The notes beneath the pieces were generated by a model. The model was not told the origin of the DNA. It did not search any database and saw only the letters and a program-made list of their open reading frames with translations. The translations under genes were made by a program, and so were the position numbers. From Saprospira sp. CCB-QB6 (GTDB lineage Bacteria > Bacteroidota > Bacteroidia > Chitinophagales > Saprospiraceae): DNA of 64,000 bases. Shown in pieces: positions 1 through 64,000 of the stretch (position 1 is the stretch's first letter; each line of letters opens with the position of its first letter). Where the stretch lies: the NCBI RefSeq assembly GCF_028464065.1, contig NZ_CP116808.1, positions 3,067,501 to 3,131,500 of the forward strand, written 5' to 3'.

Positions 1-1561
1 TCTTAGCGCCTAGGTGCTGGTCCAGATAGTGATCCTCTGCCTCAAATTGGCCCAAAAACTCCCAATCCATGGCATTTTGGCTGCGGAACAGCTGCAGTTC
101 TGTTTGGGGGGGAAGATTTTGCCATTGCCAGCTAATATCGGCCATTTGGTTATTGAGTAGTTCGGCCTCAAAATCGAGTTTTTCCTGGCTCAAAAGAGTC
201 ATTTGGCTGCAGGCATTGCCTAGGGTATCGCCCCAGATTTGGTCGATCCATTCGGGATGGTCAATAAAGGGATTTCGGTTGCCCTGTATGCCATAAACCG
301 CATTATTACGGGCCAATTCTTTATTGCTAACGGGATCATTTGCGTGCCAATTGAGCAAAAGTTGAAGTAGCCAGGGCGCAAAGGCGGTGCAAGGATCGCT
401 AGACATAGCGCAGCTGCCCGCACTACTTAAAGGTTGCCAACTGGCCCAGTCAGATTGATAGCGGCAGGCCATATAAAAATACATGCGGGCATAATCGCCT
501 TTATACTCATCGATGGGTTCAAAATAGTTGCCCCCACAAGGCAAACTGGGGCTTTCGCCGACCATAAAGCCATTGCTGCCCGTTCGGCTAGCGAGCGTAA
601 CCAAACCTGGCGGATGATTGCTTTTAGATCCGTTGAGGCTGCCATCCGAAGGCAAAATATGGTGCATATCGGTATAGGCACTATCTGTATTAGCCGTGCC
701 GCCGCCCCACCAAGACTTGGGAAAAGAGTGTTCTCTTTGGTAGCAATTGCCTTCTCCGCCTGGGCAAGAACCTTGGTCTCTATCGCTGCAGGGATCGAGT
801 TCGTACTCGCCTGTTGCATTGGGGAAATCGGTAAATACATCCCAGATAATTGTGGCATTGCCTGCATCATTTTGGCGAAGATCGGTATGTAAAATGGCAT
901 CCCAAACGTCATAGTCGCTAGAGGTGTACTCTATTTTATTTTGTTGGCGAATTAGTTGGTGTAAGTCGCTTTTAAGGGCACAACAATTTTGACTGCCATC
1001 AATAGCCGCATAATAATCGGCCAAGATGCGGATATTATCGAGCTTATAGGATTTGCTTTGGCTAGCATAACCGATGTATCGAAAGGCAAAATAGACCGTA
1101 GACCCGCTAATGTTATCTAAACTAATTGCGGGATGTCGTTGAAAAAGCGTAGAAAAGCAGCTCAAGGAATTGATATCGAGCAGGCGAAGATCAAGTGCTT
1201 GCCAAGAAGCCGCGGCAAGGTCGGCCGCACTGCCACCGCCATTATAATTGCTAGAATAAAACAGTTCTAAATTGGGCCCTTGATAATAATCATTGTAATC
1301 GAAGAGCAAAAATTCCTCTTGGTAGAGGTCCAAATTGATGGGGGGCGAAATCAGCCAATCTTCATCGTCGGCGGCCCCATAGCCATTGCAAGTAGCTTCC
1401 CCATTTTGAGCGGTCCAGATGTCGGTATCATCACTTAGACTAATTGCGGACCAGCTCCCTAAACCAGTGGCAAAATCTTCCTGATGAACAATTGTTTGTG
1501 CGCTAATTGGCCCTAAGGTCGCCAAAAAGCAAAAAAGTAATAGTGGTTTTAAGTCAAGCAT
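1..1561 (-). CDS. Secreted endonuclease I family nuclease, C-terminus cut by window edge
   Basis: The reading frame is open from an ATG at 1561 to base 1, so about 520 residues are visible and the 3' end is missing. The N-terminus is a signal peptide ending ...ISAQ. Residues about 22-170 form a beta-rich region of the MAM / choice-of-anchor type, with aromatic motifs such as DWLISPPI. The nuclease domain follows: REHSFPKSWW (His278), then a DMHHILPSDGSLNGSKSN segment and RNPFIDHPEW. These are hallmarks of the endonuclease I (EndA/NucM, beta-beta-alpha metal) family, which degrades extracellular DNA and RNA non-specifically. The sequence after the nuclease begins a further beta-domain, and a T9SS sorting domain probably follows outside the window. 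Secretion of the nuclease would suit nutrient scavenging; that role is inference. Confidence 0.9.
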   Translation of the reverse strand, partial: MLDLKPLLLFCFLATLGPISAQTIVHQEDFATGLGSWSAISLSDDTDIWTAQNGEATCNGYGAADDEDWLISPPINLDLYQEEFLLFDYNDYYQGPNLELFYSSNYNGGGSAADLAAASWQALDLRLLDINSLSCFSTLFQRHPAISLDNISGSTVYFAFRYIGYASQSKSYKLDNIRILADYYAAIDGSQNCCALKSDLHQLIRQQNKIEYTSSDYDVWDAILHTDLRQNDAGNATIIWDVFTDFPNATGEYELDPCSDRDQGSCPGGEGNCYQREHSFPKSWWGGGTANTDSAYTDMHHILPSDGSLNGSKSNHPPGLVTLASRTGSNGFMVGESPSLPCGGNYFEPIDEYKGDYARMYFYMACRYQSDWASWQPLSSAGSCAMSSDPCTAFAPWLLQLLLNWHANDPVSNKELARNNAVYGIQGNRNPFIDHPEWIDQIWGDTLGNACSQMTLLSQEKLDFEAELLNNQMADISWQWQNLPPQTELQLFRSQNAMDWEFLGQFEAEDHYLDQHLGAK

Positions 1562-1693
1562 CACGATTAAAATTAGGTGAGTGTGTTGGAATTGCTTGCC
1601 TCGGTGTTGTTTTGCTTGGCTTTCAATTTAACATTTATATTATATAGACTATGGAGTTAGTTTAGCCCAGCAGCTCTAATCTTTTGAAGATGC

Positions 1694-1838
1694 TTTGGGG
1701 CTGCCCCTCGCCTTCGGCTCAGGTCGCTCCACTTCGCCGCTCGCAGGTCTGCTCGGCCCTGCAGCCCTGCGGGCTTTGGTCTGGCGCCTGTGGCGGCCCT
1801 GCTCCGGCAGCTCAGCCTGCGGCGGCTTCGCCGCCTGT
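1694..1838 (+). repeat. Dispersed structured element, copy 1 (subfamily 3, divergent)
   Basis: The copy begins TTTGGGGCTGCCCC and ends CTCAGCC, so the end arms GGCTG and CAGCC can pair. It contains the core GCTCGCAGGTCTGCTCGGCCCT-like segment (written here with gaps: GCTCGC, then GCTCGGCCCT). It lies in the divergent gap between the endonuclease and the MORN gene and is followed by a GGCGGC/GCCGCC hairpin. The inner part is more degenerate than in other copies. Confidence 0.75.
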
Positions 1839-1925
1839 AGATCGCAGAAAATCACCCCCCAGAGAAATAAAAAACTTGCAAAAGCCAAGGAAAACCCCTA
1901 AACTGAAACACAAAAATTTAACAAG

Positions 1926-3860
1926 ATGGCAAAACAACCAAATAGACCCGCAAATTTGCCCGAAGAAGCAAAATGGGTACAGAATAAAAGCCGCTGGGAG
2001 GCTGGCCAAACCAACGAAAACGGAAAAACAATCGGCCCCTGGAAAATCTGGCGCAAAAACGGCCAGCTCTGGATGGAAATGGAGTATGATAACAATGGCC
2101 AACATATCAATACCTATCGCCGTTACCACCCAGATGGTAGCCTATCTCAAGAAGGAAGCTATAAAAATGGCAAACTAGACGGCTGGCTAACTTACTACCG
2201 TCAACGCTCTGGAAATACCAAAGAAGCCTTCCCCAGAGAGGTCTATTACCAGCAAATTGTCAAGGTGAAGCAACGCTATATCAATGGCCAAGCCCTAGGC
2301 AAACGCTATCTACTACAAAATGGCCAAGAGGTTACCAATTACCTTAGCCATAAACCCGCCTTTGTCCCTGAAGAAGCCTGCTGGAACCAAAGCGACTATG
2401 AATGGGAATTAGGAGACTATGATGCAGAGGCCAAAAAACACGGCCTCTGGAAATGGTGGCGACCCGACGCTAGCCTGGTCTGCGAAGCCAACTATGATCA
2501 TGGCGTTTTAGAGGGGCCACTCAAACGCTACCACAATGATGGCTCCGTCTCCAGAGAAGGCCAATACAAACAAGGCAAAGCTGAAGGCGTGCACCACTTT
2601 TATCGCACGAAGAATTATAGCCAGGAACGCTTCATGGGGGAGGTGGACCAAAGAGTAGAACGCTACGAAATTCACTATAAAAGCAATGGACAAGAAGACC
2701 ACCGAGCCTATTTCCTCGCCGATGAGACCCCCTGTAGCAGCAAGGGCTTCGCCTTACTAGAGGTAGAACTAGAGGATCTACTGACGCCTAGCCCCAACGA
2801 TTTTTTCCCCAACCGCTACCAAGAACTACTCGGCCGCATTTACCCAGAACTTCTAGCCCAAGACCAAACTACTGCCTTGGCTAAAATTAAAGCAAACTTT
2901 GAACAGCTCTGGGGCAAAAGCCTACCCGAAGACTTAGCCAAACTCTACGAACTCTGGTCCGCCATTGGCCAAAGAGAACTCTTCGATGGCTTATTGCTGG
3001 CCCTACCGAATAACCAAGCCCTTTTAGACCAAAAAGCAGCAGGCAAAAACCTCTTTGAAGAAGCTCTGCTCTCTATGCAACAAGAATATCCCTACGACTA
3101 TATCATAGACTGGTTCACTGGAGGTATCTGCCTAGACCTTCCCCAACAGCGACAAACAGGCCGCTACCGCTATGGCCACTATAGCTATCTCTACCAACTC
3201 TACGGAGAAGGCCAAGAACAAGGCAAAATCTATACTTACGAACATAATAATAACGGACTCTGGGGTAGCCAACTAAGCAGCGCTATGGCCCCCAATATCT
3301 CTAGCTGGCTCTTTGGACTCTCTGCTTTCTCTTTCTTCCACGAATACGAGCTACTGTCTAAAAACCAATTTGCTAGCCTATACGATGGCCCGCTCAAAGG
3401 TTGTTTTGCCCCCAAATACTATTTCATGAATCATGTGCGTATGGAGAACCGCTATCTCAATGAGAGCGATTTTAACTACCGCCCACAACCCAACCCCCTA
3501 GTCCAGCAATACAATAAGAGCCATTGGATTATTGAGTTGTTCCGCGCAGAAGGTGACCCCTCTAGCATTGCGTACAACTTCTATAGCAATCAGCCCTACA
3601 AGGCTCCAGAGCAAGCTACAGATATCCTCAGCTCAGTCCCAGAAGCGCTTTACCACCTCTGGTCGGCCTTTTGGCTCAATAGCGCAAACGCCCAACTAAC
3701 TACTTATATCGATTTGTGTAAAGCATCTCCTTCTTTGATTCTACAGGCCGCAGCCGAACTAGCCGAAGAACTACAGACTGGTCGAAAACGCCTCGGTTTT
3801 ATCATTGATGTTCCAAAGATTAAGGCCGACTTTAATGAGTATGCCGCCCAATACGTCTAA
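1926..3860 (+). CDS. MORN-repeat (YwqK-like) protein with unknown C-terminal region
   Basis: 644 residues with no signal peptide, so probably cytoplasmic. Residues about 35-95 and 168-232 contain MORN-2 style repeats: GxWKxW, then YHPDGSLSQEGSYKNGK and YHNDGSVSREGQYKQGK. These resemble the YwqK antitoxin-like family, which is often annotated near toxins, but no toxin gene is adjacent here. Residues about 320-370 (LPEDLAKLYELW) faintly resemble the start of SMI1/KNR4 (SUKH) immunity domains. The remaining 270 residues are rich in Tyr and Trp and are not recognised. The start ATG follows an A-rich stretch without a clear ribosome binding site, as is usual in Bacteroidota. A strong terminator follows 30 bp after the stop, so the gene is transcribed separately from the next one. 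Confidence 0.75.
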   Translation: MAKQPNRPANLPEEAKWVQNKSRWEAGQTNENGKTIGPWKIWRKNGQLWMEMEYDNNGQHINTYRRYHPDGSLSQEGSYKNGKLDGWLTYYRQRSGNTKEAFPREVYYQQIVKVKQRYINGQALGKRYLLQNGQEVTNYLSHKPAFVPEEACWNQSDYEWELGDYDAEAKKHGLWKWWRPDASLVCEANYDHGVLEGPLKRYHNDGSVSREGQYKQGKAEGVHHFYRTKNYSQERFMGEVDQRVERYEIHYKSNGQEDHRAYFLADETPCSSKGFALLEVELEDLLTPSPNDFFPNRYQELLGRIYPELLAQDQTTALAKIKANFEQLWGKSLPEDLAKLYELWSAIGQRELFDGLLLALPNNQALLDQKAAGKNLFEEALLSMQQEYPYDYIIDWFTGGICLDLPQQRQTGRYRYGHYSYLYQLYGEGQEQGKIYTYEHNNNGLWGSQLSSAMAPNISSWLFGLSAFSFFHEYELLSKNQFASLYDGPLKGCFAPKYYFMNHVRMENRYLNESDFNYRPQPNPLVQQYNKSHWIIELFRAEGDPSSIAYNFYSNQPYKAPEQATDILSSVPEALYHLWSAFWLNSANAQLTTYIDLCKASPSLILQAAAELAEELQTGRKRLGFIIDVPKIKADFNEYAAQYV

Positions 3861-3887
3861 GTTTTCCCCAAACCAATCTAAGAAATG

Positions 3888-3912
3888 AGCTCCCTTCGGG
3901 GAGCTTTTTTTA
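3888..3912 (+). terminator. Rho-independent terminator of the MORN gene
   Basis: A perfect 7-bp stem AGCTCCC/GGGAGCT closed by a TTCG tetraloop is followed by TTTTTTATTTT. Confidence 0.93.
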
Positions 3913-3954
3913 TTTTATCCATTCAAGTATCTCCTGATCTTAAACCACAATCCA

Positions 3955-4821
3955 ATGAAGAATCTATGCTTTTTGCTGGGCCTCGTCCTGCTCCACTCTA
4001 GCCTCTGGGCCCAAAAAGATGAACGCCCTGCGCTCATCGCCACCGTCGATAGCTTTTTTGTTTATTTGCATACTGGCGACTCGGCCCAAATGCGCTCGCT
4101 CTTAGCCCCCCAAATGGAACTACTCACGGTAGCTGGCGATAAGGTACAACGCAGTCCACTACCCGCCTTCCTGATGGCCATCGCCCGCCAACCTAGATTG
4201 CAAGAATGGGAGGAAAAACTCTGGGATTATCGCCTTCAAATAGATGGACCATTGGCTACCGTTTGGACCCCCTACAGCTTTTATCTCGATGGAAATCTCA
4301 GCCATTGTGGAGCCAACCATTTTACGCTCCGCCAAAAGGCCGATGGCCAATGGCAAATCATTAGTTTGGTGGATAGCCGCAGAAGAGAAAATTGTCTGGA
4401 GCAATCTTGGGCCGAAGAAAGCCAGGCCAAAATTGATACCCTCATGGACCAATGGCATTTGGCCGCCAAGGAAGCCGATGCCGATGGCTTTTTTGGCAAA
4501 ATGACCAAAGAAGGCATTTACATAGGGACCGATGCTAGCGAAAGATGGTATAGAGACGAATTGAGAAGCTGGGCCAAAGGCGCCTTTAAGCAAGCTCCCG
4601 CCTGGGATTTTAGCGTGAAAGAACGACATGTCCGCATCGATGAACAAGGTGGTAAAACGGCCTGGGCCGATGAACTGCTAGATACCTGGATGGGCCCCTG
4701 CCGAGCCACAGCGGTCCTTAGTTACCAAAATGGCGAATGGAAAATAGAACATTATCAGCTCTCTATGACGGTCCCCAACGAAAAAGTAAAAGCTTACCTC
4801 AAATGGCTTAAACAAAAATAG
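3955..4821 (+). CDS. Secreted protein with two NTF2-like (SnoaL) domains
   Basis: 288 residues. The signal peptide MKNLCFLLGLVLLHSSLWAQ predicts export to the periplasm or cell surface. Two similar halves follow, residues about 25-145 and 155-286. Both have the NTF2-like layout: an initial helix (ALIATVDSFFVYLHTGD; IDTLMDQWHLAAKEADADGFF), a region of the type MRSLLAPQMEL / GIYIGTDASERW, and late beta strands ending in ADGQWQIISL / QNGEWKIEHY. The second half matches the SnoaL-3 type with WxxDEL(R)SW. No catalytic residues can be assigned, and many such domains bind small ligands. The gene stands between a terminator and a dispersed repeat and is probably monocistronic. Confidence 0.75.
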   Translation: MKNLCFLLGLVLLHSSLWAQKDERPALIATVDSFFVYLHTGDSAQMRSLLAPQMELLTVAGDKVQRSPLPAFLMAIARQPRLQEWEEKLWDYRLQIDGPLATVWTPYSFYLDGNLSHCGANHFTLRQKADGQWQIISLVDSRRRENCLEQSWAEESQAKIDTLMDQWHLAAKEADADGFFGKMTKEGIYIGTDASERWYRDELRSWAKGAFKQAPAWDFSVKERHVRIDEQGGKTAWADELLDTWMGPCRATAVLSYQNGEWKIEHYQLSMTVPNEKVKAYLKWLKQK

Positions 4822-4868
4822 CTAGGGACCATTGTATAGCCTGAAGGCCTAAAGGCAGGGCCAAAAAT

Positions 4869-5007
4869 GGCCCAGCGCTGCGGAGGGGTGGCCCGAAGGG
4901 CCAGACCAAAGGCAGGCGCAGCCTGCCTGCAGGGCCGAGCAGACTTGCGAGCCCCGCAGCATAGCGGCGGCCGCCCACCCTATTAGGGGCGGCCGGGGGC
5001 CCCAAAA
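4869..5007 (-). repeat. Dispersed structured element, copy 2 (subfamily 2)
   Basis: Read on the minus strand it begins TTTTGGGGCCCCCGGCCGC and ends GCTGGGCC, so the end arms GGCCC/GGGCC pair. It has the core GCTCGCAAGTCTGCTCGG and the TGGCCCTTCGGGCCA hairpin. It lies between the NTF2-like gene and pdhC. Confidence 0.88.
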
Positions 5008-5083
5008 AAACTACACACAAATAGATAGTCTCTAACTCTAGTGGAAAGCCTAGAATAATTTTAGGACATTAGGAAAAGCTTAC

Positions 5084-5091
5084 TATCTTTG
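5084..5091 (+). promoter_or_regulatory. Candidate -7 promoter element of pdhC
   Basis: TATCTTTG matches the Bacteroidota -7 consensus TAnnTTTG and lies 68 bp before the pdhC ATG. No clear -33 TTTG is visible at the expected distance; the region there reads ATAATTTTAGG. Confidence 0.5.
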
Positions 5092-5159
5092 AGCCGAGGC
5101 CTTTGCTTCAGCAAGAATAAACAACTATTACATTAAATAAATCAATAACTGAACATCCT

Positions 5160-6413
5160 ATGGCAGAAATTGTAAGAATGCCTGCTCTCAGTGATACGAT
5201 GACAGAGGGTACTTTGGTGGCTTGGCATAAAGCAGAAGGCGAAGCTGTAGAAATCGGCGAATTGTTGGCTGAAATTGAGACGGATAAAGCCGTCATGGAG
5301 TTTCAAAGTCTTTATGAAGGAACTCTTTTGCACATTGGTGTAGAGGAAGGTAGCGCAGTACCTGTCAATCAAATTATTGCCGTAATTGGCGAGAAAGGAG
5401 AGGATGTTCAAGCCCTTTTGGCCCAAGCAAAGGCAGGCGATTCAGCCACTACCGAAGAGGCTGCTCCAGCCGAAGAAGTAGTACAAGAACTAGAAGCTCC
5501 TTTGGCTCAAAAAGAAACAATTTCTTCTGATGATAGCCGCCTAAAAGCTTCTCCCTTGGCCCGCGCAATGGCCAAAGAAGAGGGAATCGACTTGAACAAC
5601 GTACAAGGTTCTGGCGATGACGGACGCATTGTCAAAAAAGATATTTTGGCTTATATGGAAGGCCAAAAAGCTGCTCCAGTAGCCGCTACTCCCGCCCCTC
5701 AAGTGGCTGCACCTAAGGTGCCCGAGGCCAAAGGAGGCTACAAGGATGTTCCGCTAAGCCAAATGCGCAAAACGATTGCCCGCCGCCTAGGCGAAAGCAA
5801 ATTCAATGCGCCTCACTTCTACTTGACTATGGAAATTTGCATGGACAAGTTGATGGAAACTCGCCAATACATCAAAGGCATTAGCGAAACCTCTATTTCT
5901 TATAACGACTTTGTAGTGAAGGCTGCCGCTAAGGCCCTCCAACAACATCCTAGCATCAATGCCTCTTGGTTGGGCGATGCTATCCGCTACTACGACTATG
6001 TGAATATCGGAGTGGCCGTAGCTATGGATGAAGGTTTGGTGGTTCCTGTTGTCGATGCCGCTGATACGAAGTCTTTGTCTCAAATTGCAACCGAAATTCG
6101 CGAATTGGCTGGCAAAGCCCGCGATCGCCGCTTGCAGGCTCAAGAAATGCAAGGCAATACCTTTACGATCTCTAACCTAGGTATGTTTGGCATTGACGAG
6201 TTTACCGCTATCATCAATCCACCCGATGCCTGTATCTTGGCTGTGGGCCGCATCGCGCCCCGCCTTGTTATGGTAGATGGCGAAGTGAAGGAGTCGAACT
6301 TCATGAAAGTGACCCTTTCTTGCGACCACCGTGTAGTAGATGGCGCTCAAGGCGCTCGTTTCCTACAAACATTACGCGACATTCTAGAAGAGCCCATGCG
6401 TTTAATCATCTAA
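5160..6413 (+). CDS. pdhC: Pyruvate dehydrogenase complex E2, dihydrolipoamide acetyltransferase
   Basis: 417 residues. The enzyme transfers the acetyl group from lipoamide to CoA and forms the core of the pyruvate dehydrogenase complex in the cytoplasm. Residues 1-80 are a lipoyl domain with the lipoylated Lys43 in ETDKAVMEF. An Ala/Pro/Glu-rich linker follows, then an E3/E1-binding domain at about 128-166 (ASPLARAMAKEEGIDL, GSGDDGRIVKKD). The catalytic domain at about 190-417 ends with the active-site motif HRVVDG (His390, Asp394). Only one lipoyl domain is present, as is usual in Bacteroidota. The E1 and E3 genes are not nearby. A branched-chain or 2-oxoglutarate E2 is less likely given the sequence around the lipoyl lysine, but cannot be excluded by eye. 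Confidence 0.92.
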   Translation: MAEIVRMPALSDTMTEGTLVAWHKAEGEAVEIGELLAEIETDKAVMEFQSLYEGTLLHIGVEEGSAVPVNQIIAVIGEKGEDVQALLAQAKAGDSATTEEAAPAEEVVQELEAPLAQKETISSDDSRLKASPLARAMAKEEGIDLNNVQGSGDDGRIVKKDILAYMEGQKAAPVAATPAPQVAAPKVPEAKGGYKDVPLSQMRKTIARRLGESKFNAPHFYLTMEICMDKLMETRQYIKGISETSISYNDFVVKAAAKALQQHPSINASWLGDAIRYYDYVNIGVAVAMDEGLVVPVVDAADTKSLSQIATEIRELAGKARDRRLQAQEMQGNTFTISNLGMFGIDEFTAIINPPDACILAVGRIAPRLVMVDGEVKESNFMKVTLSCDHRVVDGAQGARFLQTLRDILEEPMRLII

Positions 6414-6437
6414 TCGCTTTCGCTCGATCAATATATT

Positions 6438-6475
6438 AGCCAGTTGCCTCAGAGGTAGCTGGCTTTTTTATTTTT
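6438..6475 (+). terminator. Terminator of pdhC
   Basis: The stem AGCCAG...CTGGCT is extended inward by TGCCTC/GAGGTA with one wobble pair and followed by TTTTTTATTTTT. Confidence 0.88.
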
Positions 6476-6476
6476 C

Positions 6477-6615
6477 TTTTGGGGCCCGCGGCCGAACAGG
6501 CCTTCGGCCTGCATCGGCCGCCGCTATGCTGCGCCGCTCGCTACTCGCTCGGCCCTGCAGCCCTGCGCCTGGCTTTGGTCTGGCCCTTCGGGCCACGGCT
6601 GCGCAGCGCTGGGCC
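6477..6615 (+). repeat. Dispersed structured element, copy 3 (subfamily 2)
   Basis: It begins TTTTGGGGCCCGCGGCCG and ends GCGCTGGGCC; the end arms GGCCC/GGGCC pair. It directly follows the pdhC terminator and precedes the 41-bp array by about 150 bp. A 75-residue open frame across it is not a gene. Confidence 0.88.
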
Positions 6616-6765
6616 GCTCAACGGCCTTTCTCTCTTTGGGCTCCCTGCTTCGGCCGCCAATTCTATGGTAAGAAGAGAACCCGCTTTATCATTTAGCCCC
6701 TAAGCGCCTATCCTTAAACTCTAGTAGGGGAGGCCCAGAAAAAAAATATAGGCCAAATTAGATAG

Positions 6766-7132
6766 GGCCCCAGTTAAATGTAATGATGCAGATGGCTAGG
6801 GCCTGGGGCCGGAGCTAAATGTAACGATGCAGATGCCTCTGGCCTGGGGCCGGAGCTAAATGTAACGATGCAGATGCCTCTGGCCTGGGGCCGGAGCTAA
6901 ATGTAATGATACAGATGCCTCTGGCCTGGGGCCGGAGCTAAATGTAATGATACAGATGCCTCTGGCCTGGGGCCGGAGCTAAATGTAATGATACAGATGC
7001 CTCTGGCCTGGGGCCGGAGCTAAATGTAATGATGCAGATGCCTCTGGCCTGGGGCCGGAGCTAAATGTAATGATACAGATGCCTCTGGGGAATTCCCAGA
7101 GCTAAATGTAACGATTCAGACACCTCTGGGGG
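6766..7132. repeat. Tandem array of nine 41-bp hairpin units (array 1)
   Basis: The spacing between successive TAAATGTAA motifs is 41 bp. Each unit has a hairpin CTCTGGCC-TGG-GGCCGGAG (one G-T wobble) and an AT-rich linker CTAAATGTAATGATACAGAT. In the penultimate hairpin the arms become CTCTGGGGAATTCCCAGAG, so both sides changed together. Small substitutions (taacg/taatg, gatac/gatgc) separate the units. There are no variable spacers and no cas genes, so this is not CRISPR. No open frame spans it. Confidence 0.92.
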
Positions 7133-7384
7133 TTTTCTTCGACTCGCTTGTACAAGAGGTCTGGTACTAAGGTATTGAAGGCCGCGTTTTGGATGAAAGA
7201 AGAAAAGGAAATTGGATTATAGCGCTTTTAAAGAGTTATCGGGGCCATGAGAGGGCTGCTTAAAAGCAGCTCTTTGAGGAATATCTTTATCTATAATAGT
7301 CATATTTTCAGTCGAAGGCTTATCTTCAGTAGAAGGAGGCGGAACCGCTGCCCTCAAAGCAACAGAAAAAAACTCAAAAATAGG
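7133..7384. other. Non-coding stretch before the ABC operon
   Basis: After the array there are 250 bp without a credible gene. The stretch holds a hairpin GCTGCTTAAAAGCAGC near 7255-7270 and an imperfect direct repeat (TTTTCAGTCGAAGG / TCTTCAGTAGAAGG) near 7306-7337. An in-frame upstream extension of the ABC gene to 7247 exists but reads as non-protein sequence. Confidence 0.5.
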
Positions 7385-8095
7385 ATGAAAGAAGAAATAG
7401 TAGCTCTAGCGCATATCTATAAGCGTTTTCCCTTGGGCGAGGGGGAATTCACGGCCCTAAAAGATTTGAGCCTAAGCGTCCGAGCTGGAGAGTTTTCGGG
7501 CTTAGTGGGCCCCTCTGGCTCTGGTAAAACCACTTTACTGAACATTATTGGAGGCTTAGACCAACCCACAGAAGGACAAGCCATTGTTTTGGGCCAAGAT
7601 ATAGCAACAATGACCGCTAAAGCCGCCGCTCAATTCCGAAATCTAGAGTTAGGCTTTATCTTTCAACAGTTTAACCTCTTGCCGGTCTATACCGTCTTTG
7701 AAAATGTAGAGTTTCCCTTGTTGTTGCAAAAAAAGACGAAGGCAGAACGCCAACAGAGGGTTAAAGAAGCTTTAGTTTGGTTAGGAATAGACCATCTAGC
7801 CGATAAGAAACCCGATAAGTTATCGGGCGGAGAGGGCCAAAGAGTAGCTATTGCTAGAGCTATCGTCAAACGCCCAAAGCTCATTTTAGCCGATGAACCC
7901 ACAGCGAACCTAGATGCAGCTAATGCGCATAATATTATGCGCCTCATGCGCCGTCTCAATCAGGAGCTAGGGACCAGTTTCCTTTTCTCTACCCATGATG
8001 AGAAAGTAATGGCCTATCTGGAACGCATTATTCATCTTCGAGATGGCGAAATCGAAAAAGATGAGGCCCAAACGCCCAAAACTGTAGCCGAATGA
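7385..8095 (+). CDS. ABC transporter ATP-binding protein, LolD/MacB type
   Basis: 236 residues from the ATG at 7385. This start is chosen because upstream in-frame sequence is Arg-rich and unlike the family, and because MKEEIVALAHIYKRF is the usual family N-terminus. Walker A is GPSGSGKT at 42-49, the signature is LSGGEGQR and Walker B is LILADEPT. The protein would energise two FtsX-type permeases encoded by the next genes; the stop overlaps the first permease ATG by four bases (ATGA), which indicates translational coupling. Family members extract lipoproteins from the inner membrane (LolD) or drive MacB-type export. The LolA-like gene further down favours a lipoprotein or outer-membrane trafficking role. 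Confidence 0.9.
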   Translation: MKEEIVALAHIYKRFPLGEGEFTALKDLSLSVRAGEFSGLVGPSGSGKTTLLNIIGGLDQPTEGQAIVLGQDIATMTAKAAAQFRNLELGFIFQQFNLLPVYTVFENVEFPLLLQKKTKAERQQRVKEALVWLGIDHLADKKPDKLSGGEGQRVAIARAIVKRPKLILADEPTANLDAANAHNIMRLMRRLNQELGTSFLFSTHDEKVMAYLERIIHLRDGEIEKDEAQTPKTVAE

Positions 8096-9237
8096 TTGCA
8101 TGGACCTTAGCTTATCGAAATTTAAAAGGCGCTGGGCTACGCACTTGGCTCAATGGCAGCATTCTATCGCTGGTTTTTGTATTGATTCTCTTTATCAATG
8201 GGATGTTAGATGGCTGGAATCAATCGGCTAGACAGGATACCGCAGATTGGGAAATTGGCGAGGGCCAGTTTTGGGCCCAAGATTTTGATCCCCTAGACCC
8301 CTTTTCTTACCAAGAGGGCCTAAAAAAATGGCCCCAAGAAGCAGAAGGCGTCCCCATCTTATGGCGACAAGGGAGTATCTATCCCGATGGACGGATGTAC
8401 CCCCTAATCATCAAAGGGATTCCCGCCCAACAAAAGTTGTTGGCTCTGCCCACGGCGCTTTTAGCCCAAAGCAAAGCCGATTTTCCGGCCCTAATTGGTC
8501 GCAGAATGGCCAAGAACTGCCAACTTAAAGTAGGAGACCGCATTTTGCTGCGTTGGCGAGACCAAAAAGGCAGCTTTGATGCCCAAGAAGTAGAGATTGT
8601 CGCTATTTTTGATAGCCCTGTAGCAGCTGTGGACCAAGGACAAATTTGGGTAGACTTGGCCAATTTGCAAGCAAAAACAGGACTGCAAGAGCAAGCCAAT
8701 CTCTTTGTAGCCGCTAAAGCCAATCAACAGCCAATCGCTGGAGCCCTTTGGCAGGATAAGGAAAAGCTTTTGGCCCCAATCAATAAAATCATCGCCTCGA
8801 AGAAAGGGAGTTCGCAGTTTAGTTATTACATCTTGCTGGGCATTGCCCTTTTGGCCCTTTTTGATACTCAAGTCTTGTCCATATTTAAGCGACAAAAAGA
8901 AATTGGGACCTATATTTCCTTAGGGATGACGCCTGCTCAAGTGCAGTTGCTCTTTACCTTAGAAGGGGGACTTTATGCCATCCTTGGCATTTTGCTAGGT
9001 GGTTTATATGGTGGGCCTTTGCTATATTATTTTGCTCAAAATGGAATTCCCATGCCCGCTATGGCTGATGAAATGGGGGTAAGTATGGGCAAGGCCATTT
9101 ATCCTGTCTATAGTTTGGGCTTGTTACTGCAAACCGTATTGATTATTCTAGGCAGCTCATTTCTGGTCAGTTACTGGCCTGCGCGTAAAATTGCAGGCAT
9201 GAGTCCCGTGGCCGCCTTAAAAGGAAAACTGCAATGA
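8092..9237 (+). CDS. FtsX-like permease subunit 1 of the ABC exporter
   Basis: 381 residues. An N-terminal membrane segment at about 15-40 (LNGSILSLVFVLILFINGML) is followed by a large extracytoplasmic domain. The C-terminal FtsX module has three more helices: about 245-265, 285-310 with the EIGTYISLGMTPAQVQLLFTLEG coupling motif, and 340-365. The ending PVAALKGKLQ is typical of MacB/LolC permeases. It overlaps both neighbours by four bases and is the second gene of the operon. It differs clearly from the next permease, so the transporter is probably a heterodimer like LolCE. Confidence 0.85.
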   Translation: MIAWTLAYRNLKGAGLRTWLNGSILSLVFVLILFINGMLDGWNQSARQDTADWEIGEGQFWAQDFDPLDPFSYQEGLKKWPQEAEGVPILWRQGSIYPDGRMYPLIIKGIPAQQKLLALPTALLAQSKADFPALIGRRMAKNCQLKVGDRILLRWRDQKGSFDAQEVEIVAIFDSPVAAVDQGQIWVDLANLQAKTGLQEQANLFVAAKANQQPIAGALWQDKEKLLAPINKIIASKKGSSQFSYYILLGIALLALFDTQVLSIFKRQKEIGTYISLGMTPAQVQLLFTLEGGLYAILGILLGGLYGGPLLYYFAQNGIPMPAMADEMGVSMGKAIYPVYSLGLLLQTVLIILGSSFLVSYWPARKIAGMSPVAALKGKLQ

Positions 9238-10508
9238 TATACTTTCTATTTAAAGGCATTTGGCGGGATCGTTCTAGGAGCTTTTTCCCCATCTTGGTCA
9301 CGGCCTTAGGGGTTTTGCTCACCGTCTTTCTGTCGGGTTTTATGCAAGGTGTTTTTAATGACATCATCGAGCAGAATGCGCGTCTAGAAACGGGGCATCT
9401 CAAACTGATGAGCCGTGCTTATGCGGAACTAGCTAGTCAAAAGCCCAATGATTTGGCCCTTTATGAGGCAGATAGTTTACTGGCCCGTTTGCGTAAAGAT
9501 TATCCCGAATTGATTTGGACGCCAAGGATTCGCTTTGGAGGGCTAGTCGATTTGGCCAATGAGCAAGGGGAAACCCAAGCCCAAGGACCTGCCAATATTA
9601 CCGCTCTAAACCTTAGTGACCCCAGTTTGGGCGAGGCCCAGCGCTTGAATCTGCAAAAATCGCTTTTGAAAGGGCAACTGCCCCAAGCCCCCAATGAAGT
9701 ATTGATGGGAGAAGGTTTTGCGCAGCGTTTGGGGATTGAGTTGGGCCAAAGTTTTAGTTTGATGGGCAGCACGATGGAAGGCAGCATGAGCTTTAGGAAC
9801 TACAAACTAGTGGGGGTTATTCGTTTTGGAGTAGTGGCCATGGATCGGAGCAGCCTCATTATGAATTTAGCTGATGCCGAGGAGTTTTTGGATATGCAGG
9901 ATGCTGCTGCAGAGATCTTGGGTTATTTCAAGCACAATAGTTATCCCGCTAAAAGGGCCAAAGAAATTGCCGAGGCCTTTAATGCTGCCCAGGCGGATAA
10001 TCCCGATGAGTTTACGCCCTTAATGCTTTCGCTTCGAGAGCAAAACAGTTTGGGCCAATATGTAGATTATGCGAATAATATGTCTAGCTTGATCATTGGC
10101 ATTTTTGTGTTGGCTATGTCTATTGTCCTTTGGAATATGGGGCTATTAGGAGGATTGAGACGCTATAAGGAGTTTGGGATTCGTCTGGCTCTAGGCGAGG
10201 CCAAGGGGCAGATTTATCGCTCTATTTGTTTGGAGGCGCTCTTGATTGGGTTCTTGGGCTCTTTGATAGGGACCATAGTTGGCTTGGGCTTATGCTATTA
10301 CCTTCAGGTTTATGGAATTGATTTAGATGGGGCCTTGGACCAATCTAATGTGATGATGCCAGCGGTGTTTAGGGCCAAATTGACCGTAGAATTGCTCTAT
10401 ATTGGCTTTTTGCCTGGGCTTTTGGCTAGTCTTTTGGGCAGTATGCTGGCCGGTTTAGGCATCTACAAAAGGAGTACGGCCGATTTATTTAAGGAATTGG
10501 AGGCCTAG
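9234..10508 (+). CDS. FtsX-like permease subunit 2 of the ABC exporter
   Basis: 424 residues with the same four-helix MacB/LolE layout as its neighbour: helix 1 at about 15-40, a periplasmic domain, then helices at about 285-305, 335-360 and 385-410. The coupling motif reads RRYKEFGIRLALGEAKGQIY. The C-terminus ADLFKELEA matches the family pattern of a short helix after the last membrane segment. The start overlaps the upstream stop (ATGA). Together with the ATPase and the LolA-like protein it forms a four-gene set seen in many Bacteroidota and proteobacteria. Confidence 0.85.
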   Translation: MIYFLFKGIWRDRSRSFFPILVTALGVLLTVFLSGFMQGVFNDIIEQNARLETGHLKLMSRAYAELASQKPNDLALYEADSLLARLRKDYPELIWTPRIRFGGLVDLANEQGETQAQGPANITALNLSDPSLGEAQRLNLQKSLLKGQLPQAPNEVLMGEGFAQRLGIELGQSFSLMGSTMEGSMSFRNYKLVGVIRFGVVAMDRSSLIMNLADAEEFLDMQDAAAEILGYFKHNSYPAKRAKEIAEAFNAAQADNPDEFTPLMLSLREQNSLGQYVDYANNMSSLIIGIFVLAMSIVLWNMGLLGGLRRYKEFGIRLALGEAKGQIYRSICLEALLIGFLGSLIGTIVGLGLCYYLQVYGIDLDGALDQSNVMMPAVFRAKLTVELLYIGFLPGLLASLLGSMLAGLGIYKRSTADLFKELEA

Positions 10509-10537
10509 AAACTGGTCCAAAGGGCCGAAGGCCCGCC

Positions 10538-10675
10538 GGCCTAGCGATGCGAAAGGGGGGCCGTCAGGCCAGACCGAGCCCCAAATTGCGTAGCAATTTT
10601 GGGGCGAAGGGCCGAGCGAATAGCGAGCCCTGAAGCGTAGCGCCGACGAGCGAAGCGAGGCGGAGGCCCCTAAAA
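10538..10675 (-). repeat. Dispersed structured element, copy 4 (subfamily 1)
   Basis: Read on the minus strand it begins TTTTAGGGGCCTCCGCC and ends CGCTAGGCC; the end arms GGCCT/AGGCC pair. Its variable hairpin is CCCCAAAATTGC...GCAATTTGGGGC. It sits inside the ABC-LolA operon, between the second permease and the LolA-like gene. Confidence 0.88.
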
Positions 10676-10693
10676 CATATAAACTAAAAAGAG

Positions 10694-11431
10694 ATGAAAA
10701 AGACCTTATCTATCTTGTTGTTGAGCCTCTTTGTTATGGGGGCAAACTGGGCGCAGACGGCCAGTGAAATTATGGAGAAGATGGAGCAAAATATGAGCAG
10801 TAAAACGCAGATTAGCCGAAGTCAGATGATTATTTATGGTCGGAGGGGCCAGCGGGTGGTGGAGAGCAAGAGTTATGCGGAGGGGAATAAAAAAGCTTAT
10901 ACAGAATATTTGGCGCCAGCTCGGGAGCGGGGGACCAAAATGCTTAAACTAGAGGATCGCTTGTGGATTTATTCGCCGGCGACGGATCGGAGCATTCAGT
11001 TGTCGGGCCATTTGCTTCGGCAGTCAGTTATGGGCTCGGATCTATCTTATGAAGATATGATGGAGGATCGAAAGTTGCAGGAAATATATACGGTAAAGCT
11101 TTTGGCCACAGAAGAGCAGCAGGGCGAGGCGCTTTGGGTTTTGGAGTTATCGGCTAAGGTAGAGGGCTTGAGCTATCCGAAGCGAAAAATTTGGGTTCAT
11201 CAGAGCTATTATGTGCCTGTGAAAGAGGAATTATACGCGAAAAGTGGGCAATTGCTCAAGGAGTTGACTTTCTCGGATATTGAGGCATTTGGTACTCGAT
11301 ACTATCCAAGGCGAACACATTATAAGGATGTGTTGAAAAAGGGAAAGGGGACTGATTTTATCTTGTTGGAGTTAGAATTGGATGCGGAGATCCCTGCACA
11401 TTACTTCAATAAAGCGATCTTGAAGCGCTAA
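10694..11431 (+). CDS. Outer membrane lipoprotein-sorting protein (LolA-like)
   Basis: 245 residues with the signal peptide MKKTLSILLLSLFVMGANWAQ. The rest matches the LolA-like family of COG2834-type proteins: an initial helix (ASEIMEKMEQNM), then KSYAEGNKKAYTEYLAPARERGTKML, LEDRLWIYSPATDRSIQLS and SYEDMMEDR. The fold is an open beta-barrel that carries lipid or lipoprotein acyl chains across the periplasm. Its position after an ATPase and two FtsX permeases supports a dedicated chaperone for that exporter. A dispersed repeat separates it from the permease gene, so coupling may be looser than among the first three genes. Confidence 0.85.
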   Translation: MKKTLSILLLSLFVMGANWAQTASEIMEKMEQNMSSKTQISRSQMIIYGRRGQRVVESKSYAEGNKKAYTEYLAPARERGTKMLKLEDRLWIYSPATDRSIQLSGHLLRQSVMGSDLSYEDMMEDRKLQEIYTVKLLATEEQQGEALWVLELSAKVEGLSYPKRKIWVHQSYYVPVKEELYAKSGQLLKELTFSDIEAFGTRYYPRRTHYKDVLKKGKGTDFILLELELDAEIPAHYFNKAILKR

Positions 11432-11436
11432 ATCAA

Positions 11437-11470
11437 AAAAGGGCTGTCGGAATTTTCCGACAGCCCTTTT
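11437..11470. terminator. Bidirectional terminator between the LolA-like gene and parA
   Basis: A perfect 16-bp stem AAAAGGGCTGTCGGAA / TTCCGACAGCCCTTTT with a TT loop gives a U-run on both strands, between convergent genes. Confidence 0.93.
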
Positions 11471-11489
11471 GACGCATTACAGTAGTGGT

Positions 11490-12266
11490 TTAGGCATCTG
11501 TTTTAGCGCTATTTTTTTCTTCTACTCGCTCTACCACCTCTTTAGCGAGGTCTAAGTAATCTTTGGCGCCATTAGAAGACTTGTTATATTCAAAGATATC
11601 CTTATGCTGAGAGGGTGCTTCGGCTAGGGCCACATTGCTGCGGATTTTTGTTTTGAAGACTTTATCTCCAAAATACTTCTTGATTGTTTGGACGATATCG
11701 CGATTAAGAATTTTGCGGCTATCGTACATCGTGGCAATTACGCCGCCCATTTTAAGTTTCTTATTGAGGCGGAAGCTAACCTTATCGGTAATCTGTTTGA
11801 TCTTGGCCAAACCTTGCAGGGCCAAAAATTCGGTTTGCACAGGGATAAAGACAAAGTTGCTAGCAGTAAGGGCGTTGAGCGTAAGCAAGCCCAAAGAGGG
11901 GGGACAGTCGATGATGACATAATCATATTCCTCTTGAACGGGCTCAAAGAGTTCGCGTAGGATATACTCTCGGCCGGGCTCATTGATGAGTTCCATTTCG
12001 GCTCCAGAAAGATCCAAAGAAGAGGTAATGACATCAAAATTATCCTTTACATTATAGGGTTGCAATTCGGCTTCCCCACGCATATTTTCATAGATCGTAA
12101 TGCGTTGTCGGGGAATCCCCAAAGAGATCGTCAAGTTGGCCTGAGGATCAAGGTCTACCAATAGTACCTTTTTATTCAATTTAACGAGGGCCGCGCCCAA
12201 ATTGATGGCAGAGGTAGTCTTTCCAACGCCTCCTTTGTGGTTCAATAGGGATATAATAATACTCAT
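11490..12266 (-). CDS. parA: ParA/Soj family chromosome-partitioning ATPase
   Basis: 258 residues from the ATG at 12266. The longer frame to 12332 adds 22 residues that do not belong to the family, and MSIIISLLNHKGGVGKTTSA is the usual start. The deviant Walker A is KGGVGKT at 11-17, motif A' is VLLVDLDPQAN and Walker B is YDYVIIDCPPSLG. ParA proteins bind DNA non-specifically and move ParB-parS complexes. No parB lies next to it, so the gene may act with a distant parB or position other cargo. The C-terminus is Lys/Glu-rich. Confidence 0.85.
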   Translation of the reverse strand: MSIIISLLNHKGGVGKTTSAINLGAALVKLNKKVLLVDLDPQANLTISLGIPRQRITIYENMRGEAELQPYNVKDNFDVITSSLDLSGAEMELINEPGREYILRELFEPVQEEYDYVIIDCPPSLGLLTLNALTASNFVFIPVQTEFLALQGLAKIKQITDKVSFRLNKKLKMGGVIATMYDSRKILNRDIVQTIKKYFGDKVFKTKIRSNVALAEAPSQHKDIFEYNKSSNGAKDYLDLAKEVVERVEEKNSAKTDA

Positions 12267-12435
12267 GCTCTTCTTATTGGTCTTTACTAAATAACTAAGC
12301 CGCTTGCTTCTGTGAAGTGCTAGCTCGCCCAAAATAGTAAAAAAATATCTTTTTGCGCTTTTCGCTCTTCATATTTTGCGCAGGATCAGCCAAGGACAAG
12401 CGGCTATTTAACGGACTGAAAATGGAAAAAAATAT

Positions 12436-12443
12436 TAGTTTTG
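12436..12443 (+). promoter_or_regulatory. Candidate -7 element placed directly at the ribD start
   Basis: TAGTTTTG fits TAnnTTTG and ends four bases before the ribD ATG at 12448. If it is used, the mRNA would be leaderless or nearly so. No -33 TTTG is seen. Confidence 0.25.
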
Positions 12444-12447
12444 GGCC

Positions 12448-13494
12448 ATGAAAGAGACCATAGATCAATTAGACGAAAAATATATGCGACGGGCCATTTC
12501 TTTGGCTCGTTTGAGTGGGGGCAGTCAGCAGCCCAATCCTAGAGTAGGGGCCCTTATTGTTCATCAGGGCCGTATTATTGGAGAAGGCTTTCATCAAAAG
12601 GCGGGAGAGCCGCATGCTGAGGTCTTGGCGGTTCGCTCGGTTCAAGATCAATCGCTCTTAGCCGAATCGACCATTTATGTGACCTTAGAACCCTGTTTTC
12701 ATCATGGGCGGACGCCTCCTTGTGTAGATTTGATTGTGCAACATCAGATTCCCCGAGTGGTTATTGCTCAGGCCGATCCCTTTGAGAAGGTTGGAGGCAA
12801 GAGCATTGCTCGCTTGAGGGATTTGGGGCATGAGGTCAAAGTTGGGGTTTTGGAAGAAGAGGCGGCTTGGCTCAATCGCCGTTTTTTTCGCCATATCACC
12901 CAAAAACGCCCTTACATTGTCCTAAAGTGGGCCTGTTCTGCAGATGATTTGATGGGGCGAGCGGGGGAGAATCTTCGGATATCCAACCCTATTTCTAGCC
13001 GCATCAATCACCGTTGGCGCAGCCAAGAAAGTGCAATTCTAGTAGGGCGAAAAACAGCAGCGGTAGACAATCCCGCCTTGAGCAATCGCTATCATTTTGG
13101 GCGGCAACCGCTGCGGATGGTTTTGGACCGAGAGGGGCAATTGCCTATGGCGTTACAACTATTTGATGGACAGCAAGCGACCAGAGTGTATCGGGCCATT
13201 CCGCCCGCTTTGGAGCAAAAGAATCTAAGCTTTGTCCAACTTCCCTATGCGCAGCTTTTGGAGGAACTTTGCGCCGATTGGCAGCAACTAGGCCTGCAAT
13301 CGGTTTTGGTAGAAGGAGGTGCGCAGCTTTTGCAGAGCTTTCTATCGGCTGGCCTTTGGGATGAAATTCGCATTTTGCGTTCTTCCGATATTTTGGGCCA
13401 TGGCATTGCGGCCCCCATAGCGCCCAAAAACTATTTGAGAAGCATACAGCCGCTATTCGATAATCAGGTAGAAATTTATTACCGCAAAGCCTAA
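12448..13494 (+). CDS. ribD: Riboflavin biosynthesis bifunctional deaminase/reductase RibD
   Basis: 348 residues. The N-terminal half is a zinc-dependent cytidine-deaminase-fold domain that deaminates the pyrimidine intermediate of riboflavin synthesis: HAE at 56-58, PC at 82-83 and Cys92 in PPCVD are the zinc and catalytic residues. The C-terminal half (about 155-348) is the NADPH-dependent reductase, with SAILVGRKTAAVDNPAL and SVLVEGGAQLLQSFL. It is complete in length for the family. The next gene begins three bases after the stop, but it encodes an unrelated transporter. Confidence 0.93.
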   Translation: MKETIDQLDEKYMRRAISLARLSGGSQQPNPRVGALIVHQGRIIGEGFHQKAGEPHAEVLAVRSVQDQSLLAESTIYVTLEPCFHHGRTPPCVDLIVQHQIPRVVIAQADPFEKVGGKSIARLRDLGHEVKVGVLEEEAAWLNRRFFRHITQKRPYIVLKWACSADDLMGRAGENLRISNPISSRINHRWRSQESAILVGRKTAAVDNPALSNRYHFGRQPLRMVLDREGQLPMALQLFDGQQATRVYRAIPPALEQKNLSFVQLPYAQLLEELCADWQQLGLQSVLVEGGAQLLQSFLSAGLWDEIRILRSSDILGHGIAAPIAPKNYLRSIQPLFDNQVEIYYRKA

Positions 13495-13497
13495 TTT

Positions 13498-14400
13498 GTG
13501 TTTTATCTCCTCTTGAGTATTCTTTGCTCAACGGCCTTGATAACGGTTTTCAAGCTCTTTCCCCGCTTTGGGATCGATACTTTTGGGGCCATCGTCATCA
13601 ACTATTTTGTCTGTGTGTTGGCCGGAAGCTTTTACACGGGCCAACTGCCCGATTTAGGGGCGCCTTATATGCCCTATGCCCTAATTTTAGGGGTCATTTT
13701 TATCAGTTGCTTTTATGCGGTGGGCATGACGGTGCGGCTATTTGGCGTAACGATTTCTTCGGTCCTCCAAAAGATGTCGCTTCTGATTTCGGTACCCTAT
13801 GCGATCCTCGCCTTTCATGAGCCTGCCGGCAGCTTTAAAGTTATTGGTTTGGGCTTGGCCTTTGCGGCTGTTTTGGCCAGCAATTGGCCCGAAAAACTAG
13901 GGGAGGGCGATAGCCGAAAACAAGAGCGACAACAATATTTGGCTCAGGGCGGTAGCCTGCTTTTACTTTGGTTCTTCCCCATCTATAGCTTTGGCGGCAG
14001 CGGCCTAATAGAGGTGCTTTTGCAGTTTGTCCAACAAAAAGTTTTGCTAGATCCCGAAGGAGATTCCGCTGCTTTTTCCACCGCCATTTTTGGCTCGGCG
14101 GGCTTGGCGGGCGCTTTGGTCTATCTCTATCAACTCCTTAGCGGCAAGGCCAATTGGTCTTGGAAAAACCTAGGCGGTGGGCTAGCATTGGGCATTCCCA
14201 ACTATTTTTCCATTGTTTTTTTACTTTTGGCCCTCAACGTTTGGGACAAATCCGTGGTCTTACCCATCAACAATATCAGCATCGTAATGGCCACCGCCCT
14301 AATAGGCCTTTTCTTCTTTCATGAACGTTTGTCAAAAATCAATTATATTGGGGTGCTTTTAGCCATTTTCGCTATCTTATTGATGGCCTATTCACAATGA
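13498..14400 (+). CDS. EamA/DMT-family transporter
   Basis: 300 residues with about ten hydrophobic helices in two repeated halves, the EamA pattern. It starts at a GTG three bases after the ribD stop, which suggests co-transcription. The end of the first half shows the typical LISVPYAILAFHEPAGSFKVIGLGLAFAAVLASN and the second half ends FFHERLSKINYIGVLLAIFAILLMAYSQ, both characteristic helix-loop-helix segments of drug/metabolite transporters. The substrate cannot be read from the sequence. A flavin-related substrate is possible from the ribD context, but only as inference. Confidence 0.85.
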   Translation: MFYLLLSILCSTALITVFKLFPRFGIDTFGAIVINYFVCVLAGSFYTGQLPDLGAPYMPYALILGVIFISCFYAVGMTVRLFGVTISSVLQKMSLLISVPYAILAFHEPAGSFKVIGLGLAFAAVLASNWPEKLGEGDSRKQERQQYLAQGGSLLLLWFFPIYSFGGSGLIEVLLQFVQQKVLLDPEGDSAAFSTAIFGSAGLAGALVYLYQLLSGKANWSWKNLGGGLALGIPNYFSIVFLLLALNVWDKSVVLPINNISIVMATALIGLFFFHERLSKINYIGVLLAIFAILLMAYSQ

Positions 14401-14525
14401 TTTTGGGGCCTCCGCCTCGCTGCGCTCGTCGGCGCTACGTTGCGGGGCTCGCTCTTCGCTCGGCCCTGCGCCGCCCAAGGCGGCTGGGTCTGGCCCTGCG
14501 GGCCACCCCTCCACATCGCTAGGCC
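14401..14525 (+). repeat. Dispersed structured element, copy 5 (subfamily 1)
   Basis: It begins TTTTGGGGCCTCCGCC immediately after the EamA stop codon and ends ATCGCTAGGCC; the end arms GGCCT/AGGCC pair. Its first hairpin uses CTCGCTGCGCTCG. Confidence 0.9.
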
Positions 14526-14620
14526 AGCGGGCTGGCGATACCGCCAGCCAGAGCAGCGCAGGGCAAAGCCCTGCGCCCCAAGCGCGGGCTACCCCATTTG
14601 CATGCATTTAAATCAGTACA

Positions 14621-15400
14621 ATGAAACAGATACTAATTGCCAGCCTTTTTCTTTTTTGTGCACAGTGGAGCTGCGCACAATATTATGCCTATGGCGGTTA
14701 TGAATACAGCAGTTTTCAATCGGATGAACTAGATGCCATTGTGGCGGAGTTCAATGATCGAGAGGCGCATAGTTTAGGCAATTTGCGGGCTTTGCATGGC
14801 TATCGTTTTGGTATTGGTCGTTATGCCGAGCTAACTGATGTTGCCTTGGGGTTTGGCTATTTGGGCCGTAAGCTCAGTAGCGTCAATCCGCAATTGCTCA
14901 AAGAAACGGCGGAGTTAGAATATAGCCTCATTTCGGCAGATGCCAGCATTGGGTATCGGCCTTTCAAGTCTAAGTTTCATAGTATTGGGGCCAGTTTGCA
15001 CATGGGCCAAATGCGTTATCGCTATTCTTTTGGAGGCGATTATTTGGTCCCGATTAAAACCTATAATATTTGGGGCGAAATATATGCAGAATTGGCCTTT
15101 CCCTTTCGCTTTTTGCTCAAAAAGGAGCAAAGAGACCGCTTATTTTATATCTTTAAGATTCGGCCTTTTTATCGGGTTTATCGTCCTTTGGACCTATATG
15201 CTTTGCAGCGGGATTTCAATTTGGACCAGAATGTAGGCTTTAACCAAATCAATCAAAAAGGAGGGCAGTTTGGGCTCCGCCTATCGATTGTGGTTCCTTT
15301 TCTAACAAAAGAAGAACAAGTTCGCTATAGCCGAAACCCCAAAGCGGCCAAAAGAGCGCAACTAGAGAAAAAGTACAGCACAAAAACAGGAGCAAAATAA
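14621..15400 (+). CDS. Exported protein, probable outer-membrane beta-barrel, unrecognised
   Basis: 259 residues with the signal peptide MKQILIASLFLFCAQWSCAQ. The mature part alternates aromatic and small residues (YYAYGGYEYSSFQ, YRFGIGRYAELTDVALGFGYLGRKL, ASIGYRPF, IGASLHMGQMRYRYSFGGDY), which suggests membrane-spanning beta strands. It ends in a basic tail rich in Lys, Arg and Ala instead of the Phe-terminated strand of many porins, so localisation is not certain. No specific family is recognised. It is flanked on both sides by dispersed elements and is probably a single transcription unit. Confidence 0.65.
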   Translation: MKQILIASLFLFCAQWSCAQYYAYGGYEYSSFQSDELDAIVAEFNDREAHSLGNLRALHGYRFGIGRYAELTDVALGFGYLGRKLSSVNPQLLKETAELEYSLISADASIGYRPFKSKFHSIGASLHMGQMRYRYSFGGDYLVPIKTYNIWGEIYAELAFPFRFLLKKEQRDRLFYIFKIRPFYRVYRPLDLYALQRDFNLDQNVGFNQINQKGGQFGLRLSIVVPFLTKEEQVRYSRNPKAAKRAQLEKKYSTKTGAK

Positions 15401-15410
15401 GGCTGTTAAA

Positions 15411-15529
15411 GGCCTAGCGATGTGCAGCAGTGGCCCGAAGGGCCAGACCCAGCCGCCTAAGGCGGCGAAGGGCCGAGCGAGCAGCGAGCTGCGGAACGTA
15501 GCGCCCGCCGAAGGCGGGAGGCCCCAAAA
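15411..15529 (-). repeat. Dispersed structured element, copy 6 (subfamily 1)
   Basis: Read on the minus strand it begins TTTTGGGGCCTCCCGCC and ends ATCGCTAGGCC, with hairpins CCGCC/GGCGG and TGGCCCTTCGGGCCA. A partial tandem copy follows directly. Confidence 0.9.
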
Positions 15530-15530
15530 C

Positions 15531-15624
15531 AGCAGCGAGCTGCGGAACGACAACAAGGCCTTTAGGCCGCAGTTCGACGACCGAAGGGAGTAACCGCCCG
15601 CCAAAGGCGGGAGGCCCAAAAAAA
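15531..15624 (-). repeat. Partial copy of the dispersed element, in tandem with copy 6
   Basis: It repeats AGCGAGCTGCGGAACG and the left-end CGCCCGCCAAAGGCGGGAGGCC-type arm (hairpin GCCCGCC/GGCGGG), but lacks the core, the GGTCTGGCC part and the right end. Its middle is unique. Confidence 0.7.
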
Positions 15625-15654
15625 TATTCTAATTCAAAAACAAAAAACGAGCGT

Positions 15655-16086
15655 ATGAAAAAGCTAATCACTTTAGTAATTGTGGCTTTAATTGGTTGGA
15701 TTGTCTATGTATCTGTCTTAGGCACGCCTGAGGATAAAGCCGTTCGAAATGAATTGTTGGGATCGGCTAAGGACTTTGGACAGACCGTGGTAAAAGTATT
15801 TAACCATGAAAAGGACAAGGTAGAAGCAGGCACCTATGATGAGGTTTTGGACAAATTGGACAAAGCCATTGACAACTTGAAGAAGGCCGATGAGGATCAA
15901 GATTATGCCCAGAAATTAAAGGATTTGGAGGCTGAGCGTCAGCGGATTAAAGAAATGCTGGCTGCAGGACAGAATGCAAAATCGGCTCGTTCTGCACAAG
16001 ACCCAAATGCGGCTACTCAGGAAGATATCCGTAAACTGGCGGAAGAGGTGGTAAAGGTTTCTGAAGAAATGGAAAAGAAAAAATAG
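15655..16086 (+). CDS. Small membrane-anchored coiled-coil protein, unrecognised
   Basis: 143 residues. One N-terminal hydrophobic helix (residues 4-24, LITLVIVALIGWIVYVSVLG) is followed by a highly charged helical region with heptad-like repeats (VLDKLDKAIDNLKKADEDQDY, KLKDLEAERQRIKEML) and a Lys-rich C-terminus. It is probably anchored in the inner membrane with the coiled coil on one side. It is the first gene of an operon: the LRR gene begins three bases after the stop and the MoxR-type ATPase follows 16 bp after that. No function is known. Confidence 0.7.
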   Translation: MKKLITLVIVALIGWIVYVSVLGTPEDKAVRNELLGSAKDFGQTVVKVFNHEKDKVEAGTYDEVLDKLDKAIDNLKKADEDQDYAQKLKDLEAERQRIKEMLAAGQNAKSARSAQDPNAATQEDIRKLAEEVVKVSEEMEKKK

Positions 16087-16089
16087 TCC

Positions 16090-16854
16090 ATGCAAGCGGC
16101 AGAACTAGCAAATTTAAAGCGTTTATTAGCGGCAGAAGACGGGCGAGAGTTGGGCCTCGTATTGGCTCAGTCTTTTGCTGCCCTGCCTGCAGATGCAGAG
16201 CTGGCCGAACTGATTGTTCGGACGCCAGCAGGCTTACTTTGGGCCATAGAAAGCGGTCAAGAAGCGCTTTTGTCTGTTTTGGAACAACTGAGTTTGCACT
16301 ATGAACCTTTAGCGGTTTTGCCGCAGCCTTTGGGCTATTTATCTAGCTTGCGTAGCTTGAGCCTTAGTCATAACTATCTATCCGACTTGCCCAGCAATTT
16401 AGGGGATTTAGTAGCTTTGGAGAAGTTCCACATTCATTATAATGAGTTGACCGATTTACCAGAAAGTTTGGGGGAGTTGCCTGCTTTGCGTTCCCTTTCG
16501 CTCAATAGTTGTGGCTTGAGTCAATTGCCTAATTCTTTGGCCCAGTTAGAACAGCTACAAGAGCTCATTTTGATGGATAATGAATTGACGGAGCTACCTA
16601 GAGCCTTGGCTCAGCTGCAAAATTTAGAAAAGCTGATTGTTCGAGGCAATCGTTTGCAGCGACTACCCGAAGAGCTTTGCGCCTTGTCCAAACTTCGGAT
16701 TTTAGATTTAGGCGATAATGAAATTGATCGTTTGCCCTACAATCTGCCCCAATTGAGCAAATTACAAATGCTGCACCTAGAGCGCAACCAACTTTCTAGT
16801 GGCCAAAAGCGAAGCTTAAGCAGCCAATTACCCAATGTAAACATTTATTTTTAG
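16090..16854 (+). CDS. Leucine-rich repeat protein
   Basis: 254 residues without a signal peptide. About seven LRR units run from residue 73 to 245 with the bacterial pattern LxxLxxLxLxxNxLxxLPxxL, for example SLSHNYLSDLPSNLGDL and NELTELPRALAQL. Residues 1-70 are helical and Leu/Ala-rich, perhaps a cap. LRRs form a curved scaffold for protein binding. The tight operon with a membrane coiled-coil protein and a MoxR-type ATPase suggests an adaptor in that set, which is inference. Confidence 0.85.
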   Translation: MQAAELANLKRLLAAEDGRELGLVLAQSFAALPADAELAELIVRTPAGLLWAIESGQEALLSVLEQLSLHYEPLAVLPQPLGYLSSLRSLSLSHNYLSDLPSNLGDLVALEKFHIHYNELTDLPESLGELPALRSLSLNSCGLSQLPNSLAQLEQLQELILMDNELTELPRALAQLQNLEKLIVRGNRLQRLPEELCALSKLRILDLGDNEIDRLPYNLPQLSKLQMLHLERNQLSSGQKRSLSSQLPNVNIYF

Positions 16855-16870
16855 AGAACTACCCCAGCTT

Positions 16871-17989
16871 ATGTCCATATCAGAACAACATAATTACCTC
16901 TATTACGGGACCAAAACCAATGCCTCTGAACTTCGTAGTTTTGTAGAGCATATCTTGAAAACCAATGAGCGGATGGAGCAGCAAAATCGCCCCAAAACGC
17001 CCATTTGTATTTGGGGAAAACACGGTATTGGAAAAACACAGTTAGTGGAAAGTATAGCCCGTGAAAAGGGCTATCAGTTTGCCTATATTGCTCCAGCTCA
17101 ATTTGAAGAAATGGGTGATTTGGTGGGTATGCCACGCATTGATGAAGCGGGCAGAACGCAATTTTCTCCCCCCGATTGGGTGCCGCAGCAAGAAGGACCA
17201 GGCATCCTCCTTATTGATGATGTAAACCGAGCAGATGACCGCATTCTTAGAGGAATTATGCAGCTCTTGCAAAACTATGAGCTAGTTAGCTGGAGCTTGC
17301 CTAAAGGTTGGCAAATTGTTTTAACGGCCAATCCCGATGGGGGCGATTATTCCGTTACGCCTATGGATGATGCCATGCTCACCCGCATGATGCACATCAC
17401 CATGGAGTTTGATGTGAAAGAATGGGCCAAATGGGCCGAAGAATATGGCTTGGACCCTAGAGGAATTAACTTTGTATTGACTTATCCCGAAATGGTCACG
17501 GGCGAACGAACAACTCCCCGCTCTTTGGTGCAGTTCTTTGAATCTATTGCCGATATTCCTGATCTTTCTCAGGAGTTGGGCCTTGTTCAACTTTTAGCTG
17601 ATTCTGCTCTGGATAGCAATACCGTGGCGGCTTTTCTCTCTTTTGTCAATAACAATTTGGCCAAATTGATTAGCCCAGAAGATATTCTCAATGCTAAAGA
17701 CTTTAAGCAAGAAGTGCTTTCTCCAATTAAGTCGGTAGTTTCTAAAGGTAGCTTAAGAGTAGATATTTTGGCCACAATTTGCACGCGTTTGGTCAACTTC
17801 CTTAATATCAATAGTATTAAGCCAAACAAAGAACAGTTGCAAAATATCAAGTCCTTTATCAAAATTGACTTTCTGCCCAATGATATCCGTTTGGCGATGG
17901 CCCAAGACTTAGTCGCCTCGCCCAATAAACACCTCAAAGTGATAATGACTGATCCCGAAATTGGGAAGTTGTTGTTGCAGAAGATGTAA
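16871..17989 (+). CDS. AAA+ ATPase of the MoxR / dynein-related AAA_5 type
   Basis: 372 residues. Walker A is GKHGIGKT at 49-56, Walker B is GILLIDDVNRAD (114-117 LIDD), sensor 1 is IVLTANPD and an arginine-rich segment lies near LTRMMHITM. Family members remodel or activate partner proteins, often with a von Willebrand A domain protein. No VWA gene is seen next to it; instead the LRR and coiled-coil genes precede it in the same operon. It is distinct in sequence from the MoxR-like ATPase at 49776-50876. A strong terminator closes the operon. Confidence 0.85.
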   Translation: MSISEQHNYLYYGTKTNASELRSFVEHILKTNERMEQQNRPKTPICIWGKHGIGKTQLVESIAREKGYQFAYIAPAQFEEMGDLVGMPRIDEAGRTQFSPPDWVPQQEGPGILLIDDVNRADDRILRGIMQLLQNYELVSWSLPKGWQIVLTANPDGGDYSVTPMDDAMLTRMMHITMEFDVKEWAKWAEEYGLDPRGINFVLTYPEMVTGERTTPRSLVQFFESIADIPDLSQELGLVQLLADSALDSNTVAAFLSFVNNNLAKLISPEDILNAKDFKQEVLSPIKSVVSKGSLRVDILATICTRLVNFLNINSIKPNKEQLQNIKSFIKIDFLPNDIRLAMAQDLVASPNKHLKVIMTDPEIGKLLLQKM

Positions 17990-17992
17990 AAC

Positions 17993-18029
17993 AAAAAAGG
18001 AGCTTGACCTCAGGTCAAGCTCCTTTTTT
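17993..18029. terminator. Bidirectional terminator between the ATPase operon and trxA
   Basis: The perfect stem AAAAAAGGAGCTTGACC / GGTCAAGCTCCTTTTTT with a TCA loop lies between convergent genes. Confidence 0.95.
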
Positions 18030-18047
18030 AAAATAGGGTAGGGGCAA

Positions 18048-18368
18048 TTATACGATGTACTGCTCCAATTTAGACTTCAATTTAGCCTTAGTAGTCATGC
18101 CTACTTGGCGGTCTACAACCTCACCATCCTTAATCACAAGAATAGTGGGAATAGAGCGAATATTATACTTCATTGCAATCTCCTGGTTGCTATCGATGTC
18201 TACCTTACCTACAATAGCTTTGCCTTCAAACTCTTGAGAAAGGTCCTCAATGATGGGAGCAATTGCGCGGCAAGGACCACACCATTGTGCCCAAAAGTCA
18301 ATAAGTGCTACTTGTCCAGATTCAAGTACTAGGCTATCGAAGTTGCTATTTGTGATTTCCTTGGCCAT
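18048..18368 (-). CDS. trxA: Thioredoxin
   Basis: 106 residues, the usual length of a cytoplasmic thioredoxin. The active site is WCGPC at 29-33 within LIDFWAQWCGPCRAI, and the cis-proline loop is RSIPTILV. It reduces protein disulfides using electrons from thioredoxin reductase. No signal peptide. It is monocistronic, with the shared terminator downstream and a 140-bp AT-rich gap upstream toward the divergent PBP4 gene. Confidence 0.96.
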   Translation of the reverse strand: MAKEITNSNFDSLVLESGQVALIDFWAQWCGPCRAIAPIIEDLSQEFEGKAIVGKVDIDSNQEIAMKYNIRSIPTILVIKDGEVVDRQVGMTTKAKLKSKLEQYIV

Positions 18369-18511
18369 GATTTCAATCTTTGGTTTTAAATATTGTAAAT
18401 ATGCAGCCCATCTAAGGGGCTTTGATTATTTTGTTGTCGTAACAACGAAATTAACGATAAAGTTTGAGAACTGAAAACCGCCTAAAAAATATTTAACAGA
18501 TTCCGTCTACT

Positions 18512-19972
18512 ATGTCTAACAAATTTAGCTTTTTCTTTTGTTTTTTGCTACTTCTTCCAAGCCTTATTTTGGCCCAAAACCGCCTAGAAATGGCACTTAA
18601 GGAGTTTGAGCAGGCCCCAGAGCTTCGCTACGCCTCTATCGGTTTTGCCGCTATTGATATCGATAAAAACGAACTGATCGCCAGCCGAAATCCAGAACAA
18701 TCACTGATTACGGCTTCGACCATGAAGGCCATTACGACTAGCACTACGCTGGCCCTTTTGGGCGCCAATTATCGTTTTGCTACTTATCTGGAGTATGATG
18801 GCTACATTAAAGATGGGGTTTTGCATGGCAATCTCTATTTTAAAGGAACAGGTGACCCCTGCTTGGGCTCGCCTTATATGGAGGATATTCCCAGTCTAGA
18901 CGAGCTCTCCAATGAATTTTGCGAGGCTGTCCGCAAAGCAGGTATCCAAAAAATTACAGGCCTAATTATTGGCGATGGTAGCCATTATGATAACTCGATT
19001 ATGGTCCCTACCTGGCAATGGATGGATATGGGCAACCATTATGGAGCAGGCGTTTCTGGCCTCAATTTGCACGATAATCTTTTCTATATGCAATTTCAAC
19101 TGAGCGCCAGCCAAAGCCGTGGCCCCAAGTTTTTGGGCTGCGAGCCTGAAGTCCCTAGCCTAGAGGTCATCAATGAGCTGGAAACAGGCAAGCCCCGCTC
19201 TGGCGATCAATCCTACATCTATACGGCTCCTTATCATCCCCAAGCCTGGATCCGCGGAAGCCTACCTCAGGGCAGCAAAAAGTTTAAGGTAAAGGGCGCC
19301 GCGCCCAATCCAGAGTTGTTTGCCGCACATTGGCTCTGGCGCTCACTCAACGCACAAGGCATTCGCTGTTTGCGCCAACCCGTAACGCACCGAAACTATA
19401 AAATGGCCGAAAAACGCCGTCGTTTTCATACGCATTACTCGCCTCCCTTGGCCCAAATTATCCAACATGTCAATGAAGCTAGCCGAAATCTCTATTGCGA
19501 GTCCTTCCTCAAAACATTAGGCAAAAAGTTTAAGCAGGAAGCCTCTACTGAGGCGGGTGTTGGCGTGCTTATGGACTTTTGGGAAAAACGAGGTATTTCT
19601 ACCAAGGGCTTCTTTATGCAAGATGGCTCTGGACTCTCCGCCCGCAATGGCGTACCCGCCAAAACCATGGCCCAAATTATGCGCAAAGTCTATATCGATC
19701 AAAAAAGCTTTCCCAATTTTTATAATCTATTGGCTGTAGCAGGCAAAACAGGAACTTTTAAGTACCTTGGCCGCAAAACAGCCCTAGAGGAAAACCTACA
19801 CGGTAAAGGCGGCTCTATGAATCGCGTTCGCTCTTATACGGGCTACGTCAAAAGCCGATCGGGCCGCAAAATCGCTTTTTCTATTATCGTCAATAATTAT
19901 AATTGTGCATCCTGGACCATCCGCAAAAAGCTAGAGAAAGTCTTGCTGGCTATGGCCGAATATAATCAGTAG
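18512..19972 (+). CDS. dacB: D-alanyl-D-alanine carboxypeptidase/endopeptidase (PBP4, peptidase S13)
   Basis: 486 residues with a signal peptide ending LILAQ. The penicillin-binding motifs are complete: SxxK as STMK at 69-72 (nucleophile Ser69), SxN as SRN in NEASRNLYCE and KTG as GKTGTFKYL. Between SxxK and SxN lies the long insertion typical of the S13 family (TGDPCLGSPYM, IIGDGSHYDNS). The enzyme trims or cleaves peptidoglycan cross-links in the periplasm. It is flanked downstream by a dispersed element that starts two bases after the stop. Confidence 0.92.
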   Translation: MSNKFSFFFCFLLLLPSLILAQNRLEMALKEFEQAPELRYASIGFAAIDIDKNELIASRNPEQSLITASTMKAITTSTTLALLGANYRFATYLEYDGYIKDGVLHGNLYFKGTGDPCLGSPYMEDIPSLDELSNEFCEAVRKAGIQKITGLIIGDGSHYDNSIMVPTWQWMDMGNHYGAGVSGLNLHDNLFYMQFQLSASQSRGPKFLGCEPEVPSLEVINELETGKPRSGDQSYIYTAPYHPQAWIRGSLPQGSKKFKVKGAAPNPELFAAHWLWRSLNAQGIRCLRQPVTHRNYKMAEKRRRFHTHYSPPLAQIIQHVNEASRNLYCESFLKTLGKKFKQEASTEAGVGVLMDFWEKRGISTKGFFMQDGSGLSARNGVPAKTMAQIMRKVYIDQKSFPNFYNLLAVAGKTGTFKYLGRKTALEENLHGKGGSMNRVRSYTGYVKSRSGRKIAFSIIVNNYNCASWTIRKKLEKVLLAMAEYNQ

Positions 19973-19974
19973 CA

Positions 19975-20099
19975 TTTGGGGCCTCCGCTGCGGCTTCGCC
20001 TTGCGGCGCTACGTTCCGCAGCTCGCTGCTCGCTCGGCCCTTCGCCGCCTTCGGCGGCTGGGTCTGGCCCTTCGGGCCACTGCTGCACATCGCTAGGCC
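19975..20099 (+). repeat. Dispersed structured element, copy 7 (subfamily 1)
   Basis: It begins TTTGGGGCCTCCGCTGCGG and ends ATCGCTAGGCC; the end arms GGCCT/AGGCC pair. Hairpins CCGCCTTCGGCGG and TGGCCCTTCGGGCCA are perfect. It is one of the cleanest copies. Confidence 0.92.
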
Positions 20100-20135
20100 A
20101 AATAGCTTTTAGCTGCATTTCATAACTCAGAACTT

Positions 20136-21023
20136 ATGGCAAAATTTTCAGATCATTTGGGGCTTTGGGCCTTTAAGACCGTGCGTTTTAGCTTTCAGCT
20201 AACGCCTTTTTGGCTTTTATATGCCTATTCCAATTTTCTTTATTTGGTCCTCTACAAATTGTTGGGCTACCGCAAGCAGGTGGTCCGAGACAATTTACTG
20301 CGCTGTTTTCCCGAAAAAACAGAAGCAGAAAGAAGCCAAATAGAACGGCAGTTTTATAGCCACCTTTGCGACATCTTTCTGGAGAGCCTAAAGGGCTTGA
20401 GTATGAGCGAAAAAGAAGCTGAAAAACGCTGGAAAGTCGTCAATGGAAACATTTTGGACCCCATTGCCCAAAAACAAGGGGCTGCGGTTTTGGCTGGAGC
20501 TCACTATAACAACTGGGAATGGGGTGGAGCAGGTCTTGGCTTTCAAACGCCTATGCTCAGTATGGTTATTTATAAGCCTATGGCCAATAAATTGATTGAG
20601 GCTGAAATGCTCAAGGGCCGAAGTTTGTCGGGCAATATCATTGTACCAACTTATGAGACGGCCAAGCAATTTGAGGCGCATAAAGCAGATTCTCCGCTTT
20701 TGGTCCTCATTGCCGACCAAAACCCGAGTAGCGTGAAAAAAGCGCATTGGGTGGAGTTTTTTGGCCAACAGACGGCCACGATTCACGGTCCAGCCCGCTA
20801 TGCTCAAAGCTATAATATTCCTATCTATTACTTTGATGTGCAAAAAATCAAAAGAGGAGTGTATGAGGTCCATTTTGAAGAGCTCATTAAGGATCCTCAG
20901 GCGCATACAGCCGAAGAAATTAGCCAAATTTACATGGCTAAAGTAGAGCAACAAATCCGAAAGGATCCCGCTTATTGGCTTTGGTCGCATAAGCGTTGGA
21001 AGCATAAGCCACCGCAGGCTTAG
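20136..21023 (+). CDS. Lysophospholipid/lipid A acyltransferase (LpxL/HtrB family)
   Basis: 295 residues. An N-terminal hydrophobic helix at about 15-42 anchors it to the inner membrane. The acyltransferase motif HX4E is HYNNWE (His123, Glu128), followed by IADQNPSSVKKAHWVEFFGQQTA, the family's second motif, and WLWSHKRWK near the C-terminus. Family members add secondary acyl chains to lipid A. In Bacteroidota the same family also makes ornithine or other aminolipids, so the exact acceptor is open. Confidence 0.87.
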   Translation: MAKFSDHLGLWAFKTVRFSFQLTPFWLLYAYSNFLYLVLYKLLGYRKQVVRDNLLRCFPEKTEAERSQIERQFYSHLCDIFLESLKGLSMSEKEAEKRWKVVNGNILDPIAQKQGAAVLAGAHYNNWEWGGAGLGFQTPMLSMVIYKPMANKLIEAEMLKGRSLSGNIIVPTYETAKQFEAHKADSPLLVLIADQNPSSVKKAHWVEFFGQQTATIHGPARYAQSYNIPIYYFDVQKIKRGVYEVHFEELIKDPQAHTAEEISQIYMAKVEQQIRKDPAYWLWSHKRWKHKPPQA

Positions 21024-21031
21024 GGCCAAGG

Positions 21032-21069
21032 AAAAGGGCAGAAAAACCATGGTTTTTCTGCCCTTTTTT
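21032..21069 (+). terminator. Terminator of the acyltransferase gene
   Basis: The palindromic stem AAAAGGGCAGAAAAACC / GGTTTTTCTGCCCTTTT with an AT loop ends in TTTTTT. It can act on both strands. Confidence 0.93.
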
Positions 21070-21146
21070 AGGGTTAAGCGGAGCTTTGTTTTGGTCCTTT
21101 TGCGTTGGGCAGGCGGCGAAGCCGCCGCAAAGGAGCGAAGCGACGC

Positions 21147-21352
21147 GGCTGAGGGATGGAAAAGGGTGGCCGAAGGCCAGACCGAGCAAAAATGCGCAGC
21201 ATTTTTTGCGAAGGGCCGAGCAGACCTGCGAGCCCTGACACAGCCCGACCCGCCCGATAATTCATGAGGGTTTTAACCCTCATTTTGTATAGCTTCGCAA
21301 AGCGATACCGCTTTGCGCTGGGTTTTAACCCGGCGGAAGGGGCAGCCCCAAA
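21147..21352 (-). repeat. Dispersed structured element, copy 8 (subfamily 3, extended)
   Basis: Read on the minus strand it begins TTTGGGGCTGCCCC and ends CCCTCAGCC. It carries the long left module of three hairpins also seen in copies 20 and 22: GGGTTAAAACCC, CGCAAAGCG/CGCTTTGCG and ATGAGGGTT/AACCCTCAT. The core and the CAAAAAATGC/GCATTTTTG hairpin follow. Beyond the right end lies an extra GGCGGC/GCCGCC hairpin. Confidence 0.9.
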
Positions 21353-21355
21353 TCC

Positions 21356-22093
21356 TTAAATCAGTTCTAAATCTCTTTGGACGACGACCATTTCGTAACC
21401 ATCTTGGATATGGGCTCTGAGGAAGAGTTTTCCTTTTCGGCGAACTTCTTTAAAGAGGAGTTGGACCTCTTCGGTCCAGAAATCTTGAGGTTGTTTGAGG
21501 TAGATGGTATGCAGCTTTTTTTTGCGCCAATAGGTAATTTCTAGCTTTTGGATCTTGAAATTTTGGCCTTCGATGCTGCGCACAAAAAGCGATTGTTCTT
21601 GAAAAAGGGCTTTGAGGGCTTTCTTTTTGAGTTGATTACTTTGGCTGGGGCCCGACCAGAGCAATTGGTACTCATTTTCTTGGGCAATATGTAGTAATTT
21701 ATTGAGTTGGAAGCGGATAGGCAGCTCGATCCAGCTTTTAATAGCTTGGCCATTTTCTAGAGCGGGCTGAAAGCCTTTGATTCCTCTTAGGGTTTGCATG
21801 ACGGCCTCATTGAGGGCTTTATTTAGGCCATTTAAGATTTTGACTTTGGCAATTTGGCCTTGTTCATCAACTTCAAAAGCGGCAACGATAACCCCTTCAA
21901 CTTCTGCTTGCAGGGCAGTGTCTGGGTAGGGGCAGTTGAGATGGATATACTCCAAAAGTTTTTTTCGGCTACAATCTTCTTGTTGGGCCAAACTGATGAG
22001 CGGGTCGCTGCAAGAGGGGAAAAGGGCTGGGCGAGTTTCTTGGGCCCAAACTGCGCTAGATAAGAGTAAGCAGCAAAAAATATAGTAAGGCAT
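21356..22093 (-). CDS. Periplasmic TonB C-terminal domain protein
   Basis: 245 residues with a signal peptide ending AVWAQ. Residues about 25-60 carry the FPSCSD...C motif followed by KKLLEYIHLNCPYPDTAL. The TonB C-terminal domain runs at about 60-135 (VEGVIVAAFEVDEQGQIAKVKILNGLNKALNEAVMQTL split over several strands, then GFQPALENGQAIKSW). It has no N-terminal transmembrane anchor or Pro-rich linker, so it is unlikely to transduce energy as classical TonB. The last 110 residues are unrecognised. A paralogue follows upstream at 22141-22533. Confidence 0.8.
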   Translation of the reverse strand: MPYYIFCCLLLSSAVWAQETRPALFPSCSDPLISLAQQEDCSRKKLLEYIHLNCPYPDTALQAEVEGVIVAAFEVDEQGQIAKVKILNGLNKALNEAVMQTLRGIKGFQPALENGQAIKSWIELPIRFQLNKLLHIAQENEYQLLWSGPSQSNQLKKKALKALFQEQSLFVRSIEGQNFKIQKLEITYWRKKKLHTIYLKQPQDFWTEEVQLLFKEVRRKGKLFLRAHIQDGYEMVVVQRDLELI

Positions 22094-22110
22094 AAGTGAA
22101 AAGCATTGGC

Positions 22111-22137
22111 AAAAAAAAAGACGGCTCAGCCGTCTTT
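22111..22137 (-). terminator. Terminator of the small TonB-C gene
   Basis: The stem AAGACGGCT / AGCCGTCTT is followed on the minus strand by nine T residues. Confidence 0.9.
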
Positions 22138-22140
22138 CTA

Positions 22141-22533
22141 CTAATTCTTAAATTTAACATCGATTTCCCATTCCATATCTATCGGGTTGCCTTCGGGGTC
22201 GGTGCCAGGAATCCATTTGGGCATCAGGTTAATTAGGCGGAGAACTTCCTCATCGCAACCATGACCAAGGCCTTCTTTGACTGCTGGAGAAGTAATGCTG
22301 CCATCAGCTGTTACGGTAAAACTCGCCACAACTGTCCCCACTACATTAGCATCTTTGGCGGCTTGTGGATGTTTAAGATTACTAAAAAGAAACTGCAACA
22401 TTTTCATATCCGCGCAGTCATAATCTGAGACATCCTCACAACCTGGAAAGCGGGGCTCTTCTCCTTCTTGGGCATGCAATTGGCTGATGCCAAAGCTGCT
22501 GATTAGGAAAAAAAAGGCAAAGATTTGTTTCAT
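22141..22533 (-). CDS. Small periplasmic TonB C-terminal domain protein
   Basis: 130 residues from the ATG at 22533; the longer frame to 22557 puts eight charged residues before a good signal peptide (MKQIFAFFFLISSFGISQLHAQ), so the inner ATG is chosen. The mature protein has the FPGCED...C motif, a helix (KMLQFLFSNLKHPQAAKD) and a short TonB-C domain (VGTVVASFTVTADGSI, GCDEEVLRLINLMPKWIPG). It resembles the gene at 21356-22093 in motif order. A terminator lies between the two, so they are separate units. Function unknown; an envelope scaffold is possible. Confidence 0.8.
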   Translation of the reverse strand: MKQIFAFFFLISSFGISQLHAQEGEEPRFPGCEDVSDYDCADMKMLQFLFSNLKHPQAAKDANVVGTVVASFTVTADGSITSPAVKEGLGHGCDEEVLRLINLMPKWIPGTDPEGNPIDMEWEIDVKFKN

Positions 22534-22800
22534 AATATCGTTTTTTTCTAGGCCCAAAATGGGGAGACTTGGGCAGTCAGTAGTTCTTAATAAGTCTTAA
22601 TTTGTAGGCAGAGGTTTATTTACGTTCTCCTCTCTGAAAATCATACCAAAAAAGACCTATTCGTAATATCTCTTGTTTAGACTTTTGGGGTGGGAAGTGA
22701 TTTATTTTGCTTGATTAGCATAATTTAGGGCAAAAATCGCCTCAAAACGCCATTTTTGGAATAAAAGTTTTGACTTTAACTAATAAATTAGGTATTCCAC

Positions 22801-23262
22801 CTAGGCCCGGATACTGGCTTTTTCCAGCTCAATTTCTCCTGGAGAGCAGTCTCTCCAAGGCACTACGCCAGACCAAGGACCAATTAATTTATATTTACTA
22901 TCCTGAAACCTAAATTTTAAGGGCATTTTCTTTAGACACCAGGCGGCCCTTTCCTTTATTTCTTCATTGGTAATTTCAATATCTTCTAAGGTTACTTTGG
23001 TCCCTTCTAAGCGGCCTTTTAGGTTAAAATAACCAAACATTCGCCCAGCCCGAATCATCCCCGTTCCCACAATATCTTGTCCGTCTAGGCTAATCTCAAT
23101 TTCGTAGTAGTAGGTCCGAGCAATCCCCCCTTTGTCTTGAGTGAGCTTACCCGTCCATTTTCCAGCAAGCATGAGTGGTGCCATAACGGCCAACTCTTTT
23201 TCTTGGGCCTGCAAATTGGGCCACAAAAAGAATAAACTTGTGAGTATTAAGAAGAATCGCAT
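22801..23262 (-). CDS. Small exported protein, unrecognised
   Basis: 153 residues with the signal peptide MRFFLILTSLFFLWPNLQAQ. The mature part has alternating beta strands (GKWTGKLTQDKGG, YYYEIEISLDGQDIVGTGMI, YFNLKGRLEGTKVTLEDIEI) like a small calycin or lipocalin-type barrel, but no family signature is recognised. The start lies six bases after the apbE stop, so the two are very probably one operon. Confidence 0.65.
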   Translation of the reverse strand: MRFFLILTSLFFLWPNLQAQEKELAVMAPLMLAGKWTGKLTQDKGGIARTYYYEIEISLDGQDIVGTGMIRAGRMFGYFNLKGRLEGTKVTLEDIEITNEEIKERAAWCLKKMPLKFRFQDSKYKLIGPWSGVVPWRDCSPGEIELEKASIRA

Positions 23263-23268
23263 AAGGCA

Positions 23269-24285
23269 TTATTGTTTAATCCAAGTTTTTGCTTTGGGGG
23301 TCGACCAAGTCTGTATTTGTCCCAAACTATCTACATAAATTAAATGGGCTTCTAGCTCTTTGTAGTTGGGCAAAAGCTGCTGTGCCCGCTCCAACCCCAT
23401 GGCCATACAAGCGGTAGCCCAAGCATCGGCCCGCCCACAATTAGGGGCAAAAATAGAAGCGCTGAGCAGCTGGCTTTTTTCGGGATAACCCGTTTTTGGA
23501 TTGATCGTATGCGCATATTTTTGGCCCTCGACTTCGTAAAAGTTACGGTAATTTCCAGAAGTGGCCAAACTATAGTTTTTTAACTCGACAATATTCTGAA
23601 TTTCTCTTAAGCCAGCATCTGTTTTGGGCAAATTAATGCCAATGTACCAACCCTCGGCCCCCTCCTGATGCCCCCGCAAACGCAATTCTCCCCCAATTTC
23701 TACCATATAATCCCGAATCCCTTGAGCCTCCAAATAACGCCCCAATTCATCCACCGCATCTCCCTTGGCCAAGGCACTAAAATCTAATTCACTGCCCGCT
23801 TCGGTCTTATACAAATAGCCTTTTTCAAGCTTTAACTGACCAAAGGCACAAAGCGCCCGCAAACTGTCCACTTTTTGGCTGTCTACCGCTAATACAGGCC
23901 GTTTTTCGGTATAGCCAAAGCCCCAATAATTAACCAAAGGCATCAGACTAGGGTCCAACCAACCCGCTGTCTCTCCAAATACTTGCTTGGCCAACTGATA
24001 GTTGCGCAAAAAATGTGGCCGATCATCTACCTTAATGCCTTCCTCAGATTGATTCCACTGACTAATCGTAGAACTGGGAATATAGGTCGATACTTCTGCA
24101 TTAATTTCCCCCAAAAGGGAGTCGATAGCCGGCCCAAAATTACGCCCCAAACTATCTCGGTAATTAATGCTGTAACTGGTCCCCATCGTCCGACCACTTA
24201 ACTCTAAATAAGTCGATTTTTGAGGCCTAGAATTACAACTCGCTAAGCCAATTAGACTGAGCATTAAATAGATAAGGTTTTTCAT
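23269..24285 (-). CDS. apbE: FAD:protein FMN transferase ApbE, lipoprotein
   Basis: 338 residues from the ATG at 24285. The open frame continues upstream through dispersed element copy 9, but MKNLIYLMLSLIGLASC is a clear lipoprotein signal with Cys17. Family motifs are present: GRTMGTSYSINY, LDFSALAKGDAVDELG, YMVEIGGELRLRG, AHTINPKTGYP and ADAWATACMAMGL. ApbE uses FAD to attach FMN covalently to Thr or Ser in target proteins outside the inner membrane, such as subunits of the NQR and RNF complexes. No target complex is encoded in the window. Confidence 0.93.
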   Translation of the reverse strand: MKNLIYLMLSLIGLASCNSRPQKSTYLELSGRTMGTSYSINYRDSLGRNFGPAIDSLLGEINAEVSTYIPSSTISQWNQSEEGIKVDDRPHFLRNYQLAKQVFGETAGWLDPSLMPLVNYWGFGYTEKRPVLAVDSQKVDSLRALCAFGQLKLEKGYLYKTEAGSELDFSALAKGDAVDELGRYLEAQGIRDYMVEIGGELRLRGHQEGAEGWYIGINLPKTDAGLREIQNIVELKNYSLATSGNYRNFYEVEGQKYAHTINPKTGYPEKSQLLSASIFAPNCGRADAWATACMAMGLERAQQLLPNYKELEAHLIYVDSLGQIQTWSTPKAKTWIKQ

Positions 24286-24295
24286 ACTATTCTCT

Positions 24296-24423
24296 TTTTG
24301 GGGCCTCCGCAGCAAAGCTGCGGCGCTAGGTTGCGGGGCTCGCTGTTCGCTCGGCCCTTCGCAAAAAATGCTACGCATTTTTGCTCGGTCTGGCCTACGG
24401 CCACCCCTCCACAGCGCTAGGCC
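24296..24423 (+). repeat. Dispersed structured element, copy 9 (subfamily 1)
   Basis: It begins TTTTTGGGGCCTCCGCAGC and ends AGCGCTAGGCC; the end arms GGCCT/AGGCC pair. Its variable hairpin is CGCAAAAAATGC/GCATTTTTGC and the last hairpin TGGCCTACGGCCA. A CGCTTCGCG hairpin follows just outside. Confidence 0.92.
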
Positions 24424-24499
24424 AAGGCGCTTCGCGCCTTTCTGGACCTAAAATGGCCCAAACTCTTCCTGAAAAGGAGCTTGGGCAATAAATTTATTG

Positions 24500-25276
24500 T
24501 TACGGAATCTGAAATGCATTGGCCATATTTTGGCGAATCTGTTGCACAATCTGGCTAGAATCATCTCGATTAAAGGCTACCCCCCGCAATAAATCTGAAT
24601 AATCTAGGGCTAAGGATAAGCTCAAATTTTCATCAAAAGAACCAGAAAGGGCCAAAGGCAGTTCTACCCAAACTGTATCGCTCAGTACATATTGGCTGCT
24701 ATCTAGACCCAGTACGGCTTGCATCTCTGCTGAGCGATAAGTCCCATTTTCATATAAACTAGCCGTAAAATTACTGCTTAGGGCCAAGCTACTTTCGATC
24801 TGGCTGGGCGCCAAATCACTCCAGTTAGGATCTGCCCCAACCAAAAAACGTAGCCGATCAAATTCTCTAGCTTGATCAAAACGGCCCAAATCATACAAAA
24901 AGCTATTATTTCTCCAAATGGCAATATCGCTAGCTAAATAGCGGCTGCTGCCATTGGCCAAGGGATAGAGCAAACTGTCTTGTACCCGCCACCATTGCCC
25001 ATCATGATCGCGCAGGGCAAAAGAAGATACAAAAAAGCGAAATTGTTCTAATTGAAAGCTATCGCCTTGCATATCTGGATATTTGCTGGACCAGCTAAAA
25101 CTGCTGGTATCGGCCCAAAGCCCTGAGCGGTTGAGCCGCAAACCAAAATATTCGCAACAACAATCGGTATCGGCTTCTGGGGCATAATTTTCTGCAGTGG
25201 GGTCAGTGCAGCCCTCTTCCAAATCGCAGGCTGTAGCCAAAAACAGCAGCCCTAGCGCCGCAAATAAATATTTCAT
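24500..25276 (-). CDS. MbnP-like lipoprotein
   Basis: 258 residues from the ATG at 25276, which gives a lipoprotein signal ending FLATAC (Cys17). The next residues are Cys-rich (DLEEGCTDPTAENY, TDCCCEYFGL), a short domain seen at the start of many Bacteroidota surface proteins. The rest has the order of the MbnP family, periplasmic proteins linked to copper or haem handling: FRFFVSSFALRDHDGQWW, SFLYDLG, FLVGADPNWSDLAPSQIE, VWVELPLALSG and a final RQNMANAFQI. The usual paired MbnH/cytochrome peroxidase gene is absent. The start lies seven bases after the DUF4442 stop, so the genes form an operon. Confidence 0.6.
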   Translation of the reverse strand: MKYLFAALGLLFLATACDLEEGCTDPTAENYAPEADTDCCCEYFGLRLNRSGLWADTSSFSWSSKYPDMQGDSFQLEQFRFFVSSFALRDHDGQWWRVQDSLLYPLANGSSRYLASDIAIWRNNSFLYDLGRFDQAREFDRLRFLVGADPNWSDLAPSQIESSLALSSNFTASLYENGTYRSAEMQAVLGLDSSQYVLSDTVWVELPLALSGSFDENLSLSLALDYSDLLRGVAFNRDDSSQIVQQIRQNMANAFQIP

Positions 25277-25283
25277 ACTTAAA

Positions 25284-25790
25284 TTATTTCGCTTTAAAAC
25301 TCCATTCAAAATAAAAGCGAGAAACCAAAATATCTTGACCATCTGGACCAGTCATATAGCCTTCAGAAATGACTTCAATGCGCTGGCCTTGGCCCGTATC
25401 TATGGCCTTTTGCATACAAGTTTTAATTTCTTCTCCCTGCTCGCAAACGAAACGAGCGGTTTTATTGACCTTTTTGAAGTATTCGGCCCGCATGCCCGTA
25501 ATCAACATAGACATTTTTGGTCCTTTATAGAGGAGCATATTGGCTAAAATCCCTGTAGACAACTCAGCGGCTGCTGCTTGGGCCGCAAAATAAGTTGATT
25601 TAAACGGATTTTTAGAATACCAACTAAATGGGAGATGGACAACAGAGCGCTCATGCGTTAAGGTCTTCATTTTTACGCCCATAAACCAAGCGCCAGGCAG
25701 CTGGCTAATCAAAAAGAGCTTTTGCTTGAAAGGCGATAAGAAGGATTTCATAAACTCTGGGGCATATTGCCCTAAAACAGGAGGTTGCAT
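25284..25790 (-). CDS. DUF4442 hotdog-fold protein, probable acyl-CoA thioesterase
   Basis: 168 residues, no signal peptide. LPGAWFMGVKMKTLT, SWYSKNPFKSTYFAAQAAAAELSTGIL and the central beta strands match DUF4442, a PaaI-like hotdog family. Such proteins are thought to hydrolyse acyl-CoA thioesters, but the substrate is unknown. The Asn-Pro-Phe and Glu-Leu-Ser-Thr-Gly motifs lie where the active site helix of hotdog enzymes is found. It is the first gene of an operon with the MbnP-like lipoprotein. Confidence 0.82.
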   Translation of the reverse strand: MQPPVLGQYAPEFMKSFLSPFKQKLFLISQLPGAWFMGVKMKTLTHERSVVHLPFSWYSKNPFKSTYFAAQAAAAELSTGILANMLLYKGPKMSMLITGMRAEYFKKVNKTARFVCEQGEEIKTCMQKAIDTGQGQRIEVISEGYMTGPDGQDILVSRFYFEWSFKAK

Positions 25791-25866
25791 AATAATATGA
25801 TTGATGATTGATGATCGTTTGGAGCTGCCGGCTATTTAGCCGGCAGTAGGGCCGCAGGCCCTAAAT

Positions 25867-25994
25867 GGCCTAGCGCTGTGGAGGGGTGGCCGAAGGCCAG
25901 ACCGAGCAAAAATGCGCAGCATTTTTTGCGAAGGGCCGAGCGAATAGCGAGCCCCGCAACCTAGCGCCGCAGCTTTGCTGCGGAGGCCCCAAAA
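25867..25994 (-). repeat. Dispersed structured element, copy 10 (subfamily 1)
   Basis: Read on the minus strand it begins TTTTGGGGCCTCCGCAGC and ends CAGCGCTAGGCC; it shares the CAAAAAATGC/GCATTTTTGC hairpin with copies 8 and 9. It is flanked by a GCCGGC palindrome near 25830. Confidence 0.92.
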
Positions 25995-26001
25995 TAAACA
26001 C

Positions 26002-27210
26002 TTAAGGATAAAGTAAATACTTTTGGCGCAATACCTTATAGTGTTCTAGTTCTTTGGCCCAGCGGGCTCTGATTTGGGTTTCGTTTTCTCCGTTTTGGAT
26101 GGCTGTTCGGAGCCAGCTATTGCCCACTAATTTATCGAAAAAAGCGGCTTGAGAAAAGAATTTTTGCTGTAAGTTGGCAGGGGCCTTTGCATAAGCTTGC
26201 AAAAAGTATTGAAGAGGGATTTGGTTTTGGGTTTGCAGGCTATCTAGGGTAGTTGTGGAGAGGTCTTCGCCCCAGCAAAGTTTTTGGTTTTGGACGGGGG
26301 ATTTTGCGCCGGGCATGGGCACTGGTTTAAAGGAGTATTGGCGGCTGGGGAAGGCGGGATGTCCGTAGCATTGAAATTGTTTTTGGGTGCCTCGGCCAAC
26401 TGAAAATTGGGTACCTTCAAAAAGGCAGAGGCCTGGATAGAGGTAAATGCTGCGCATATTGGGTAAATTGGGAGAGGGCTTAATGGGCAGCTCATAGTAT
26501 TTATCGTGTCGATAATTGAGGCAGGCCACATATTGCAAATCGCATTGGAGGCTATCGGCCAGCCAATATTCCTCGTTAATCATGCGGGCATATTCGGCCA
26601 AAGTGAGGCCGTGTACAATGGGAACGGGGTGAAGGCCCACAAAGCTGCGCTGTTCTTTTTCGAGAATTGGTCCATCTATATAATGGCCCAAAGGGTTAGG
26701 GCGGTCGAGGACCAAAAAGGGAATTTTGGCTCTGGCGCAGGCCTCCATCATATAGGTCATGCTAGAGCTATAGGTATAAAAGCGGACGCCTACATCTTGG
26801 ATATCAAAAATGACCAAATCTAAATCGGCCAATTCGCTAGCTTTGGCTTGGCGGTTTTTGCCATAGAGCGAAACAATGGGGAGGCCCGTTTTGGGGTCTT
26901 TGGCATCTAGAATTTTCTCGCCACGGTCTGCAGTCCCTCGAAATCCATGTTCGGGGGCAAAAATCTTTTTGACATTTAGGCCCAAGGCCAACAAGCTATC
27001 TACCAAATGTGTTTTTTGAATTGTAGAGCTATGATTCACCAGCAAGCCGAGGCGTTTACCTTTAAGGTAGGGGAGATAGTGGTGCATTTGCTCTGCGCCC
27101 GTTTTGATTTCGGGGGCAAAGACTTCGGTTTGGGCTGGGGCCTTTTGAGGGGGCCAGAAGATAAAAACGGGTAGACAAATGGCGGCAAAAAGGAAGTAAA
27201 TTGGGCGCAT
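26002..27210 (-). CDS. DUF1343 / NamZ-type exo-beta-N-acetylmuramidase
   Basis: 402 residues. A membrane or signal helix at 4-20 (YFLFAAICLPVFIFW) indicates export. The conserved NamZ core follows: GKRLGLLVNHSSTIQ, IFAPEHGFRGTADRGEKI, LPIVSLYGKN, LVIFDIQDVGVRFYTYSSSMTYMMEA, LVLDRPNPLG and HGLTLAEYARMIN. Characterised NamZ enzymes cleave terminal N-acetylmuramic acid from peptidoglycan fragments, which suits cell-wall recycling or digestion of prey walls. It is the only gene of its unit; a dispersed element lies just downstream. Confidence 0.9.
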   Translation of the reverse strand: MRPIYFLFAAICLPVFIFWPPQKAPAQTEVFAPEIKTGAEQMHHYLPYLKGKRLGLLVNHSSTIQKTHLVDSLLALGLNVKKIFAPEHGFRGTADRGEKILDAKDPKTGLPIVSLYGKNRQAKASELADLDLVIFDIQDVGVRFYTYSSSMTYMMEACARAKIPFLVLDRPNPLGHYIDGPILEKEQRSFVGLHPVPIVHGLTLAEYARMINEEYWLADSLQCDLQYVACLNYRHDKYYELPIKPSPNLPNMRSIYLYPGLCLFEGTQFSVGRGTQKQFQCYGHPAFPSRQYSFKPVPMPGAKSPVQNQKLCWGEDLSTTTLDSLQTQNQIPLQYFLQAYAKAPANLQQKFFSQAAFFDKLVGNSWLRTAIQNGENETQIRARWAKELEHYKVLRQKYLLYP

Positions 27211-27327
27211 ATTCTAGATTTTGGCTGAAGATAGCGTCTTTTGCCCTTAAAAAAAAGTAGCCCTTTTAGCGACTAAAATTAAAATGAGTTCAAGACCTTT
27301 GTGTCTTCAGGACAAAAAAAGCGATCA

Positions 27328-28233
27328 ATGAAATTTGGCAAACTTACAGATATTTCCGGGGTAGATTTTTCTTTACCCGCACTTTCGTCTAGAACAGAAG
27401 CCCTTTTGGCTGGGCGATCTCCCAAAAAGCCCGCTGTATATATTGGCTGTACGGGCTGGGCGATGAAAGAGTGGGTAGGGCGTTATTATTCGCCGGGGAC
27501 AACGCCTAGAGATTATTTGCGGGCTTATGGGCAACAATTTGATGGAATTGAGTTAAATTCTACACATTATCAATTGCCCAAAGTAGAATTATTGGAACGT
27601 TGGCGAGAAGAAACCCCTGCTAGTTTTCGCTTTTCGCCCAAACTGGGGCAAAATATCAGTCATGCGGCCGATTTGGGCATCAATTTGGGGCTGGGGCCAA
27701 GTTTTGCAGAGCGTTTACAAAGCTTGGGTTCTCGTTTGGGCTGGGGCTTTATGCAATTGCCCCCGCATTTTGGTCCATCAAAATTGCCTTTATTAGAGCA
27801 ATTTCTAAAACAGTATCCGCAAAGTCTGTTTCCCATTTGTATAGAAGCTCGCCAAGCCGATATTTTTGCCGATCCTTTGGCCCGCAAAGACTATTTTGAC
27901 CTATTACAGCATTATAAAGTGGGAACTTGTATTACTGATGTTGCTGGCCGAAGAGATGTTTTGCATCTTGAATTGACTGCTCCTGTATTGATGCTTCGCT
28001 TTGTGGGAAATGGATTGCTGCCTAGCGATTATGAACGAGTAGATGCTTGGATCGCCAAAGTAATTGAGTTGCAAGAAAAGGGAATTAGAGAATTTTATCT
28101 CTTTTTACACGAACCCGATAACATCTTGGCGCCCGATATTTGCCAGTATATGGCGGAACAATTGGCCGAAAAAACAGATTGGTCCATCAAAATTCCAGAA
28201 CCTTATCAAGACCCCCAACTCCAACTATTTTAA
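27328..28233 (+). CDS. DUF72 (YecE-like) TIM-barrel protein
   Basis: 301 residues from the ATG at 27328. A GTG at 27301 is possible, but the ATG fits the family better. The DUF72 signature is clear: YIGCTGWAMKEWVGRYYSPGTTPRDYLRAYGQQFDGIELNSTHYQLP in pieces, FRFSPKLGQNISH, WGFMQLPPHFG and ICIEARQADIF. The fold is a TIM barrel with a possible metal site; no reaction is established for the family. Eight bases separate it from the LysM protein gene, so the two are probably co-transcribed. Confidence 0.85.
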   Translation: MKFGKLTDISGVDFSLPALSSRTEALLAGRSPKKPAVYIGCTGWAMKEWVGRYYSPGTTPRDYLRAYGQQFDGIELNSTHYQLPKVELLERWREETPASFRFSPKLGQNISHAADLGINLGLGPSFAERLQSLGSRLGWGFMQLPPHFGPSKLPLLEQFLKQYPQSLFPICIEARQADIFADPLARKDYFDLLQHYKVGTCITDVAGRRDVLHLELTAPVLMLRFVGNGLLPSDYERVDAWIAKVIELQEKGIREFYLFLHEPDNILAPDICQYMAEQLAEKTDWSIKIPEPYQDPQLQLF

Positions 28234-28241
28234 CTAAATTT

Positions 28242-29099
28242 ATGCCTTATATCATCTTTCTACTTCTCCTTTTCGTAAGTCAATTAGCACAGGCTCAAAA
28301 TATTAAACTTGCTCCAGAAGATAGCGTCTTTGTAGATATCAGTGGCGGAAGAGTTTATCTTTTGCATCAGGTAAAGCACAAGCAAACGCTTTACTCTATG
28401 AAAAACTTTTATCAAATCAAATTGGCCGATCTCTATTATTGTAATCCAGGATTGTCCGATAGAAGTCTCAAAGTAGGCGAAAAATTACGCATTCCAATTA
28501 GCGCCAAAGCTATTTTGCGCAGCAAACCTCGTCCTTATGTAGATAGCAATTATGTAAAAGTTTATTATGAGGTAAAAGCTAATGAAACCCTCTGGAGAGT
28601 CGCTCGCAAACATTTCAATATGCCCGTAGAACTACTCCAAAATCGCAATCAACTGAGTGCTGCAACACTATACGAAGGCCAACGCCTACAAATAGGTTGG
28701 TTCTCTTTGAAAGGAGTTAGTGACAGCCTAAGTCGACATACAGGCTTAGACGGTGCACTGGCTGAAGAAAATCGAAAATGGCGAAAAAAATACGAGTTGG
28801 GCCTCATCCGAGGGAAAAGCGAAGCCGCAGAAGAAGGGCGCGCCTGCTGGCCTAAATATGAACAACTTAGTCAACAAACTAGTGGACTTTACGTTCTCTA
28901 TGATGGAGCCCCAGCTGGAGATGTAATCCTAATCGAAAACCCTATGATTGAACGTCGAATATATGCAAAAGTTTTAGGATCTGTTCCAGATACTCCCTTT
29001 GCTCGCGGCTCAATCGTTATGCTATCGCCAACCAGCGCTCAAGCATTGGGCATCCTTGATGCACAGGCTTATGTGAAGATAAGAAAGCTTGTTAAATAA
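28242..29099 (+). CDS. Exported protein with two LysM domains
   Basis: 285 residues from the ATG at 28242, chosen because it opens a signal peptide (MPYIIFLLLLFVSQLAQAQ); longer in-frame starts lie inside the upstream gene. LysM 1 spans about 40-88 (HQVKHKQTLYSMKNFYQIKLADLYYCNP, KVGEKLRIP) and LysM 2 about 108-155 (YEVKANETLWRVARKHFNMPVELLQNRN, YEGQRLQIG). LysM domains bind peptidoglycan glycans. The C-terminal 90 residues (YVLYDGAPAGDVILIENPM, ARGSIVMLSPTSAQALGILDAQAYVKI) look like a small beta domain of the double-psi barrel type. Confidence 0.85.
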   Translation: MPYIIFLLLLFVSQLAQAQNIKLAPEDSVFVDISGGRVYLLHQVKHKQTLYSMKNFYQIKLADLYYCNPGLSDRSLKVGEKLRIPISAKAILRSKPRPYVDSNYVKVYYEVKANETLWRVARKHFNMPVELLQNRNQLSAATLYEGQRLQIGWFSLKGVSDSLSRHTGLDGALAEENRKWRKKYELGLIRGKSEAAEEGRACWPKYEQLSQQTSGLYVLYDGAPAGDVILIENPMIERRIYAKVLGSVPDTPFARGSIVMLSPTSAQALGILDAQAYVKIRKLVK

Positions 29100-29289
29100 G
29101 ATAGCTTTAACAGCTTAACATTTGGATTTATTACTGATAATAAAGAGATTGTGGTGTTTTTTAAGACCCAAAGTTAAAATAATATACAAAATATCACTTA
29201 TTTTGTGACGACCAATAAAAGACAACCAACTTAGCCTCAACGGCCTGAATAAATTCCCCATTCATCAGCTGTTTTTACGAACTTATATA

Positions 29290-29856
29290 ATGGACCGTAT
29301 GAAGTATCAAAGTTCCTATTCTTACCTCTTATACCTTTTTAGCTTTATCGTACTAACCGCCTGCAATCAAGGAAATGAGAAGGACCTACTCCAACTCCCC
29401 AAAGAAACTGTTTATATCTCAGATGGGTTTTTTCAAGATGAAGCAGAAACAGAGGGAGAAGAATTAACTACCCTAACTGAACAAACAAGATCCAAAGTTG
29501 GCCCACTAAAAATTGCTCATCTCAAGCGGCCCTATAAACGAAAAGGCAATAATCCTGAAGAATTGGCCAAGGCATCGGTTTGGTACGCAATCAAAGCCGT
29601 TTACCCCGAACCTTTCCAATCTCCTGGACTAGAAGTCCTCAAAGCGGATGTAGAAGCTAGCCACCTAGTCATGGACCTCAAAATTTCTTGGAGAGATCAA
29701 TGGGTGACCAATCCCTACATCATCAAAGGTCAACTCAAAGTTCATCCCGATGGCAGTAAAGGAAGCTTTCGCATCAAAGAGAAAAACCTAGAAGCCGAAG
29801 CCCTAGAACTTACCCATGCCAACGCACCTAGTCTAATTAAACTTCCCCAACTATAA
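29290..29856 (+). CDS. Lipoprotein, unrecognised
   Basis: 188 residues. The N-terminus ends FIVLTAC, a lipobox, so a lipoprotein is likely. An ATG at 29299 is an alternative start. A Glu-rich linker follows (QDEAETEGEELTTL). The rest contains WYAIKAVYPEPFQSPG and a beta-rich end (KISWRDQWVTNPYIIKG, LKVHPDGSKGSFRIKE). No family is recognised. Upstream lie 190 bp of AT-rich sequence without a clear promoter match. Confidence 0.65.
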   Translation: MDRMKYQSSYSYLLYLFSFIVLTACNQGNEKDLLQLPKETVYISDGFFQDEAETEGEELTTLTEQTRSKVGPLKIAHLKRPYKRKGNNPEELAKASVWYAIKAVYPEPFQSPGLEVLKADVEASHLVMDLKISWRDQWVTNPYIIKGQLKVHPDGSKGSFRIKEKNLEAEALELTHANAPSLIKLPQL

Positions 29857-29885
29857 AGACTTCAGGGCATTTTTTCAAGCCCCCA

Positions 29886-29928
29886 AGTAGCTTTCGTAAA
29901 GATTATTTACGGAAGCTGCTTTTTTTTT
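29886..29928 (+). terminator. Terminator of the lipoprotein gene
   Basis: The 15-bp stem AGTAGCTTTCGTAAA / TTTACGGAAGCTGCT (two wobble pairs) with a GATTA loop is followed by nine T residues. Confidence 0.9.
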
Positions 29929-29933
29929 GGATC

Positions 29934-30048
29934 TTTGGGGCCTCCGCAGCAAGCTGCGGCGCTAGGTTGCGGGGCTCGCTGTTCGCTCGGCCCTGCGGCG
30001 CAAAGCGCCTTGGTCTGGCCTTCGGCCACCCCTCCACAGCGCTAGGCC
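29934..30048 (+). repeat. Dispersed structured element, copy 11 (subfamily 1)
   Basis: It begins TTTGGGGCCTCCGCAGC and ends CAGCGCTAGGCC; hairpins GCGGCGCAAAGCGCC-like and TGGCCTTCGGCCA. Two further short palindromes (CGCCTTGCAGGCG, CTGCCCTGCGGGCAG) follow to about 30093. Confidence 0.92.
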
Positions 30049-30140
30049 CAAAAAACGCCTTGCAGGCGCCAAAATCTGCCCTGCGGGCAGAAGAAAAAAG
30101 GGCCAACTGTCTCTGCATTACATTAGAACGCTAAATTAAA

Positions 30141-30878
30141 ATGGCAAAAAAACTAAACTATCAGCTTATTGCTGAAACTAAGGACTTTATCGTGGTCAAT
30201 AAAGCGCCTGGCTTGCTTAGCATTCCCGATCGCTTCCGTCCCGATGAAGTACCCAATCTCTATCATATTCTACAAGCCGATTTTGGCGAAATTTATATTG
30301 TACACCGTCTAGATAAAGATACTTCGGGAATTATCTGCTTTGCCAGAACAGCCGAAGCACACAAAAATTTGAGTCTTCAGTTTGAAGAGCGCAAAACCAA
30401 AAAGACCTATTGGGCTTTGGTTCTTGGGCAACCTTATCCCGCAGAAGGCCGAATAGATGCTCCAATTGCCAAACACCCAACTATTGCGGGCCGTATGGCT
30501 GTAGCCAGAAAGGGAAAACCCTCTATTACTGACTATTCTACATTAGAAACTTTTAAGCGGCATAGCTTACTCGCTTGCGATATTTTAACGGGCCGCACTC
30601 ACCAAATTCGCTTGCATCTTAAGCATTTGGGCCATTCTTTATTGGTGGATCCTAGTTATGGTGGTCAAGAGCAATTTTTCTTGTCTGAAATCAAGGGCCA
30701 AAAATACCGTTCGGCCAAATATGCAGAAGAGCGTCCACTGCTACAAAGAGTGCCCTTACATGCCTATCAACTTCAATTTGCAGATCCCAGCAGTGGTGAA
30801 ACCTTAGATTTTCAGGCAGATCCGCCCAAAGATATGCAGGCTACGCTCAACCAGTTGAGAAAATGGGCCAAGGCTTAA
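30141..30878 (+). CDS. RluA-family RNA pseudouridine synthase
   Basis: 245 residues. The catalytic motif is HRLDKDTSG at 55-63 with Asp58 as nucleophile. Other family motifs are VVNKAPGLLSIP near the start and LTGRTHQIRLHLKHLGHSLLVDPSYGG. The protein lacks an N-terminal S4 domain, so it resembles the RluA/RluC-like or YlyB short forms that modify rRNA or tRNA uridines. The exact site cannot be predicted. Convergent with the alpha-2-macroglobulin gene. Confidence 0.92.
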   Translation: MAKKLNYQLIAETKDFIVVNKAPGLLSIPDRFRPDEVPNLYHILQADFGEIYIVHRLDKDTSGIICFARTAEAHKNLSLQFEERKTKKTYWALVLGQPYPAEGRIDAPIAKHPTIAGRMAVARKGKPSITDYSTLETFKRHSLLACDILTGRTHQIRLHLKHLGHSLLVDPSYGGQEQFFLSEIKGQKYRSAKYAEERPLLQRVPLHAYQLQFADPSSGETLDFQADPPKDMQATLNQLRKWAKA

Positions 30879-30918
30879 TTTGCTCTTTGGCGGGCTGCGG
30901 CAGAGCCGCAGTTTTTTT

Positions 30919-31035
30919 GGCCTAGCGATGTGCAGCAGTGGCCGTAGGCCAGACCCAGGCAGCTTTGCTGCCGCAGGGCCGAGCGAACAGCGAGCTGCGG
31001 AACGTAGCGCCCGCCGCAGGCGGGAGGCCCCAAAA
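30919..31035 (-). repeat. Dispersed structured element, copy 12 (subfamily 1)
   Basis: Read on the minus strand it begins TTTTGGGGCCTCCCGCC and ends ATCGCTAGGCC. The variable hairpin is GCGGCAGCAAAGCTGCC and the last one TGGCCTACGGCCA. A CTGCGGCAGAGCCGCAG palindrome lies just outside. Confidence 0.9.
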
Positions 31036-31052
31036 CAGCAGAATAAAAATAA

Positions 31053-31089
31053 AAAAGCGCTAACCGTCTCTCGGACGGCTAGCGCTTTT
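31053..31089. terminator. Bidirectional terminator between rluA-type gene and alpha-2-macroglobulin
   Basis: The stem AAAAGCGCTA-ACCGTC / GACGGC-TAGCGCTTTT has one A-C mismatch, loop TCTCG, and lies between convergent genes. Confidence 0.88.
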
Positions 31090-31105
31090 CCAATAGTAGA
31101 GGGGC

Positions 31106-34100
31106 CTAGTTAACCTCTACCCAACCGCCAGCTTTATTGGCAAAAATGCTGTGGTCGTACATAGCCTCACAAGATTGGTGGGGCAAGTAAAAGCGGCCTT
31201 TATAGGCGGCATTCAAATAAATTTTGAAGGTCATTTTTTGGCCAGCGCCCAAATCAAAGAAGCTATAAACGCGATCATCGCGGATGTCTTGATAATCGGC
31301 TCGGCTATCGCCAGCGCCTAGGGCGGCATTCATGCGGTTGGACAAAATCTCCCAGCCTGCGGGAAAAATTTGTTCTAGGGCCAGTTCTTCATATCGGCCT
31401 CTTTGGCCGGGGTTGGCCACCTCAACAATCGCCATAAAATCGGTGCCTTGTTTAATTTGGTTAATATCTAGCTTATTACCTTCCAAATCTTGGTATTTAA
31501 CCGTCAATTTGAGGTCATTGCTAATCTCTTCGGTTTCATTTTGTAGGGCTTGCCCCTCTAGTAAAACCTGAACAAAAAGCGGTGCGCCACCTGTATTTTT
31601 CACCTTAAGGGTTTCGGCTTGGCTACCGACAGGCAATTCGGTTTCAAAAATTGGAGCTTGCTCAAGTTCTGCATTCTCATTGAGTTGGGCAAAGCTAAAG
31701 TTGTAGCTATTTTTGGCTTGGGCGCCTCCTTTTTGTTGTTTGACAAAATCGGCAGCGGCCAAAAGGGCGTAGGCGGTAGCTTGGGTAGAGTACCAGTGAT
31801 CTGAGCTAAGTTTTTGGGCCAATTGCTGTAGCACTCTAGTCGCTTGAGTTTTTTGCCCAAGGCGATTGAGGGTTTCCAGAATCATAGCTTCATCACGGAG
31901 GTCAGAGCCATAGGTATAGCTTAGTTCTCGGTAGCTACCCACCTCTTGAGGCAAGCCTTGAATCATGTCTTTGGCCAAGCGGTTATTGCCCGTAAGAGCA
32001 TAGGTTGCGGCCAAGCGCCATTTGGCGTTGGTAGTCAGTAAAGGCTGATTGCGTAGCAAATTCATAGCGGCTAATTCGGCTTTGCCGGCTAGGGCCAAGG
32101 TATAAAGGCGATAGGCCTGCATTAAGGGGCTATTAGACTGATGGTCCAGTTGTTGTCCTCGAGGCATTCGCCAGATGCGCGACATACTTCTCTGGTAGTT
32201 TGCCCAATTGTCGAGCATGGCTTGAGGCACCAAATAGCCTGCTTTTTTTGCGGCCAATAAGAAGTGGCCAGCATAGCTACTGCCCCATTCGGAGGCTTCA
32301 CTTCCGCCAGGCCAGTAGGCAAAGCCACCAGTAGCGGTTTGGAAGCGGGCCAAGCGGTTAATTGCGGCTTTAACATTTTTCTCTACTTCTGCTGATTCTT
32401 TTTTGCTTAGGGGCATTAGTGAGCCCAAATACAATTGTGCAAAAACGGCAGAAACGGTTTGTTCCACGCAGCCATAAGGGTAGCGTTTGAGGTAATCTAA
32501 TCGCTTTTGTAGGTTAAGGGCTGGAATACGAGAGAGTTCTAGGCTTGCTCTGTTTGTACCAGGCATTCCAATGCGGGCCAGGGCTTGTTCCCAGCTTTCA
32601 CCGGGTTGCAAAACGGCCGCATAAGTTTTGCTAATGCGGGGATTAGGGTTACGAACTTGGACCTCTAATTCATAGGTAGCCGTTTTTCCAGCAGATTTGG
32701 CGATAACCTTAATTTGAGCTACGCCCAATCCTTCTGCGGCTTCAATTTCAAAGGAAAGCATTTGTTCTCCAATTTGGTCAAAGCGGAGTTTCTGGCTTTT
32801 TTCTCCTTTAATTTGAAGCAATTCATTGGTCTCCAAACTGACTTCTACATCTTTAATATCTTCTTCCATGGCAAAAACCGTAACGGGCAAGGCTAGGCGT
32901 TCTTTAGGCGAGAGCACTCTAGGCAAAGAGGCCAAGGTCATGAGGTCTTTACGGACAGGAGTTGTTTTTTCGGCTTGACCATAAGCGGCATCTTGAGCGG
33001 CCACCAACATGGTTCGAACCGAACCGATATAATTGGGAATCTTAACTTGATGTTCGGCTTTGGCGCCTGCTTTAAGCTCAAAAGGGCCTAAGTAGCGGAC
33101 CATGGGTTTAAATCGATTGGCTTTTTTGGCTTGAGCGGGATCAATGCCACTACCACCACCAACAGTAATAATACGGTCTAGTTGTTGGCCAAAAGCGCCT
33201 AAAACTTGCCCATAAAGGTCCCAAGTTTTTATACCAAGAGCTTCTTTTTTGTAGAATTCTGGCCAGAGGTTAGGCGTTTTAAATCGCGTAAGATCTAGCA
33301 ATCCTTCATCAACCATAGCAATGGTATAAGTCATAGGACGGCCTTTGGCCTCTTGAACCTTAATACTCACCGTACTATTTGGTTGTAATTTACTGGGCAT
33401 TTCTAGTTGTGGTTCTAAACGGGTAGCGGGGTCCTCTACACGAATTGGAATGACTCCGTAGCTTCGAATAACTAAGTCATTTAGCGTATTCTGATGGGGC
33501 TGAATTAAGCTGATATGCGCATAGACAGTAGGGCTCATTTTGTTATCTACCTTAAAGCGAACCTCTTGAATTCCTTTTTGGTTATCTTGAATTTTAATCC
33601 AGCGGTGCTCTAAAATCTTTTTCCCATTTTCCAAGCTCAAGAGGGCGCGGCCCGTTTTGCCTGCGGGCAATTGAATGACTACTTCTTCTCCTGGAGCATA
33701 AACATCCTTATCTGGAGAAAAAGCTAACATACTGGCGGCAGATCGGTTGCCAAAATCGCTATCATCCCAAGGAGAGCCAGCATAGAAAAAGTCACCGGTA
33801 CAGTGTCCGCTACTTTCTTCGGTTACTCGGACCAAATAGCGGCCCCATTCTTCTGGAGTTACTTGATAAACAGCTTTTCCTTGAGCATCAGTGGTCAATT
33901 CCATCGTAGAAATAGCCCCTTTGTGATAGCTACTGCTAAAACGAGAAAGGTTCTCGGAATCATTGTCCCACCACCAGCGCCAATCGAGGCGATAGAGGCC
34001 GACTTTGACTTTGCGGTTGGCTAGCGGTTGTCCTTGTTGATCGACGACAACAAGGTTAATTTTATTGCCATCATTGACTTTTAGGGTTTTTCTTTCGCTA

Positions 34101-36775
34101 TTATCTTTTGGAATTTCAATGCCGACATAGGCCGTAAAGGGAGAAAAAGGCATAGAGAAATTATCTACACTAAAATCTCCACCAGATTCAAAGGCACGAA
34201 CATTAAAGCCAGCTCGAAGTCTTCCCGCGGGCAAGGCTTCGAGTTTAATTTCTCCCTGTAGTTGAGCAAAACCTTGTTCGTTGAGGCTAGCGTCAAATAC
34301 GGTAAAAGGGCTGCCCTCATAGTTGAGACGGCTAGGGTCATCAAAAATGAAGTTTTTATAGTTTTCAAAGTTGGTAGGCATAGGACTTAAGCTCATCTGC
34401 ACTTTGCTGCGGATTTTAGCTGCTGGAGCGCCATGCAACCATTTCACTTTGAGGTCGGCTTTGAGTTGGCGGTCTTCTGCAAAAAGCTCGTCTTTGCCAA
34501 AATCTAGGTTGATTTTAAGGCGGTTAGGCTTAACCGTCTCAATCATGATCCTTTTGCTGAAATTCAAGCCACCTGCTTCAACTTCTGCAGACCAATTTCC
34601 CGTAGGAGCATTGTCTTCGGTCTTAATTTTAAAGCTATAGACCCCATTTAGGTGTTCGCCTTTTGTTCGGCTATAAACTATCTGTCCTTGAGGGTTGCGC
34701 AATTGCAATTTGAGTGGGTATTGAGTTGGAAGAGCCTCTTCTTTGCTTTCCAAAACAACCGTCAAGAAAAGAGAATCGCCTGGGCGCCAAACGCCCCGTT
34801 CTCCATAAATGCTTCCTTTTAAGCCTCGTTGATTATCTACTCGGCTTCCACCAACTTCAAAACGACTGAGAGAGAGATTGTTTCCTCTAGCCATGCGCAA
34901 GTAGCCTTTTTGGTTGTTGTATTCTGCAACAACTACTGCAGGTTCATACTTTGTGGTCGTTTTTGCAAAACCATTTTTATCGGTTTGCAATTCAGCCATG
35001 AGCTGTTGAAATTTATCGTAAATTTTAATTGTGGCATTACTGATAGGATCTGTAGTTCTAAGATCAGCTAATGCCAGTAAGATTTCTCTATTCGGCCCTC
35101 TTTTGGCAATCATCCCAATATCAGAAGCTAAGAGGTTGCGACGTATAAAACGATTGTGATTGTAATAATCATCAGTACAAGGATCATTACGTCGACTATA
35201 GCTGTAGTAATAAAATTCTTCTCGATCAAAGAAACTGACCAATTCTTGGCTTTCTTCCTCTTCTTGATAGAGGGGAAGCGTGCTTTCTAGCCCCAATGCC
35301 GCCGAAGCCCCACAACCAAAGGCCTGATACTCTTTTCTAAAGGCGATAGCCACTTGATAAATAGCCCCAGGTTCCTGCTTGATGAGCTCATCTAAAGCAA
35401 TGGCGTAACGGGTCCACTCATTAGGATTGGCATTGGGGGCCAAATCTTGCAAAGAAACCCGCTTTTGTACCACAACCCGACCCAGATAATTGAGGTATTG
35501 GTCGTCTAGATTATTGTTTTGCAAAAATTGCACAACATTATTTTCATAGACCTTGATTAGCTGTATATCAACCGCCTTGAGATTGATGGCCTCAAAAGGA
35601 AAGAATAAGCCTTTATTATTGGGCAAAATAGTTCCTTCTCCCAAGAGCCGAACAGCAGGCTGGGCCGACTGAAGTGTGGCTTTGAATTCCTGTTGCCCCT
35701 TGAGCTTATCGCCCGAAAATGAACGCAAATCCTCATTGAGCACCAACTTGAAATCTCCAGAAGTACTTTTGTTTCGAGGAATACACTTTAACTCATTTTT
35801 CTCCGCAAAAATGTCAAAACGACGACTCACTTCGGTATCACCCTGAAAAATACTGATGTAATCTATTTCTCGCAAGCTGTTGTAAGGGCGAATAAGGTCC
35901 GAATTATCTGGCTCTGAAGAACTATACTGCGATAAAGGCTGAGAAAACTGCACTGCAAAATAAGGATAGCCCGATTCATCATTCAAGACCTTTACTTGCA
36001 TGACCTTAAAAAGCTCCGAAGGCATTTTAATCGTATCTACGCCCGTTTTTTCAAGGCCCAATGCCTTACCATCCCAGCGCAAAAAGAGCTCTCCATCTTC
36101 ACCACCCTTTTTGAGCTGAATGTTTTTAACTGTAAACTGATGCGTTCTTTGATCTGCCTGATGCTTCCAAAGCAACTCCAACTTTTCTTGGCCCGGATAA
36201 TCAACCGTTAAGAGCTGTTGCACATCTTCTGGACTAGCTACATCGGCCGTATATATCGTACCCTCAAGCTCCAACAAATGCGCCTGATTCGGGTCTGGAA
36301 TATAAATGCGATGACTGCTTACCTCAAAATCTTGAGGCAAAGCCTTAAAGGCAAACTGAAAGTTTTCTAGGCTATCAGGTACCTTAGAAAATAGTTTGTT
36401 GAGGGCTAAGGTCCCCCTGAAAATTTGTTTTTGTGGCCAGCTTTCTTCTGCCTCAAAACGCAGCGTAGCCGCATTTTCCCAAATGAGCTTTCCCTTAACC
36501 GCGGGCTCAAAACTCAAAAGTTCAGAATCGGCCATTTGCCCAATTTGGTCCTTATTGACCAAATCAGATGAAAAGCGAATCAGAATGGGATCGGCTCTAG
36601 AAATTAGGCCCGAACTATAAGCCGAAATGTAATGCTTATAGGCTTCGTTGGGCGTCTGAAATAATTCTTGCTCGGTGGCGGGCTTGCTTTTTTTGCTACA
36701 AGCACTCAAACCCAACAATAAAAATCCCGACAGCAATAAACTGCTCCAAAAGAAAGGGGAAGAAAGTTGACGCAT
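31106..36775 (-). CDS. Alpha-2-macroglobulin family lipoprotein with thioester
   Basis: 1889 residues from the ATG at 36775. The open frame reaches 36925 through repeat copy 13, but MRQLSSPFFWSSLLLSGFLLLGLSAC is a lipoprotein signal (Cys26), so the inner start is chosen. The protein has the bacterial A2M order: many macroglobulin-like beta domains (SIYGERGVWRPGDSLFLTVVLE at about 650), an A2M core (TYTIAMVDEGLLDLTRF at about 1155) and the thioester domain with YGCVEQ (Cys1436). Bacterial A2Ms trap attacking proteases and bind them covalently through the thioester; they often pair with PBP1C, which is absent here. Two residual 'VEI' linker regions are Glu-rich. A predator or its prey-facing surface might need such protection, which is inference. 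Confidence 0.93.
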   Translation of the reverse strand: MRQLSSPFFWSSLLLSGFLLLGLSACSKKSKPATEQELFQTPNEAYKHYISAYSSGLISRADPILIRFSSDLVNKDQIGQMADSELLSFEPAVKGKLIWENAATLRFEAEESWPQKQIFRGTLALNKLFSKVPDSLENFQFAFKALPQDFEVSSHRIYIPDPNQAHLLELEGTIYTADVASPEDVQQLLTVDYPGQEKLELLWKHQADQRTHQFTVKNIQLKKGGEDGELFLRWDGKALGLEKTGVDTIKMPSELFKVMQVKVLNDESGYPYFAVQFSQPLSQYSSSEPDNSDLIRPYNSLREIDYISIFQGDTEVSRRFDIFAEKNELKCIPRNKSTSGDFKLVLNEDLRSFSGDKLKGQQEFKATLQSAQPAVRLLGEGTILPNNKGLFFPFEAINLKAVDIQLIKVYENNVVQFLQNNNLDDQYLNYLGRVVVQKRVSLQDLAPNANPNEWTRYAIALDELIKQEPGAIYQVAIAFRKEYQAFGCGASAALGLESTLPLYQEEEESQELVSFFDREEFYYYSYSRRNDPCTDDYYNHNRFIRRNLLASDIGMIAKRGPNREILLALADLRTTDPISNATIKIYDKFQQLMAELQTDKNGFAKTTTKYEPAVVVAEYNNQKGYLRMARGNNLSLSRFEVGGSRVDNQRGLKGSIYGERGVWRPGDSLFLTVVLESKEEALPTQYPLKLQLRNPQGQIVYSRTKGEHLNGVYSFKIKTEDNAPTGNWSAEVEAGGLNFSKRIMIETVKPNRLKINLDFGKDELFAEDRQLKADLKVKWLHGAPAAKIRSKVQMSLSPMPTNFENYKNFIFDDPSRLNYEGSPFTVFDASLNEQGFAQLQGEIKLEALPAGRLRAGFNVRAFESGGDFSVDNFSMPFSPFTAYVGIEIPKDNSERKTLKVNDGNKINLVVVDQQGQPLANRKVKVGLYRLDWRWWWDNDSENLSRFSSSYHKGAISTMELTTDAQGKAVYQVTPEEWGRYLVRVTEESSGHCTGDFFYAGSPWDDSDFGNRSAASMLAFSPDKDVYAPGEEVVIQLPAGKTGRALLSLENGKKILEHRWIKIQDNQKGIQEVRFKVDNKMSPTVYAHISLIQPHQNTLNDLVIRSYGVIPIRVEDPATRLEPQLEMPSKLQPNSTVSIKVQEAKGRPMTYTIAMVDEGLLDLTRFKTPNLWPEFYKKEALGIKTWDLYGQVLGAFGQQLDRIITVGGGSGIDPAQAKKANRFKPMVRYLGPFELKAGAKAEHQVKIPNYIGSVRTMLVAAQDAAYGQAEKTTPVRKDLMTLASLPRVLSPKERLALPVTVFAMEEDIKDVEVSLETNELLQIKGEKSQKLRFDQIGEQMLSFEIEAAEGLGVAQIKVIAKSAGKTATYELEVQVRNPNPRISKTYAAVLQPGESWEQALARIGMPGTNRASLELSRIPALNLQKRLDYLKRYPYGCVEQTVSAVFAQLYLGSLMPLSKKESAEVEKNVKAAINRLARFQTATGGFAYWPGGSEASEWGSSYAGHFLLAAKKAGYLVPQAMLDNWANYQRSMSRIWRMPRGQQLDHQSNSPLMQAYRLYTLALAGKAELAAMNLLRNQPLLTTNAKWRLAATYALTGNNRLAKDMIQGLPQEVGSYRELSYTYGSDLRDEAMILETLNRLGQKTQATRVLQQLAQKLSSDHWYSTQATAYALLAAADFVKQQKGGAQAKNSYNFSFAQLNENAELEQAPIFETELPVGSQAETLKVKNTGGAPLFVQVLLEGQALQNETEEISNDLKLTVKYQDLEGNKLDINQIKQGTDFMAIVEVANPGQRGRYEELALEQIFPAGWEILSNRMNAALGAGDSRADYQDIRDDRVYSFFDLGAGQKMTFKIYLNAAYKGRFYLPHQSCEAMYDHSIFANKAGGWVEVN

Positions 36776-36811
36776 GGGTAGGTTATAATAGAGGTTAAAA
36801 AAGTCGTTTTG

Positions 36812-36934
36812 TTTTGGGGCTGCCCCTCGCTTCGCTCGGGTCGGGCTGTCTCGCAGCTCGCTGATCGCTCGGCCCTGCGCCGCCTTTGGCGGCTGGGTCT
36901 GGCCCTTCGGGCCACTGCTGCCCATCCCTCAGCC
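36812..36934 (+). repeat. Dispersed structured element, copy 13 (subfamily 3)
   Basis: It begins TTTTGGGGCTGCCCCTCGC and ends CCATCCCTCAGCC; the end arms GGCTG/CAGCC pair. A GGCGGCTTCGCCGCC hairpin follows. It is paired with the inverted copy 14 about 155 bp away. Confidence 0.92.
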
Positions 36935-37090
36935 TGCGGCGGCTTCGCCGCCTGCTAGGACCAAAATAGGCCTTGTTATTTAAGATAATGCGATTCCCTT
37001 AGAATTTGAACAGAAGAGCATTTTTTGTGACCTCTGCCAAGCAAAATCGCTAAATAGGCGGCGAAGCCGCCCTGGCCCGAAGGGCCAATT

Positions 37091-37232
37091 GGCCCAGCGC
37101 TGCGGAGCGGGTGGCCGAAGGCCAGACCGAGCAAAACGAGCGTTAGCGAAGTTGAAGGGCCGAGCGAACAGCGAGCCCCGCAGCATAGCGGCGGCCGACC
37201 TAGGCGAAGGCTAGCCGGCCGCGGGCCCCAAA
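37091..37232 (-). repeat. Dispersed structured element, copy 14 (subfamily 2)
   Basis: Read on the minus strand it begins TTTGGGGCCCGCGGCCGG and ends GCGCTGGGCC; the end arms GGCCC/GGGCC pair. The variable hairpin is AACTTCGCTAACGCTCGTT-like, shared with copy 15. Its GGGG end lies six bases from the marC stop. Confidence 0.92.
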
Positions 37233-37237
37233 TCCAA

Positions 37238-37807
37238 TTAGTTAATCAAACCGCCTACATTAGAGGCAAACAGCTTGATGGAAATGGCTAAAAGAATGAC
37301 CCCAAAGACCTTGCGAATCACATTAAGGCCCGATTGGCCCAGCAATTTTTCAATTCGACCAGAGAGTTTGAGGACCGCATAAACCACAATCAGATTAACG
37401 ACAATGGCTATGATGATATTGGGCAGGGCGTATTCTGCCCGTAAAGAAAGCAAAGAAGTCATGGTTCCAGCTCCTGCAATTAGGGGAAAGGCAATGGGAA
37501 CAATAGAGGCCGTTTCGGGAGCATCTTCCTTGTAAATTTGAATGCCCAGCACCATTTCGATCGCCAAGAAAAAGATGACAAAAGCCCCTGCTACCGCAAA
37601 AGAACTGACATCAATACCAATGAGGTTGAGAATTTCTTCTCCAACAAAAAGAAAGGCAATCATGATAATACCAGCCACCAAACTCGCCTTTTCCGATTGA
37701 ATGTGCCCCACTTTTTTGCGTAGGTCCAAAATGATAGGAATGCTACCAATAATGTCGATTACCGCAAATAAGATCATACTGGCCGTAAAGGCGTCCTTAA
37801 AATTCAT
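37238..37807 (-). CDS. MarC family membrane protein
   Basis: 189 residues with six hydrophobic helices. The family signature is present near the N-terminus (FAVIDIIGSIPIILDLRKK) and in the middle (PIAFPLIAGAGTMTSLLSL). MarC proteins are inner-membrane proteins of unknown substrate; an early claim of antibiotic resistance was not confirmed. The gene is monocistronic, with a candidate promoter 50 bp upstream. Confidence 0.9.
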   Translation of the reverse strand: MNFKDAFTASMILFAVIDIIGSIPIILDLRKKVGHIQSEKASLVAGIIMIAFLFVGEEILNLIGIDVSSFAVAGAFVIFFLAIEMVLGIQIYKEDAPETASIVPIAFPLIAGAGTMTSLLSLRAEYALPNIIIAIVVNLIVVYAVLKLSGRIEKLLGQSGLNVIRKVFGVILLAISIKLFASNVGGLIN

Positions 37808-37856
37808 AAACAGTTGTTTTAGAGTGTATACTCAGATAGATAGTAAAAAATGAGCG

Positions 37857-37864
37857 CAAAGCTA
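37857..37864 (-). promoter_or_regulatory. Candidate -7 element of marC
   Basis: On the minus strand TAGCTTTG matches TAnnTTTG, 50 bp before the marC ATG. No clear -33 element is seen. Confidence 0.4.
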
Positions 37865-38004
37865 TAAAAGTCCTTGATTTTCTGATACTCATCTACGTTA
37901 TGATAAACTAAAGCAAGTCTTAAATTAAGGCTAAGGGATAGTGGGAAAGGGGGCTGTTGTTAAACAAAAATAAAAAAACACTTTTTTATTTGGCTGTCAG
38001 TTTT

Positions 38005-38012
38005 TATATTTG
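38005..38012 (+). promoter_or_regulatory. Candidate -7 element of the small RNA
   Basis: TATATTTG matches TAnnTTTG; a TTTG at 37989-37992 lies upstream, but its 12-bp spacing is shorter than usual. It precedes a stem-loop and a terminator with no gene between. Confidence 0.4.
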
Positions 38013-38018
38013 TAAGTT

Positions 38019-38112
38019 TGTACTGTAACTATTACAGGTTCATAATAGTTAGTTAGGTTAATGTATTTTGGCAGAAGCGGGAGGCCTGAGGAGGTCGCCC
38101 GCTCTTTTTTTT
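38019..38112 (+). ncRNA. Candidate small structured RNA, about 95 nt
   Basis: After the TATATTTG element there is a perfect 8-bp stem AACTATTA / TAATAGTT (38027-38034 and 38043-38050) with the loop CAGGTTCA. A U/A-rich stretch follows, then a terminator hairpin at 38076-38103 (AGCGGG and GGCC on one side, GGTC and CCCGCT on the other) and eight T residues. No convincing open frame lies inside. The unit is convergent with etfA. The start is inferred from the promoter match and may be off by several bases. It does not match a small RNA that can be recognised by eye. Confidence 0.4.
38076..38112 (+). terminator. Terminator of the candidate small RNA
   Basis: The stem AGCGGG / CCCGCT is continued by GGCC / GGTC (one G-T pair) after an A-G mismatch, loop TGAGGA, followed by C and eight T. 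Confidence 0.8.
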
Positions 38113-38132
38113 GCCCTAACCTGATCGGGGCC

Positions 38133-38172
38133 AAAAAAAATCCCCAGTTGCTCAGCAACTGGGGATTTTTTT
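38133..38172 (-). terminator. Terminator of etfBA
   Basis: The perfect stem AATCCCCAGTTGC / GCAACTGGGGATT with a TCA loop has a U-run on both strands and lies 20 bp after the etfA stop. Confidence 0.94.
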
Positions 38173-38191
38173 ATTCGCTTAATTCAAAGGC

Positions 38192-39151
38192 TTAGTTATT
38201 AGCCTTAAATTTTGCGAGGGCGGCATTTAGTTTAGGCACCACCTCGAAGAGGTCGCCTACAACGCCATAGTCAGCAGCTTTGAAGAAAGGTGCTTCGGGA
38301 TCTTTGTTGATTACAACGATCACCTTAGATTGGTTAACTCCAGCCAAGTGCTGAATAGCTCCAGAAATACCGATAGCAATGTAAAGCGTGGGACGGATAG
38401 CCACCCCAGTTTGGCCTACATGCTCATGGTGAGGGCGCCAATGTACATCGGCAACGGGACGAGAGCAAGCGGTAGCGGCACCAAGAGTGTCGGCTAGCTC
38501 TTCGATAATTCCCCAGTTTTCGGGACCTTTCATACCGCGGCCAGCAGAAACTACCAGTTCGGCTTCGGGCAAAGGAACGGCACCTGTAACGGTGTTTACT
38601 TCTTTCACGCTGATGCGGCCAGTAGCGGCATCTAGGCTTACTGATTCAACAGCAACAGCAGCGCCTACCGCTGTGGGACGGAAAGTATTTCCGGCGATAG
38701 TTACTACTTTTTTGTCTGTTTTGAGGGCATAAGTGGCAAAAGCTTTACCAGAGAATACCCCTTTGCTGATATGCAAACCGCCATCGGCAACAGTAGGAAC
38801 GCTAGTAGCGGCAGTAACCAAAGCGGCATCAAAGCGAGCAGCTAGGCGGCCAGCCAAAGACTTTCCAGAAGAAGAGTGAGCAAAAACGATCAAATCAGCG
38901 CCAAATTTGTTGGCCGCTTGGCCCAAAATGCTGGCATAAACCTGAGCGTCAAAATCGTTGCTAGCGTCTACATTGTAAACTTTAGCTGCGCCATAAAGGC
39001 CCAAATCGCCAGCGCCATCGGCTTGGCCAATTGTAAGGGCGATACATTCTGTGCCCATTGCTTGGGCTGCCTGATAACCGTAAGCTACGGCTTCTTGGGC
39101 AATTTTTTTGATACTGCCTGTTAGGCTTTCGGCAAATACTAATACAGCCAT
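38192..39151 (-). CDS. etfA: Electron transfer flavoprotein, alpha subunit
   Basis: 319 residues. The C-terminal FAD-binding domain is diagnostic: VVSAGRGMKGPENW, SRPVADVHWRPHHEHVGQTG, PTLYIAIGISGAIQHLAG and VVINKDPEAPFFKAADYGVVGDLFEVVP. With EtfB it carries electrons from acyl-CoA dehydrogenases to the quinone pool through ETF-QO. The etfB gene lies 33 bp upstream in the same operon. Length is normal for the family. Confidence 0.96.
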   Translation of the reverse strand: MAVLVFAESLTGSIKKIAQEAVAYGYQAAQAMGTECIALTIGQADGAGDLGLYGAAKVYNVDASNDFDAQVYASILGQAANKFGADLIVFAHSSSGKSLAGRLAARFDAALVTAATSVPTVADGGLHISKGVFSGKAFATYALKTDKKVVTIAGNTFRPTAVGAAVAVESVSLDAATGRISVKEVNTVTGAVPLPEAELVVSAGRGMKGPENWGIIEELADTLGAATACSRPVADVHWRPHHEHVGQTGVAIRPTLYIAIGISGAIQHLAGVNQSKVIVVINKDPEAPFFKAADYGVVGDLFEVVPKLNAALAKFKANN

Positions 39152-39184
39152 AATATATTGAGATAATTTTTGGTCAAGGAAAAA

Positions 39185-39925
39185 TTAGATGACTTTGGCC
39201 TCATTGTGCAAAAGTTGAACGAGCTCGTCCATGTTGTCTGCATCAATAAGTTTAACATCGCCTTTTTCGGGCGGATAGGTATAGCTTACCAACTCAGCAC
39301 CTACGGCAGCTTCTACAGCAGGAACAACTTGGATCGGCTTACGCTTGGCCATCATGATACCACGCATGTTGGGAATGCGCTGCTCGGCCATTCCTTTGGC
39401 ACAGCTCAATACAAATGGAGTATCTACAGCAAGTACTTCTTTACCGCCTTCAATATCGCGCTGAACAGTAGCTGTTGTGCCCTCTACCGTCATTTCGATA
39501 CCATAAGATACAAAAGGAAGGTCGAGGTACTCAGATACCATAGCAGGTACTTCAGAACCGTTGTAGTCAATAGTTTCTTTACCAAAGAAAAGAAGGTCAA
39601 AACCTTCTGTCTTGGCATATTCAGCAATTTGCTTAGCAACAAAAAGAGAAGATTTGGCTTCTGCATCAATGCGTACGGCATTGTCTGCACCAATAGCAAG
39701 TCCTTTGCGAATGACTGCTTCATTTTCTTTGGGACCAACATGCAAAAGGGTTACCGTTCCACCTACTTGCTCCTTGAGCTCAAGGGCACGCACTAGCGCA
39801 TACCACTCGTCATAGGGGTTCATAATGAATTGTACACCATTTGTATCAAATTGGCTGTTATCTGCCGTAAACTTAATTTTGGCAGTGGTATCAGGTGTTT
39901 GGCTAACACACACTAATAACTTCAT
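39185..39925 (-). CDS. etfB: Electron transfer flavoprotein, beta subunit
   Basis: 246 residues from the ATG at 39925 (MKLLVCVSQTPDTTAKIKF); the longer open frame to 40006 is not family sequence. Typical features are FIMNPYDEWYALVRALELKE near residue 36-55, LLFFGKETIDYNGSEVPAMVSEYLDLPFVSY and a C-terminal anchor segment. The beta subunit binds AMP and holds the recognition loop for dehydrogenases. It is the first gene of the etfBA operon, with a candidate promoter 79 bp upstream. Confidence 0.95.
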   Translation of the reverse strand: MKLLVCVSQTPDTTAKIKFTADNSQFDTNGVQFIMNPYDEWYALVRALELKEQVGGTVTLLHVGPKENEAVIRKGLAIGADNAVRIDAEAKSSLFVAKQIAEYAKTEGFDLLFFGKETIDYNGSEVPAMVSEYLDLPFVSYGIEMTVEGTTATVQRDIEGGKEVLAVDTPFVLSCAKGMAEQRIPNMRGIMMAKRKPIQVVPAVEAAVGAELVSYTYPPEKGDVKLIDADNMDELVQLLHNEAKVI

Positions 39926-40003
39926 AAACGTTAGAGTTGAAATTATATGATAATTGGTGGCCAGCAAGCTGGCCAAATTTTTTTTTGCTTTTTCGAGCTT
40001 CGC

Positions 40004-40011
40004 CAAATATA
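40004..40011 (-). promoter_or_regulatory. Candidate -7 element of etfBA
   Basis: On the minus strand TATATTTG matches TAnnTTTG and lies about 80 bp before the etfB ATG. The same octamer is found before the candidate small RNA. Confidence 0.45.
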
Positions 40012-40086
40012 GAGAGTTGAAGCTGAAAATTATAATGCTAAACTACTTTTTTTGTTCACTGAACTATGGGCCAAAGTATAGTAAAT

Positions 40087-41115
40087 TCAGGCCTTCCAGC
40101 TGGCTTCGACTTCTTGCCAACGCTTTTTGCGTATGCGATTGATGATGAGGTCTACACTTTCAATGACTAAATCATTGGCCAAATTATCTTTCTCCCCCTT
40201 GCTGTGCTCACTCATCTGAAAAATGACCTCTAAAACAGCGGCTACAGTGGTTTCCAAAACCACCAAATGCTCTTTATTCGCCAAATCTGTGGTCAAACGA
40301 TCAATAACCCCAAAGGTGATGTTCGATACAGCCTGCTCCACATCCTGCTGTATAGATTTACCCAAAACGGGAATCTTCTGCAAGCGCTTGAGCTCTTTGT
40401 TCCCATGCGTGATTTCCTCAATGATGTCTTTCAAATAAGCCTGTATTTCATAGCGGTGCCGATGATAATGCAGTTGCAAACCCGCCTGAATATGCCCAGC
40501 CGCCCAATCCGTTAGCTCCGCATGTCTAGGCCGAAATACATCCTGCGCCAAGGCTTTAGATAAAGGCGTCCCCCGACGAATTTCTGTCTTGGCCTCTTCC
40601 AATAAAGAAATTGCCACCCGATCAGAAATCTCCTCTACCGCAATGTTGTAATAATGAATCAATAAGCGAAATAAGCTGTAATTGTACAAATTGACAAATT
40701 TCCACTTGTGCAAACTATACAGCAAAGCAATGACCCGCAAAAAACGCAAGACCCGAAAAGAACTCAAGGGAATACAACCCAAGACATCATACCAATGCAC
40801 TATCGGATAGAAAAACCACTTGGCATAACGCTTTTTCCAAATCGCCCACAACCAACGCAAACTAATTTCTACAATGAAAAAAGTCCCAAATATCGTCGAT
40901 TCATAAAGCAAAAAACTCTGATGCACCTCCTCATAATACCAACGACTAAATTGAGGCAAAAAAGCATCAAATAATTGCTCTCGAATCAATTTGATATCAA
41001 AAATTTGATCAAAAGCAATCCAACTTAAATCCAAAACCACCAAAATTAACATCAAGAGGTCCAGTAAAATCGCCTGCCGATGCGCTATTTGCTCTTTCTG
41101 CTCTGCTGTACTCAT
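40087..41115 (-). CDS. Membrane protein with a voltage-sensor-like four-helix N-terminus
   Basis: 342 residues. Four hydrophobic segments lie at about 14-38, 68-92, 103-118 and 119-137. Segment 2 has Glu83 (FFIVEISLRW), segment 3 has Asp110 (HWYDVLGCIP) and segment 4 carries RVLRFLR with Arg121, Arg124 and Arg127 at every third position. This is the pattern of S1-S4 voltage-sensor domains of ion channels. No pore helix or selectivity filter (TVGYG-type) follows; instead residues 140-342 are a charged helical cytoplasmic region. It could be a pore-less sensor protein or a remote channel relative. Function unknown. Confidence 0.65.
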   Translation of the reverse strand: MSTAEQKEQIAHRQAILLDLLMLILVVLDLSWIAFDQIFDIKLIREQLFDAFLPQFSRWYYEEVHQSFLLYESTIFGTFFIVEISLRWLWAIWKKRYAKWFFYPIVHWYDVLGCIPLSSFRVLRFLRVIALLYSLHKWKFVNLYNYSLFRLLIHYYNIAVEEISDRVAISLLEEAKTEIRRGTPLSKALAQDVFRPRHAELTDWAAGHIQAGLQLHYHRHRYEIQAYLKDIIEEITHGNKELKRLQKIPVLGKSIQQDVEQAVSNITFGVIDRLTTDLANKEHLVVLETTVAAVLEVIFQMSEHSKGEKDNLANDLVIESVDLIINRIRKKRWQEVEASWKA

Positions 41116-41140
41116 ATATTTTTACTGCTTCTTTTTATAT

Positions 41141-41273
41141 TTTGGGGCTTCCCCTCCCTGCGGTCGGGTCGCTATGCTGCGGGGCTCGCAGGTCTGCTCG
41201 GCCCTTCACAAAACTTCGCTAACGCTCGTTTTGCTCGGTCTGGCCTTCGGCCACCCCTGCCCATCCCTCAGCC
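41141..41273 (+). repeat. Dispersed structured element, copy 15 (subfamily 3, mixed)
   Basis: It begins TTTGGGGCTTCCCCTCCC and ends CCATCCCTCAGCC. The left half then switches to the CGCTATGCTGCGGGG segment of subfamily 2, so the copy looks like a mosaic. The variable hairpin is CAAAACTTCGCTAACG/CGTTTTG. Confidence 0.88.
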
Positions 41274-41295
41274 AGGCGCTGCGCGCCTTCTGGAC

Positions 41296-41823
41296 CTAAT
41301 GCGCTAAACCTTTGAGTAAACTGCGCCGGTTTTTTTGCTCATAGACCTTAAAGCTATAATTATACAGATTCTTTTGGTCCTTTTCATGTGCCTCTTCACT
41401 CAATAAGGTCCAGTTCTCTAACTTGAGCTCTGGAAAAAAAGTGTCGGCCCCCTGCAACTCAATCTCGACCTCTGTTAAATACAACTTGTGGCAAAAAGGA
41501 AGCGCCTGCCGATAAATCTGCCCCCCTCCAATAATAAATACTTGCTCACAACCCTCTTTTTTGAGCTGCTTCAAACTCTCCCAGAGCGAAGCAAAAACTT
41601 CTACCCCTTCTGGACCGTATTTCTTTTGCTGACTCAACACAATGTTTCTCCTGTTGGGCAAGGGCCGCCCCAAAGATTCAAAGGTTTTTCGCCCCATAAT
41701 AATCGGATGGCCTAATGTGGTGGCCTTAAAATAACGCAAATCAGCAGGCAAATACCAAGGCATTTTATTCCCCTTACCAATGGCTCTATTTTGGTTGCAA
41801 GCCACAATCGCAGATATAATCAT
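41296..41823 (-). CDS. folA: Dihydrofolate reductase
   Basis: 175 residues. Family motifs in order are IISAIVACNQNRAIGKGNKMPWYLPADLRYFKATT in pieces, IIMGRKTFESLGRPLPNRRNIVLS and VFIIGGGQIYRQALP, then LTEVEIELQGADTFFP. The active-site acid is the Asp of the LPADLRYFK helix. It reduces dihydrofolate to tetrahydrofolate with NADPH. No thyA neighbour is seen, and the gene seems monocistronic. Confidence 0.96.
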   Translation of the reverse strand: MIISAIVACNQNRAIGKGNKMPWYLPADLRYFKATTLGHPIIMGRKTFESLGRPLPNRRNIVLSQQKKYGPEGVEVFASLWESLKQLKKEGCEQVFIIGGGQIYRQALPFCHKLYLTEVEIELQGADTFFPELKLENWTLLSEEAHEKDQKNLYNYSFKVYEQKNRRSLLKGLAH

Positions 41824-41925
41824 AAAGAAGGTTTGTTAGCAAAAAAAAGACTATGAATAGCCTTAGAATGGCCTGCTTTTAGCGCAAAAAAAGCGAACAA
41901 ATGCAGGACAAACAATTTTTAAATG

Positions 41926-41942
41926 CCTTCTAAAATAGAAGG
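41926..41942. other. Short perfect inverted repeat upstream of the NUDIX gene
   Basis: CCTTCTA / TAGAAGG with an AAA loop lies in the 190-bp divergent gap between folA and the NUDIX gene. It could be an operator or a leader hairpin; no U-run follows. Confidence 0.3.
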
Positions 41943-42014
41943 TCGCCCAACAGGAACGACTTGGGCAGCGTTTAAGTTAAAAAAAGAAATATTAGCTTTT
42001 AAAAAAAAAGGAAA

Positions 42015-42671
42015 ATGAAAGCAAAATTTATTCGCCATCTGCAGGCACAACTCAGTCAAGAACTACCCGGACAAAGCGCACAAAAAGAAATGATGGGCCA
42101 AGCACTCGCCCGGAGAGCAGACCAAGAATCTCGCTTCAAATTGCCCAAAAAATATAAAGAAGCCGCTACCTTGCTGCTCCTTTATGTACATGAAGGCGAA
42201 TGGCATACCGCACTTATGCAGCGGCCCGACTCGCCTTTTCCCCACAGCAAACAAATTAGCTTTCCTGGGGGAGGCCTAGAAACTTTTGATGCCGGTCCCG
42301 CCGCCGCCGCTCTCCGAGAAACAGAAGAGGAATTTGGCGTGTTATCCGAAACGGTGGAATTGCTTGGGGAAATGACCTCACTCTATATTCCCGTTAGCAA
42401 TTATCTAGTTTATCCCTTTGTGGGCTACCTAGAAGAACGACCCAATTTTATCCCCGATGCCGAAGAAGTGGAAGAGATTATTGAAATCCCTTTGGCCGAA
42501 TTGCTGGATATGGATAACCGCAAGCGCAAAGATATTCAAACTTATAATGGCTCGGTTTTACCCAATATGCCTTATTTTGATCTTTGTGGAAAAACAGTTT
42601 GGGGCGCTACGGCCATGATGCTCAGTGAGTTTGTTGCAGTTTGTAAGACGCTGGCCAAAAAAGCCGCCTGA
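42015..42671 (+). CDS. NUDIX hydrolase, probable CoA pyrophosphatase
   Basis: 218 residues. The NUDIX box runs at about 85-109 (GGGLETFDAGPAAAALRETEEEFGV; catalytic RETEEE 101-106). The preceding HSKQISFPGG matches the NudL/CoA-diphosphatase group, which cleaves coenzyme A to phosphopantetheine and 3',5'-ADP. SPFPHS just before it also fits. A good A/G-rich ribosome binding site (AAAAAGGAAA) precedes the ATG. A strong terminator follows. Confidence 0.87.
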   Translation: MKAKFIRHLQAQLSQELPGQSAQKEMMGQALARRADQESRFKLPKKYKEAATLLLLYVHEGEWHTALMQRPDSPFPHSKQISFPGGGLETFDAGPAAAALRETEEEFGVLSETVELLGEMTSLYIPVSNYLVYPFVGYLEERPNFIPDAEEVEEIIEIPLAELLDMDNRKRKDIQTYNGSVLPNMPYFDLCGKTVWGATAMMLSEFVAVCKTLAKKAA

Positions 42672-42691
42672 ATCTACTAAAGAGATTCCCC

Positions 42692-42727
42692 AAAAAAGGG
42701 CTGTCGATTATCGACAGCCCTTTTTTT
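42692..42727 (+). terminator. Terminator of the NUDIX gene
   Basis: The perfect stem AAAAAAGGGCTGTCGA / TCGACAGCCCTTTTTT with a TTA loop. Its arm GGGCTGTCG is the same as in the terminator at 11437. Confidence 0.95.
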
Positions 42728-42765
42728 ATGGAAAAATATCTTACTTTTAGAAGGCTGGGACCAAT

Positions 42766-42887
42766 GGCCTAGCGATGTGTAAGGGGGCGGCGAAGCCGCA
42801 GACCAAAGCCGCCAAAGGCGGCTGCAGGGCCGAGCAGACTTGCGAGCCCTGAAACGTAGCGCCCGCCGAAGGCGGGAGGCCCCAAAA
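42766..42887 (-). repeat. Dispersed structured element, copy 16 (subfamily 1)
   Basis: Read on the minus strand it begins TTTTGGGGCCTCCCGCC and ends ATCGCTAGGCC. Its last hairpin is GCGGCTTCGCCGC in place of the usual TGGCC..GGCCA, with both arms changed together. Confidence 0.9.
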
Positions 42888-42935
42888 AATAAATTGAATC
42901 AATAGGAGCAGAAATAAATACAGCAGCTTGACGCT

Positions 42936-43460
42936 ATGGGAAGAATAGGAATTGAAGGCATGGAGTTTTATGCCTATCACGGATTTTATGAGGAGGAACG
43001 CAAAATGGGCGGCCGCTACCGCCTTGATGTGTATGTGGAAACGGCCACGGGCAAGGTGGGCAAAACCGATGAATTGGGCGATACGGTGAATTATGAGACC
43101 ATTTATCGGGCGGCTAAGGTCGAAATGGCCAAGCCTTCCAAGATGATTGAACATCTGGCCCAGCGGATTATGGACCGACTGCGCTCTATTTTGAGTAAGG
43201 CTGCCGATATTGAGTTGCGCCTTTCTAAGTTGGACCCGCCCCTGGGCGGTCCCGTTAGCCGCACTTTTGTTGAACTGCGGCAAAATTTTGTGGTCAAATG
43301 CGGCAAATGTGGCAAAAGCTTTTTGCAGCATGAGGCTGGCGAATGTTGGGAAAAACACGGTTTGATTTATCCCGAAACCAAGGCCACGCTCATCCGAAAT
43401 CATGGCCCCAATATTTGTGAAAATTGTATTCAACCCCACCTGATTAAAAATAAAGATTAG
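42936..43460 (+). CDS. folB: Dihydroneopterin aldolase with C-terminal zinc-finger-like tail
   Basis: 174 residues, against about 120 for ordinary FolB. Residues 1-118 are the aldolase of folate synthesis: IGIEGMEFYAYHGFYEEER, then DTVNYETIY, MIEHLAQRIMDRL and IELRLSKLDPP with the catalytic Lys98. Residues 119-174 form an extra domain with Cys122/Cys125, His132, Cys137, His156 and Cys161/Cys164, suited to bind one zinc. The stop abuts the ATG of the amine oxidase gene, so the genes are coupled. The tail may mediate RNA, protein or redox contacts; that is unknown. Confidence 0.9.
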   Translation: MGRIGIEGMEFYAYHGFYEEERKMGGRYRLDVYVETATGKVGKTDELGDTVNYETIYRAAKVEMAKPSKMIEHLAQRIMDRLRSILSKAADIELRLSKLDPPLGGPVSRTFVELRQNFVVKCGKCGKSFLQHEAGECWEKHGLIYPETKATLIRNHGPNICENCIQPHLIKNKD

Positions 43461-44804
43461 ATGTCTAGCTCTCCCGCCAATCGTTTTTTACCCCCCGTTT
43501 TTCAAGCGCTAAGTCCCCGCCTTTGGGAGCTGAGTACGGGTCCCTATTTTCAGGGACAGGTCCTTATTGTCGGCGCTGGTTTGGCTGGCCTGACGGCGGC
43601 CTATATGCTCAAACAGCAGGGCTTGCGGCCCATTATTTTAGAGGCTAAAAAACGGCCCGCTGGCCGCTTGGCCAATCTCCGAAATTGGGCCGATATGCCA
43701 CTAGAACTAGGCGCAGAATGGCTGCATGGGCAGCGCTCCACGCTTTTTCGCTGGTTAGATGGCCAATACCAAAGCCAAATTGTAGAAGATGAAGGGGAGG
43801 AGTTTGTGCCCTACAAACAACAGCTTCGGGCCCTAGAGGATTATCCTGGCGCAGAGGTTTTGCTTGAGCGACTCAATGAGTTGGGCTATGAAGAAGCACC
43901 CACCAAAGGTAATTTATTGGATTGGGCCGAGCAAAATGGCATTGATCAGGCCCTTTACCCTTTGTTAGAGTATTGGGCTGGCGAATGGGGCTGCTCGGCC
44001 AAGGAGTTGGGTATTGAAGCTTTGGCCAAAATCAATGGACAATGGTCTTCTGGCGATTTGGACTTTAAGGCAGAGCCCTCGCTCTATGATCTTATTGACG
44101 AATCCCTGATCCGCCCGCTCCGCCCATATTTGCAATTGGGCCAAGCCGTAAAACATATTGATTATAGTGGGGAGCAGATTAAAGTGTTTACTCAAGATCA
44201 AACGATTGTAGTGGATAAGCTGCTGCTGACCGTTCCCCTGCCTGTTTTGCAAAAGGAGAGCATTAGCTTTGCGCCTAACTTGCCCAGCGCCAAAACCGCA
44301 GCAATTCAGCGATTGAAAATGGGCGATGGCCTGAAAATCTTCTTTAAATTTAACCGCCTATTTTGGAGTGGCGATATTATCGGTTCCAAAATGGCCAGCA
44401 GTTATATTGATACGCAGGCTTACAAGTCGGGCAAGGATGCTATTCTTTGCGCCTGGGCCTTTGGCGAAAAGGCCGAAATTTTACGGAATATGGGCCAAGA
44501 GCTCGCCAGCCGAGCCATCCTAGCCGAATTAGATAGCCTTTATGTAGGGGCGGCCAGCAGCCATTTTGAAAAATATTATTGGCAGGACTGGAGCCAAGAG
44601 GAGCACATCTGGGGCGCCTATTCTTATCCCTCTAATAGTGAAGCGCCCGGCGATAGAGCCGAGCTACAAGCGCCCATTGATTATAAATTGTATTTTGCTG
44701 GCGAAGCCTGCCACCCTAGAGGCCATATTCAAAGCCTACATGGTGCCTTTGAAACAGGCTATGAGGCAGCTTTGCAAATCTTGATGGATCTAAATGTATC
44801 TTAA
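43461..44804 (+). CDS. Flavin monoamine oxidase family protein
   Basis: 447 residues. The FAD-binding Rossmann motif is VLIVGAGLAGLTAAYML (Gly38, Gly40, Gly43) with Glu61 for the ribose and a GR pair at 68-69. LGAEWLHG and the C-terminal LYFAGEACHPRGHIQSLHGAFETGYEAA are the other family motifs. Such enzymes oxidise primary or polyamines, or carotenoid-like substrates; the substrate here is unknown. No signal peptide, so probably cytoplasmic. It begins directly after the folB stop and its stop overlaps the next ATG by one base. Confidence 0.88.
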   Translation: MSSSPANRFLPPVFQALSPRLWELSTGPYFQGQVLIVGAGLAGLTAAYMLKQQGLRPIILEAKKRPAGRLANLRNWADMPLELGAEWLHGQRSTLFRWLDGQYQSQIVEDEGEEFVPYKQQLRALEDYPGAEVLLERLNELGYEEAPTKGNLLDWAEQNGIDQALYPLLEYWAGEWGCSAKELGIEALAKINGQWSSGDLDFKAEPSLYDLIDESLIRPLRPYLQLGQAVKHIDYSGEQIKVFTQDQTIVVDKLLLTVPLPVLQKESISFAPNLPSAKTAAIQRLKMGDGLKIFFKFNRLFWSGDIIGSKMASSYIDTQAYKSGKDAILCAWAFGEKAEILRNMGQELASRAILAELDSLYVGAASSHFEKYYWQDWSQEEHIWGAYSYPSNSEAPGDRAELQAPIDYKLYFAGEACHPRGHIQSLHGAFETGYEAALQILMDLNVS

Positions 44805-45331
44805 TGAAAACGACCTATAAAGGAATTCAAAAATCTTTGGCCCACCCCAAAGCCCTAGCCTTATTTAAAGGCGATTTTTTCTGGGATAGCCGCGATCAAT
44901 TGGCGCCCTTTGGCGCTATGGAGGGCTACCAAAGCCTAAAAGCTTATCTGCTTTGGCGAGAAACAGCGCCCAAAGCAGCCCCCCTAGAGTTTGTAACCGA
45001 TTGGATGAGCAAAAAGAGAAAGCTGAATCTGGCCCAATATGGTCCCCAATTGCTCAACCGAAAAAAGCTAGAAACGCAAATTGCCGATCGCCGCTTTCGC
45101 GATGAGCTAGAAATTCTCTCTACCGATAGCTTCCTCTTGGCCGCCTGCTTGGCCCCTTTGGTCTTAGAAGGCGAACTGCCCCGCAACCTTTGGCCCTATC
45201 TGCAAACTGCTATAGACCGCCTGATGCTTTGGAACGAATTGCAGCCCGAATTTGGCCCAGAATGTAGCCAACAGATTATGTATCTCTACCAAATTAAGCA
45301 AGAATTACAGCCCATTTTTAGCGCCCAATAA
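44804..45331 (+). CDS. Unrecognised helical protein in the amine oxidase operon
   Basis: 175 residues, no signal peptide or membrane segment. Mostly helical with Trp and Arg/Lys clusters (LWRETAPKAAPLEFVTDWMSKKRK, DRRFRDELEILSTDSFLL). It overlaps the amine oxidase stop by one base and lies 12 bp before the next gene, so it is surely translated with them. No family is recognised. Confidence 0.7.
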   Translation: MKTTYKGIQKSLAHPKALALFKGDFFWDSRDQLAPFGAMEGYQSLKAYLLWRETAPKAAPLEFVTDWMSKKRKLNLAQYGPQLLNRKKLETQIADRRFRDELEILSTDSFLLAACLAPLVLEGELPRNLWPYLQTAIDRLMLWNELQPEFGPECSQQIMYLYQIKQELQPIFSAQ

Positions 45332-45343
45332 ATCTTAGCCACT

Positions 45344-46294
45344 ATGAGAAAACTCGCCTTAATCGGCCTTTTGGCCCTCTTTATTTCGCCTAGCTTTGCC
45401 CAAGGCCTCTTGCCCCCCAAAGACAAAAATCCCAGAGAACGCATTTTGTCCAATAAGGCAGAAGAGGGCATGACGCACCTCATTATCCGACTCGAAAAGC
45501 CAGCATATCGCGCCCAAAGAGCAATTGGCTATAAAGAAGCAAGGGCCAAACTGAAGGTTGAGTTTACGGTCTATGATATTCGAAGCCGAGGCACCGATTT
45601 AGGCGATACCTATCTGGCCTATTATGACCCCAAAGGGGATGAATGGGGGATCTATTTGCCCCATAATACCGCCTTTAAGGTGCGTATGTCGCACCCCAGT
45701 TTTAAAACCATTACCCGCAATTTTATTACCGCCGAGCATCCTGCAGACCTTATGGAGGAGCGCCTAGAAGTAGAGGAGCTACCTTATACTTATCATAAGG
45801 GCGTAAAAACGTACTACCTCAAAACGATGCTGCGCTTTTCCGAAACGATTGTGGTCCATTTTAATGGGGGCGATCCCATGGAGCACATGACTTATCTGCA
45901 AGAAAACTTCAATGCCGAAAAGGTCCAAAAGCTGCCGCATGTCAATAGCTTTTTCCTGACGCTCAATATCCACAGCCAAGAGTCTTTGGCGGAGATTCTC
46001 CTGCGGCAAGCCCTAGGCGATAAGGCCCTGCCCGAAGGCTATTATTTTGGCCCCGCCATTACCGAGGCCATCGAGAAATTACAAAAGTATCCCTTTACCA
46101 AAGTTGCCGAACCCAGCTTTATCGTTTGGCCCAATAAGGAGCCCTACCTTTCCAAAAATGATTATAGCCAGCTCTCTAATATGATAGCTGATTTTAAAGA
46201 TCGAAAGTTTACAGAGCATATCCTCCTCAATCCCGATGATTTCGAGAAGAGCAAGGATTATAAACATAAGCTTTTACTAGAATTACAAAAGTAA
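45344..46294 (+). CDS. Exported protein, unrecognised
   Basis: 316 residues with the signal peptide MRKLALIGLLALFISPSFAQ. Residues about 65-135 have the strands of a small beta-sandwich (KLKVEFTVYDIRSRGTD, LPHNTAFKVRMSHPSFKTITRNF), like the carboxypeptidase-regulatory or SpaA-like folds of Bacteroidota surface proteins. The remainder is mixed helix and strand without a known motif. It is the last gene of the folB operon and is followed by a terminator. Confidence 0.65.
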   Translation: MRKLALIGLLALFISPSFAQGLLPPKDKNPRERILSNKAEEGMTHLIIRLEKPAYRAQRAIGYKEARAKLKVEFTVYDIRSRGTDLGDTYLAYYDPKGDEWGIYLPHNTAFKVRMSHPSFKTITRNFITAEHPADLMEERLEVEELPYTYHKGVKTYYLKTMLRFSETIVVHFNGGDPMEHMTYLQENFNAEKVQKLPHVNSFFLTLNIHSQESLAEILLRQALGDKALPEGYYFGPAITEAIEKLQKYPFTKVAEPSFIVWPNKEPYLSKNDYSQLSNMIADFKDRKFTEHILLNPDDFEKSKDYKHKLLLELQK

Positions 46295-46303
46295 GGCGCC
46301 GCC

Positions 46304-46339
46304 AACTCCTCAACAGTTTACTGTTGGGGAGTTTTTTTT
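46304..46339 (+). terminator. Terminator of the folB operon
   Basis: The stem AACTCCTCAACAG / CTGTTGGGGAGTT (one wobble pair) with a TTTA loop is followed by eight T residues, which also open repeat copy 17. Confidence 0.9.
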
Positions 46340-46472
46340 GGGGCCCGCGGCCGCCCCTTTGGGGTGGGGCGGCCGCCGCTATGCTGCGGGGCTCGCAAGT
46401 CTGCTCGGCCCTGCAGCCGCCTTTGGCGGCTTTGGTCTGGCCCTTCGGGCCACCGCTGCGCAGCGCTGGGCC
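46336..46472 (+). repeat. Dispersed structured element, copy 17 (subfamily 2)
   Basis: It begins TTTTGGGGCCCGCGGCCG and ends GCGCTGGGCC; hairpins GCCGCCTTTGGCGGC and TGGCCCTTCGGGCCA. It overlaps the terminator T-run and is followed by array 2, the same order as copy 3 and array 1. Confidence 0.92.
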
Positions 46473-46625
46473 GCTCAGCGGCCCTGCGGGCCTTCGCAGA
46501 AAAGCGGTATTCGTCGCTGCGCTCCTCATCCGTTTTCACGACCCCGCCCACCCGCCCCTCTTCGGAATCCCTTAAGGGATTCCTCAGGGGGAAGGGCAGG
46601 CAGCTTTTTAGATTGTTCTTTCCCC

Positions 46626-47196
46626 CAGCCTAATTTGCGGATTACAATTGGCGTTGGGAATTTCCCAGAGCTAATCTGCGGATTACAATTGACGTTGGGA
46701 AAATCCCAGAGCTAATCTGCGGATTACAATTGGCGTGGGCGTGACGCCCAGCCTAATTTGCGGATTACAATTGGCGTGGGCGTGACGCCCAGCCTAATTT
46801 GCGGATTACAATTGGCGTGGGCGTGACGCCCAGCCTAATTTGCGGATTACAATTGGCGTGGGCGTGACGCCCAGCCTAATTTGCGGATTACAATTGGCGT
46901 GGGCGTGACGCCCAGCCTAATTTGCGGATTACAATTGGCGTGGGCGTGACGCCCAGCCTAATTTGCAGATTACAATTGACGTGGGCGTGACGCCCAGCTT
47001 AATTTGCAGATTACAATTGACGTGGGCGTGACGCCCAGCTTAATTTGCAGATTACAATTGACGTGGGGAAAATCCCAGAGCTAATCTGCAGATTACAATT
47101 GGCGTTGGGAATTTCCCAGAGCTAATCTGCAGATTACAATTGGCGTTGGGAATTTCCCAGAGCTAATCTGCAAATTACAATTAGCTTGGGGAGGGT
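46626..47196. repeat. Tandem array of fourteen 41-bp hairpin units (array 2)
   Basis: Fourteen units with a 41-bp period, measured on the GATTACAATT motif. Each has a hairpin and a linker CTAATTTGCGGATTACAATT. Eight central units use the hairpin TGGGCGTGACGCCCA; outer units use TTGGGAATTTCCCA or TTGGGAAAATCCCA, so both arms change together. In late units the linker becomes the palindrome AATCTGCAGATT. The edge units share CCCAGAGCTAA with array 1. No variable spacers and no open frame. Confidence 0.93.
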
Positions 47197-47416
47197 GTAT
47201 AAGGCCCTGTCTTTTTTTTCTGGACCGACCCTACTACAACTTCACTAAGCTCGCTTAGGCGCTAAATAGGCAAGCCCCTTGATTTTTAAGCCTAAAAAAA
47301 GGGCGCAAAACCTAAGTTTTGCGCCCTAAATGCGAAATTAGCTTAACATTCGTTCTTTTGGCTATTAAGGCCCCTAATAGCGAGTGGCCATCTTTTGCTA
47401 TGGGGCGGTTTAAGAT
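47197..47416. other. Non-coding stretch after array 2
   Basis: Apart from the terminator at 47294 this 220-bp stretch shows no gene, promoter match or repeat. Confidence 0.5.
47294..47327 (-). terminator. Terminator of the three-winged-helix membrane protein gene
   Basis: The perfect stem AGGGCGCAAAACC-type (AGGGCGCAAAAC / GTTTTGCGCCCT) is followed on the minus strand by seven T residues, 90 bp after the stop. Confidence 0.88.
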
Positions 47417-48889
47417 CTATGACTCAAAAACAATCTTGCCCAAACTATCGTCTCCTCGATGTTCCTGACGCAGACGGCTCATTTCCTCTATCTCTTCCTT
47501 TAAGCGATCAAAGCGATAGACCAGTTGGTTTTGAGAATTTAAGCTCGACTCGCCTCCTAAATCCTGAATCACTTCCTGCATTAGGGCTTCAACCTGCTCT
47601 TCTTTGAGTTTTTCTTCGGTTTGAGCTTGGTCATTGGCCACTTGGGTCAGCATTTTCAGACTAATAGGAACGCGGACATGCTGAAAGATAACTTTCATCA
47701 ATCGTTTACGTGCATTTTCTTGCCGTTGCTTTCGCTTGAGGGGCAAGAGCCTAAAGTAGCGAAAAGCGGGAATCAAAAAGAAGAGCAGAGAGTAGGTAAA
47801 GGGAATTGCTCCCAGAATAACCTGGGCCAAAAAGGGACCGTTGGCAATAGGGATCTCTAATTCGGCAAAAAAGTGAGGTTGGACCAAAAAGAAGAGCGAA
47901 AAAACTAAGTTTAAGCTATTCATGCCCACAATGGCCCAGTTTCGTCCAGTTTTATTGCCCGTCAGCTCATATTCGGGCTCGTATTCATCCCAATAATAGA
48001 TAATAGGGGCTTCATCGGGTCGGTTGGCCGAGCGGTTTAGCTGACTAAAATCCCCATAAAGGGTAGCCGTACGCTCCGAAATCTTAGCTCGCCCATCATA
48101 ACGGCCCAAAAGCTCTGTCATAAAGTTCTCGGCTTCATCTCTGCGCCAACCCGCCAAAGCTTGTAGTTCTGCAGTAGAAACTAAGCCTTTGTTTTCCTTT
48201 AGAAAACTGGCTACCTCCTTATGGTTGCCATAGGGATCGGGTTGATAGCGAACTGGCCCAAAAATAAAGTCGTAAACAGAGGCCACAAAGCCCTTCTCTT
48301 CCTTAGAACTTTTGCGGTTTTTGCGCAATTTGGCCAATTGACCCGGCTTCTCTACATAATGTTTATAGGGATAGCCGTAGTCGTCTCGGCTGCGGTAGGT
48401 ATAATCATAGCCCAAAATGGTGCTCCACTCAAAAATGGAGAGGAAAACCCGAAAAAGGACCAAAAAGAGCTTGCCCACTCCGCCCGATTTGCTATCATTA
48501 TCCGAGTTGCCTCCCTGCGATAAGAGACCGACAATCAAGGCAATCAGAATGACCACAAACAAAACAAAATAAATGAGCAGAAAAACCGCCGTGACAATTC
48601 GATAGAAGATCTTGAAGCCCTTCCAGAACCAATCGGCAAACTCTTGTAGGCGTTCGCCAAAGCTTTTTTCTGTGCGGCGGTGCAGGCCTGTAAAATCATA
48701 GATTAAATCGCCATTTTCGGTCACTTTGAGCTTGCAGTCGTAGCGCTGCATCAGTTCTCGAATAGCCGACTCGCTCTCAATAATAGGCATACCTGTACTA
48801 GCGGCAGCATCTTCTAGGGTAAATTGCTGATTGCTTTTGAGCAAGTATTTTTCTAGGCGAAGATTGACTTCTTTTTGTTCGTATGACAT
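47417..48889 (-). CDS. Membrane protein with three winged-helix-like repeats
   Basis: 490 residues from the ATG at 48889; upstream in-frame sequence lies in repeat copy 18. Three similar domains alternate with membrane segments. Domain 1 (8-68) has LRLEKYLLKSNQQFTLEDAAASTG and ends DLIYDFTGL; domain 2 (221-284) has VASFLKENKGLVSTAELQALAG and ends ATLYGDFSQL; domain 3 (391-463) has RLMKVIFQHVRVPISLKMLTQVAN and ends QLVYRFDRL. Each looks like a winged helix-turn-helix. Membrane helices lie at about 95-123, 141-160, 320-338 and 352-376. Winged helices usually bind DNA, but here they may serve as protein contacts. No known family is recognised. Confidence 0.72.
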   Translation of the reverse strand: MSYEQKEVNLRLEKYLLKSNQQFTLEDAAASTGMPIIESESAIRELMQRYDCKLKVTENGDLIYDFTGLHRRTEKSFGERLQEFADWFWKGFKIFYRIVTAVFLLIYFVLFVVILIALIVGLLSQGGNSDNDSKSGGVGKLFLVLFRVFLSIFEWSTILGYDYTYRSRDDYGYPYKHYVEKPGQLAKLRKNRKSSKEEKGFVASVYDFIFGPVRYQPDPYGNHKEVASFLKENKGLVSTAELQALAGWRRDEAENFMTELLGRYDGRAKISERTATLYGDFSQLNRSANRPDEAPIIYYWDEYEPEYELTGNKTGRNWAIVGMNSLNLVFSLFFLVQPHFFAELEIPIANGPFLAQVILGAIPFTYSLLFFLIPAFRYFRLLPLKRKQRQENARKRLMKVIFQHVRVPISLKMLTQVANDQAQTEEKLKEEQVEALMQEVIQDLGGESSLNSQNQLVYRFDRLKEEIEEMSRLRQEHRGDDSLGKIVFES

Positions 48890-48926
48890 CTTTCCAATAT
48901 TTGCGTTCCGAGGCGGCGAAGCCGCC

Positions 48927-49061
48927 GGCTTAGGGATGGATAGCGGTGGCCCGAAGGGCCAGACCAAAGTTTTTTGAGCGCAGCGAAAAAAACTGCAGGG
49001 CCGAGCGAATAGCGAGCCACGACACAGCCCGGCCCGCCCGCAGGGCGGGCAAGCCCCAAAA
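48927..49061 (-). repeat. Dispersed structured element, copy 18 (subfamily 3 variant)
   Basis: Read on the minus strand it begins TTTTTGGGGCTTGCCCGCC and ends CCATCCCTAAGCC. The end arms are GGCTT/AAGCC, a compensated variant of GGCTG/CAGCC. Variable hairpin: AGTTTTTTTCGCTGCGCTC..., shared with copy 19. Confidence 0.9.
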
Positions 49062-49094
49062 AAAACAGCAGCCTAGAAAAGACTGCTGTATATT

Positions 49095-49679
49095 TTAGGT
49101 CCAGCCCAATTCATGGAATAAGGTATAAATTTTTAGGCCCAAATAGGCATCTGTGGCGGCATAAAAATTTTGGGCTTGGCTGAGTGTTTCTCGTTCCCAA
49201 TTGGAGGTTTGCTGCGATTTGGAAATCCGTTTGCCCAGAAAAATAGCCGTTAAATTGCGGGCGCCCATTTGCTGAATGCCGTTGGCTTTGGCAATATCGG
49301 CAATGTCCTTAAAACCTTTGGCAGTGAAGGGTCGCAGCCGTTGCAGGTCGCGGATATCATCTCGCAATGCGGGGCCAGCTTTTACAATTTTTGGATTCTC
49401 GAACAGGGCTTTGAGTCCATCGCTAAAGCCTGATTTGAGGTTGCGGATCAAAAAAACCTTATCGGGCATGGCCAATTGAATCAAGGAAACGGGATGATAA
49501 ACCCCCTTGCGAAAAGAAGGTTTGCTCTCGGTATCGAAGCCCAAAACCTTGCATTGATTGAGGGCCAAAAGGGCCTCTTCTAGCTGCGCTTCGGTTTCTA
49601 CGGTAATGATTTCGCCCTCGAAATGCCAGAGGGGAAGTTCGTTGACCTCTGCTTTGGAGATCTTGACGGGGTATTGCAT
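49095..49679 (-). CDS. 3'-5' exonuclease of the DEDD / RNase D type
   Basis: 194 residues. The exonuclease motifs are KVLGFDTESKPSF (DxE of ExoI), the ExoII part LKALFENPKIVKAGPALRDDIRDLQRL and the ExoIII part QNFYAATDAYLGLKIY (YxxxD). It lacks the HRDC domain of RNase D, so it resembles the stand-alone exonucleases close to the WRN exonuclease domain. The substrate (RNA or DNA 3' ends) is not defined. It lies 96 bp downstream of the MoxR-like gene on the same strand and may be read with it. Confidence 0.9.
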   Translation of the reverse strand: MQYPVKISKAEVNELPLWHFEGEIITVETEAQLEEALLALNQCKVLGFDTESKPSFRKGVYHPVSLIQLAMPDKVFLIRNLKSGFSDGLKALFENPKIVKAGPALRDDIRDLQRLRPFTAKGFKDIADIAKANGIQQMGARNLTAIFLGKRISKSQQTSNWERETLSQAQNFYAATDAYLGLKIYTLFHELGWT

Positions 49680-49775
49680 GTTAATGAGTTTATTGGGGCC
49701 GTTTTATGGCCCAAAATCATTTTACTTTAAATGATAATTAGGCAAAAGGGAAAAGGTTTAGCTTAGAGGAAATAC

Positions 49776-50876
49776 TTAGCTCAATTCTTTAAAGGCGCGG
49801 TACAAATCGGCCCATTCTTTCCGCTCTTTGACCACCGTTTCTACATATTCTTGCCAAGCTTCTTGATCTTGGCTGGGGTCTTTGACCACCGCACCAATCA
49901 GGCTAGAGGCCAAATCTCTGGCCCGCAGTTCGCCATCGCCAAAATGAGCGGCTAGGGCTTGCCCATTATTGACCACCGAAATGGCCTCGGCCGTACTGAG
50001 GGTAGAGCTAGGCTGTTTGATTTTCTGGCGGCCATCTTGGGTCACGCCCGAACGCAGTTCTCTAAAAATAGTGACTAGGCGCTCAATTTCTCTGAGTGGG
50101 GCCATTTTGGCGGGAATTTCCAGGGCGGCGCCCAGTTTTTCCACCCGCATTTTAACAATCTTTACCTCTTCTTCCAAAGAAGCGGGCAAGGGCAAAACGA
50201 CCGTATTAAAGCGGCGTTTGAGGGCCGAAGAAAGTTCATTGACGCCCTTATCTCGATCATTGGCCGTGGCAATTAGGTTAAAGCCTTTTTGCGCTTGAAT
50301 TTCGGTGTTGAGTTCCGGAATCGGCAACAATTTCTCCGAGAGCATAGTAATTAGCGTATCCTGCACATCGGCGGGCACCCGCGTCAATTCCTCCACCCGA
50401 GCAATGGCCCCATCTTGCATCGCCCGCAGTAGGGGAGAAGGTACCAAAGCCTCTGCAGATGGGCCTTTGGCCAACAATTGCGCATAGTTCCAGCTATAGC
50501 GCATGGCCTCTTCGCCAAGGCCAGCAGTACCCTGCACCAAATAGGTCGAGCTGCCGCTAATGGCCGCTGCAATATTCTCGCTGACCCATGATTTGGCCGT
50601 ACCGGGCACCCCCATCAACAGCAGGGCGCGATCTGTGGCCAAGGTAGCCACGGCCAGCTCAATCAGACGGCGATTGCCAAAGTATTTGGGCTCGATTTCG
50701 GTCCCATCTTCCAAGCTGCCGCCCATAATAAATTGCACCACCGCCCAAGGCGAAAGCGCCCAATTATGGGGTTTGGGGTAGCTATCCATTTTTTGGAGAA
50801 TCTTGAGTTCCTCCGCATAAAGCACCTCGGCATGAGGGCGCAACAATTGTTCTGCTGCCTTTTTTCGCTTAGCCAT
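49776..50876 (-). CDS. MoxR-like AAA+ ATPase of the SWIM/DUF5691 cluster
   Basis: 366 residues. Walker A is GVPGTAKS at 89-96 with Thr-Ala-Lys as in this MoxR subgroup. The Walker B region is replaced by GAIARVEELTRVP, where the Glu may serve. FNLIATANDRDKG is sensor 1 and SSALKRRFNTVVLPLP holds the arginine finger. The family usually sits with a SWIM zinc-finger gene, DUF5691, DUF5682 and a VWA gene in a conserved cluster of unknown role. Here SWIM and DUF5691 lie upstream, while no DUF5682 or VWA gene follows. Confidence 0.9.
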   Translation of the reverse strand: MAKRKKAAEQLLRPHAEVLYAEELKILQKMDSYPKPHNWALSPWAVVQFIMGGSLEDGTEIEPKYFGNRRLIELAVATLATDRALLLMGVPGTAKSWVSENIAAAISGSSTYLVQGTAGLGEEAMRYSWNYAQLLAKGPSAEALVPSPLLRAMQDGAIARVEELTRVPADVQDTLITMLSEKLLPIPELNTEIQAQKGFNLIATANDRDKGVNELSSALKRRFNTVVLPLPASLEEEVKIVKMRVEKLGAALEIPAKMAPLREIERLVTIFRELRSGVTQDGRQKIKQPSSTLSTAEAISVVNNGQALAAHFGDGELRARDLASSLIGAVVKDPSQDQEAWQEYVETVVKERKEWADLYRAFKELS

Positions 50877-50909
50877 ATAGTATTGTATTAGATAATCGTC
50901 AAGCTATTT

Positions 50910-51043
50910 TTTTGGGGCTGCCCCTCGCTTTGCTCGGGTCGGGCTGTGTCGTGGCTCGCTAATCGCTCGGCCCTGCGGTTTTTTTCGCTGCGCTCAAAAA
51001 ACTTGGTCTGCGGCTGCGCCGCCCCCCTATCCATCCCTAAGCC
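50910..51043 (+). repeat. Dispersed structured element, copy 19 (subfamily 3)
   Basis: It begins TTTTGGGGCTGCCCCTCGC and ends CCATCCCTAAGCC. The last hairpin is GCGGCTGCGCCGC in place of TGGCC..GGCCA, both arms changed. It lies inside the SWIM cluster, between the DUF5691 and MoxR genes. Confidence 0.9.
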
Positions 51044-51074
51044 GGCGGCTTCGCCGCCTGTCCGCTGCAAGTCC

Positions 51075-52604
51075 CTAAAGGGCCTTGAGTTGGGCCAGTT
51101 CTTTACGGAAAGAGATTTGGGCGCTAAATTGGTCCAATTCCTTTTGCCAGGAATAATCCAGTTGAGGCCAGTGATTAAGCAGTTCTTTGTCCTCAAACAG
51201 ACTTTCGTCTAGGGCAAAGGCTGCTCGTTTGAGTAGGGTTTTGTGGTTCCATTGAAAAACGGAAAAACCCTGGGCCAAACTGATTTTCATCGCCTCTAAA
51301 ACAGTTCTTCCTAGTTCGGCCTCCCAGTTTTGGCCCTCTTGCAAAAGCAATTGCATAACGGGATCTTCATCGTCAATGCTATTTTTGCCCGAGGCCTGAA
51401 GGTAAGCCATGGCCAATTCATTAAAGAATGAACTGGGCAAATCATAATACAGAAATTCTAGGGAAAAGAAAAGGGCTTGTTTCCCTTTAGGTTCATTTTG
51501 CATAAAGAGCTGATGAAAGGCCATCAGCCAATCTAAATCTTTGAGGCGGTGAGCGGCCTTGCTCCAGCCCCAGATCAAGGCCTGCCGATAGTCAGAAGCC
51601 AAGGCCAAGCGGATGCAGGCCATGGGAGAAAGGCCCCAGCTTTCGCACCAATAATTGGGCGCTACCGAAGCGATCATTTGCGCCAGCCAATTGCTGTTTT
51701 TCCCTTCGCTAAAGGCTTGATAATGCTCTCGAATGCCATCTTTTTTGAGTTCGGCGCTTAGTTGCTCAGGCGTTGCTATACTTAATAATTGCCCATCATA
51801 TTGAATCAGTTGTTCGAGGGCGGTTTGCATTCGCTTTTCGAGGGAAGTCTTGGGCAAAAGCAATAAAAGCTCTACGGCTGCCTGTCGAATCTCTTGGCGG
51901 CGGTCGTTTTGGACCTCTTCTAAAAAGGCTTCATCTGTTTTCCTGAGTTGAATCTGTAGGAGTTCAAGGACCTCCAAGCGTTGTTTTTTACTCCATTCCG
52001 TCCAATACTGTTGAATGACCTTTAGGGCATTGCTGGGGTCCAAGCGACGCTCTTGCTGCAACCAAAAGAGCAGGCTGGCAAAATCGGCTTGTTCTAAATC
52101 TTCCTCTTGCAGCGCTTTGATGGCGGCATAGGACCAACTTCTTTTGAATTGGGCCAAGTAGCGGCCCGTTTGTCCCAATACAGAAATAATAGCGGGCCGC
52201 AATTCTTTGTGGCGGCTGCCAAAGGTTAAGATATCGGCCAAGTTGTCGGGGGCTACTCGCCAGTTTTGGCTGTGGGCCAAATCGATCCAAGCGGGCAAGA
52301 GCTCTTCTTGTCTGCGGCTGAGGATTTGTTGCAGCATCCAACTGGCTTTTTGGGGGGCGGCGGCCTGCTCATCTTGGATTTTTGTGGCTGATGGAGCTTC
52401 TTCGGGCAATTGGCCCAGCGGCAGCTCTGCTTTCTTAAAGAGGGATTGGGCCGCCAAAGCCTGTAAATATTGAACTTCTAGTTGTTCTTGCCCAATATGC
52501 TGCAGTTGCCAATGTTCCAATTGGAGTTGGCTTTCTTTGGGCAAGGGACCAGCTTGGGCACTGCCCAATAAGAGTTGTTTGATGATGAGATTCCAGCTTT
52601 GCAT
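51075..52604 (-). CDS. DUF5691 family protein
   Basis: 509 residues from the ATG at 52604; the open frame to 52724 overlaps the SWIM gene and its extra 40 residues are not family sequence. The protein is almost all helical, with HEAT-like repeats in the middle (ELRPAIISVLGQTGRYLAQF, EEVQNDRRQEIRQAAVELLLLLP, WCESWGLSPMACIRLALAS). LLGSAQAGPLP near the start and the cluster context identify DUF5691. Function unknown. The start is five bases after the SWIM stop, so the genes are translationally coupled. A dispersed element separates it from the MoxR gene. Confidence 0.8.
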   Translation of the reverse strand: MQSWNLIIKQLLLGSAQAGPLPKESQLQLEHWQLQHIGQEQLEVQYLQALAAQSLFKKAELPLGQLPEEAPSATKIQDEQAAAPQKASWMLQQILSRRQEELLPAWIDLAHSQNWRVAPDNLADILTFGSRHKELRPAIISVLGQTGRYLAQFKRSWSYAAIKALQEEDLEQADFASLLFWLQQERRLDPSNALKVIQQYWTEWSKKQRLEVLELLQIQLRKTDEAFLEEVQNDRRQEIRQAAVELLLLLPKTSLEKRMQTALEQLIQYDGQLLSIATPEQLSAELKKDGIREHYQAFSEGKNSNWLAQMIASVAPNYWCESWGLSPMACIRLALASDYRQALIWGWSKAAHRLKDLDWLMAFHQLFMQNEPKGKQALFFSLEFLYYDLPSSFFNELAMAYLQASGKNSIDDEDPVMQLLLQEGQNWEAELGRTVLEAMKISLAQGFSVFQWNHKTLLKRAAFALDESLFEDKELLNHWPQLDYSWQKELDQFSAQISFRKELAQLKAL

Positions 52605-52609
52605 AAAAC

Positions 52610-53947
52610 TTAAAGCGCTTGAGGTTGACCTTGTTTGAAGATAGAAAGGGGGCGAAATTGGCCGTTTTGCCATTCGCCAATCAGATGAATGTCTGCCTCT
52701 GCGGCATAGGCCAAAATGCGCCAAAGGCTTTGCTCTATTTTGGTCTGAAAGGGAAGGTATTGCCCATTTTTGTCCAAGAGGATAAAGCTTTCATCGGCCT
52801 GCTGTTGTAGCTGAAGGTTTTGGACCAAAAACAATTGGTAATTGAGCCAGGGATTTTTCCCCAAGGCTTGGGCGTATTGTTTTTGGGCTGCTTGCCAGTT
52901 CTCAGCCATCCGAATTTGAAAAGGTCCTTTTAGAGCGCTTTGCTGCTGCTCTTGCAAGATAGCTCGTTGGGGGTAGGCGCTAGGGTAGTAATAGAGCGCC
53001 GCCTCTAGTAGTTGGCCCAAAAAGTAGGTTTGCTCAAAGCCTCGGCTGCCAAAGCTATAATCAATGAGTAGGGCATTTTTGCCTGTTTGTAGGCCTTGCA
53101 ACCATACTCTGCGCATATTTCGGCCCTCGGCATCAATTTCTTCTAGTTGGGCCAAGACTAGCCATTGATCTTGAATGGGCTCGTTTTGGGCCACAATAGC
53201 TTTTTTGCGTTGCACTCGGCCCAAGGCATCCAGTAAATCTTCTAATTGAAGGGGCGAGAGCTTATCTCTTTGCTTAAAGCTTTGCAGCAGGAGTTGCAGC
53301 TCGCCAATTTTTTGGCCCAGAAAATCCATCCAATTGCTCTGATAGGGTAGGAGCTGTGCCGTTTCTCGCAAGCCATAAGCTAGGCGGCTCATTTTGGCAT
53401 CGGTCATTTTTTGGGCCAGTTGCTCCCAAAAACTTTTGTCTTGTACGGGCAGTTGGGCAAATCCCTGTCGACTGAAGTCTTGCAGCCATTGCTCCAATTC
53501 TTCCATGCCCGCTTCCATCTGTTCGAGCTTTTTGGCTTGGCGCTTGGCTTTTTCGAGCCGTTTTTTCTCTAGTTCTTTTTGGTTCAAAGGACTAGCTATT
53601 GTTGGGCTGTTTTGGGGCTGTTGCTGCAAATACCAGTTGAGAATATTGTGAGGGGGCGTCTTTTGTCGAAAAAGCCGAGGCGATTCGACAAAAAGGAAGA
53701 GCAGAGCCAAAGCATGTTTGCAATGGGCTTGTCTTTGGGCGCAATTGCAAAGCAGTTCGGGCCCTTTGAGGTAAATTTTAACTTCATAGGCCATGCTGCC
53801 GATGCCAGCTCCTTTGCAGTAGCCCCAAATGCAGTTTTCATATTGGCCAAGCTCTTCCCATTTGGGGGCTTGGGCAAGTCGGCGTGCACGGTTTTCGGTA
53901 GCGGCATCGGGCGAAAGGGCAGATATTTCTGGGCTGGTCCAATTCAT
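52610..53947 (-). CDS. SWIM zinc-finger protein
   Basis: 445 residues from the ATG at 53947. The SWIM motif CxCx6CxH is CNCAQRQAHCKH at 67-78 (Cys67, Cys69, Cys76, His78), in the order expected for zinc binding. The N-terminus NRARRLAQAPKWEELGQYENCIWGYCKGAGIGSMAYEVKI in pieces is typical for SWIM proteins of the MoxR/DUF5691 cluster. The rest is helical with long Lys/Gln-rich coiled coil (about 115-150) and a beta-rich C-terminus. SWIM domains bind DNA or proteins. It leads the cluster; a secreted-protein gene lies 66 bp upstream on the same strand. Confidence 0.88.
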   Translation of the reverse strand: MNWTSPEISALSPDAATENRARRLAQAPKWEELGQYENCIWGYCKGAGIGSMAYEVKIYLKGPELLCNCAQRQAHCKHALALLFLFVESPRLFRQKTPPHNILNWYLQQQPQNSPTIASPLNQKELEKKRLEKAKRQAKKLEQMEAGMEELEQWLQDFSRQGFAQLPVQDKSFWEQLAQKMTDAKMSRLAYGLRETAQLLPYQSNWMDFLGQKIGELQLLLQSFKQRDKLSPLQLEDLLDALGRVQRKKAIVAQNEPIQDQWLVLAQLEEIDAEGRNMRRVWLQGLQTGKNALLIDYSFGSRGFEQTYFLGQLLEAALYYYPSAYPQRAILQEQQQSALKGPFQIRMAENWQAAQKQYAQALGKNPWLNYQLFLVQNLQLQQQADESFILLDKNGQYLPFQTKIEQSLWRILAYAAEADIHLIGEWQNGQFRPLSIFKQGQPQAL

Positions 53948-54013
53948 GGGCAAAAGAGAATATTTTTGGGCCTTAAATGTACAAAATAGCAGAGAAGAAC
54001 GAAAGGGCTAAGC

Positions 54014-54967
54014 CTAGCGAATCAGTAAATGGCCTTTTTCCCAAAATAGGCGAAAAAGAGGTTTCTTTTTATCGTAAAAGCTACTCAAAGGCGTTCCCAA
54101 GTCAATTTGCAAAGGGTGTTGGCCCAATTCCAATTGGTAAAATTCATCCTTCTTGCTAATTTTTGCCCCTAGGGGGAGGCGTTCGGCCAATTCGGTCCAG
54201 CTTTTTTCTTGCAAAACATCTTTGGTCAGCTCCCAATTTCTGCGATTTTGCTGATAAACGCCTAGGGTTAGTTTTTGGCCTGCTTCGGTTTGTTCCTCGG
54301 CCAAAACCATAATTTGCATATTGGGGTAATAGGTCAATACCTGAAAATAAAGGCTGAGCTTTTTGCCATCGCCCGAAAAATCATCAAAAAAGACTTGCAT
54401 GGCTTGGTAGCGCTGCATTTTTCGGCCCGTTAAGCTAAGGCCAGAAGGAAGGGGAGCGGGCTCATTTTCTGAAAGGAAATAAATGCCCGTTTGTTCGTCT
54501 TGGGTAAAGGGCAATTCTTGTTGCCGTTGGGGAAGGTTATTTTGGGCCAAAAAATCGCGATAAATGCCATTAACGGCCTCGATGAGTTGCTCAGGATTCC
54601 GTTTACTGGCATTCTGTTGCCGCAAATCGGCAAAGCTGCGCAACTTATCTTCTCGGTAATAGATACCGTCCAATCGGCCTTTTTGGCCCCAGCGCGCCCG
54701 CAAAAATAGTCGCCAATTTTGGGGACTTTCATAGCTTTCAAAGGACCAATATTGCCCTTCCTGATGATATTCGCCCACTAAAGGGAGGCGCTGTCTGCGG
54801 TTAATATCTATATAATAGGCCTCTAGTTGCCCATCGGATTTTTCTGTCCAAATGAGTTCCATGGGCTCTCCACCCAAAATGCCCTTATACACTTCATAAT
54901 ATTGCGCTTTGGCCATGAGGCTTAAGAAAAGCAAACAACAACTGAAATAGATCTTTTTCATATTCAT
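54014..54967 (-). CDS. Exported protein, unrecognised
   Basis: 317 residues with the signal peptide MNMKKIYFSCCLLFLSLMAKAQ (a second ATG at 54961 is possible). The first 110 residues have repeated short strands (YEVYKGILGGEPMELIWTEK, GQLEAYYIDINRRQRLPLVGEY, RLDGIYYRED), like an extracellular lipid- or peptide-binding barrel. The C-terminal 170 residues end with a beta region (SLYFQVLTYYPNMQIMVLAEEQ). No family is recognised. Confidence 0.65.
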   Translation of the reverse strand: MNMKKIYFSCCLLFLSLMAKAQYYEVYKGILGGEPMELIWTEKSDGQLEAYYIDINRRQRLPLVGEYHQEGQYWSFESYESPQNWRLFLRARWGQKGRLDGIYYREDKLRSFADLRQQNASKRNPEQLIEAVNGIYRDFLAQNNLPQRQQELPFTQDEQTGIYFLSENEPAPLPSGLSLTGRKMQRYQAMQVFFDDFSGDGKKLSLYFQVLTYYPNMQIMVLAEEQTEAGQKLTLGVYQQNRRNWELTKDVLQEKSWTELAERLPLGAKISKKDEFYQLELGQHPLQIDLGTPLSSFYDKKKPLFRLFWEKGHLLIR

Positions 54968-54985
54968 TGACTAATTTTTTCTGTT

Positions 54986-55220
54986 TTTTGGGGCTGCCCC
55001 TTCCGCTGGGTTAAAACCCAGCGCAAAGCGGTATCGCTTTGCGAAGCTATATAAAATGAGGGTTGAAACCCTCATGAATTATCGGTCGGGTCGGGCTGTT
55101 TACTTCGTCGAACTGGCGCCCCTTTGGGGCTGGTTGTCGCAGCTCGCTGCTCGCTCGGCCCTTCAGCGCTTTCAGCGCTTCGGTCTGGCCCTGCGGGCCA
55201 CTGCTGTCCATCCCTCAGCC
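54986..55220 (+). repeat. Dispersed structured element, copy 20 (subfamily 3, extended)
   Basis: It begins TTTTGGGGCTGCCCC and ends CCATCCCTCAGCC, with the three-hairpin left module (GGGTTAAAACCC, CGCAAAGCG/CGCTTTGCG, ATGAGGGTT/AACCCTCAT). An extra GCGCCCCTTTGGGGC hairpin is inserted before the core. It faces the inverted copy 21. Confidence 0.92.
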
Positions 55221-55271
55221 GAGTCGCTTCGCTCCTTGGCGGGCGCTTTGCGCCCTTTGGTCCAAAGGTAC

Positions 55272-55313
55272 AAAAAAACGCAAGGCCATCCTGAGAAGAT
55301 GAGCTTGCGTTTT
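55272..55313 (-). terminator. Candidate terminator for the DUF3050 operon
   Basis: The 10-bp stem AAAACGCAAG / CTTGCGTTTT with a 19-base loop has seven T on the minus strand. It lies 310 bp beyond the DUF3050 stop, past repeat copy 21. Confidence 0.6.
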
Positions 55314-55496
55314 GCAGGCGGCGCAGCCGCCGCAGGCAAAAGCCAAATAGAAGTCCTGTCTCTTCTATCCTTTGATTTAATTTCTTGCTATTCATCGTTA
55401 TTTTTTGCGGCCATAGCGAGGGCTATGCCTTTAAAAAATGCCTTGACTAGCTTAAAATTTTTATCAAAGAATGGCCGAAGCGCAGAACTTCCATTT

Positions 55497-55617
55497 GGCC
55501 TAGCGATGTGCAAGGGTGGCCGTTAGGCCAGACCCAGCCGCCCAAGGCGGCGCAGGGCCGAGCGATTAGCGAGCCCTGAAACGTAGCGCAGCAGCTTTGC
55601 TGCGGAGGCCCCTAAAA
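55497..55617 (-). repeat. Dispersed structured element, copy 21 (subfamily 1)
   Basis: Read on the minus strand it begins TTTTAGGGGCCTCCGCAGC and ends ATCGCTAGGCC; the end arms GGCCT/AGGCC pair. The last hairpin is TGGCCTAACGGCCA. Confidence 0.9.
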
Positions 55618-55622
55618 AAGGA

Positions 55623-56411
55623 TTATACTTGCACGGCCATAATGGCTTCATAGGCAGAATCCCAGAGCATTTTTCGCATTTGCAGGGCTTGAAGCACGTA
55701 TTGTTCGGCTTCGGCCCATTTTTCTGGATCTTGGCCACAGAGTTGGGCCGTCATAGAGAGGGCCAGATGGCTGTGGTGGTCGCCATCCACCTCAATATGG
55801 CGGTCCAAATAATATTTGAAGAGGCTAAGATCGTTGGGAAAGCGGGCATTGAGGTCGTCCACCATGGCTTGGAACATATCGGGGATCAGGTCCTCGCGGC
55901 CAAAAGTGAAAACGGCCGCCATGATATGGGGTTTGCCGGTGGCGATCACCTCAAAGGTGAAGTTGACAAACTTTTGGGCGCCGGCGGGAATCTTGGCCGT
56001 TTGCAGGGCTTGATTGACCGTTTCGCCTTCTTCCAAGGCCTTTAGGAGGGCTTGAATGGGGGCTAGGTCGGCTTCGGCTTTTTGCATAGCTTGCAGATAG
56101 AGCTCAAAATGGCTGAGGTGGCTACCGTCGGGTAGTTCGTCAGATTCTTCGCCCACCACAATCTCATTGATAAGAAAGCGGGTTTCGGCATTGCCCGTTG
56201 GGCGCCAGGGAAGCTGCATACAGGTCAGCTCAATTTGCAGGGCTTTGAGCAGCGACATAAAGTCCCAAACGGCCAATACATGATGCTGCATAAAAGGGTG
56301 CAGCTCTTCGGGCTTTTGGATACTTTTATAGAGCGGGTGTTGAATAATTTGCGCCTCGATGGGGGCAATTTTGGCCTGAAGGGCCAGGATTTCCTTGGGT
56401 AAGTTGGCCAT
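55623..56411 (-). CDS. DUF3050 haem-oxygenase-like protein
   Basis: 262 residues, all helical. Family motifs: LYKSIQKPEELHPFMQHHVLAVWDFMSLLKALQ near 24-56, ETRFLINEIVVGEESDELPDGSHLSHFELYLQAM and the final RHIEVDGDHHSHLA. The conserved His and Glu residues (HH, EES, HIEVDGDHH) suggest a di-metal site, as in other haem-oxygenase-like di-iron proteins. Reaction unknown. It follows the metal-binding HMA gene by nine bases. Confidence 0.87.
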   Translation of the reverse strand: MANLPKEILALQAKIAPIEAQIIQHPLYKSIQKPEELHPFMQHHVLAVWDFMSLLKALQIELTCMQLPWRPTGNAETRFLINEIVVGEESDELPDGSHLSHFELYLQAMQKAEADLAPIQALLKALEEGETVNQALQTAKIPAGAQKFVNFTFEVIATGKPHIMAAVFTFGREDLIPDMFQAMVDDLNARFPNDLSLFKYYLDRHIEVDGDHHSHLALSMTAQLCGQDPEKWAEAEQYVLQALQMRKMLWDSAYEAIMAVQV

Positions 56412-56420
56412 AACTGGGGC

Positions 56421-56636
56421 TTATTTTTCGTCAATAAGTTCAATGTCAAAGCCGTAGCTTTCTACAAGTTCGATAATTTTTTCGGCTTCAATGTCTTCGC
56501 CTTCGGCATAGAGCTTTTTGTCGGCATCAGCCAAGTCTAGGCGCCAGTTGAGTTGAGGAATAGCGTCGAGTTCGTCTTGTACTTTAGACTTGCAGTTGGC
56601 GCAATGCAGGCTAGTTTTAAATATGAGTTGTTTCAT
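56421..56636 (-). CDS. Small heavy-metal-associated (HMA) domain protein
   Basis: 71 residues, a single HMA ferredoxin-like fold with the metal-binding motif CANC (Cys12, Cys15). Proteins of this size act as soluble metallochaperones for Cu(I) or related ions. The next gene, a DUF3050 protein with a possible di-metal site, begins nine bases later; metal delivery to it is an attractive but untested idea. Confidence 0.85.
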   Translation of the reverse strand: MKQLIFKTSLHCANCKSKVQDELDAIPQLNWRLDLADADKKLYAEGEDIEAEKIIELVESYGFDIELIDEK

Positions 56637-56680
56637 GATTGTAACTGTTTTAGATTAAAAAAAGAGAGGGGGTATAGGGT

Positions 56681-56929
56681 TTAGTTAATATCCCGATTCT
56701 CATCTTTTAGGTGTTGGAGCAGCAGTTTATCTAGAGGGTCCTCTAGAGGTTCTGCATTGGGGGCTTGTATTTCCTGTTGGGTTTCTATTTGGAAGTGGTT
56801 ATTAAATTCCTCTTCACTTTGTTGCATTTCGAGTAGCATTTTGCCAAAGTCGTGCACTTGTTCGAGATGTTCGTAAGAGAGTTTCTCGATGAGTTCACGA
56901 CATTTATCTTGTAAATCTTGCTTAGTCAT
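56681..56929 (-). CDS. Small acidic protein, unrecognised
   Basis: 82 residues, Glu- and Gln-rich and mostly helical (LQDKCRELIEKLSYEHLEQVHDFGKMLLEM), so possibly a coiled-coil dimer. The start overlaps the methyltransferase-like stop by eight bases, which supports a real gene coupled to it. No function is known. Confidence 0.6.
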   Translation of the reverse strand: MTKQDLQDKCRELIEKLSYEHLEQVHDFGKMLLEMQQSEEEFNNHFQIETQQEIQAPNAEPLEDPLDKLLLQHLKDENRDIN

Positions 56930-57794
56930 CAGTTTGTTTTTTTTGCAATTTGTAGATAGCTCGCCAAAAATAGAGGTTTAATTTGATGAGCAGGTAGAAG
57001 AGGAAGGCAAAGGGGCGCAGCAATTGAAAAAATATATTTTTTCGTAGGGAAATGGCTGGGGTGTAGAGGTTAAACAGTCCGTAATAGAGCTTTGTTTGGT
57101 AATCTAGTACCACTTTCCCATCATGTTGATATTGTTCAAAGAGAATGCGCAGGCCTTTTCTAGCTCGTTCATATTCGGCTTCTTCTAGGGCAAAGGCTAG
57201 GGGGCAGGCTTGGTAGTGTGCTTCTAGTAGTGGCCAGTCGAGTCGGACTTGGTTGGCAAAGCTTTGGGCTTTATAGTTATTGGGGTAAAGTTGTTCGAAA
57301 TTTTCTGTTTTGGGGAGGTAGGGGTAGCTATTGGGGCCATGCAATTGCTTGAAAAACTGGCTAAAGGCCCAAGAAAAGCTGCGTTCATTTTGGTCTTGTA
57401 GTTCGTGTCGAAGGACAAAGACATAGCTATTGAGGCGGAGCAGGCGTTGGAGCTCTTCTTTCCAGGCTAGAGGAGATTCGGGTAAGGGGTCTAGAATGCA
57501 GACCATATCTACGCTATCATCATCCAGGGGGAGTTGGGCCAAATCGCCTTTTTGCATCCATATTTCTTGGCTGGGGTCTAGTTCTTCTGCTAGGGCTAGG
57601 GCCTCTTGATCGGGTAAGAGCAAGCAAAGCAGGTGCAGGCGTTTTTTCCAATGCTTAATGAGTTGTAAGGCATCGGCGCCGATACAGAGGGCAAGGTAGC
57701 GGCGAGAAATCTGTAGCTCTTCGGTTAAAAAGTCGAACAGGCTGATTGGGATTTTGGGGTGGGCCACCAATTGGGCCGAGTAATTCTTCGCCAT
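56922..57794 (-). CDS. SAM-methyltransferase-like protein with C-terminal membrane helix
   Basis: 290 residues. The middle of the protein follows the class I methyltransferase order: LALCIGADALQLIKHW in the motif I place, LALAEELD, then GDLAQLPLDDDSVDMVCILDPLPESP as motifs III-IV. Motif I lacks the usual GxGxG, so activity is uncertain. A hydrophobic segment at about 260-282 near the end (PFAFLFYLLIKLNLYFW) suggests membrane attachment. It starts on the base after the glycosyltransferase stop; together with recR the four genes form one operon. Confidence 0.6.
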   Translation of the reverse strand: MAKNYSAQLVAHPKIPISLFDFLTEELQISRRYLALCIGADALQLIKHWKKRLHLLCLLLPDQEALALAEELDPSQEIWMQKGDLAQLPLDDDSVDMVCILDPLPESPLAWKEELQRLLRLNSYVFVLRHELQDQNERSFSWAFSQFFKQLHGPNSYPYLPKTENFEQLYPNNYKAQSFANQVRLDWPLLEAHYQACPLAFALEEAEYERARKGLRILFEQYQHDGKVVLDYQTKLYYGLFNLYTPAISLRKNIFFQLLRPFAFLFYLLIKLNLYFWRAIYKLQKKQTDD

Positions 57795-59807
57795 TTAGTC
57801 TTGTTTTTGAGCAGATGGCTGAGTTTGTGGGTAAGGGCGGGCGGGCTGTTTTTTTCGGCCCAATTTGCGCCAGTTATCCCAAATCAGTCGAGCATCTTCT
57901 GACCAATAATAATCCTTGGCATAAAATAGATTGATGCGGTGGAGACTATGTTCTTCATCGGGCAGTAGGGGGAGACTGTCTGCTGGGGAGAGGACTGAAG
58001 GGCGGAGCTTGGGGAGATGTTGGATTTTGCTATCTCCTTCGGCATAGCCCAGCCAGCTTTTTTTGCCTAAAAATACTGCCCAAGCATTGGCAATAAAGCC
58101 TAAAGGGGATGAGCAGCTCCAAGCTAAAATAGGAGAAAAAAGCAGGAAAATAAAACTGCTGCTTAAATCCAATAGTCTTTTGTTGCGCTTGGCCATTGTT
58201 TCGGCAATCTTGAAGCCTAGTTCTAGGGTATAGAGATCGCCTGCCGAGTTTTTGGAGTTGGAGCCCACAATGCTGAGGCTATCTTCGGCTACAATTTTAT
58301 AGGCGACTTCTGGTCCCAAACGATTCATCCAATAAATGATTTGTTCGGCCCGAAGGTCTTTTGCGCAAAAAATAATCTCTTTAATTTTATAAATCTGCAC
58401 CAACTCTTCTAGCTGATAAAAGGCCCCCAAAAATTGTTTGAAATCGGGTTCAGATTCGCTAGGGGCTACGGTGCCAATCAGGTTGTTTTGTACTCTGGCT
58501 TTGTAGAGCAGGCGTTGTACTCGCTCACTTTCAGACAAACTACCTAAAATGACCACATTATGAAGCTGTTGCCCCTGTTCTAATGGACCTTTGCCCAAAA
58601 GGGCCAAGATATACCGCCAGCTCCAACTGCTGCCAATAGCCCAAATGGTGCCGAGTACAATCAACATACGAGAAGCCCGAAGATGGGAAGGCAAAAACCC
58701 ATAAACCGCCGCAATGAACAGACTACCCAAGGCAAAACCCGATACCAATTGCCCACTTTTAAGCTTTTGATCATAAACCCCACGAAAAAAAGCGGTGCTC
58801 AACCAGATGGCAATATAGAGCGGGTAATTGAAATAAAGTAAACTGGGCTTAAAGTAATTGGGATCATTAAAACGCAAATTGGCCCAAATATCTTTGAGCA
58901 AAAAGAGGCCAATAAAGATGAGCAAAGCATCCAATAATAAGGGAAATAAGCGCTTGCTCCAATTGGCCAAAAGCGTGAGGCTAGCCCGAAAATAAATGGC
59001 GGCTCGCAACATCCCGACATAAAGCCCTGCCTGAGGTCCGCCAAAATGCTTCTGAGCAAAAATAATCATAGCATTGTAAAAGGTCTTGACATAATTCAAG
59101 CTGCCCTTTTTGGTGCTTTCTCCCTTATAATGAATAATTGTGGTGTCTGCAAAATAATAGTTCTTATAACCCGCTTGCACCACCCGATAAGAGAGGTCAA
59201 TATCCTCCCCATACATAAAGAAGGCCTCATCTAAGTAGCCGATTTGGTCCAAAACAGATTTGCGCAAAAGCATATAGGCACCAGAAAGCACATCTATTTC
59301 ATGCGTTTCTTCTGCGCTGAGGTAGCCCAAATGATAGCGGTTGAAGCGAGTGGATTTAGGAAAGAGCTTAGACAAGCCAAATGCTTTGTAAAAAGCTACT
59401 TCTGGCGTAGGAAATCCCCGCTTAGATTCAGGCAAAAAACAGCCTTTCCCATCAATCATTTTTACGCCTAAACCGCCTGCTTCAGGATGAGCATCCATAA
59501 AGGCTAAGGGCGCCGATAAACTATCTTCTCGGATGACGGTATCAGGATTGAGCAAGAGTACGTATTCTCCCTTGGCTAATTCAATGGCTTGGTTGTTGGC
59601 CTTAGAAAAACCCAAGTTTTGGCTGTTGGCTATGAGCCTGACCTCAGGGAATTTCTCCCGTAGCATCTGTACAGAATCATCTACTGAGTTGTTGTCTACC
59701 ACAAAAACCTCTACCGCTAATCCCTTGGCGGCCTTGCGAACGGCCAAAAGCGCCTGCTCCAAAAAATATTTCACATTGTAGTTGACAATGACAATGCTCA
59801 GTTTCAT
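57795..59807 (-). CDS. Family 2 glycosyltransferase fused to a membrane glycosylphosphotransferase-like domain
   Basis: 670 residues from the ATG at 59807. Residues 1-270 are a GT2 enzyme: LSIVIVNYNVKYFLEQAL, VVDNNSVDDS, LLNPDTV (the metal-binding NPD) and DVLSGAYMLLRKSVLDQIGYLDEAFFMYGEDIDLSYR. Five hydrophobic helices follow at about 285-400. Residues about 420-530 form a Rossmann-like CoA-binding-3 domain (NVVILGSLSESERVQRLL). The C-terminus has a membrane helix and WLGYAEGDSKIQHLPKLRPSVL, which resembles a reduced sugar-transferase domain. It probably acts in surface polysaccharide or glycolipid synthesis. Confidence 0.85.
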   Translation of the reverse strand: MKLSIVIVNYNVKYFLEQALLAVRKAAKGLAVEVFVVDNNSVDDSVQMLREKFPEVRLIANSQNLGFSKANNQAIELAKGEYVLLLNPDTVIREDSLSAPLAFMDAHPEAGGLGVKMIDGKGCFLPESKRGFPTPEVAFYKAFGLSKLFPKSTRFNRYHLGYLSAEETHEIDVLSGAYMLLRKSVLDQIGYLDEAFFMYGEDIDLSYRVVQAGYKNYYFADTTIIHYKGESTKKGSLNYVKTFYNAMIIFAQKHFGGPQAGLYVGMLRAAIYFRASLTLLANWSKRLFPLLLDALLIFIGLFLLKDIWANLRFNDPNYFKPSLLYFNYPLYIAIWLSTAFFRGVYDQKLKSGQLVSGFALGSLFIAAVYGFLPSHLRASRMLIVLGTIWAIGSSWSWRYILALLGKGPLEQGQQLHNVVILGSLSESERVQRLLYKARVQNNLIGTVAPSESEPDFKQFLGAFYQLEELVQIYKIKEIIFCAKDLRAEQIIYWMNRLGPEVAYKIVAEDSLSIVGSNSKNSAGDLYTLELGFKIAETMAKRNKRLLDLSSSFIFLLFSPILAWSCSSPLGFIANAWAVFLGKKSWLGYAEGDSKIQHLPKLRPSVLSPADSLPLLPDEEHSLHRINLFYAKDYYWSEDARLIWDNWRKLGRKKQPARPYPQTQPSAQKQD

Positions 59808-59814
59808 GCTCAAT

Positions 59815-60423
59815 TTAGCTTTGTTTGTAGGGCAAACGGCCCAAAATAGAACGCCCTAAGGTCAGCTCATCCGCATATTCTAATTCTCCACCAAAAGAAA
59901 CCCCTCGGGCAATGGTCGAAATTTGAATCGTTTTGCCTTCTAACTGCTTAGAGATATAATAAACGGTAGTATCGCCTTCAATGCTAGGACTCAGGGCCAT
60001 AATTAGCTCTTCTACCTCATCTTTTTCGATGCGCTCAATCAAAGACGCAATCTCAAGATCGCTAGGGCCAATGCCGTCAATGGGCGCAATGAGTCCCCCC
60101 AAAACATGATAGGTTCCCTGAAATTGTTGGGTGTTTTCAATGGCCATCACCTCCTTAATGCTTTCTACCACACAAATAACTTGCTTGCTGCGGGCTGGCG
60201 ACTGACAAATGCTGCAAGTTTCTTGATCCGAAATATTATGACATTTTTGGCAAAACTGAATCTTTTGCTTCATATCGAGCAGGGCCTTGGCAAAATCAAC
60301 CACCTCCTCTTCTTCGGCTTGCAAGAGGTGTAGCGCCAAACGAAGAGCCGTTTTTCGGCCAATACCTGGCAGTTTACTAAAGGCTTGTACGCCTTCTTCT
60401 AATAGTTGAGAGGAAAGGGGCAT
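59815..60423 (-). CDS. recR: Recombination protein RecR
   Basis: 202 residues, the normal length. The helix-hairpin-helix is FSKLPGIGRKTALRLALHLL, the zinc site is Cys58, Cys61, Cys70 and Cys73 (FCQKCHN...CSICQSP), the Toprim domain follows (ICVVESIKEVMAIE) and the C-terminal part is TISTIARGVSFGGELEYADELTLGRSILGR. RecR with RecO loads RecA in gap repair. It is the first gene of an operon with the glycosyltransferase seven bases on. Confidence 0.97.
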   Translation of the reverse strand: MPLSSQLLEEGVQAFSKLPGIGRKTALRLALHLLQAEEEEVVDFAKALLDMKQKIQFCQKCHNISDQETCSICQSPARSKQVICVVESIKEVMAIENTQQFQGTYHVLGGLIAPIDGIGPSDLEIASLIERIEKDEVEELIMALSPSIEGDTTVYYISKQLEGKTIQISTIARGVSFGGELEYADELTLGRSILGRLPYKQS

Positions 60424-60507
60424 CGCTACTTTATTTCAAAGAAATTTTAGAATGGGCGCAAGATACAAAAATTGCAGTTTTCTTTTTGTGCAGATAGGGA
60501 CGAAGAA

Positions 60508-60704
60508 TTTGGGGCTGCCCCTTCCGCCAGCTTGAAAGCCAGCGCAAAGCGATACCGCTTTGCGAAGCGATACAAAATGAGGGTTGAAACCCTCATGAAT
60601 TATCGGTCGGGTCGGGCTGTTTCGCAGCTCGCTATTCGCTCGGCCCTGCGGCGCTAAAGCGCCTTGGTCTGGCCCTTCGGGCCCCTGCTGTCCATCCCTC
60701 AGCC
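60508..60704 (+). repeat. Dispersed structured element, copy 22 (subfamily 3, extended)
   Basis: It begins TTTGGGGCTGCCCC and ends CCATCCCTCAGCC, with the three-hairpin module; the first hairpin is GCTTGAAAGC instead of GGGTTAAAACCC. It faces the inverted copy 23. Confidence 0.92.
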
Positions 60705-60781
60705 AAATAAGGCAGCGCTGCGCGCTCTTTTAAAATTAAAGGGCCGAAGCTGCTTGCCCCAAAGGGAAGCAAGCCGATGAG

Positions 60782-60914
60782 CGGCTTAGTTGCCTGTAGG
60801 GGGGCGGCGCAGCCGCCGACCAAAGCCCGCAGGGCTGCAGGGCCGAGCAGCCCTGCGAGCCCCGAAAGGGAACGGCCCCTAGGGCGCAAAGCGCCCTAGG
60901 GGAGGCCCCAAAAA
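60782..60914 (-). repeat. Dispersed structured element, copy 23 (degenerate)
   Basis: Read on the minus strand it begins TTTTTTGGGGCCTCCCCTAGG with a perfect CCCTAGGGCGC palindrome-rich left hairpin, then the core GCTCGCAGGGCTGCTCGG and GGTCGGCGGCTGCGCCGCC. The right end is altered (TTGCC...TAAGCC), so the terminal stem is weak. Confidence 0.8.
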
Positions 60915-60923
60915 ATAGAATTC

Positions 60924-62006
60924 TTAATGAAAATAGCGGAAATCGTGCTGATTTTCGATCTTCTGAAGGCTTTCAAAGATGAGTTGAATCACGTGTTTCA
61001 CATCTTCCTTATGGGCCATTTCTACGGTAGTGTGCATGTACTTGAGCGGCAGAGAAATGAGGGCCGAAGGCACGCCTGCATTCGAGTAGGCAAAAGCATC
61101 GGTATCGGTGCCCGTTATGCGTGAAGAAGCCGAGCGCTGAAAGGGGATTTCCTTCTCTTGGGCCGCCTCAATGATAAGTTGTAGTAGTTTGTTGTGCACT
61201 GCAGGGGCATAAGTGAGATCGGGGCCATCTCCGCCCTTGATATCGCCATGTTTGGCAATGCTGACTAGGGGCGTATGGGTGTTGTGGCAAACATCGGTCA
61301 CGATAGCCGCATGCGGTTTAATGCGGTTGGCAATCATTTGGGCACCACGAAGGCCGACTTCTTCTTGAACGGCATTGACAATATAGAGTGCAAAAGGCAA
61401 TTTGACCTGCTCCTCATGTAGCAAACGGGCCACTTCGGCAATGCAAAAGCCGCCCATGCGGTTATCGAGGGCTCGGCCCATGTAAAAGCGGTCGTTGAGG
61501 ACCTCAAACTCATCGTCGAAGGTAATCACACAACCGACATGAATGCCCATTTCTTCAACCTCTTCTTTAGAATCGGCTCCCACATCAATAAAGATGTTAT
61601 CGAGGCTAGGGGCTAGCTTGGCATTTTCGCCATGGCGGGTGTGAATGGCGGGCCAGCCAAAAACACCGCGGACAATTCCCTGAGGCGTATGGATATTTAC
61701 GCGCTTAGAAGGGGCGATCATGTGGTCAGAGCCTCCATTGCGAATCACCTTGATGTAGCCTTCTTTGGTAATTTGATGTACAAACCAAGAGATTTCATCG
61801 GCATGGGCCTCAATGACTACACGGTAGTCGGCTGTGGGATTGATAACGCCCACAACAGTCCCATAGTTATCGACAAAATAGTCATCGATATAGGGCTTGA
61901 TATAATCTAACCAAAGTTTTTGGCCAGGGGTTTCAAAGCCCGTAGGCGAGGCATTATTGAGATATTGGGCCAAAAATTCTTCAGAAGCTGGCGTAATGAT
62001 ATTCAT
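60924..62006 (-). CDS. M42 family metallo-aminopeptidase
   Basis: 360 residues. The di-zinc site is visible: His68 and Asp70 in IEAHADEISWFV, Asp in MGRALDNRMGG, Glu-Glu in VQEEVGLRG, Asp in AIVTDV and a final His in MHTTVEMAHKEDV. M42 peptidases form dodecameric tetrahedral shells that trim peptides in the cytoplasm; older annotations call them cellulase M or endoglucanase. No signal peptide. The gene is monocistronic with a repeat pair downstream. Confidence 0.93.
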   Translation of the reverse strand: MNIITPASEEFLAQYLNNASPTGFETPGQKLWLDYIKPYIDDYFVDNYGTVVGVINPTADYRVVIEAHADEISWFVHQITKEGYIKVIRNGGSDHMIAPSKRVNIHTPQGIVRGVFGWPAIHTRHGENAKLAPSLDNIFIDVGADSKEEVEEMGIHVGCVITFDDEFEVLNDRFYMGRALDNRMGGFCIAEVARLLHEEQVKLPFALYIVNAVQEEVGLRGAQMIANRIKPHAAIVTDVCHNTHTPLVSIAKHGDIKGGDGPDLTYAPAVHNKLLQLIIEAAQEKEIPFQRSASSRITGTDTDAFAYSNAGVPSALISLPLKYMHTTVEMAHKEDVKHVIQLIFESLQKIENQHDFRYFH

Positions 62007-62056
62007 AAATTGACTTTTTGATGAGGGCTTGAAGGCCTCGAATGTTAATCTAAAAC

Positions 62057-62074
62057 AAGCTTAAATATAAGCTT
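62057..62074. other. Inverted repeat upstream of the M42 gene
   Basis: AAGCTTA / TAAGCTT with an AATA loop lies 50 bp before the M42 start, in the divergent gap. A possible operator; no regulator is nearby. Confidence 0.25.
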
Positions 62075-62194
62075 TTCCTGTTCATTGCCAAGAGCTGTGA
62101 AAACAAAAAAATAAAGGTCGAGTTTGTTGTTGAATAATAGTCATTTGTGAAGGTAAAGTTAAATTCACTTGAAATTTTAAGCGATGAGGGCTTT

Positions 62195-62202
62195 TATATT
62201 TA
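62195..62202 (+). promoter_or_regulatory. Weak -7-like element before the T9SS protein gene
   Basis: TATATTTA differs from TAnnTTTG at the last base. It lies 77 bp before the original ATG at 62280, with a TTGAAA about 24 bp upstream. Confidence 0.25.
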
Positions 62203-62309
62203 GACAGAATAAATTATCTTGCTATAGCAAGAAATCCACAGATGTGACTGTGATTTTAAAACCAAAACGACAATCTATTATGTAAACTCTACAAGCTAAA
62301 TTTTTTATT

Positions 62310-63965
62310 TTGTCCTTCCTGCTTATGGGGCTGGGGCTGTCTGCACAACAACTGGAGCACCCCATGGTGGTGGAGGTTAATACTCCTGCTAGTATTTCGG
62401 GTACCTATGTTTATGGTTATCAGTCTGATTGGGGGCCAACCTCTTTGGCTGCAACGATTACAGGAGAAGCGGCCTGGGCGAGAACTGCTGCCAATGATTC
62501 TATTGCTTGTGATTCGGTAGTCAATGATTTAACAGGCAAAGTGGCCCTAGTTCGTCGGGGGGCTTGTAACTTTAGTCTCAAGACACTTAATGCCCAAACT
62601 CAAGGCGCTGTAGCCTGTGTAATTTGTAACAATCAGCCAGGTGCTGGTGTAATCAATATGGCTGGGGGTACTTTTGGTGCACAGGTGAATATTCCTGCGG
62701 TTATGCTTAGCTATGAAGATTGTGCATTATTGGCCAATGCTATGGATGCAGGAGATACCGTAAACATTACGTTCCGCAAACCCGCTTTGGTAGCCAACCG
62801 CACCTCTACCTATGCTTATCGCACACCTTTGTCTCAGGTTCATGACCTTGACCTGATCAACATTGGGCTAATTAACACCAGCCCAACTGCTGTCCCTCAG
62901 GCAATCGTAAAAGTTGATATCACAGATCCTGCAAATAATGTGACTTCTTACATGGATACCCTAAGCTTAGCTGCAGATACCGTTATCGATTTTCATATTT
63001 TTGAGGAGGTTTATCCTGCACCCACAGATACTGGACGTTATCAAATTGTTTTCTCCGCTGACTATACTACTGATACTGTTTTTCAGGACTTTGTAGTTAC
63101 AGAAAACACTTTTGCCTTAGATAATGGTAATCCTGCTGATCAACGATTTTATACACTGGCCGATTTTTCTGCCAACCGCTATGATGTAGGCGCTTGCTTC
63201 TATACCGCTGATACCGTTGAAGCTTTTCACTGGGCCTCTTTTGGCTTAGGGCCAAACCCCGATTATATTCAGCAACAGCTAAATGTTTTTCTCTATAAGG
63301 CCAAGCCTGGAGTTACCATAACTGGCCAAGATGTAGATTATAGCAAATTTGATATTGTTGCCGTAAATAGCCACAATATCCGAGCTGAAGATACCGCTTC
63401 AGGATCTCTCATTATTAAAAGACTCTATGAGGTGCAAAATGGTGAAGATTCTATCGTGCTAGATTCTAATACGCTATATGCATTGGTCGTTTCTTTTAGA
63501 GGCAATGGATCTATCGTAGATCCACCCTACTTCGAGTTTGCGGGCAATGGTGCTCGCCTAGACTTTAGCACGATTGTTCACGGAACAGATCTTTCTATGG
63601 GAGGATTTGGTGGCCCCCAAGTAAGAGTGCGCATGCATAAAGAAGCTTCTTATACTGCAGAAACTCCCACGGGCTCTGGATTGGCCGTTAATGAATCTCC
63701 TCTGCTCGAAGCCGCTAGCCTAAGCCTATTTCCTAACCCCACTCAAGATCTGCTAAATCTCAATATTGTTGCAGTAGATGGGGCCGAAGAAGCTATAGTG
63801 AGTATCATGACGGCAACCGGACAAGTACTAAAAAGCCAAGTGGTTGCGCTAAATGGCCAAAACACAATTGAACAAGTTCAATTGAAAGATTTGCCCGCAG
63901 GTGCTTATCTCGCTTATCTCCAAATCGGAAATAAATTTACTGTTAAGCAGTTTGTTAAGCAATAG
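62310..63965 (+). CDS. Secreted PA-domain protein with T9SS C-terminal sorting domain, start disrupted
   Basis: The only clean frame starts at a TTG at 62310 and gives 551 residues, beginning SFLLMGLGLSAQQ. In the same frame an ATG at 62280 is followed at once by TAA and then by ACT CTA CAA GCT AAA TTT TTT ATT, which would restore a normal signal peptide if codon 2 were AAA. Residues about 65-150 are a PA domain (GKVALVRRGACNFSLKTLNAQ, IPAVMLSYEDC). The C-terminus is a T9SS sorting domain (LSLFPNPTQDLLNL...LPAGAYLAYLQIGNKFTVKQFVK). Such proteins are exported to the cell surface. Initiation at TTG, a rescue start or a broken gene are all possible. Confidence 0.8.
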   Translation: MSFLLMGLGLSAQQLEHPMVVEVNTPASISGTYVYGYQSDWGPTSLAATITGEAAWARTAANDSIACDSVVNDLTGKVALVRRGACNFSLKTLNAQTQGAVACVICNNQPGAGVINMAGGTFGAQVNIPAVMLSYEDCALLANAMDAGDTVNITFRKPALVANRTSTYAYRTPLSQVHDLDLINIGLINTSPTAVPQAIVKVDITDPANNVTSYMDTLSLAADTVIDFHIFEEVYPAPTDTGRYQIVFSADYTTDTVFQDFVVTENTFALDNGNPADQRFYTLADFSANRYDVGACFYTADTVEAFHWASFGLGPNPDYIQQQLNVFLYKAKPGVTITGQDVDYSKFDIVAVNSHNIRAEDTASGSLIIKRLYEVQNGEDSIVLDSNTLYALVVSFRGNGSIVDPPYFEFAGNGARLDFSTIVHGTDLSMGGFGGPQVRVRMHKEASYTAETPTGSGLAVNESPLLEAASLSLFPNPTQDLLNLNIVAVDGAEEAIVSIMTATGQVLKSQVVALNGQNTIEQVQLKDLPAGAYLAYLQIGNKFTVKQFVKQ

Positions 63966-64000
63966 ATTTATAAAGAGCTGTATATAAAACAAGGCTTTCC

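What the first reader, a model, noticed from the sequence alone, without database searches (positions are those of the whole stretch)
46626..47196. Array 2: fourteen units with the same 41-bp period and related design
Although the linker is different (TAATTTGCGGATTACAATT), the period is again exactly 41 bp and the edge units share CCCAGAGCTAA with array 1. Hairpin arms shift together among TGGGCGT/ACGCCCA, TTGGGAA/TTCCCA and TTGGGAAAA/TCCCA. Two unlinked arrays, 40 kb apart, with equal period and equal layout (hairpin, AGCTAA, AT-rich palindrome-like linker) point to one family with a fixed unit length of about four DNA turns. That would suit side-by-side protein binding on one face of the helix.
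Basis: partly seen in the sequence, partly recalled or inferred. Interest (0 to 1): 0.75.

Follow-up and report, generated by a model that had tools for sequence, protein, structure and literature searches.

The report
Leader-capped 41-bp hairpin repeat arrays
The marine gliding bacterium Saprospira carries dozens of DNA arrays built from 41-letter units, each unit holding a small hairpin and most arrays opening with the same starting sequence, scattered between genes; they look like docking arrays for an unknown factor and matched nothing in the searches made here.

Summary
Window array 2 (14 units, 13 of 13 steps 41 bp) and array 1 (9 units, 8 of 8) are antiparallel members of one family. 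A sequence model of a conserved 82-nt "leader" matches 33 places in this Saprospira genome and 10, 13 and 13 in three S. grandis genomes, but neither of two draft Saprospira genomes. Of 199 family genomes, only three Saprospira and one weak partial match elsewhere scored; an exact leader pattern over the GTDB species collection hit only S. grandis. TRF gives period 41 for 54 and 42 for 4 of 58 leader arrays. Each unit is a short hairpin (6-bp arms, 3-nt loop) plus a 26-nt linker. Arms change together while linkers stay: in 121 distinct A-family units pair 2 is 67 GC plus 54 CG, all paired, against 61 expected. Eight positions are shared with S. grandis, both window arrays included. Hairpin mismatches show no pooled RNA-strand bias; sense terminators after arrays are few; no neighbour gene family is shared by more than 3 of 32 loci. 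My best reading is a DNA-level docking array with a sopC-like layout. A neutral hairpin minisatellite is nearly as likely. The partner is unknown.

The parts
46612..47185 (-). Array 2: 14 units of 41 bp, read from the leader on the minus strand; B-type linker, arms mostly TGGGCG/CGCCCA with TGGGA/TCCCA variants near both ends
47188..47268 (-). Leader of array 2 (82-nt conserved module with an A8 tract), C1:3114688-3114768
   Evidence: (E 3.9e-21, model R1)
6691..6769 (+). Leader of array 1, C1:3074191-3074269, a divergent leader
   Evidence: (E 4.2e-16)
6775..7143 (+). Array 1: 9 units of 41 bp, A-type linker, arms CTGGCC/GGCCGG
45344..46294 (+). Flanking ORF, 316 aa, on the distal side of array 2 (convergent with the next)
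47417..48967 (-). Flanking ORF, 516 aa, on the leader side of array 2

Best explanation
Shown: a noncoding DNA element, seen only in Saprospira, made of an 82-nt leader followed by 1-22 (mostly 6-18) units of about 41 bp by a similarity walk, each unit a short palindrome (6-bp arms, 3-nt loop) and a 26-nt linker. It matches 33 places in this genome, and at one compared site leader and array are missing together in a relative. Inferred: it works at the DNA level as a phased docking array. A protein, perhaps a dimer per palindrome, assembles one copy per unit, the 41-bp pitch keeps neighbours near one face of the helix, and the leader is the fixed nucleation or boundary site. Arm sequence would matter little as long as the two arms pair, while linkers drift slowly. 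Local chromosome organisation at gene ends is my guess for the role. The layout is that of the F-plasmid sopC centromere, but dispersed over the chromosome.
For: Leader better conserved at orthologous sites than its flanks: mean identity 0.91 (SD 0.04), against 0.82 (0.14) upstream and 0.80 (0.16) downstream, in the 25 pairs among three S. grandis strains with arrays of at least 5 units (difference not tested for significance). The leader has almost no RNA consensus fold (3 pairs). Period: 54 of 58 arrays at 41, 4 at 42. Arms covary while the A linker is kept: pair 2 is 67 GC + 54 CG = 121 of 121, shuffle mean 61.0, maximum 77 in 500 shuffles; pairs 1, 5 and 6 also exceed every shuffle, pairs 3 and 4 do not vary. 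Eight sites shared across species in the same orientation, six by both flanks and two (array 1 and C1:318765) by the right flank only. At C1:876794 homology with S. grandis WHT stops at the leader edge and resumes 36 bp past the array. Stem mismatches show no significant pooled GT excess over AC (53 v 39, p 0.17; 16 v 19; over nine pairs 105 v 81, p 0.09, and 48 v 43).
Against: No candidate binding protein was found. ParB_N has one match in each of 4 genomes; other DNA-binding families were not searched. Arms differ so much between arrays that ordinary sequence-specific binding to them is unlikely. Two draft Saprospira genomes have no leader match. The units counted are related by descent and their register was chosen for pairing. 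Leader conservation could also reflect a mutational role.
Confidence: 0.33

Rival explanations
1. Neutral or selfish minisatellite. Hairpin-assisted slippage and conversion expand and homogenise units. The 41-bp period is inherited from one founder, and arms stay paired because one arm templates repair of the other.
For: Unit number varies at orthologous sites (9, 16, 17 and 9 units at the array 1 locus). Distal ends are worn: the two leader-end units are nearer the array consensus than the two distal ones in 46 of 57 arrays (p 4e-6), though not significantly in DSM 2844 or Lewin alone. No neighbour family in more than 3 of 32 own loci. No replication-strand bias (16 v 17, my count with an origin guessed from GC skew).
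Against: Does not by itself explain why the leader is better conserved than its flanks, nor why position and orientation persist at 8 sites.
Confidence: 0.31
2. Repeat-unit noncoding RNA genes: the leader is a promoter and the array is transcribed into a chain of hairpins.
For: Unit hairpins covary. In the A family alone GT mismatches exceed AC in the leader sense (48 v 23, my sum, not tested). Leaders have a directional conserved sequence. In S. grandis, terminator-like sites occur inside arrays on the sense strand (23-54% of elements).
Against: In the B family the lean reverses (32 v 46, my sum) and pooled there is no significant bias. Sense terminators in the 250 nt around and after the array end: 9% of 33 own elements, 15-20% in the S. 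grandis strains, shuffled 2-5%; inside own arrays none of 33 on the sense strand (a simple detector of my own). 3 of 5 tRNA upstreams fit a loose -33/-7 pattern with a TATATTTG box; the leaders lack that box (by eye). No Rfam family at gathering threshold in the window.
Confidence: 0.2
3. REP/BIME-like elements mobilised by a Y1 (RAYT-type) transposase.
For: Short palindromes in intergenic DNA. In own, convergent neighbours are enriched (13 of 32 against 43 of 264 adjacent pairs, p 0.003; against 21 of 103 pairs with gaps of at least 250 bp, p 0.034). Y1_Tnp occurs in all 6 Saprospira genomes searched. The leader consensus contains GTAG (in TGTAGTAGGG), the tag letters of one REP superfamily.
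Against: Only 1-3 Y1_Tnp genes per genome. Units are head-to-tail, not alternating. The S. grandis strains do not avoid divergent neighbours (6 of 13, 6 of 13, 4 of 10).
Confidence: 0.08
4. CRISPR-like growth: an enzyme adds or copies 41-bp units at the leader.
For: Leader plus array layout. Consecutive units are more alike in the leader half (0.945 v 0.901, p 0.0011; 27 arrays for, 17 against, of 49). Three arrays switch from B-type units near the leader to A-type units at the distal end.
Against: Orthologous arrays do not show faster turnover at the leader end (first two v last two units, p 0.21 and 0.27). Several arrays show the opposite gradient. Cas1 is absent from the own genome, which has the most arrays.
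Confidence: 0.06

Closest known systems
F-plasmid centromere sopC / parS_F (type Ia partition)
   Same: Twelve tandem 43-bp repeats with 16-bp inverted repeats bound by a ParB dimer (passages seen of PMC9178275 and PMC6238139); same scale of period, copy number and one palindrome per unit.
   Different: 33 dispersed chromosomal matches, variable arms, an 82-nt leader, no gene family recurring beside most of them, and a single ParB_N match per genome.
REP / BIME arrays
   Same: Intergenic palindromes in clusters; in this genome convergent neighbours are enriched.
   Different: Head-to-tail pitch of 41 bp behind a leader; REPs are 20-40 bp, carry an unpaired GTAG or CGTC motif and often lie in opposite orientation (abstract of PMC3733652).
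CRISPR arrays
   Same: Leader plus regular array.
   Different: No variable spacers: the linker is nearly the same along most of each array; the own genome has no Cas1 match.

Membership tests
sopC-type partition centromere | tandem units of about 43 bp with one inverted repeat each | tested here: met
   41-bp units in 54 and 42-bp units in 4 of 58 arrays; strict hairpins in 332 of 602 units
sopC-type partition centromere | cognate partition genes next to the array | tested here: not met
   no ORF family recurs at more than 3 of 32 own loci; one ParB_N match per genome, beside one own array only
sopC-type partition centromere | bound by a ParB-type dimer | not testable with these tools
   needs pull-down or ChIP
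REP/BIME | GTAG or CGTC motif at the palindrome foot | tested here: inconclusive
   none noticed at the unit hairpins by eye; GTAG is present in the leader consensus; no systematic scan
REP/BIME | alternating orientation of neighbouring units | tested here: not met
   units run head-to-tail in the arrays listed, which were found as direct repeats; one array has leaders at both ends
CRISPR array | unique spacers between repeats | tested here: not met
   linkers repeat along the array
CRISPR array | cas1 in the genome | tested here: not met
   no match in own and in two drafts, one match in each of 3 S. grandis genomes
Structured ncRNA (Rfam) | match to a described family | tested here: not met
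   0 matches at gathering score in the window
Bacterial minisatellite | head-to-tail noncoding units with copy-number variation | tested here: met
   unit numbers differ at orthologous sites

The most novel reading that the evidence does not exclude
Saprospira has a genome-wide system that builds intergenic arrays with a pitch locked to two or four helical turns. Besides the 41-bp family, unrelated-looking arrays in the same genus have periods 21, 22, 42, 44 and 105, some at the very sites where this genome carries a 41-bp array. A dedicated factor would measure DNA in helical turns when it builds or coats these arrays, the leader being its entry point.
Probability: 0.12. Interest if true: 0.88.

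Novelty: new variant of a known kind. Interest (0 to 1): 0.6.

Why it matters
Large families of noncoding tandem arrays that keep position, pitch and palindrome while changing the letters of the palindrome are, as far as I recall, rare in bacterial chromosomes. If a factor docks on them, this would be a chromosomal, many-site counterpart of a plasmid centromere array, and the letter-free pairing of the arms would point to recognition of DNA shape or of hairpins. The sites, the leader and three sequenced S. grandis strains make this directly testable.

Tried and rejected
Leader as structured RNA: RNAalifold finds only 3 pairs, rejected. Leader as promoter: its conserved blocks looked like a Bacteroidota -33/-7 pair (consensus recalled), but three of five tRNA upstreams here carry TATATTTG and the leaders do not; weak. 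Array transcript ended by intrinsic terminators: not supported in own. Replication-strand bias: none. Partner genes: ORF families recur at no more than 3 of 32 own loci; Y1_Tnp few; Cas1 missing in own. A reverse transcriptase occurs in all 6 genomes; the own one best matches the retron type XIII RT model; as it also occurs in the two leader-negative drafts I did not tie it to the arrays. Gene orientation: convergent enrichment in own only, with a crude ORF caller that can take GC-rich repeats for genes; a looser first count looked stronger. Leader-end growth: the within-array gradient is real, but the orthologue test was negative. Wholesale replacement of units between species: my first impression, corrected.

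Helical-turn rule: in 400-kb samples of own, WHT and Lewin 26 arrays passed the filter. I class 21 as noncoding, with periods 21, 22, 41, 42, 44 or 105; the script had flagged 7 of these 21 as open frames of 155-191 aa (short frames that I took for by-products of the repeat), so the strict set is 14 of 14. The other 5 (periods 48, 48, 12, 54, 285) lie in ORFs and were set aside. An outgroup sample had no array. Weak points: the WHT sample was picked by synteny to own array sites; 21, 42 and 105 are multiples of three, so some may be coding; many arrays are related; and an 81-bp noncoding array falls just outside the bands I had fixed beforehand.

Limits of counts: the unit walk could only see steps of 37-45. 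One of the 13 Lewin leader matches is a weak partial one without an array. Ten of 24 own-only loci were aligned to WHT, those with both flanks placed.

Literature: the listings showed nothing on these arrays; the S. grandis Lewin genome paper (recalled) was not listed. Of PMC10508125 I saw only the start of the abstract in the listing.

Full report
What is there. Window 46612-47185 holds 14 head-to-tail units of 41 bp read on the minus strand, with no indel. Array 1 at 6775-7143 holds 9 units on the plus strand. In each unit a short palindrome with a 3-nt loop is followed by a 26-nt linker. Read in the same sense, the two linkers are alike by eye and both arrays start with the same kind of leader.

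Where it is. The window lies in a 4.24-Mb, 99.9% complete genome. Genomes called same-genus include G002 and G001, whose contig lengths equal those of S. grandis Lewin (NC_016940.1) and DSM 2844 (NZ_JH719942.1), and G005, whose chromosome length equals that of S. grandis WHT. The host is therefore a Saprospira; no tool named its species.

Genome-wide family. A DNA search with array 2 gave 39 matching pieces in the own genome. A 20-nt leader pattern with up to 3 mismatches gave 29 hits, 0 in the reversed control; 27 are followed by at least two 41-bp units. An 82-nt sequence model built from 42 leaders matched 33 places in own, 10 in DSM 2844, 13 in Lewin (one weak, without array), 13 in WHT, and none in two draft genomes of the genus. 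In a sample of 199 family genomes, under stricter filters, 4 matched: own, Lewin, DSM 2844 and one weak 48-nt partial match in another genus. An exact leader pattern over the species collection gave 11 stretches, all S. grandis, and none in viral contigs; array 2 had no match in phage or plasmid records. In a systematic 400-kb sample of the own genome 5 arrays had period 41, two of them outside the leader list, so 33 is likely a lower bound for 41-bp arrays.

Period and hairpin. TRF gives period 41 for 54 and 42 for 4 of the 58 leader arrays it calls. A unit walk over the 69 leader matches (one array with two leaders counted twice) gives steps 41 x520, 42 x23, 40 x2, but could only see 37-45. 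A stem of 5 or more Watson-Crick pairs around a 3-nt loop is present in 332 of 602 units, against 2.3% in permuted controls. In the A family (linker AGCTAAATGTAAnGATnCAGAnGnCT) the arms read CTGGCC/GGCCGG, AGGGGG/CCCCCA, GTGGGG/CCCCAC, GTGGCG/CGCCAC and others. Over 121 distinct units all 121 pair at position 2 although the pair is GC in 67 and CG in 54; pairs 1, 5 and 6 also exceed every shuffle, pairs 3 and 4 hardly vary. Some S. grandis arrays (GGGCATCGTTCAGAG type) lack the inner stem.

Comparison between species. Flanking proteins place 8 own elements at orthologous sites in S. grandis, same orientation, both window arrays included. Six are supported on both flanks; array 1 and C1:318765 on the right flank only. 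For array 2 and C1:1266473 partners were found in Lewin and WHT but not in DSM 2844. At three sites the A linker is kept and the arms differ; at two own has a B-type linker; at three own has a C linker where the others have a B-like one. Leaders are better conserved than flanks. Of ten own-only sites aligned to WHT, five have another kind of tandem array there (periods 42, 42, 21, 42, 42) and five have none; at one of these the element is missing almost exactly between its ends.

DNA or RNA. The tests that could have pointed to RNA mostly did not: almost no leader fold, no significant pooled GT-over-AC bias in stems (the A and B families lean in opposite ways), few sense terminators after arrays (in S. 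grandis some inside them), no TATATTTG box. Within arrays the distal end is worn; the orthologue test does not show growth from the leader.

Conclusion. A leader-capped, 41-bp hairpin array family seen only in Saprospira is established by sequence. That it is a docking array is inferred from leader conservation, pitch and paired arms; the layout resembles sopC, but membership fails on partition genes. A neutral minisatellite remains almost as likely.

Noticed in passing
window 46340-46530 and 6480-6640; also L204, L206, L209, L216: A GC-rich intergenic repeat with its own variable paired hairpins recurs beside several arrays (seen by eye).
   Followed up: no
L204:14905-15427, L206:11151-11554, L209:7253-7650, L211:12624-12925, L215:8841-9107, L216:8474-8842, L217:11572-12078 (S. 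grandis WHT): Other tandem arrays with periods 42 or 21 and different sequences, several at sites orthologous to own 41-bp arrays; L206 and L209 share a CCTAGGGGCT(T/C)GTCCCTAGG module just upstream.
   Followed up: partly
L195:2556-3668: Noncoding array of period 81, 13.7 copies, close to a leader array.
   Followed up: no
L171 (G000:C1:280779 and 281258): One array with leaders at both ends pointing inwards.
   Followed up: no
L264:826-2523: Reverse transcriptase best matching the PADLOC retron type XIII model, with a long inverted repeat upstream; an RVT_1 match is found in all six Saprospira genomes searched.
   Followed up: partly
L170 / L277 (G000:C1:729294-730527): One own array lies just upstream of the single ParB_N gene.
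   Followed up: no
L039:2480-2761: Tandem tRNA-Glu genes with period 102.
   Followed up: no
L261, L262: Cas1 matches in three S. grandis genomes but none in the own genome.
   Followed up: no
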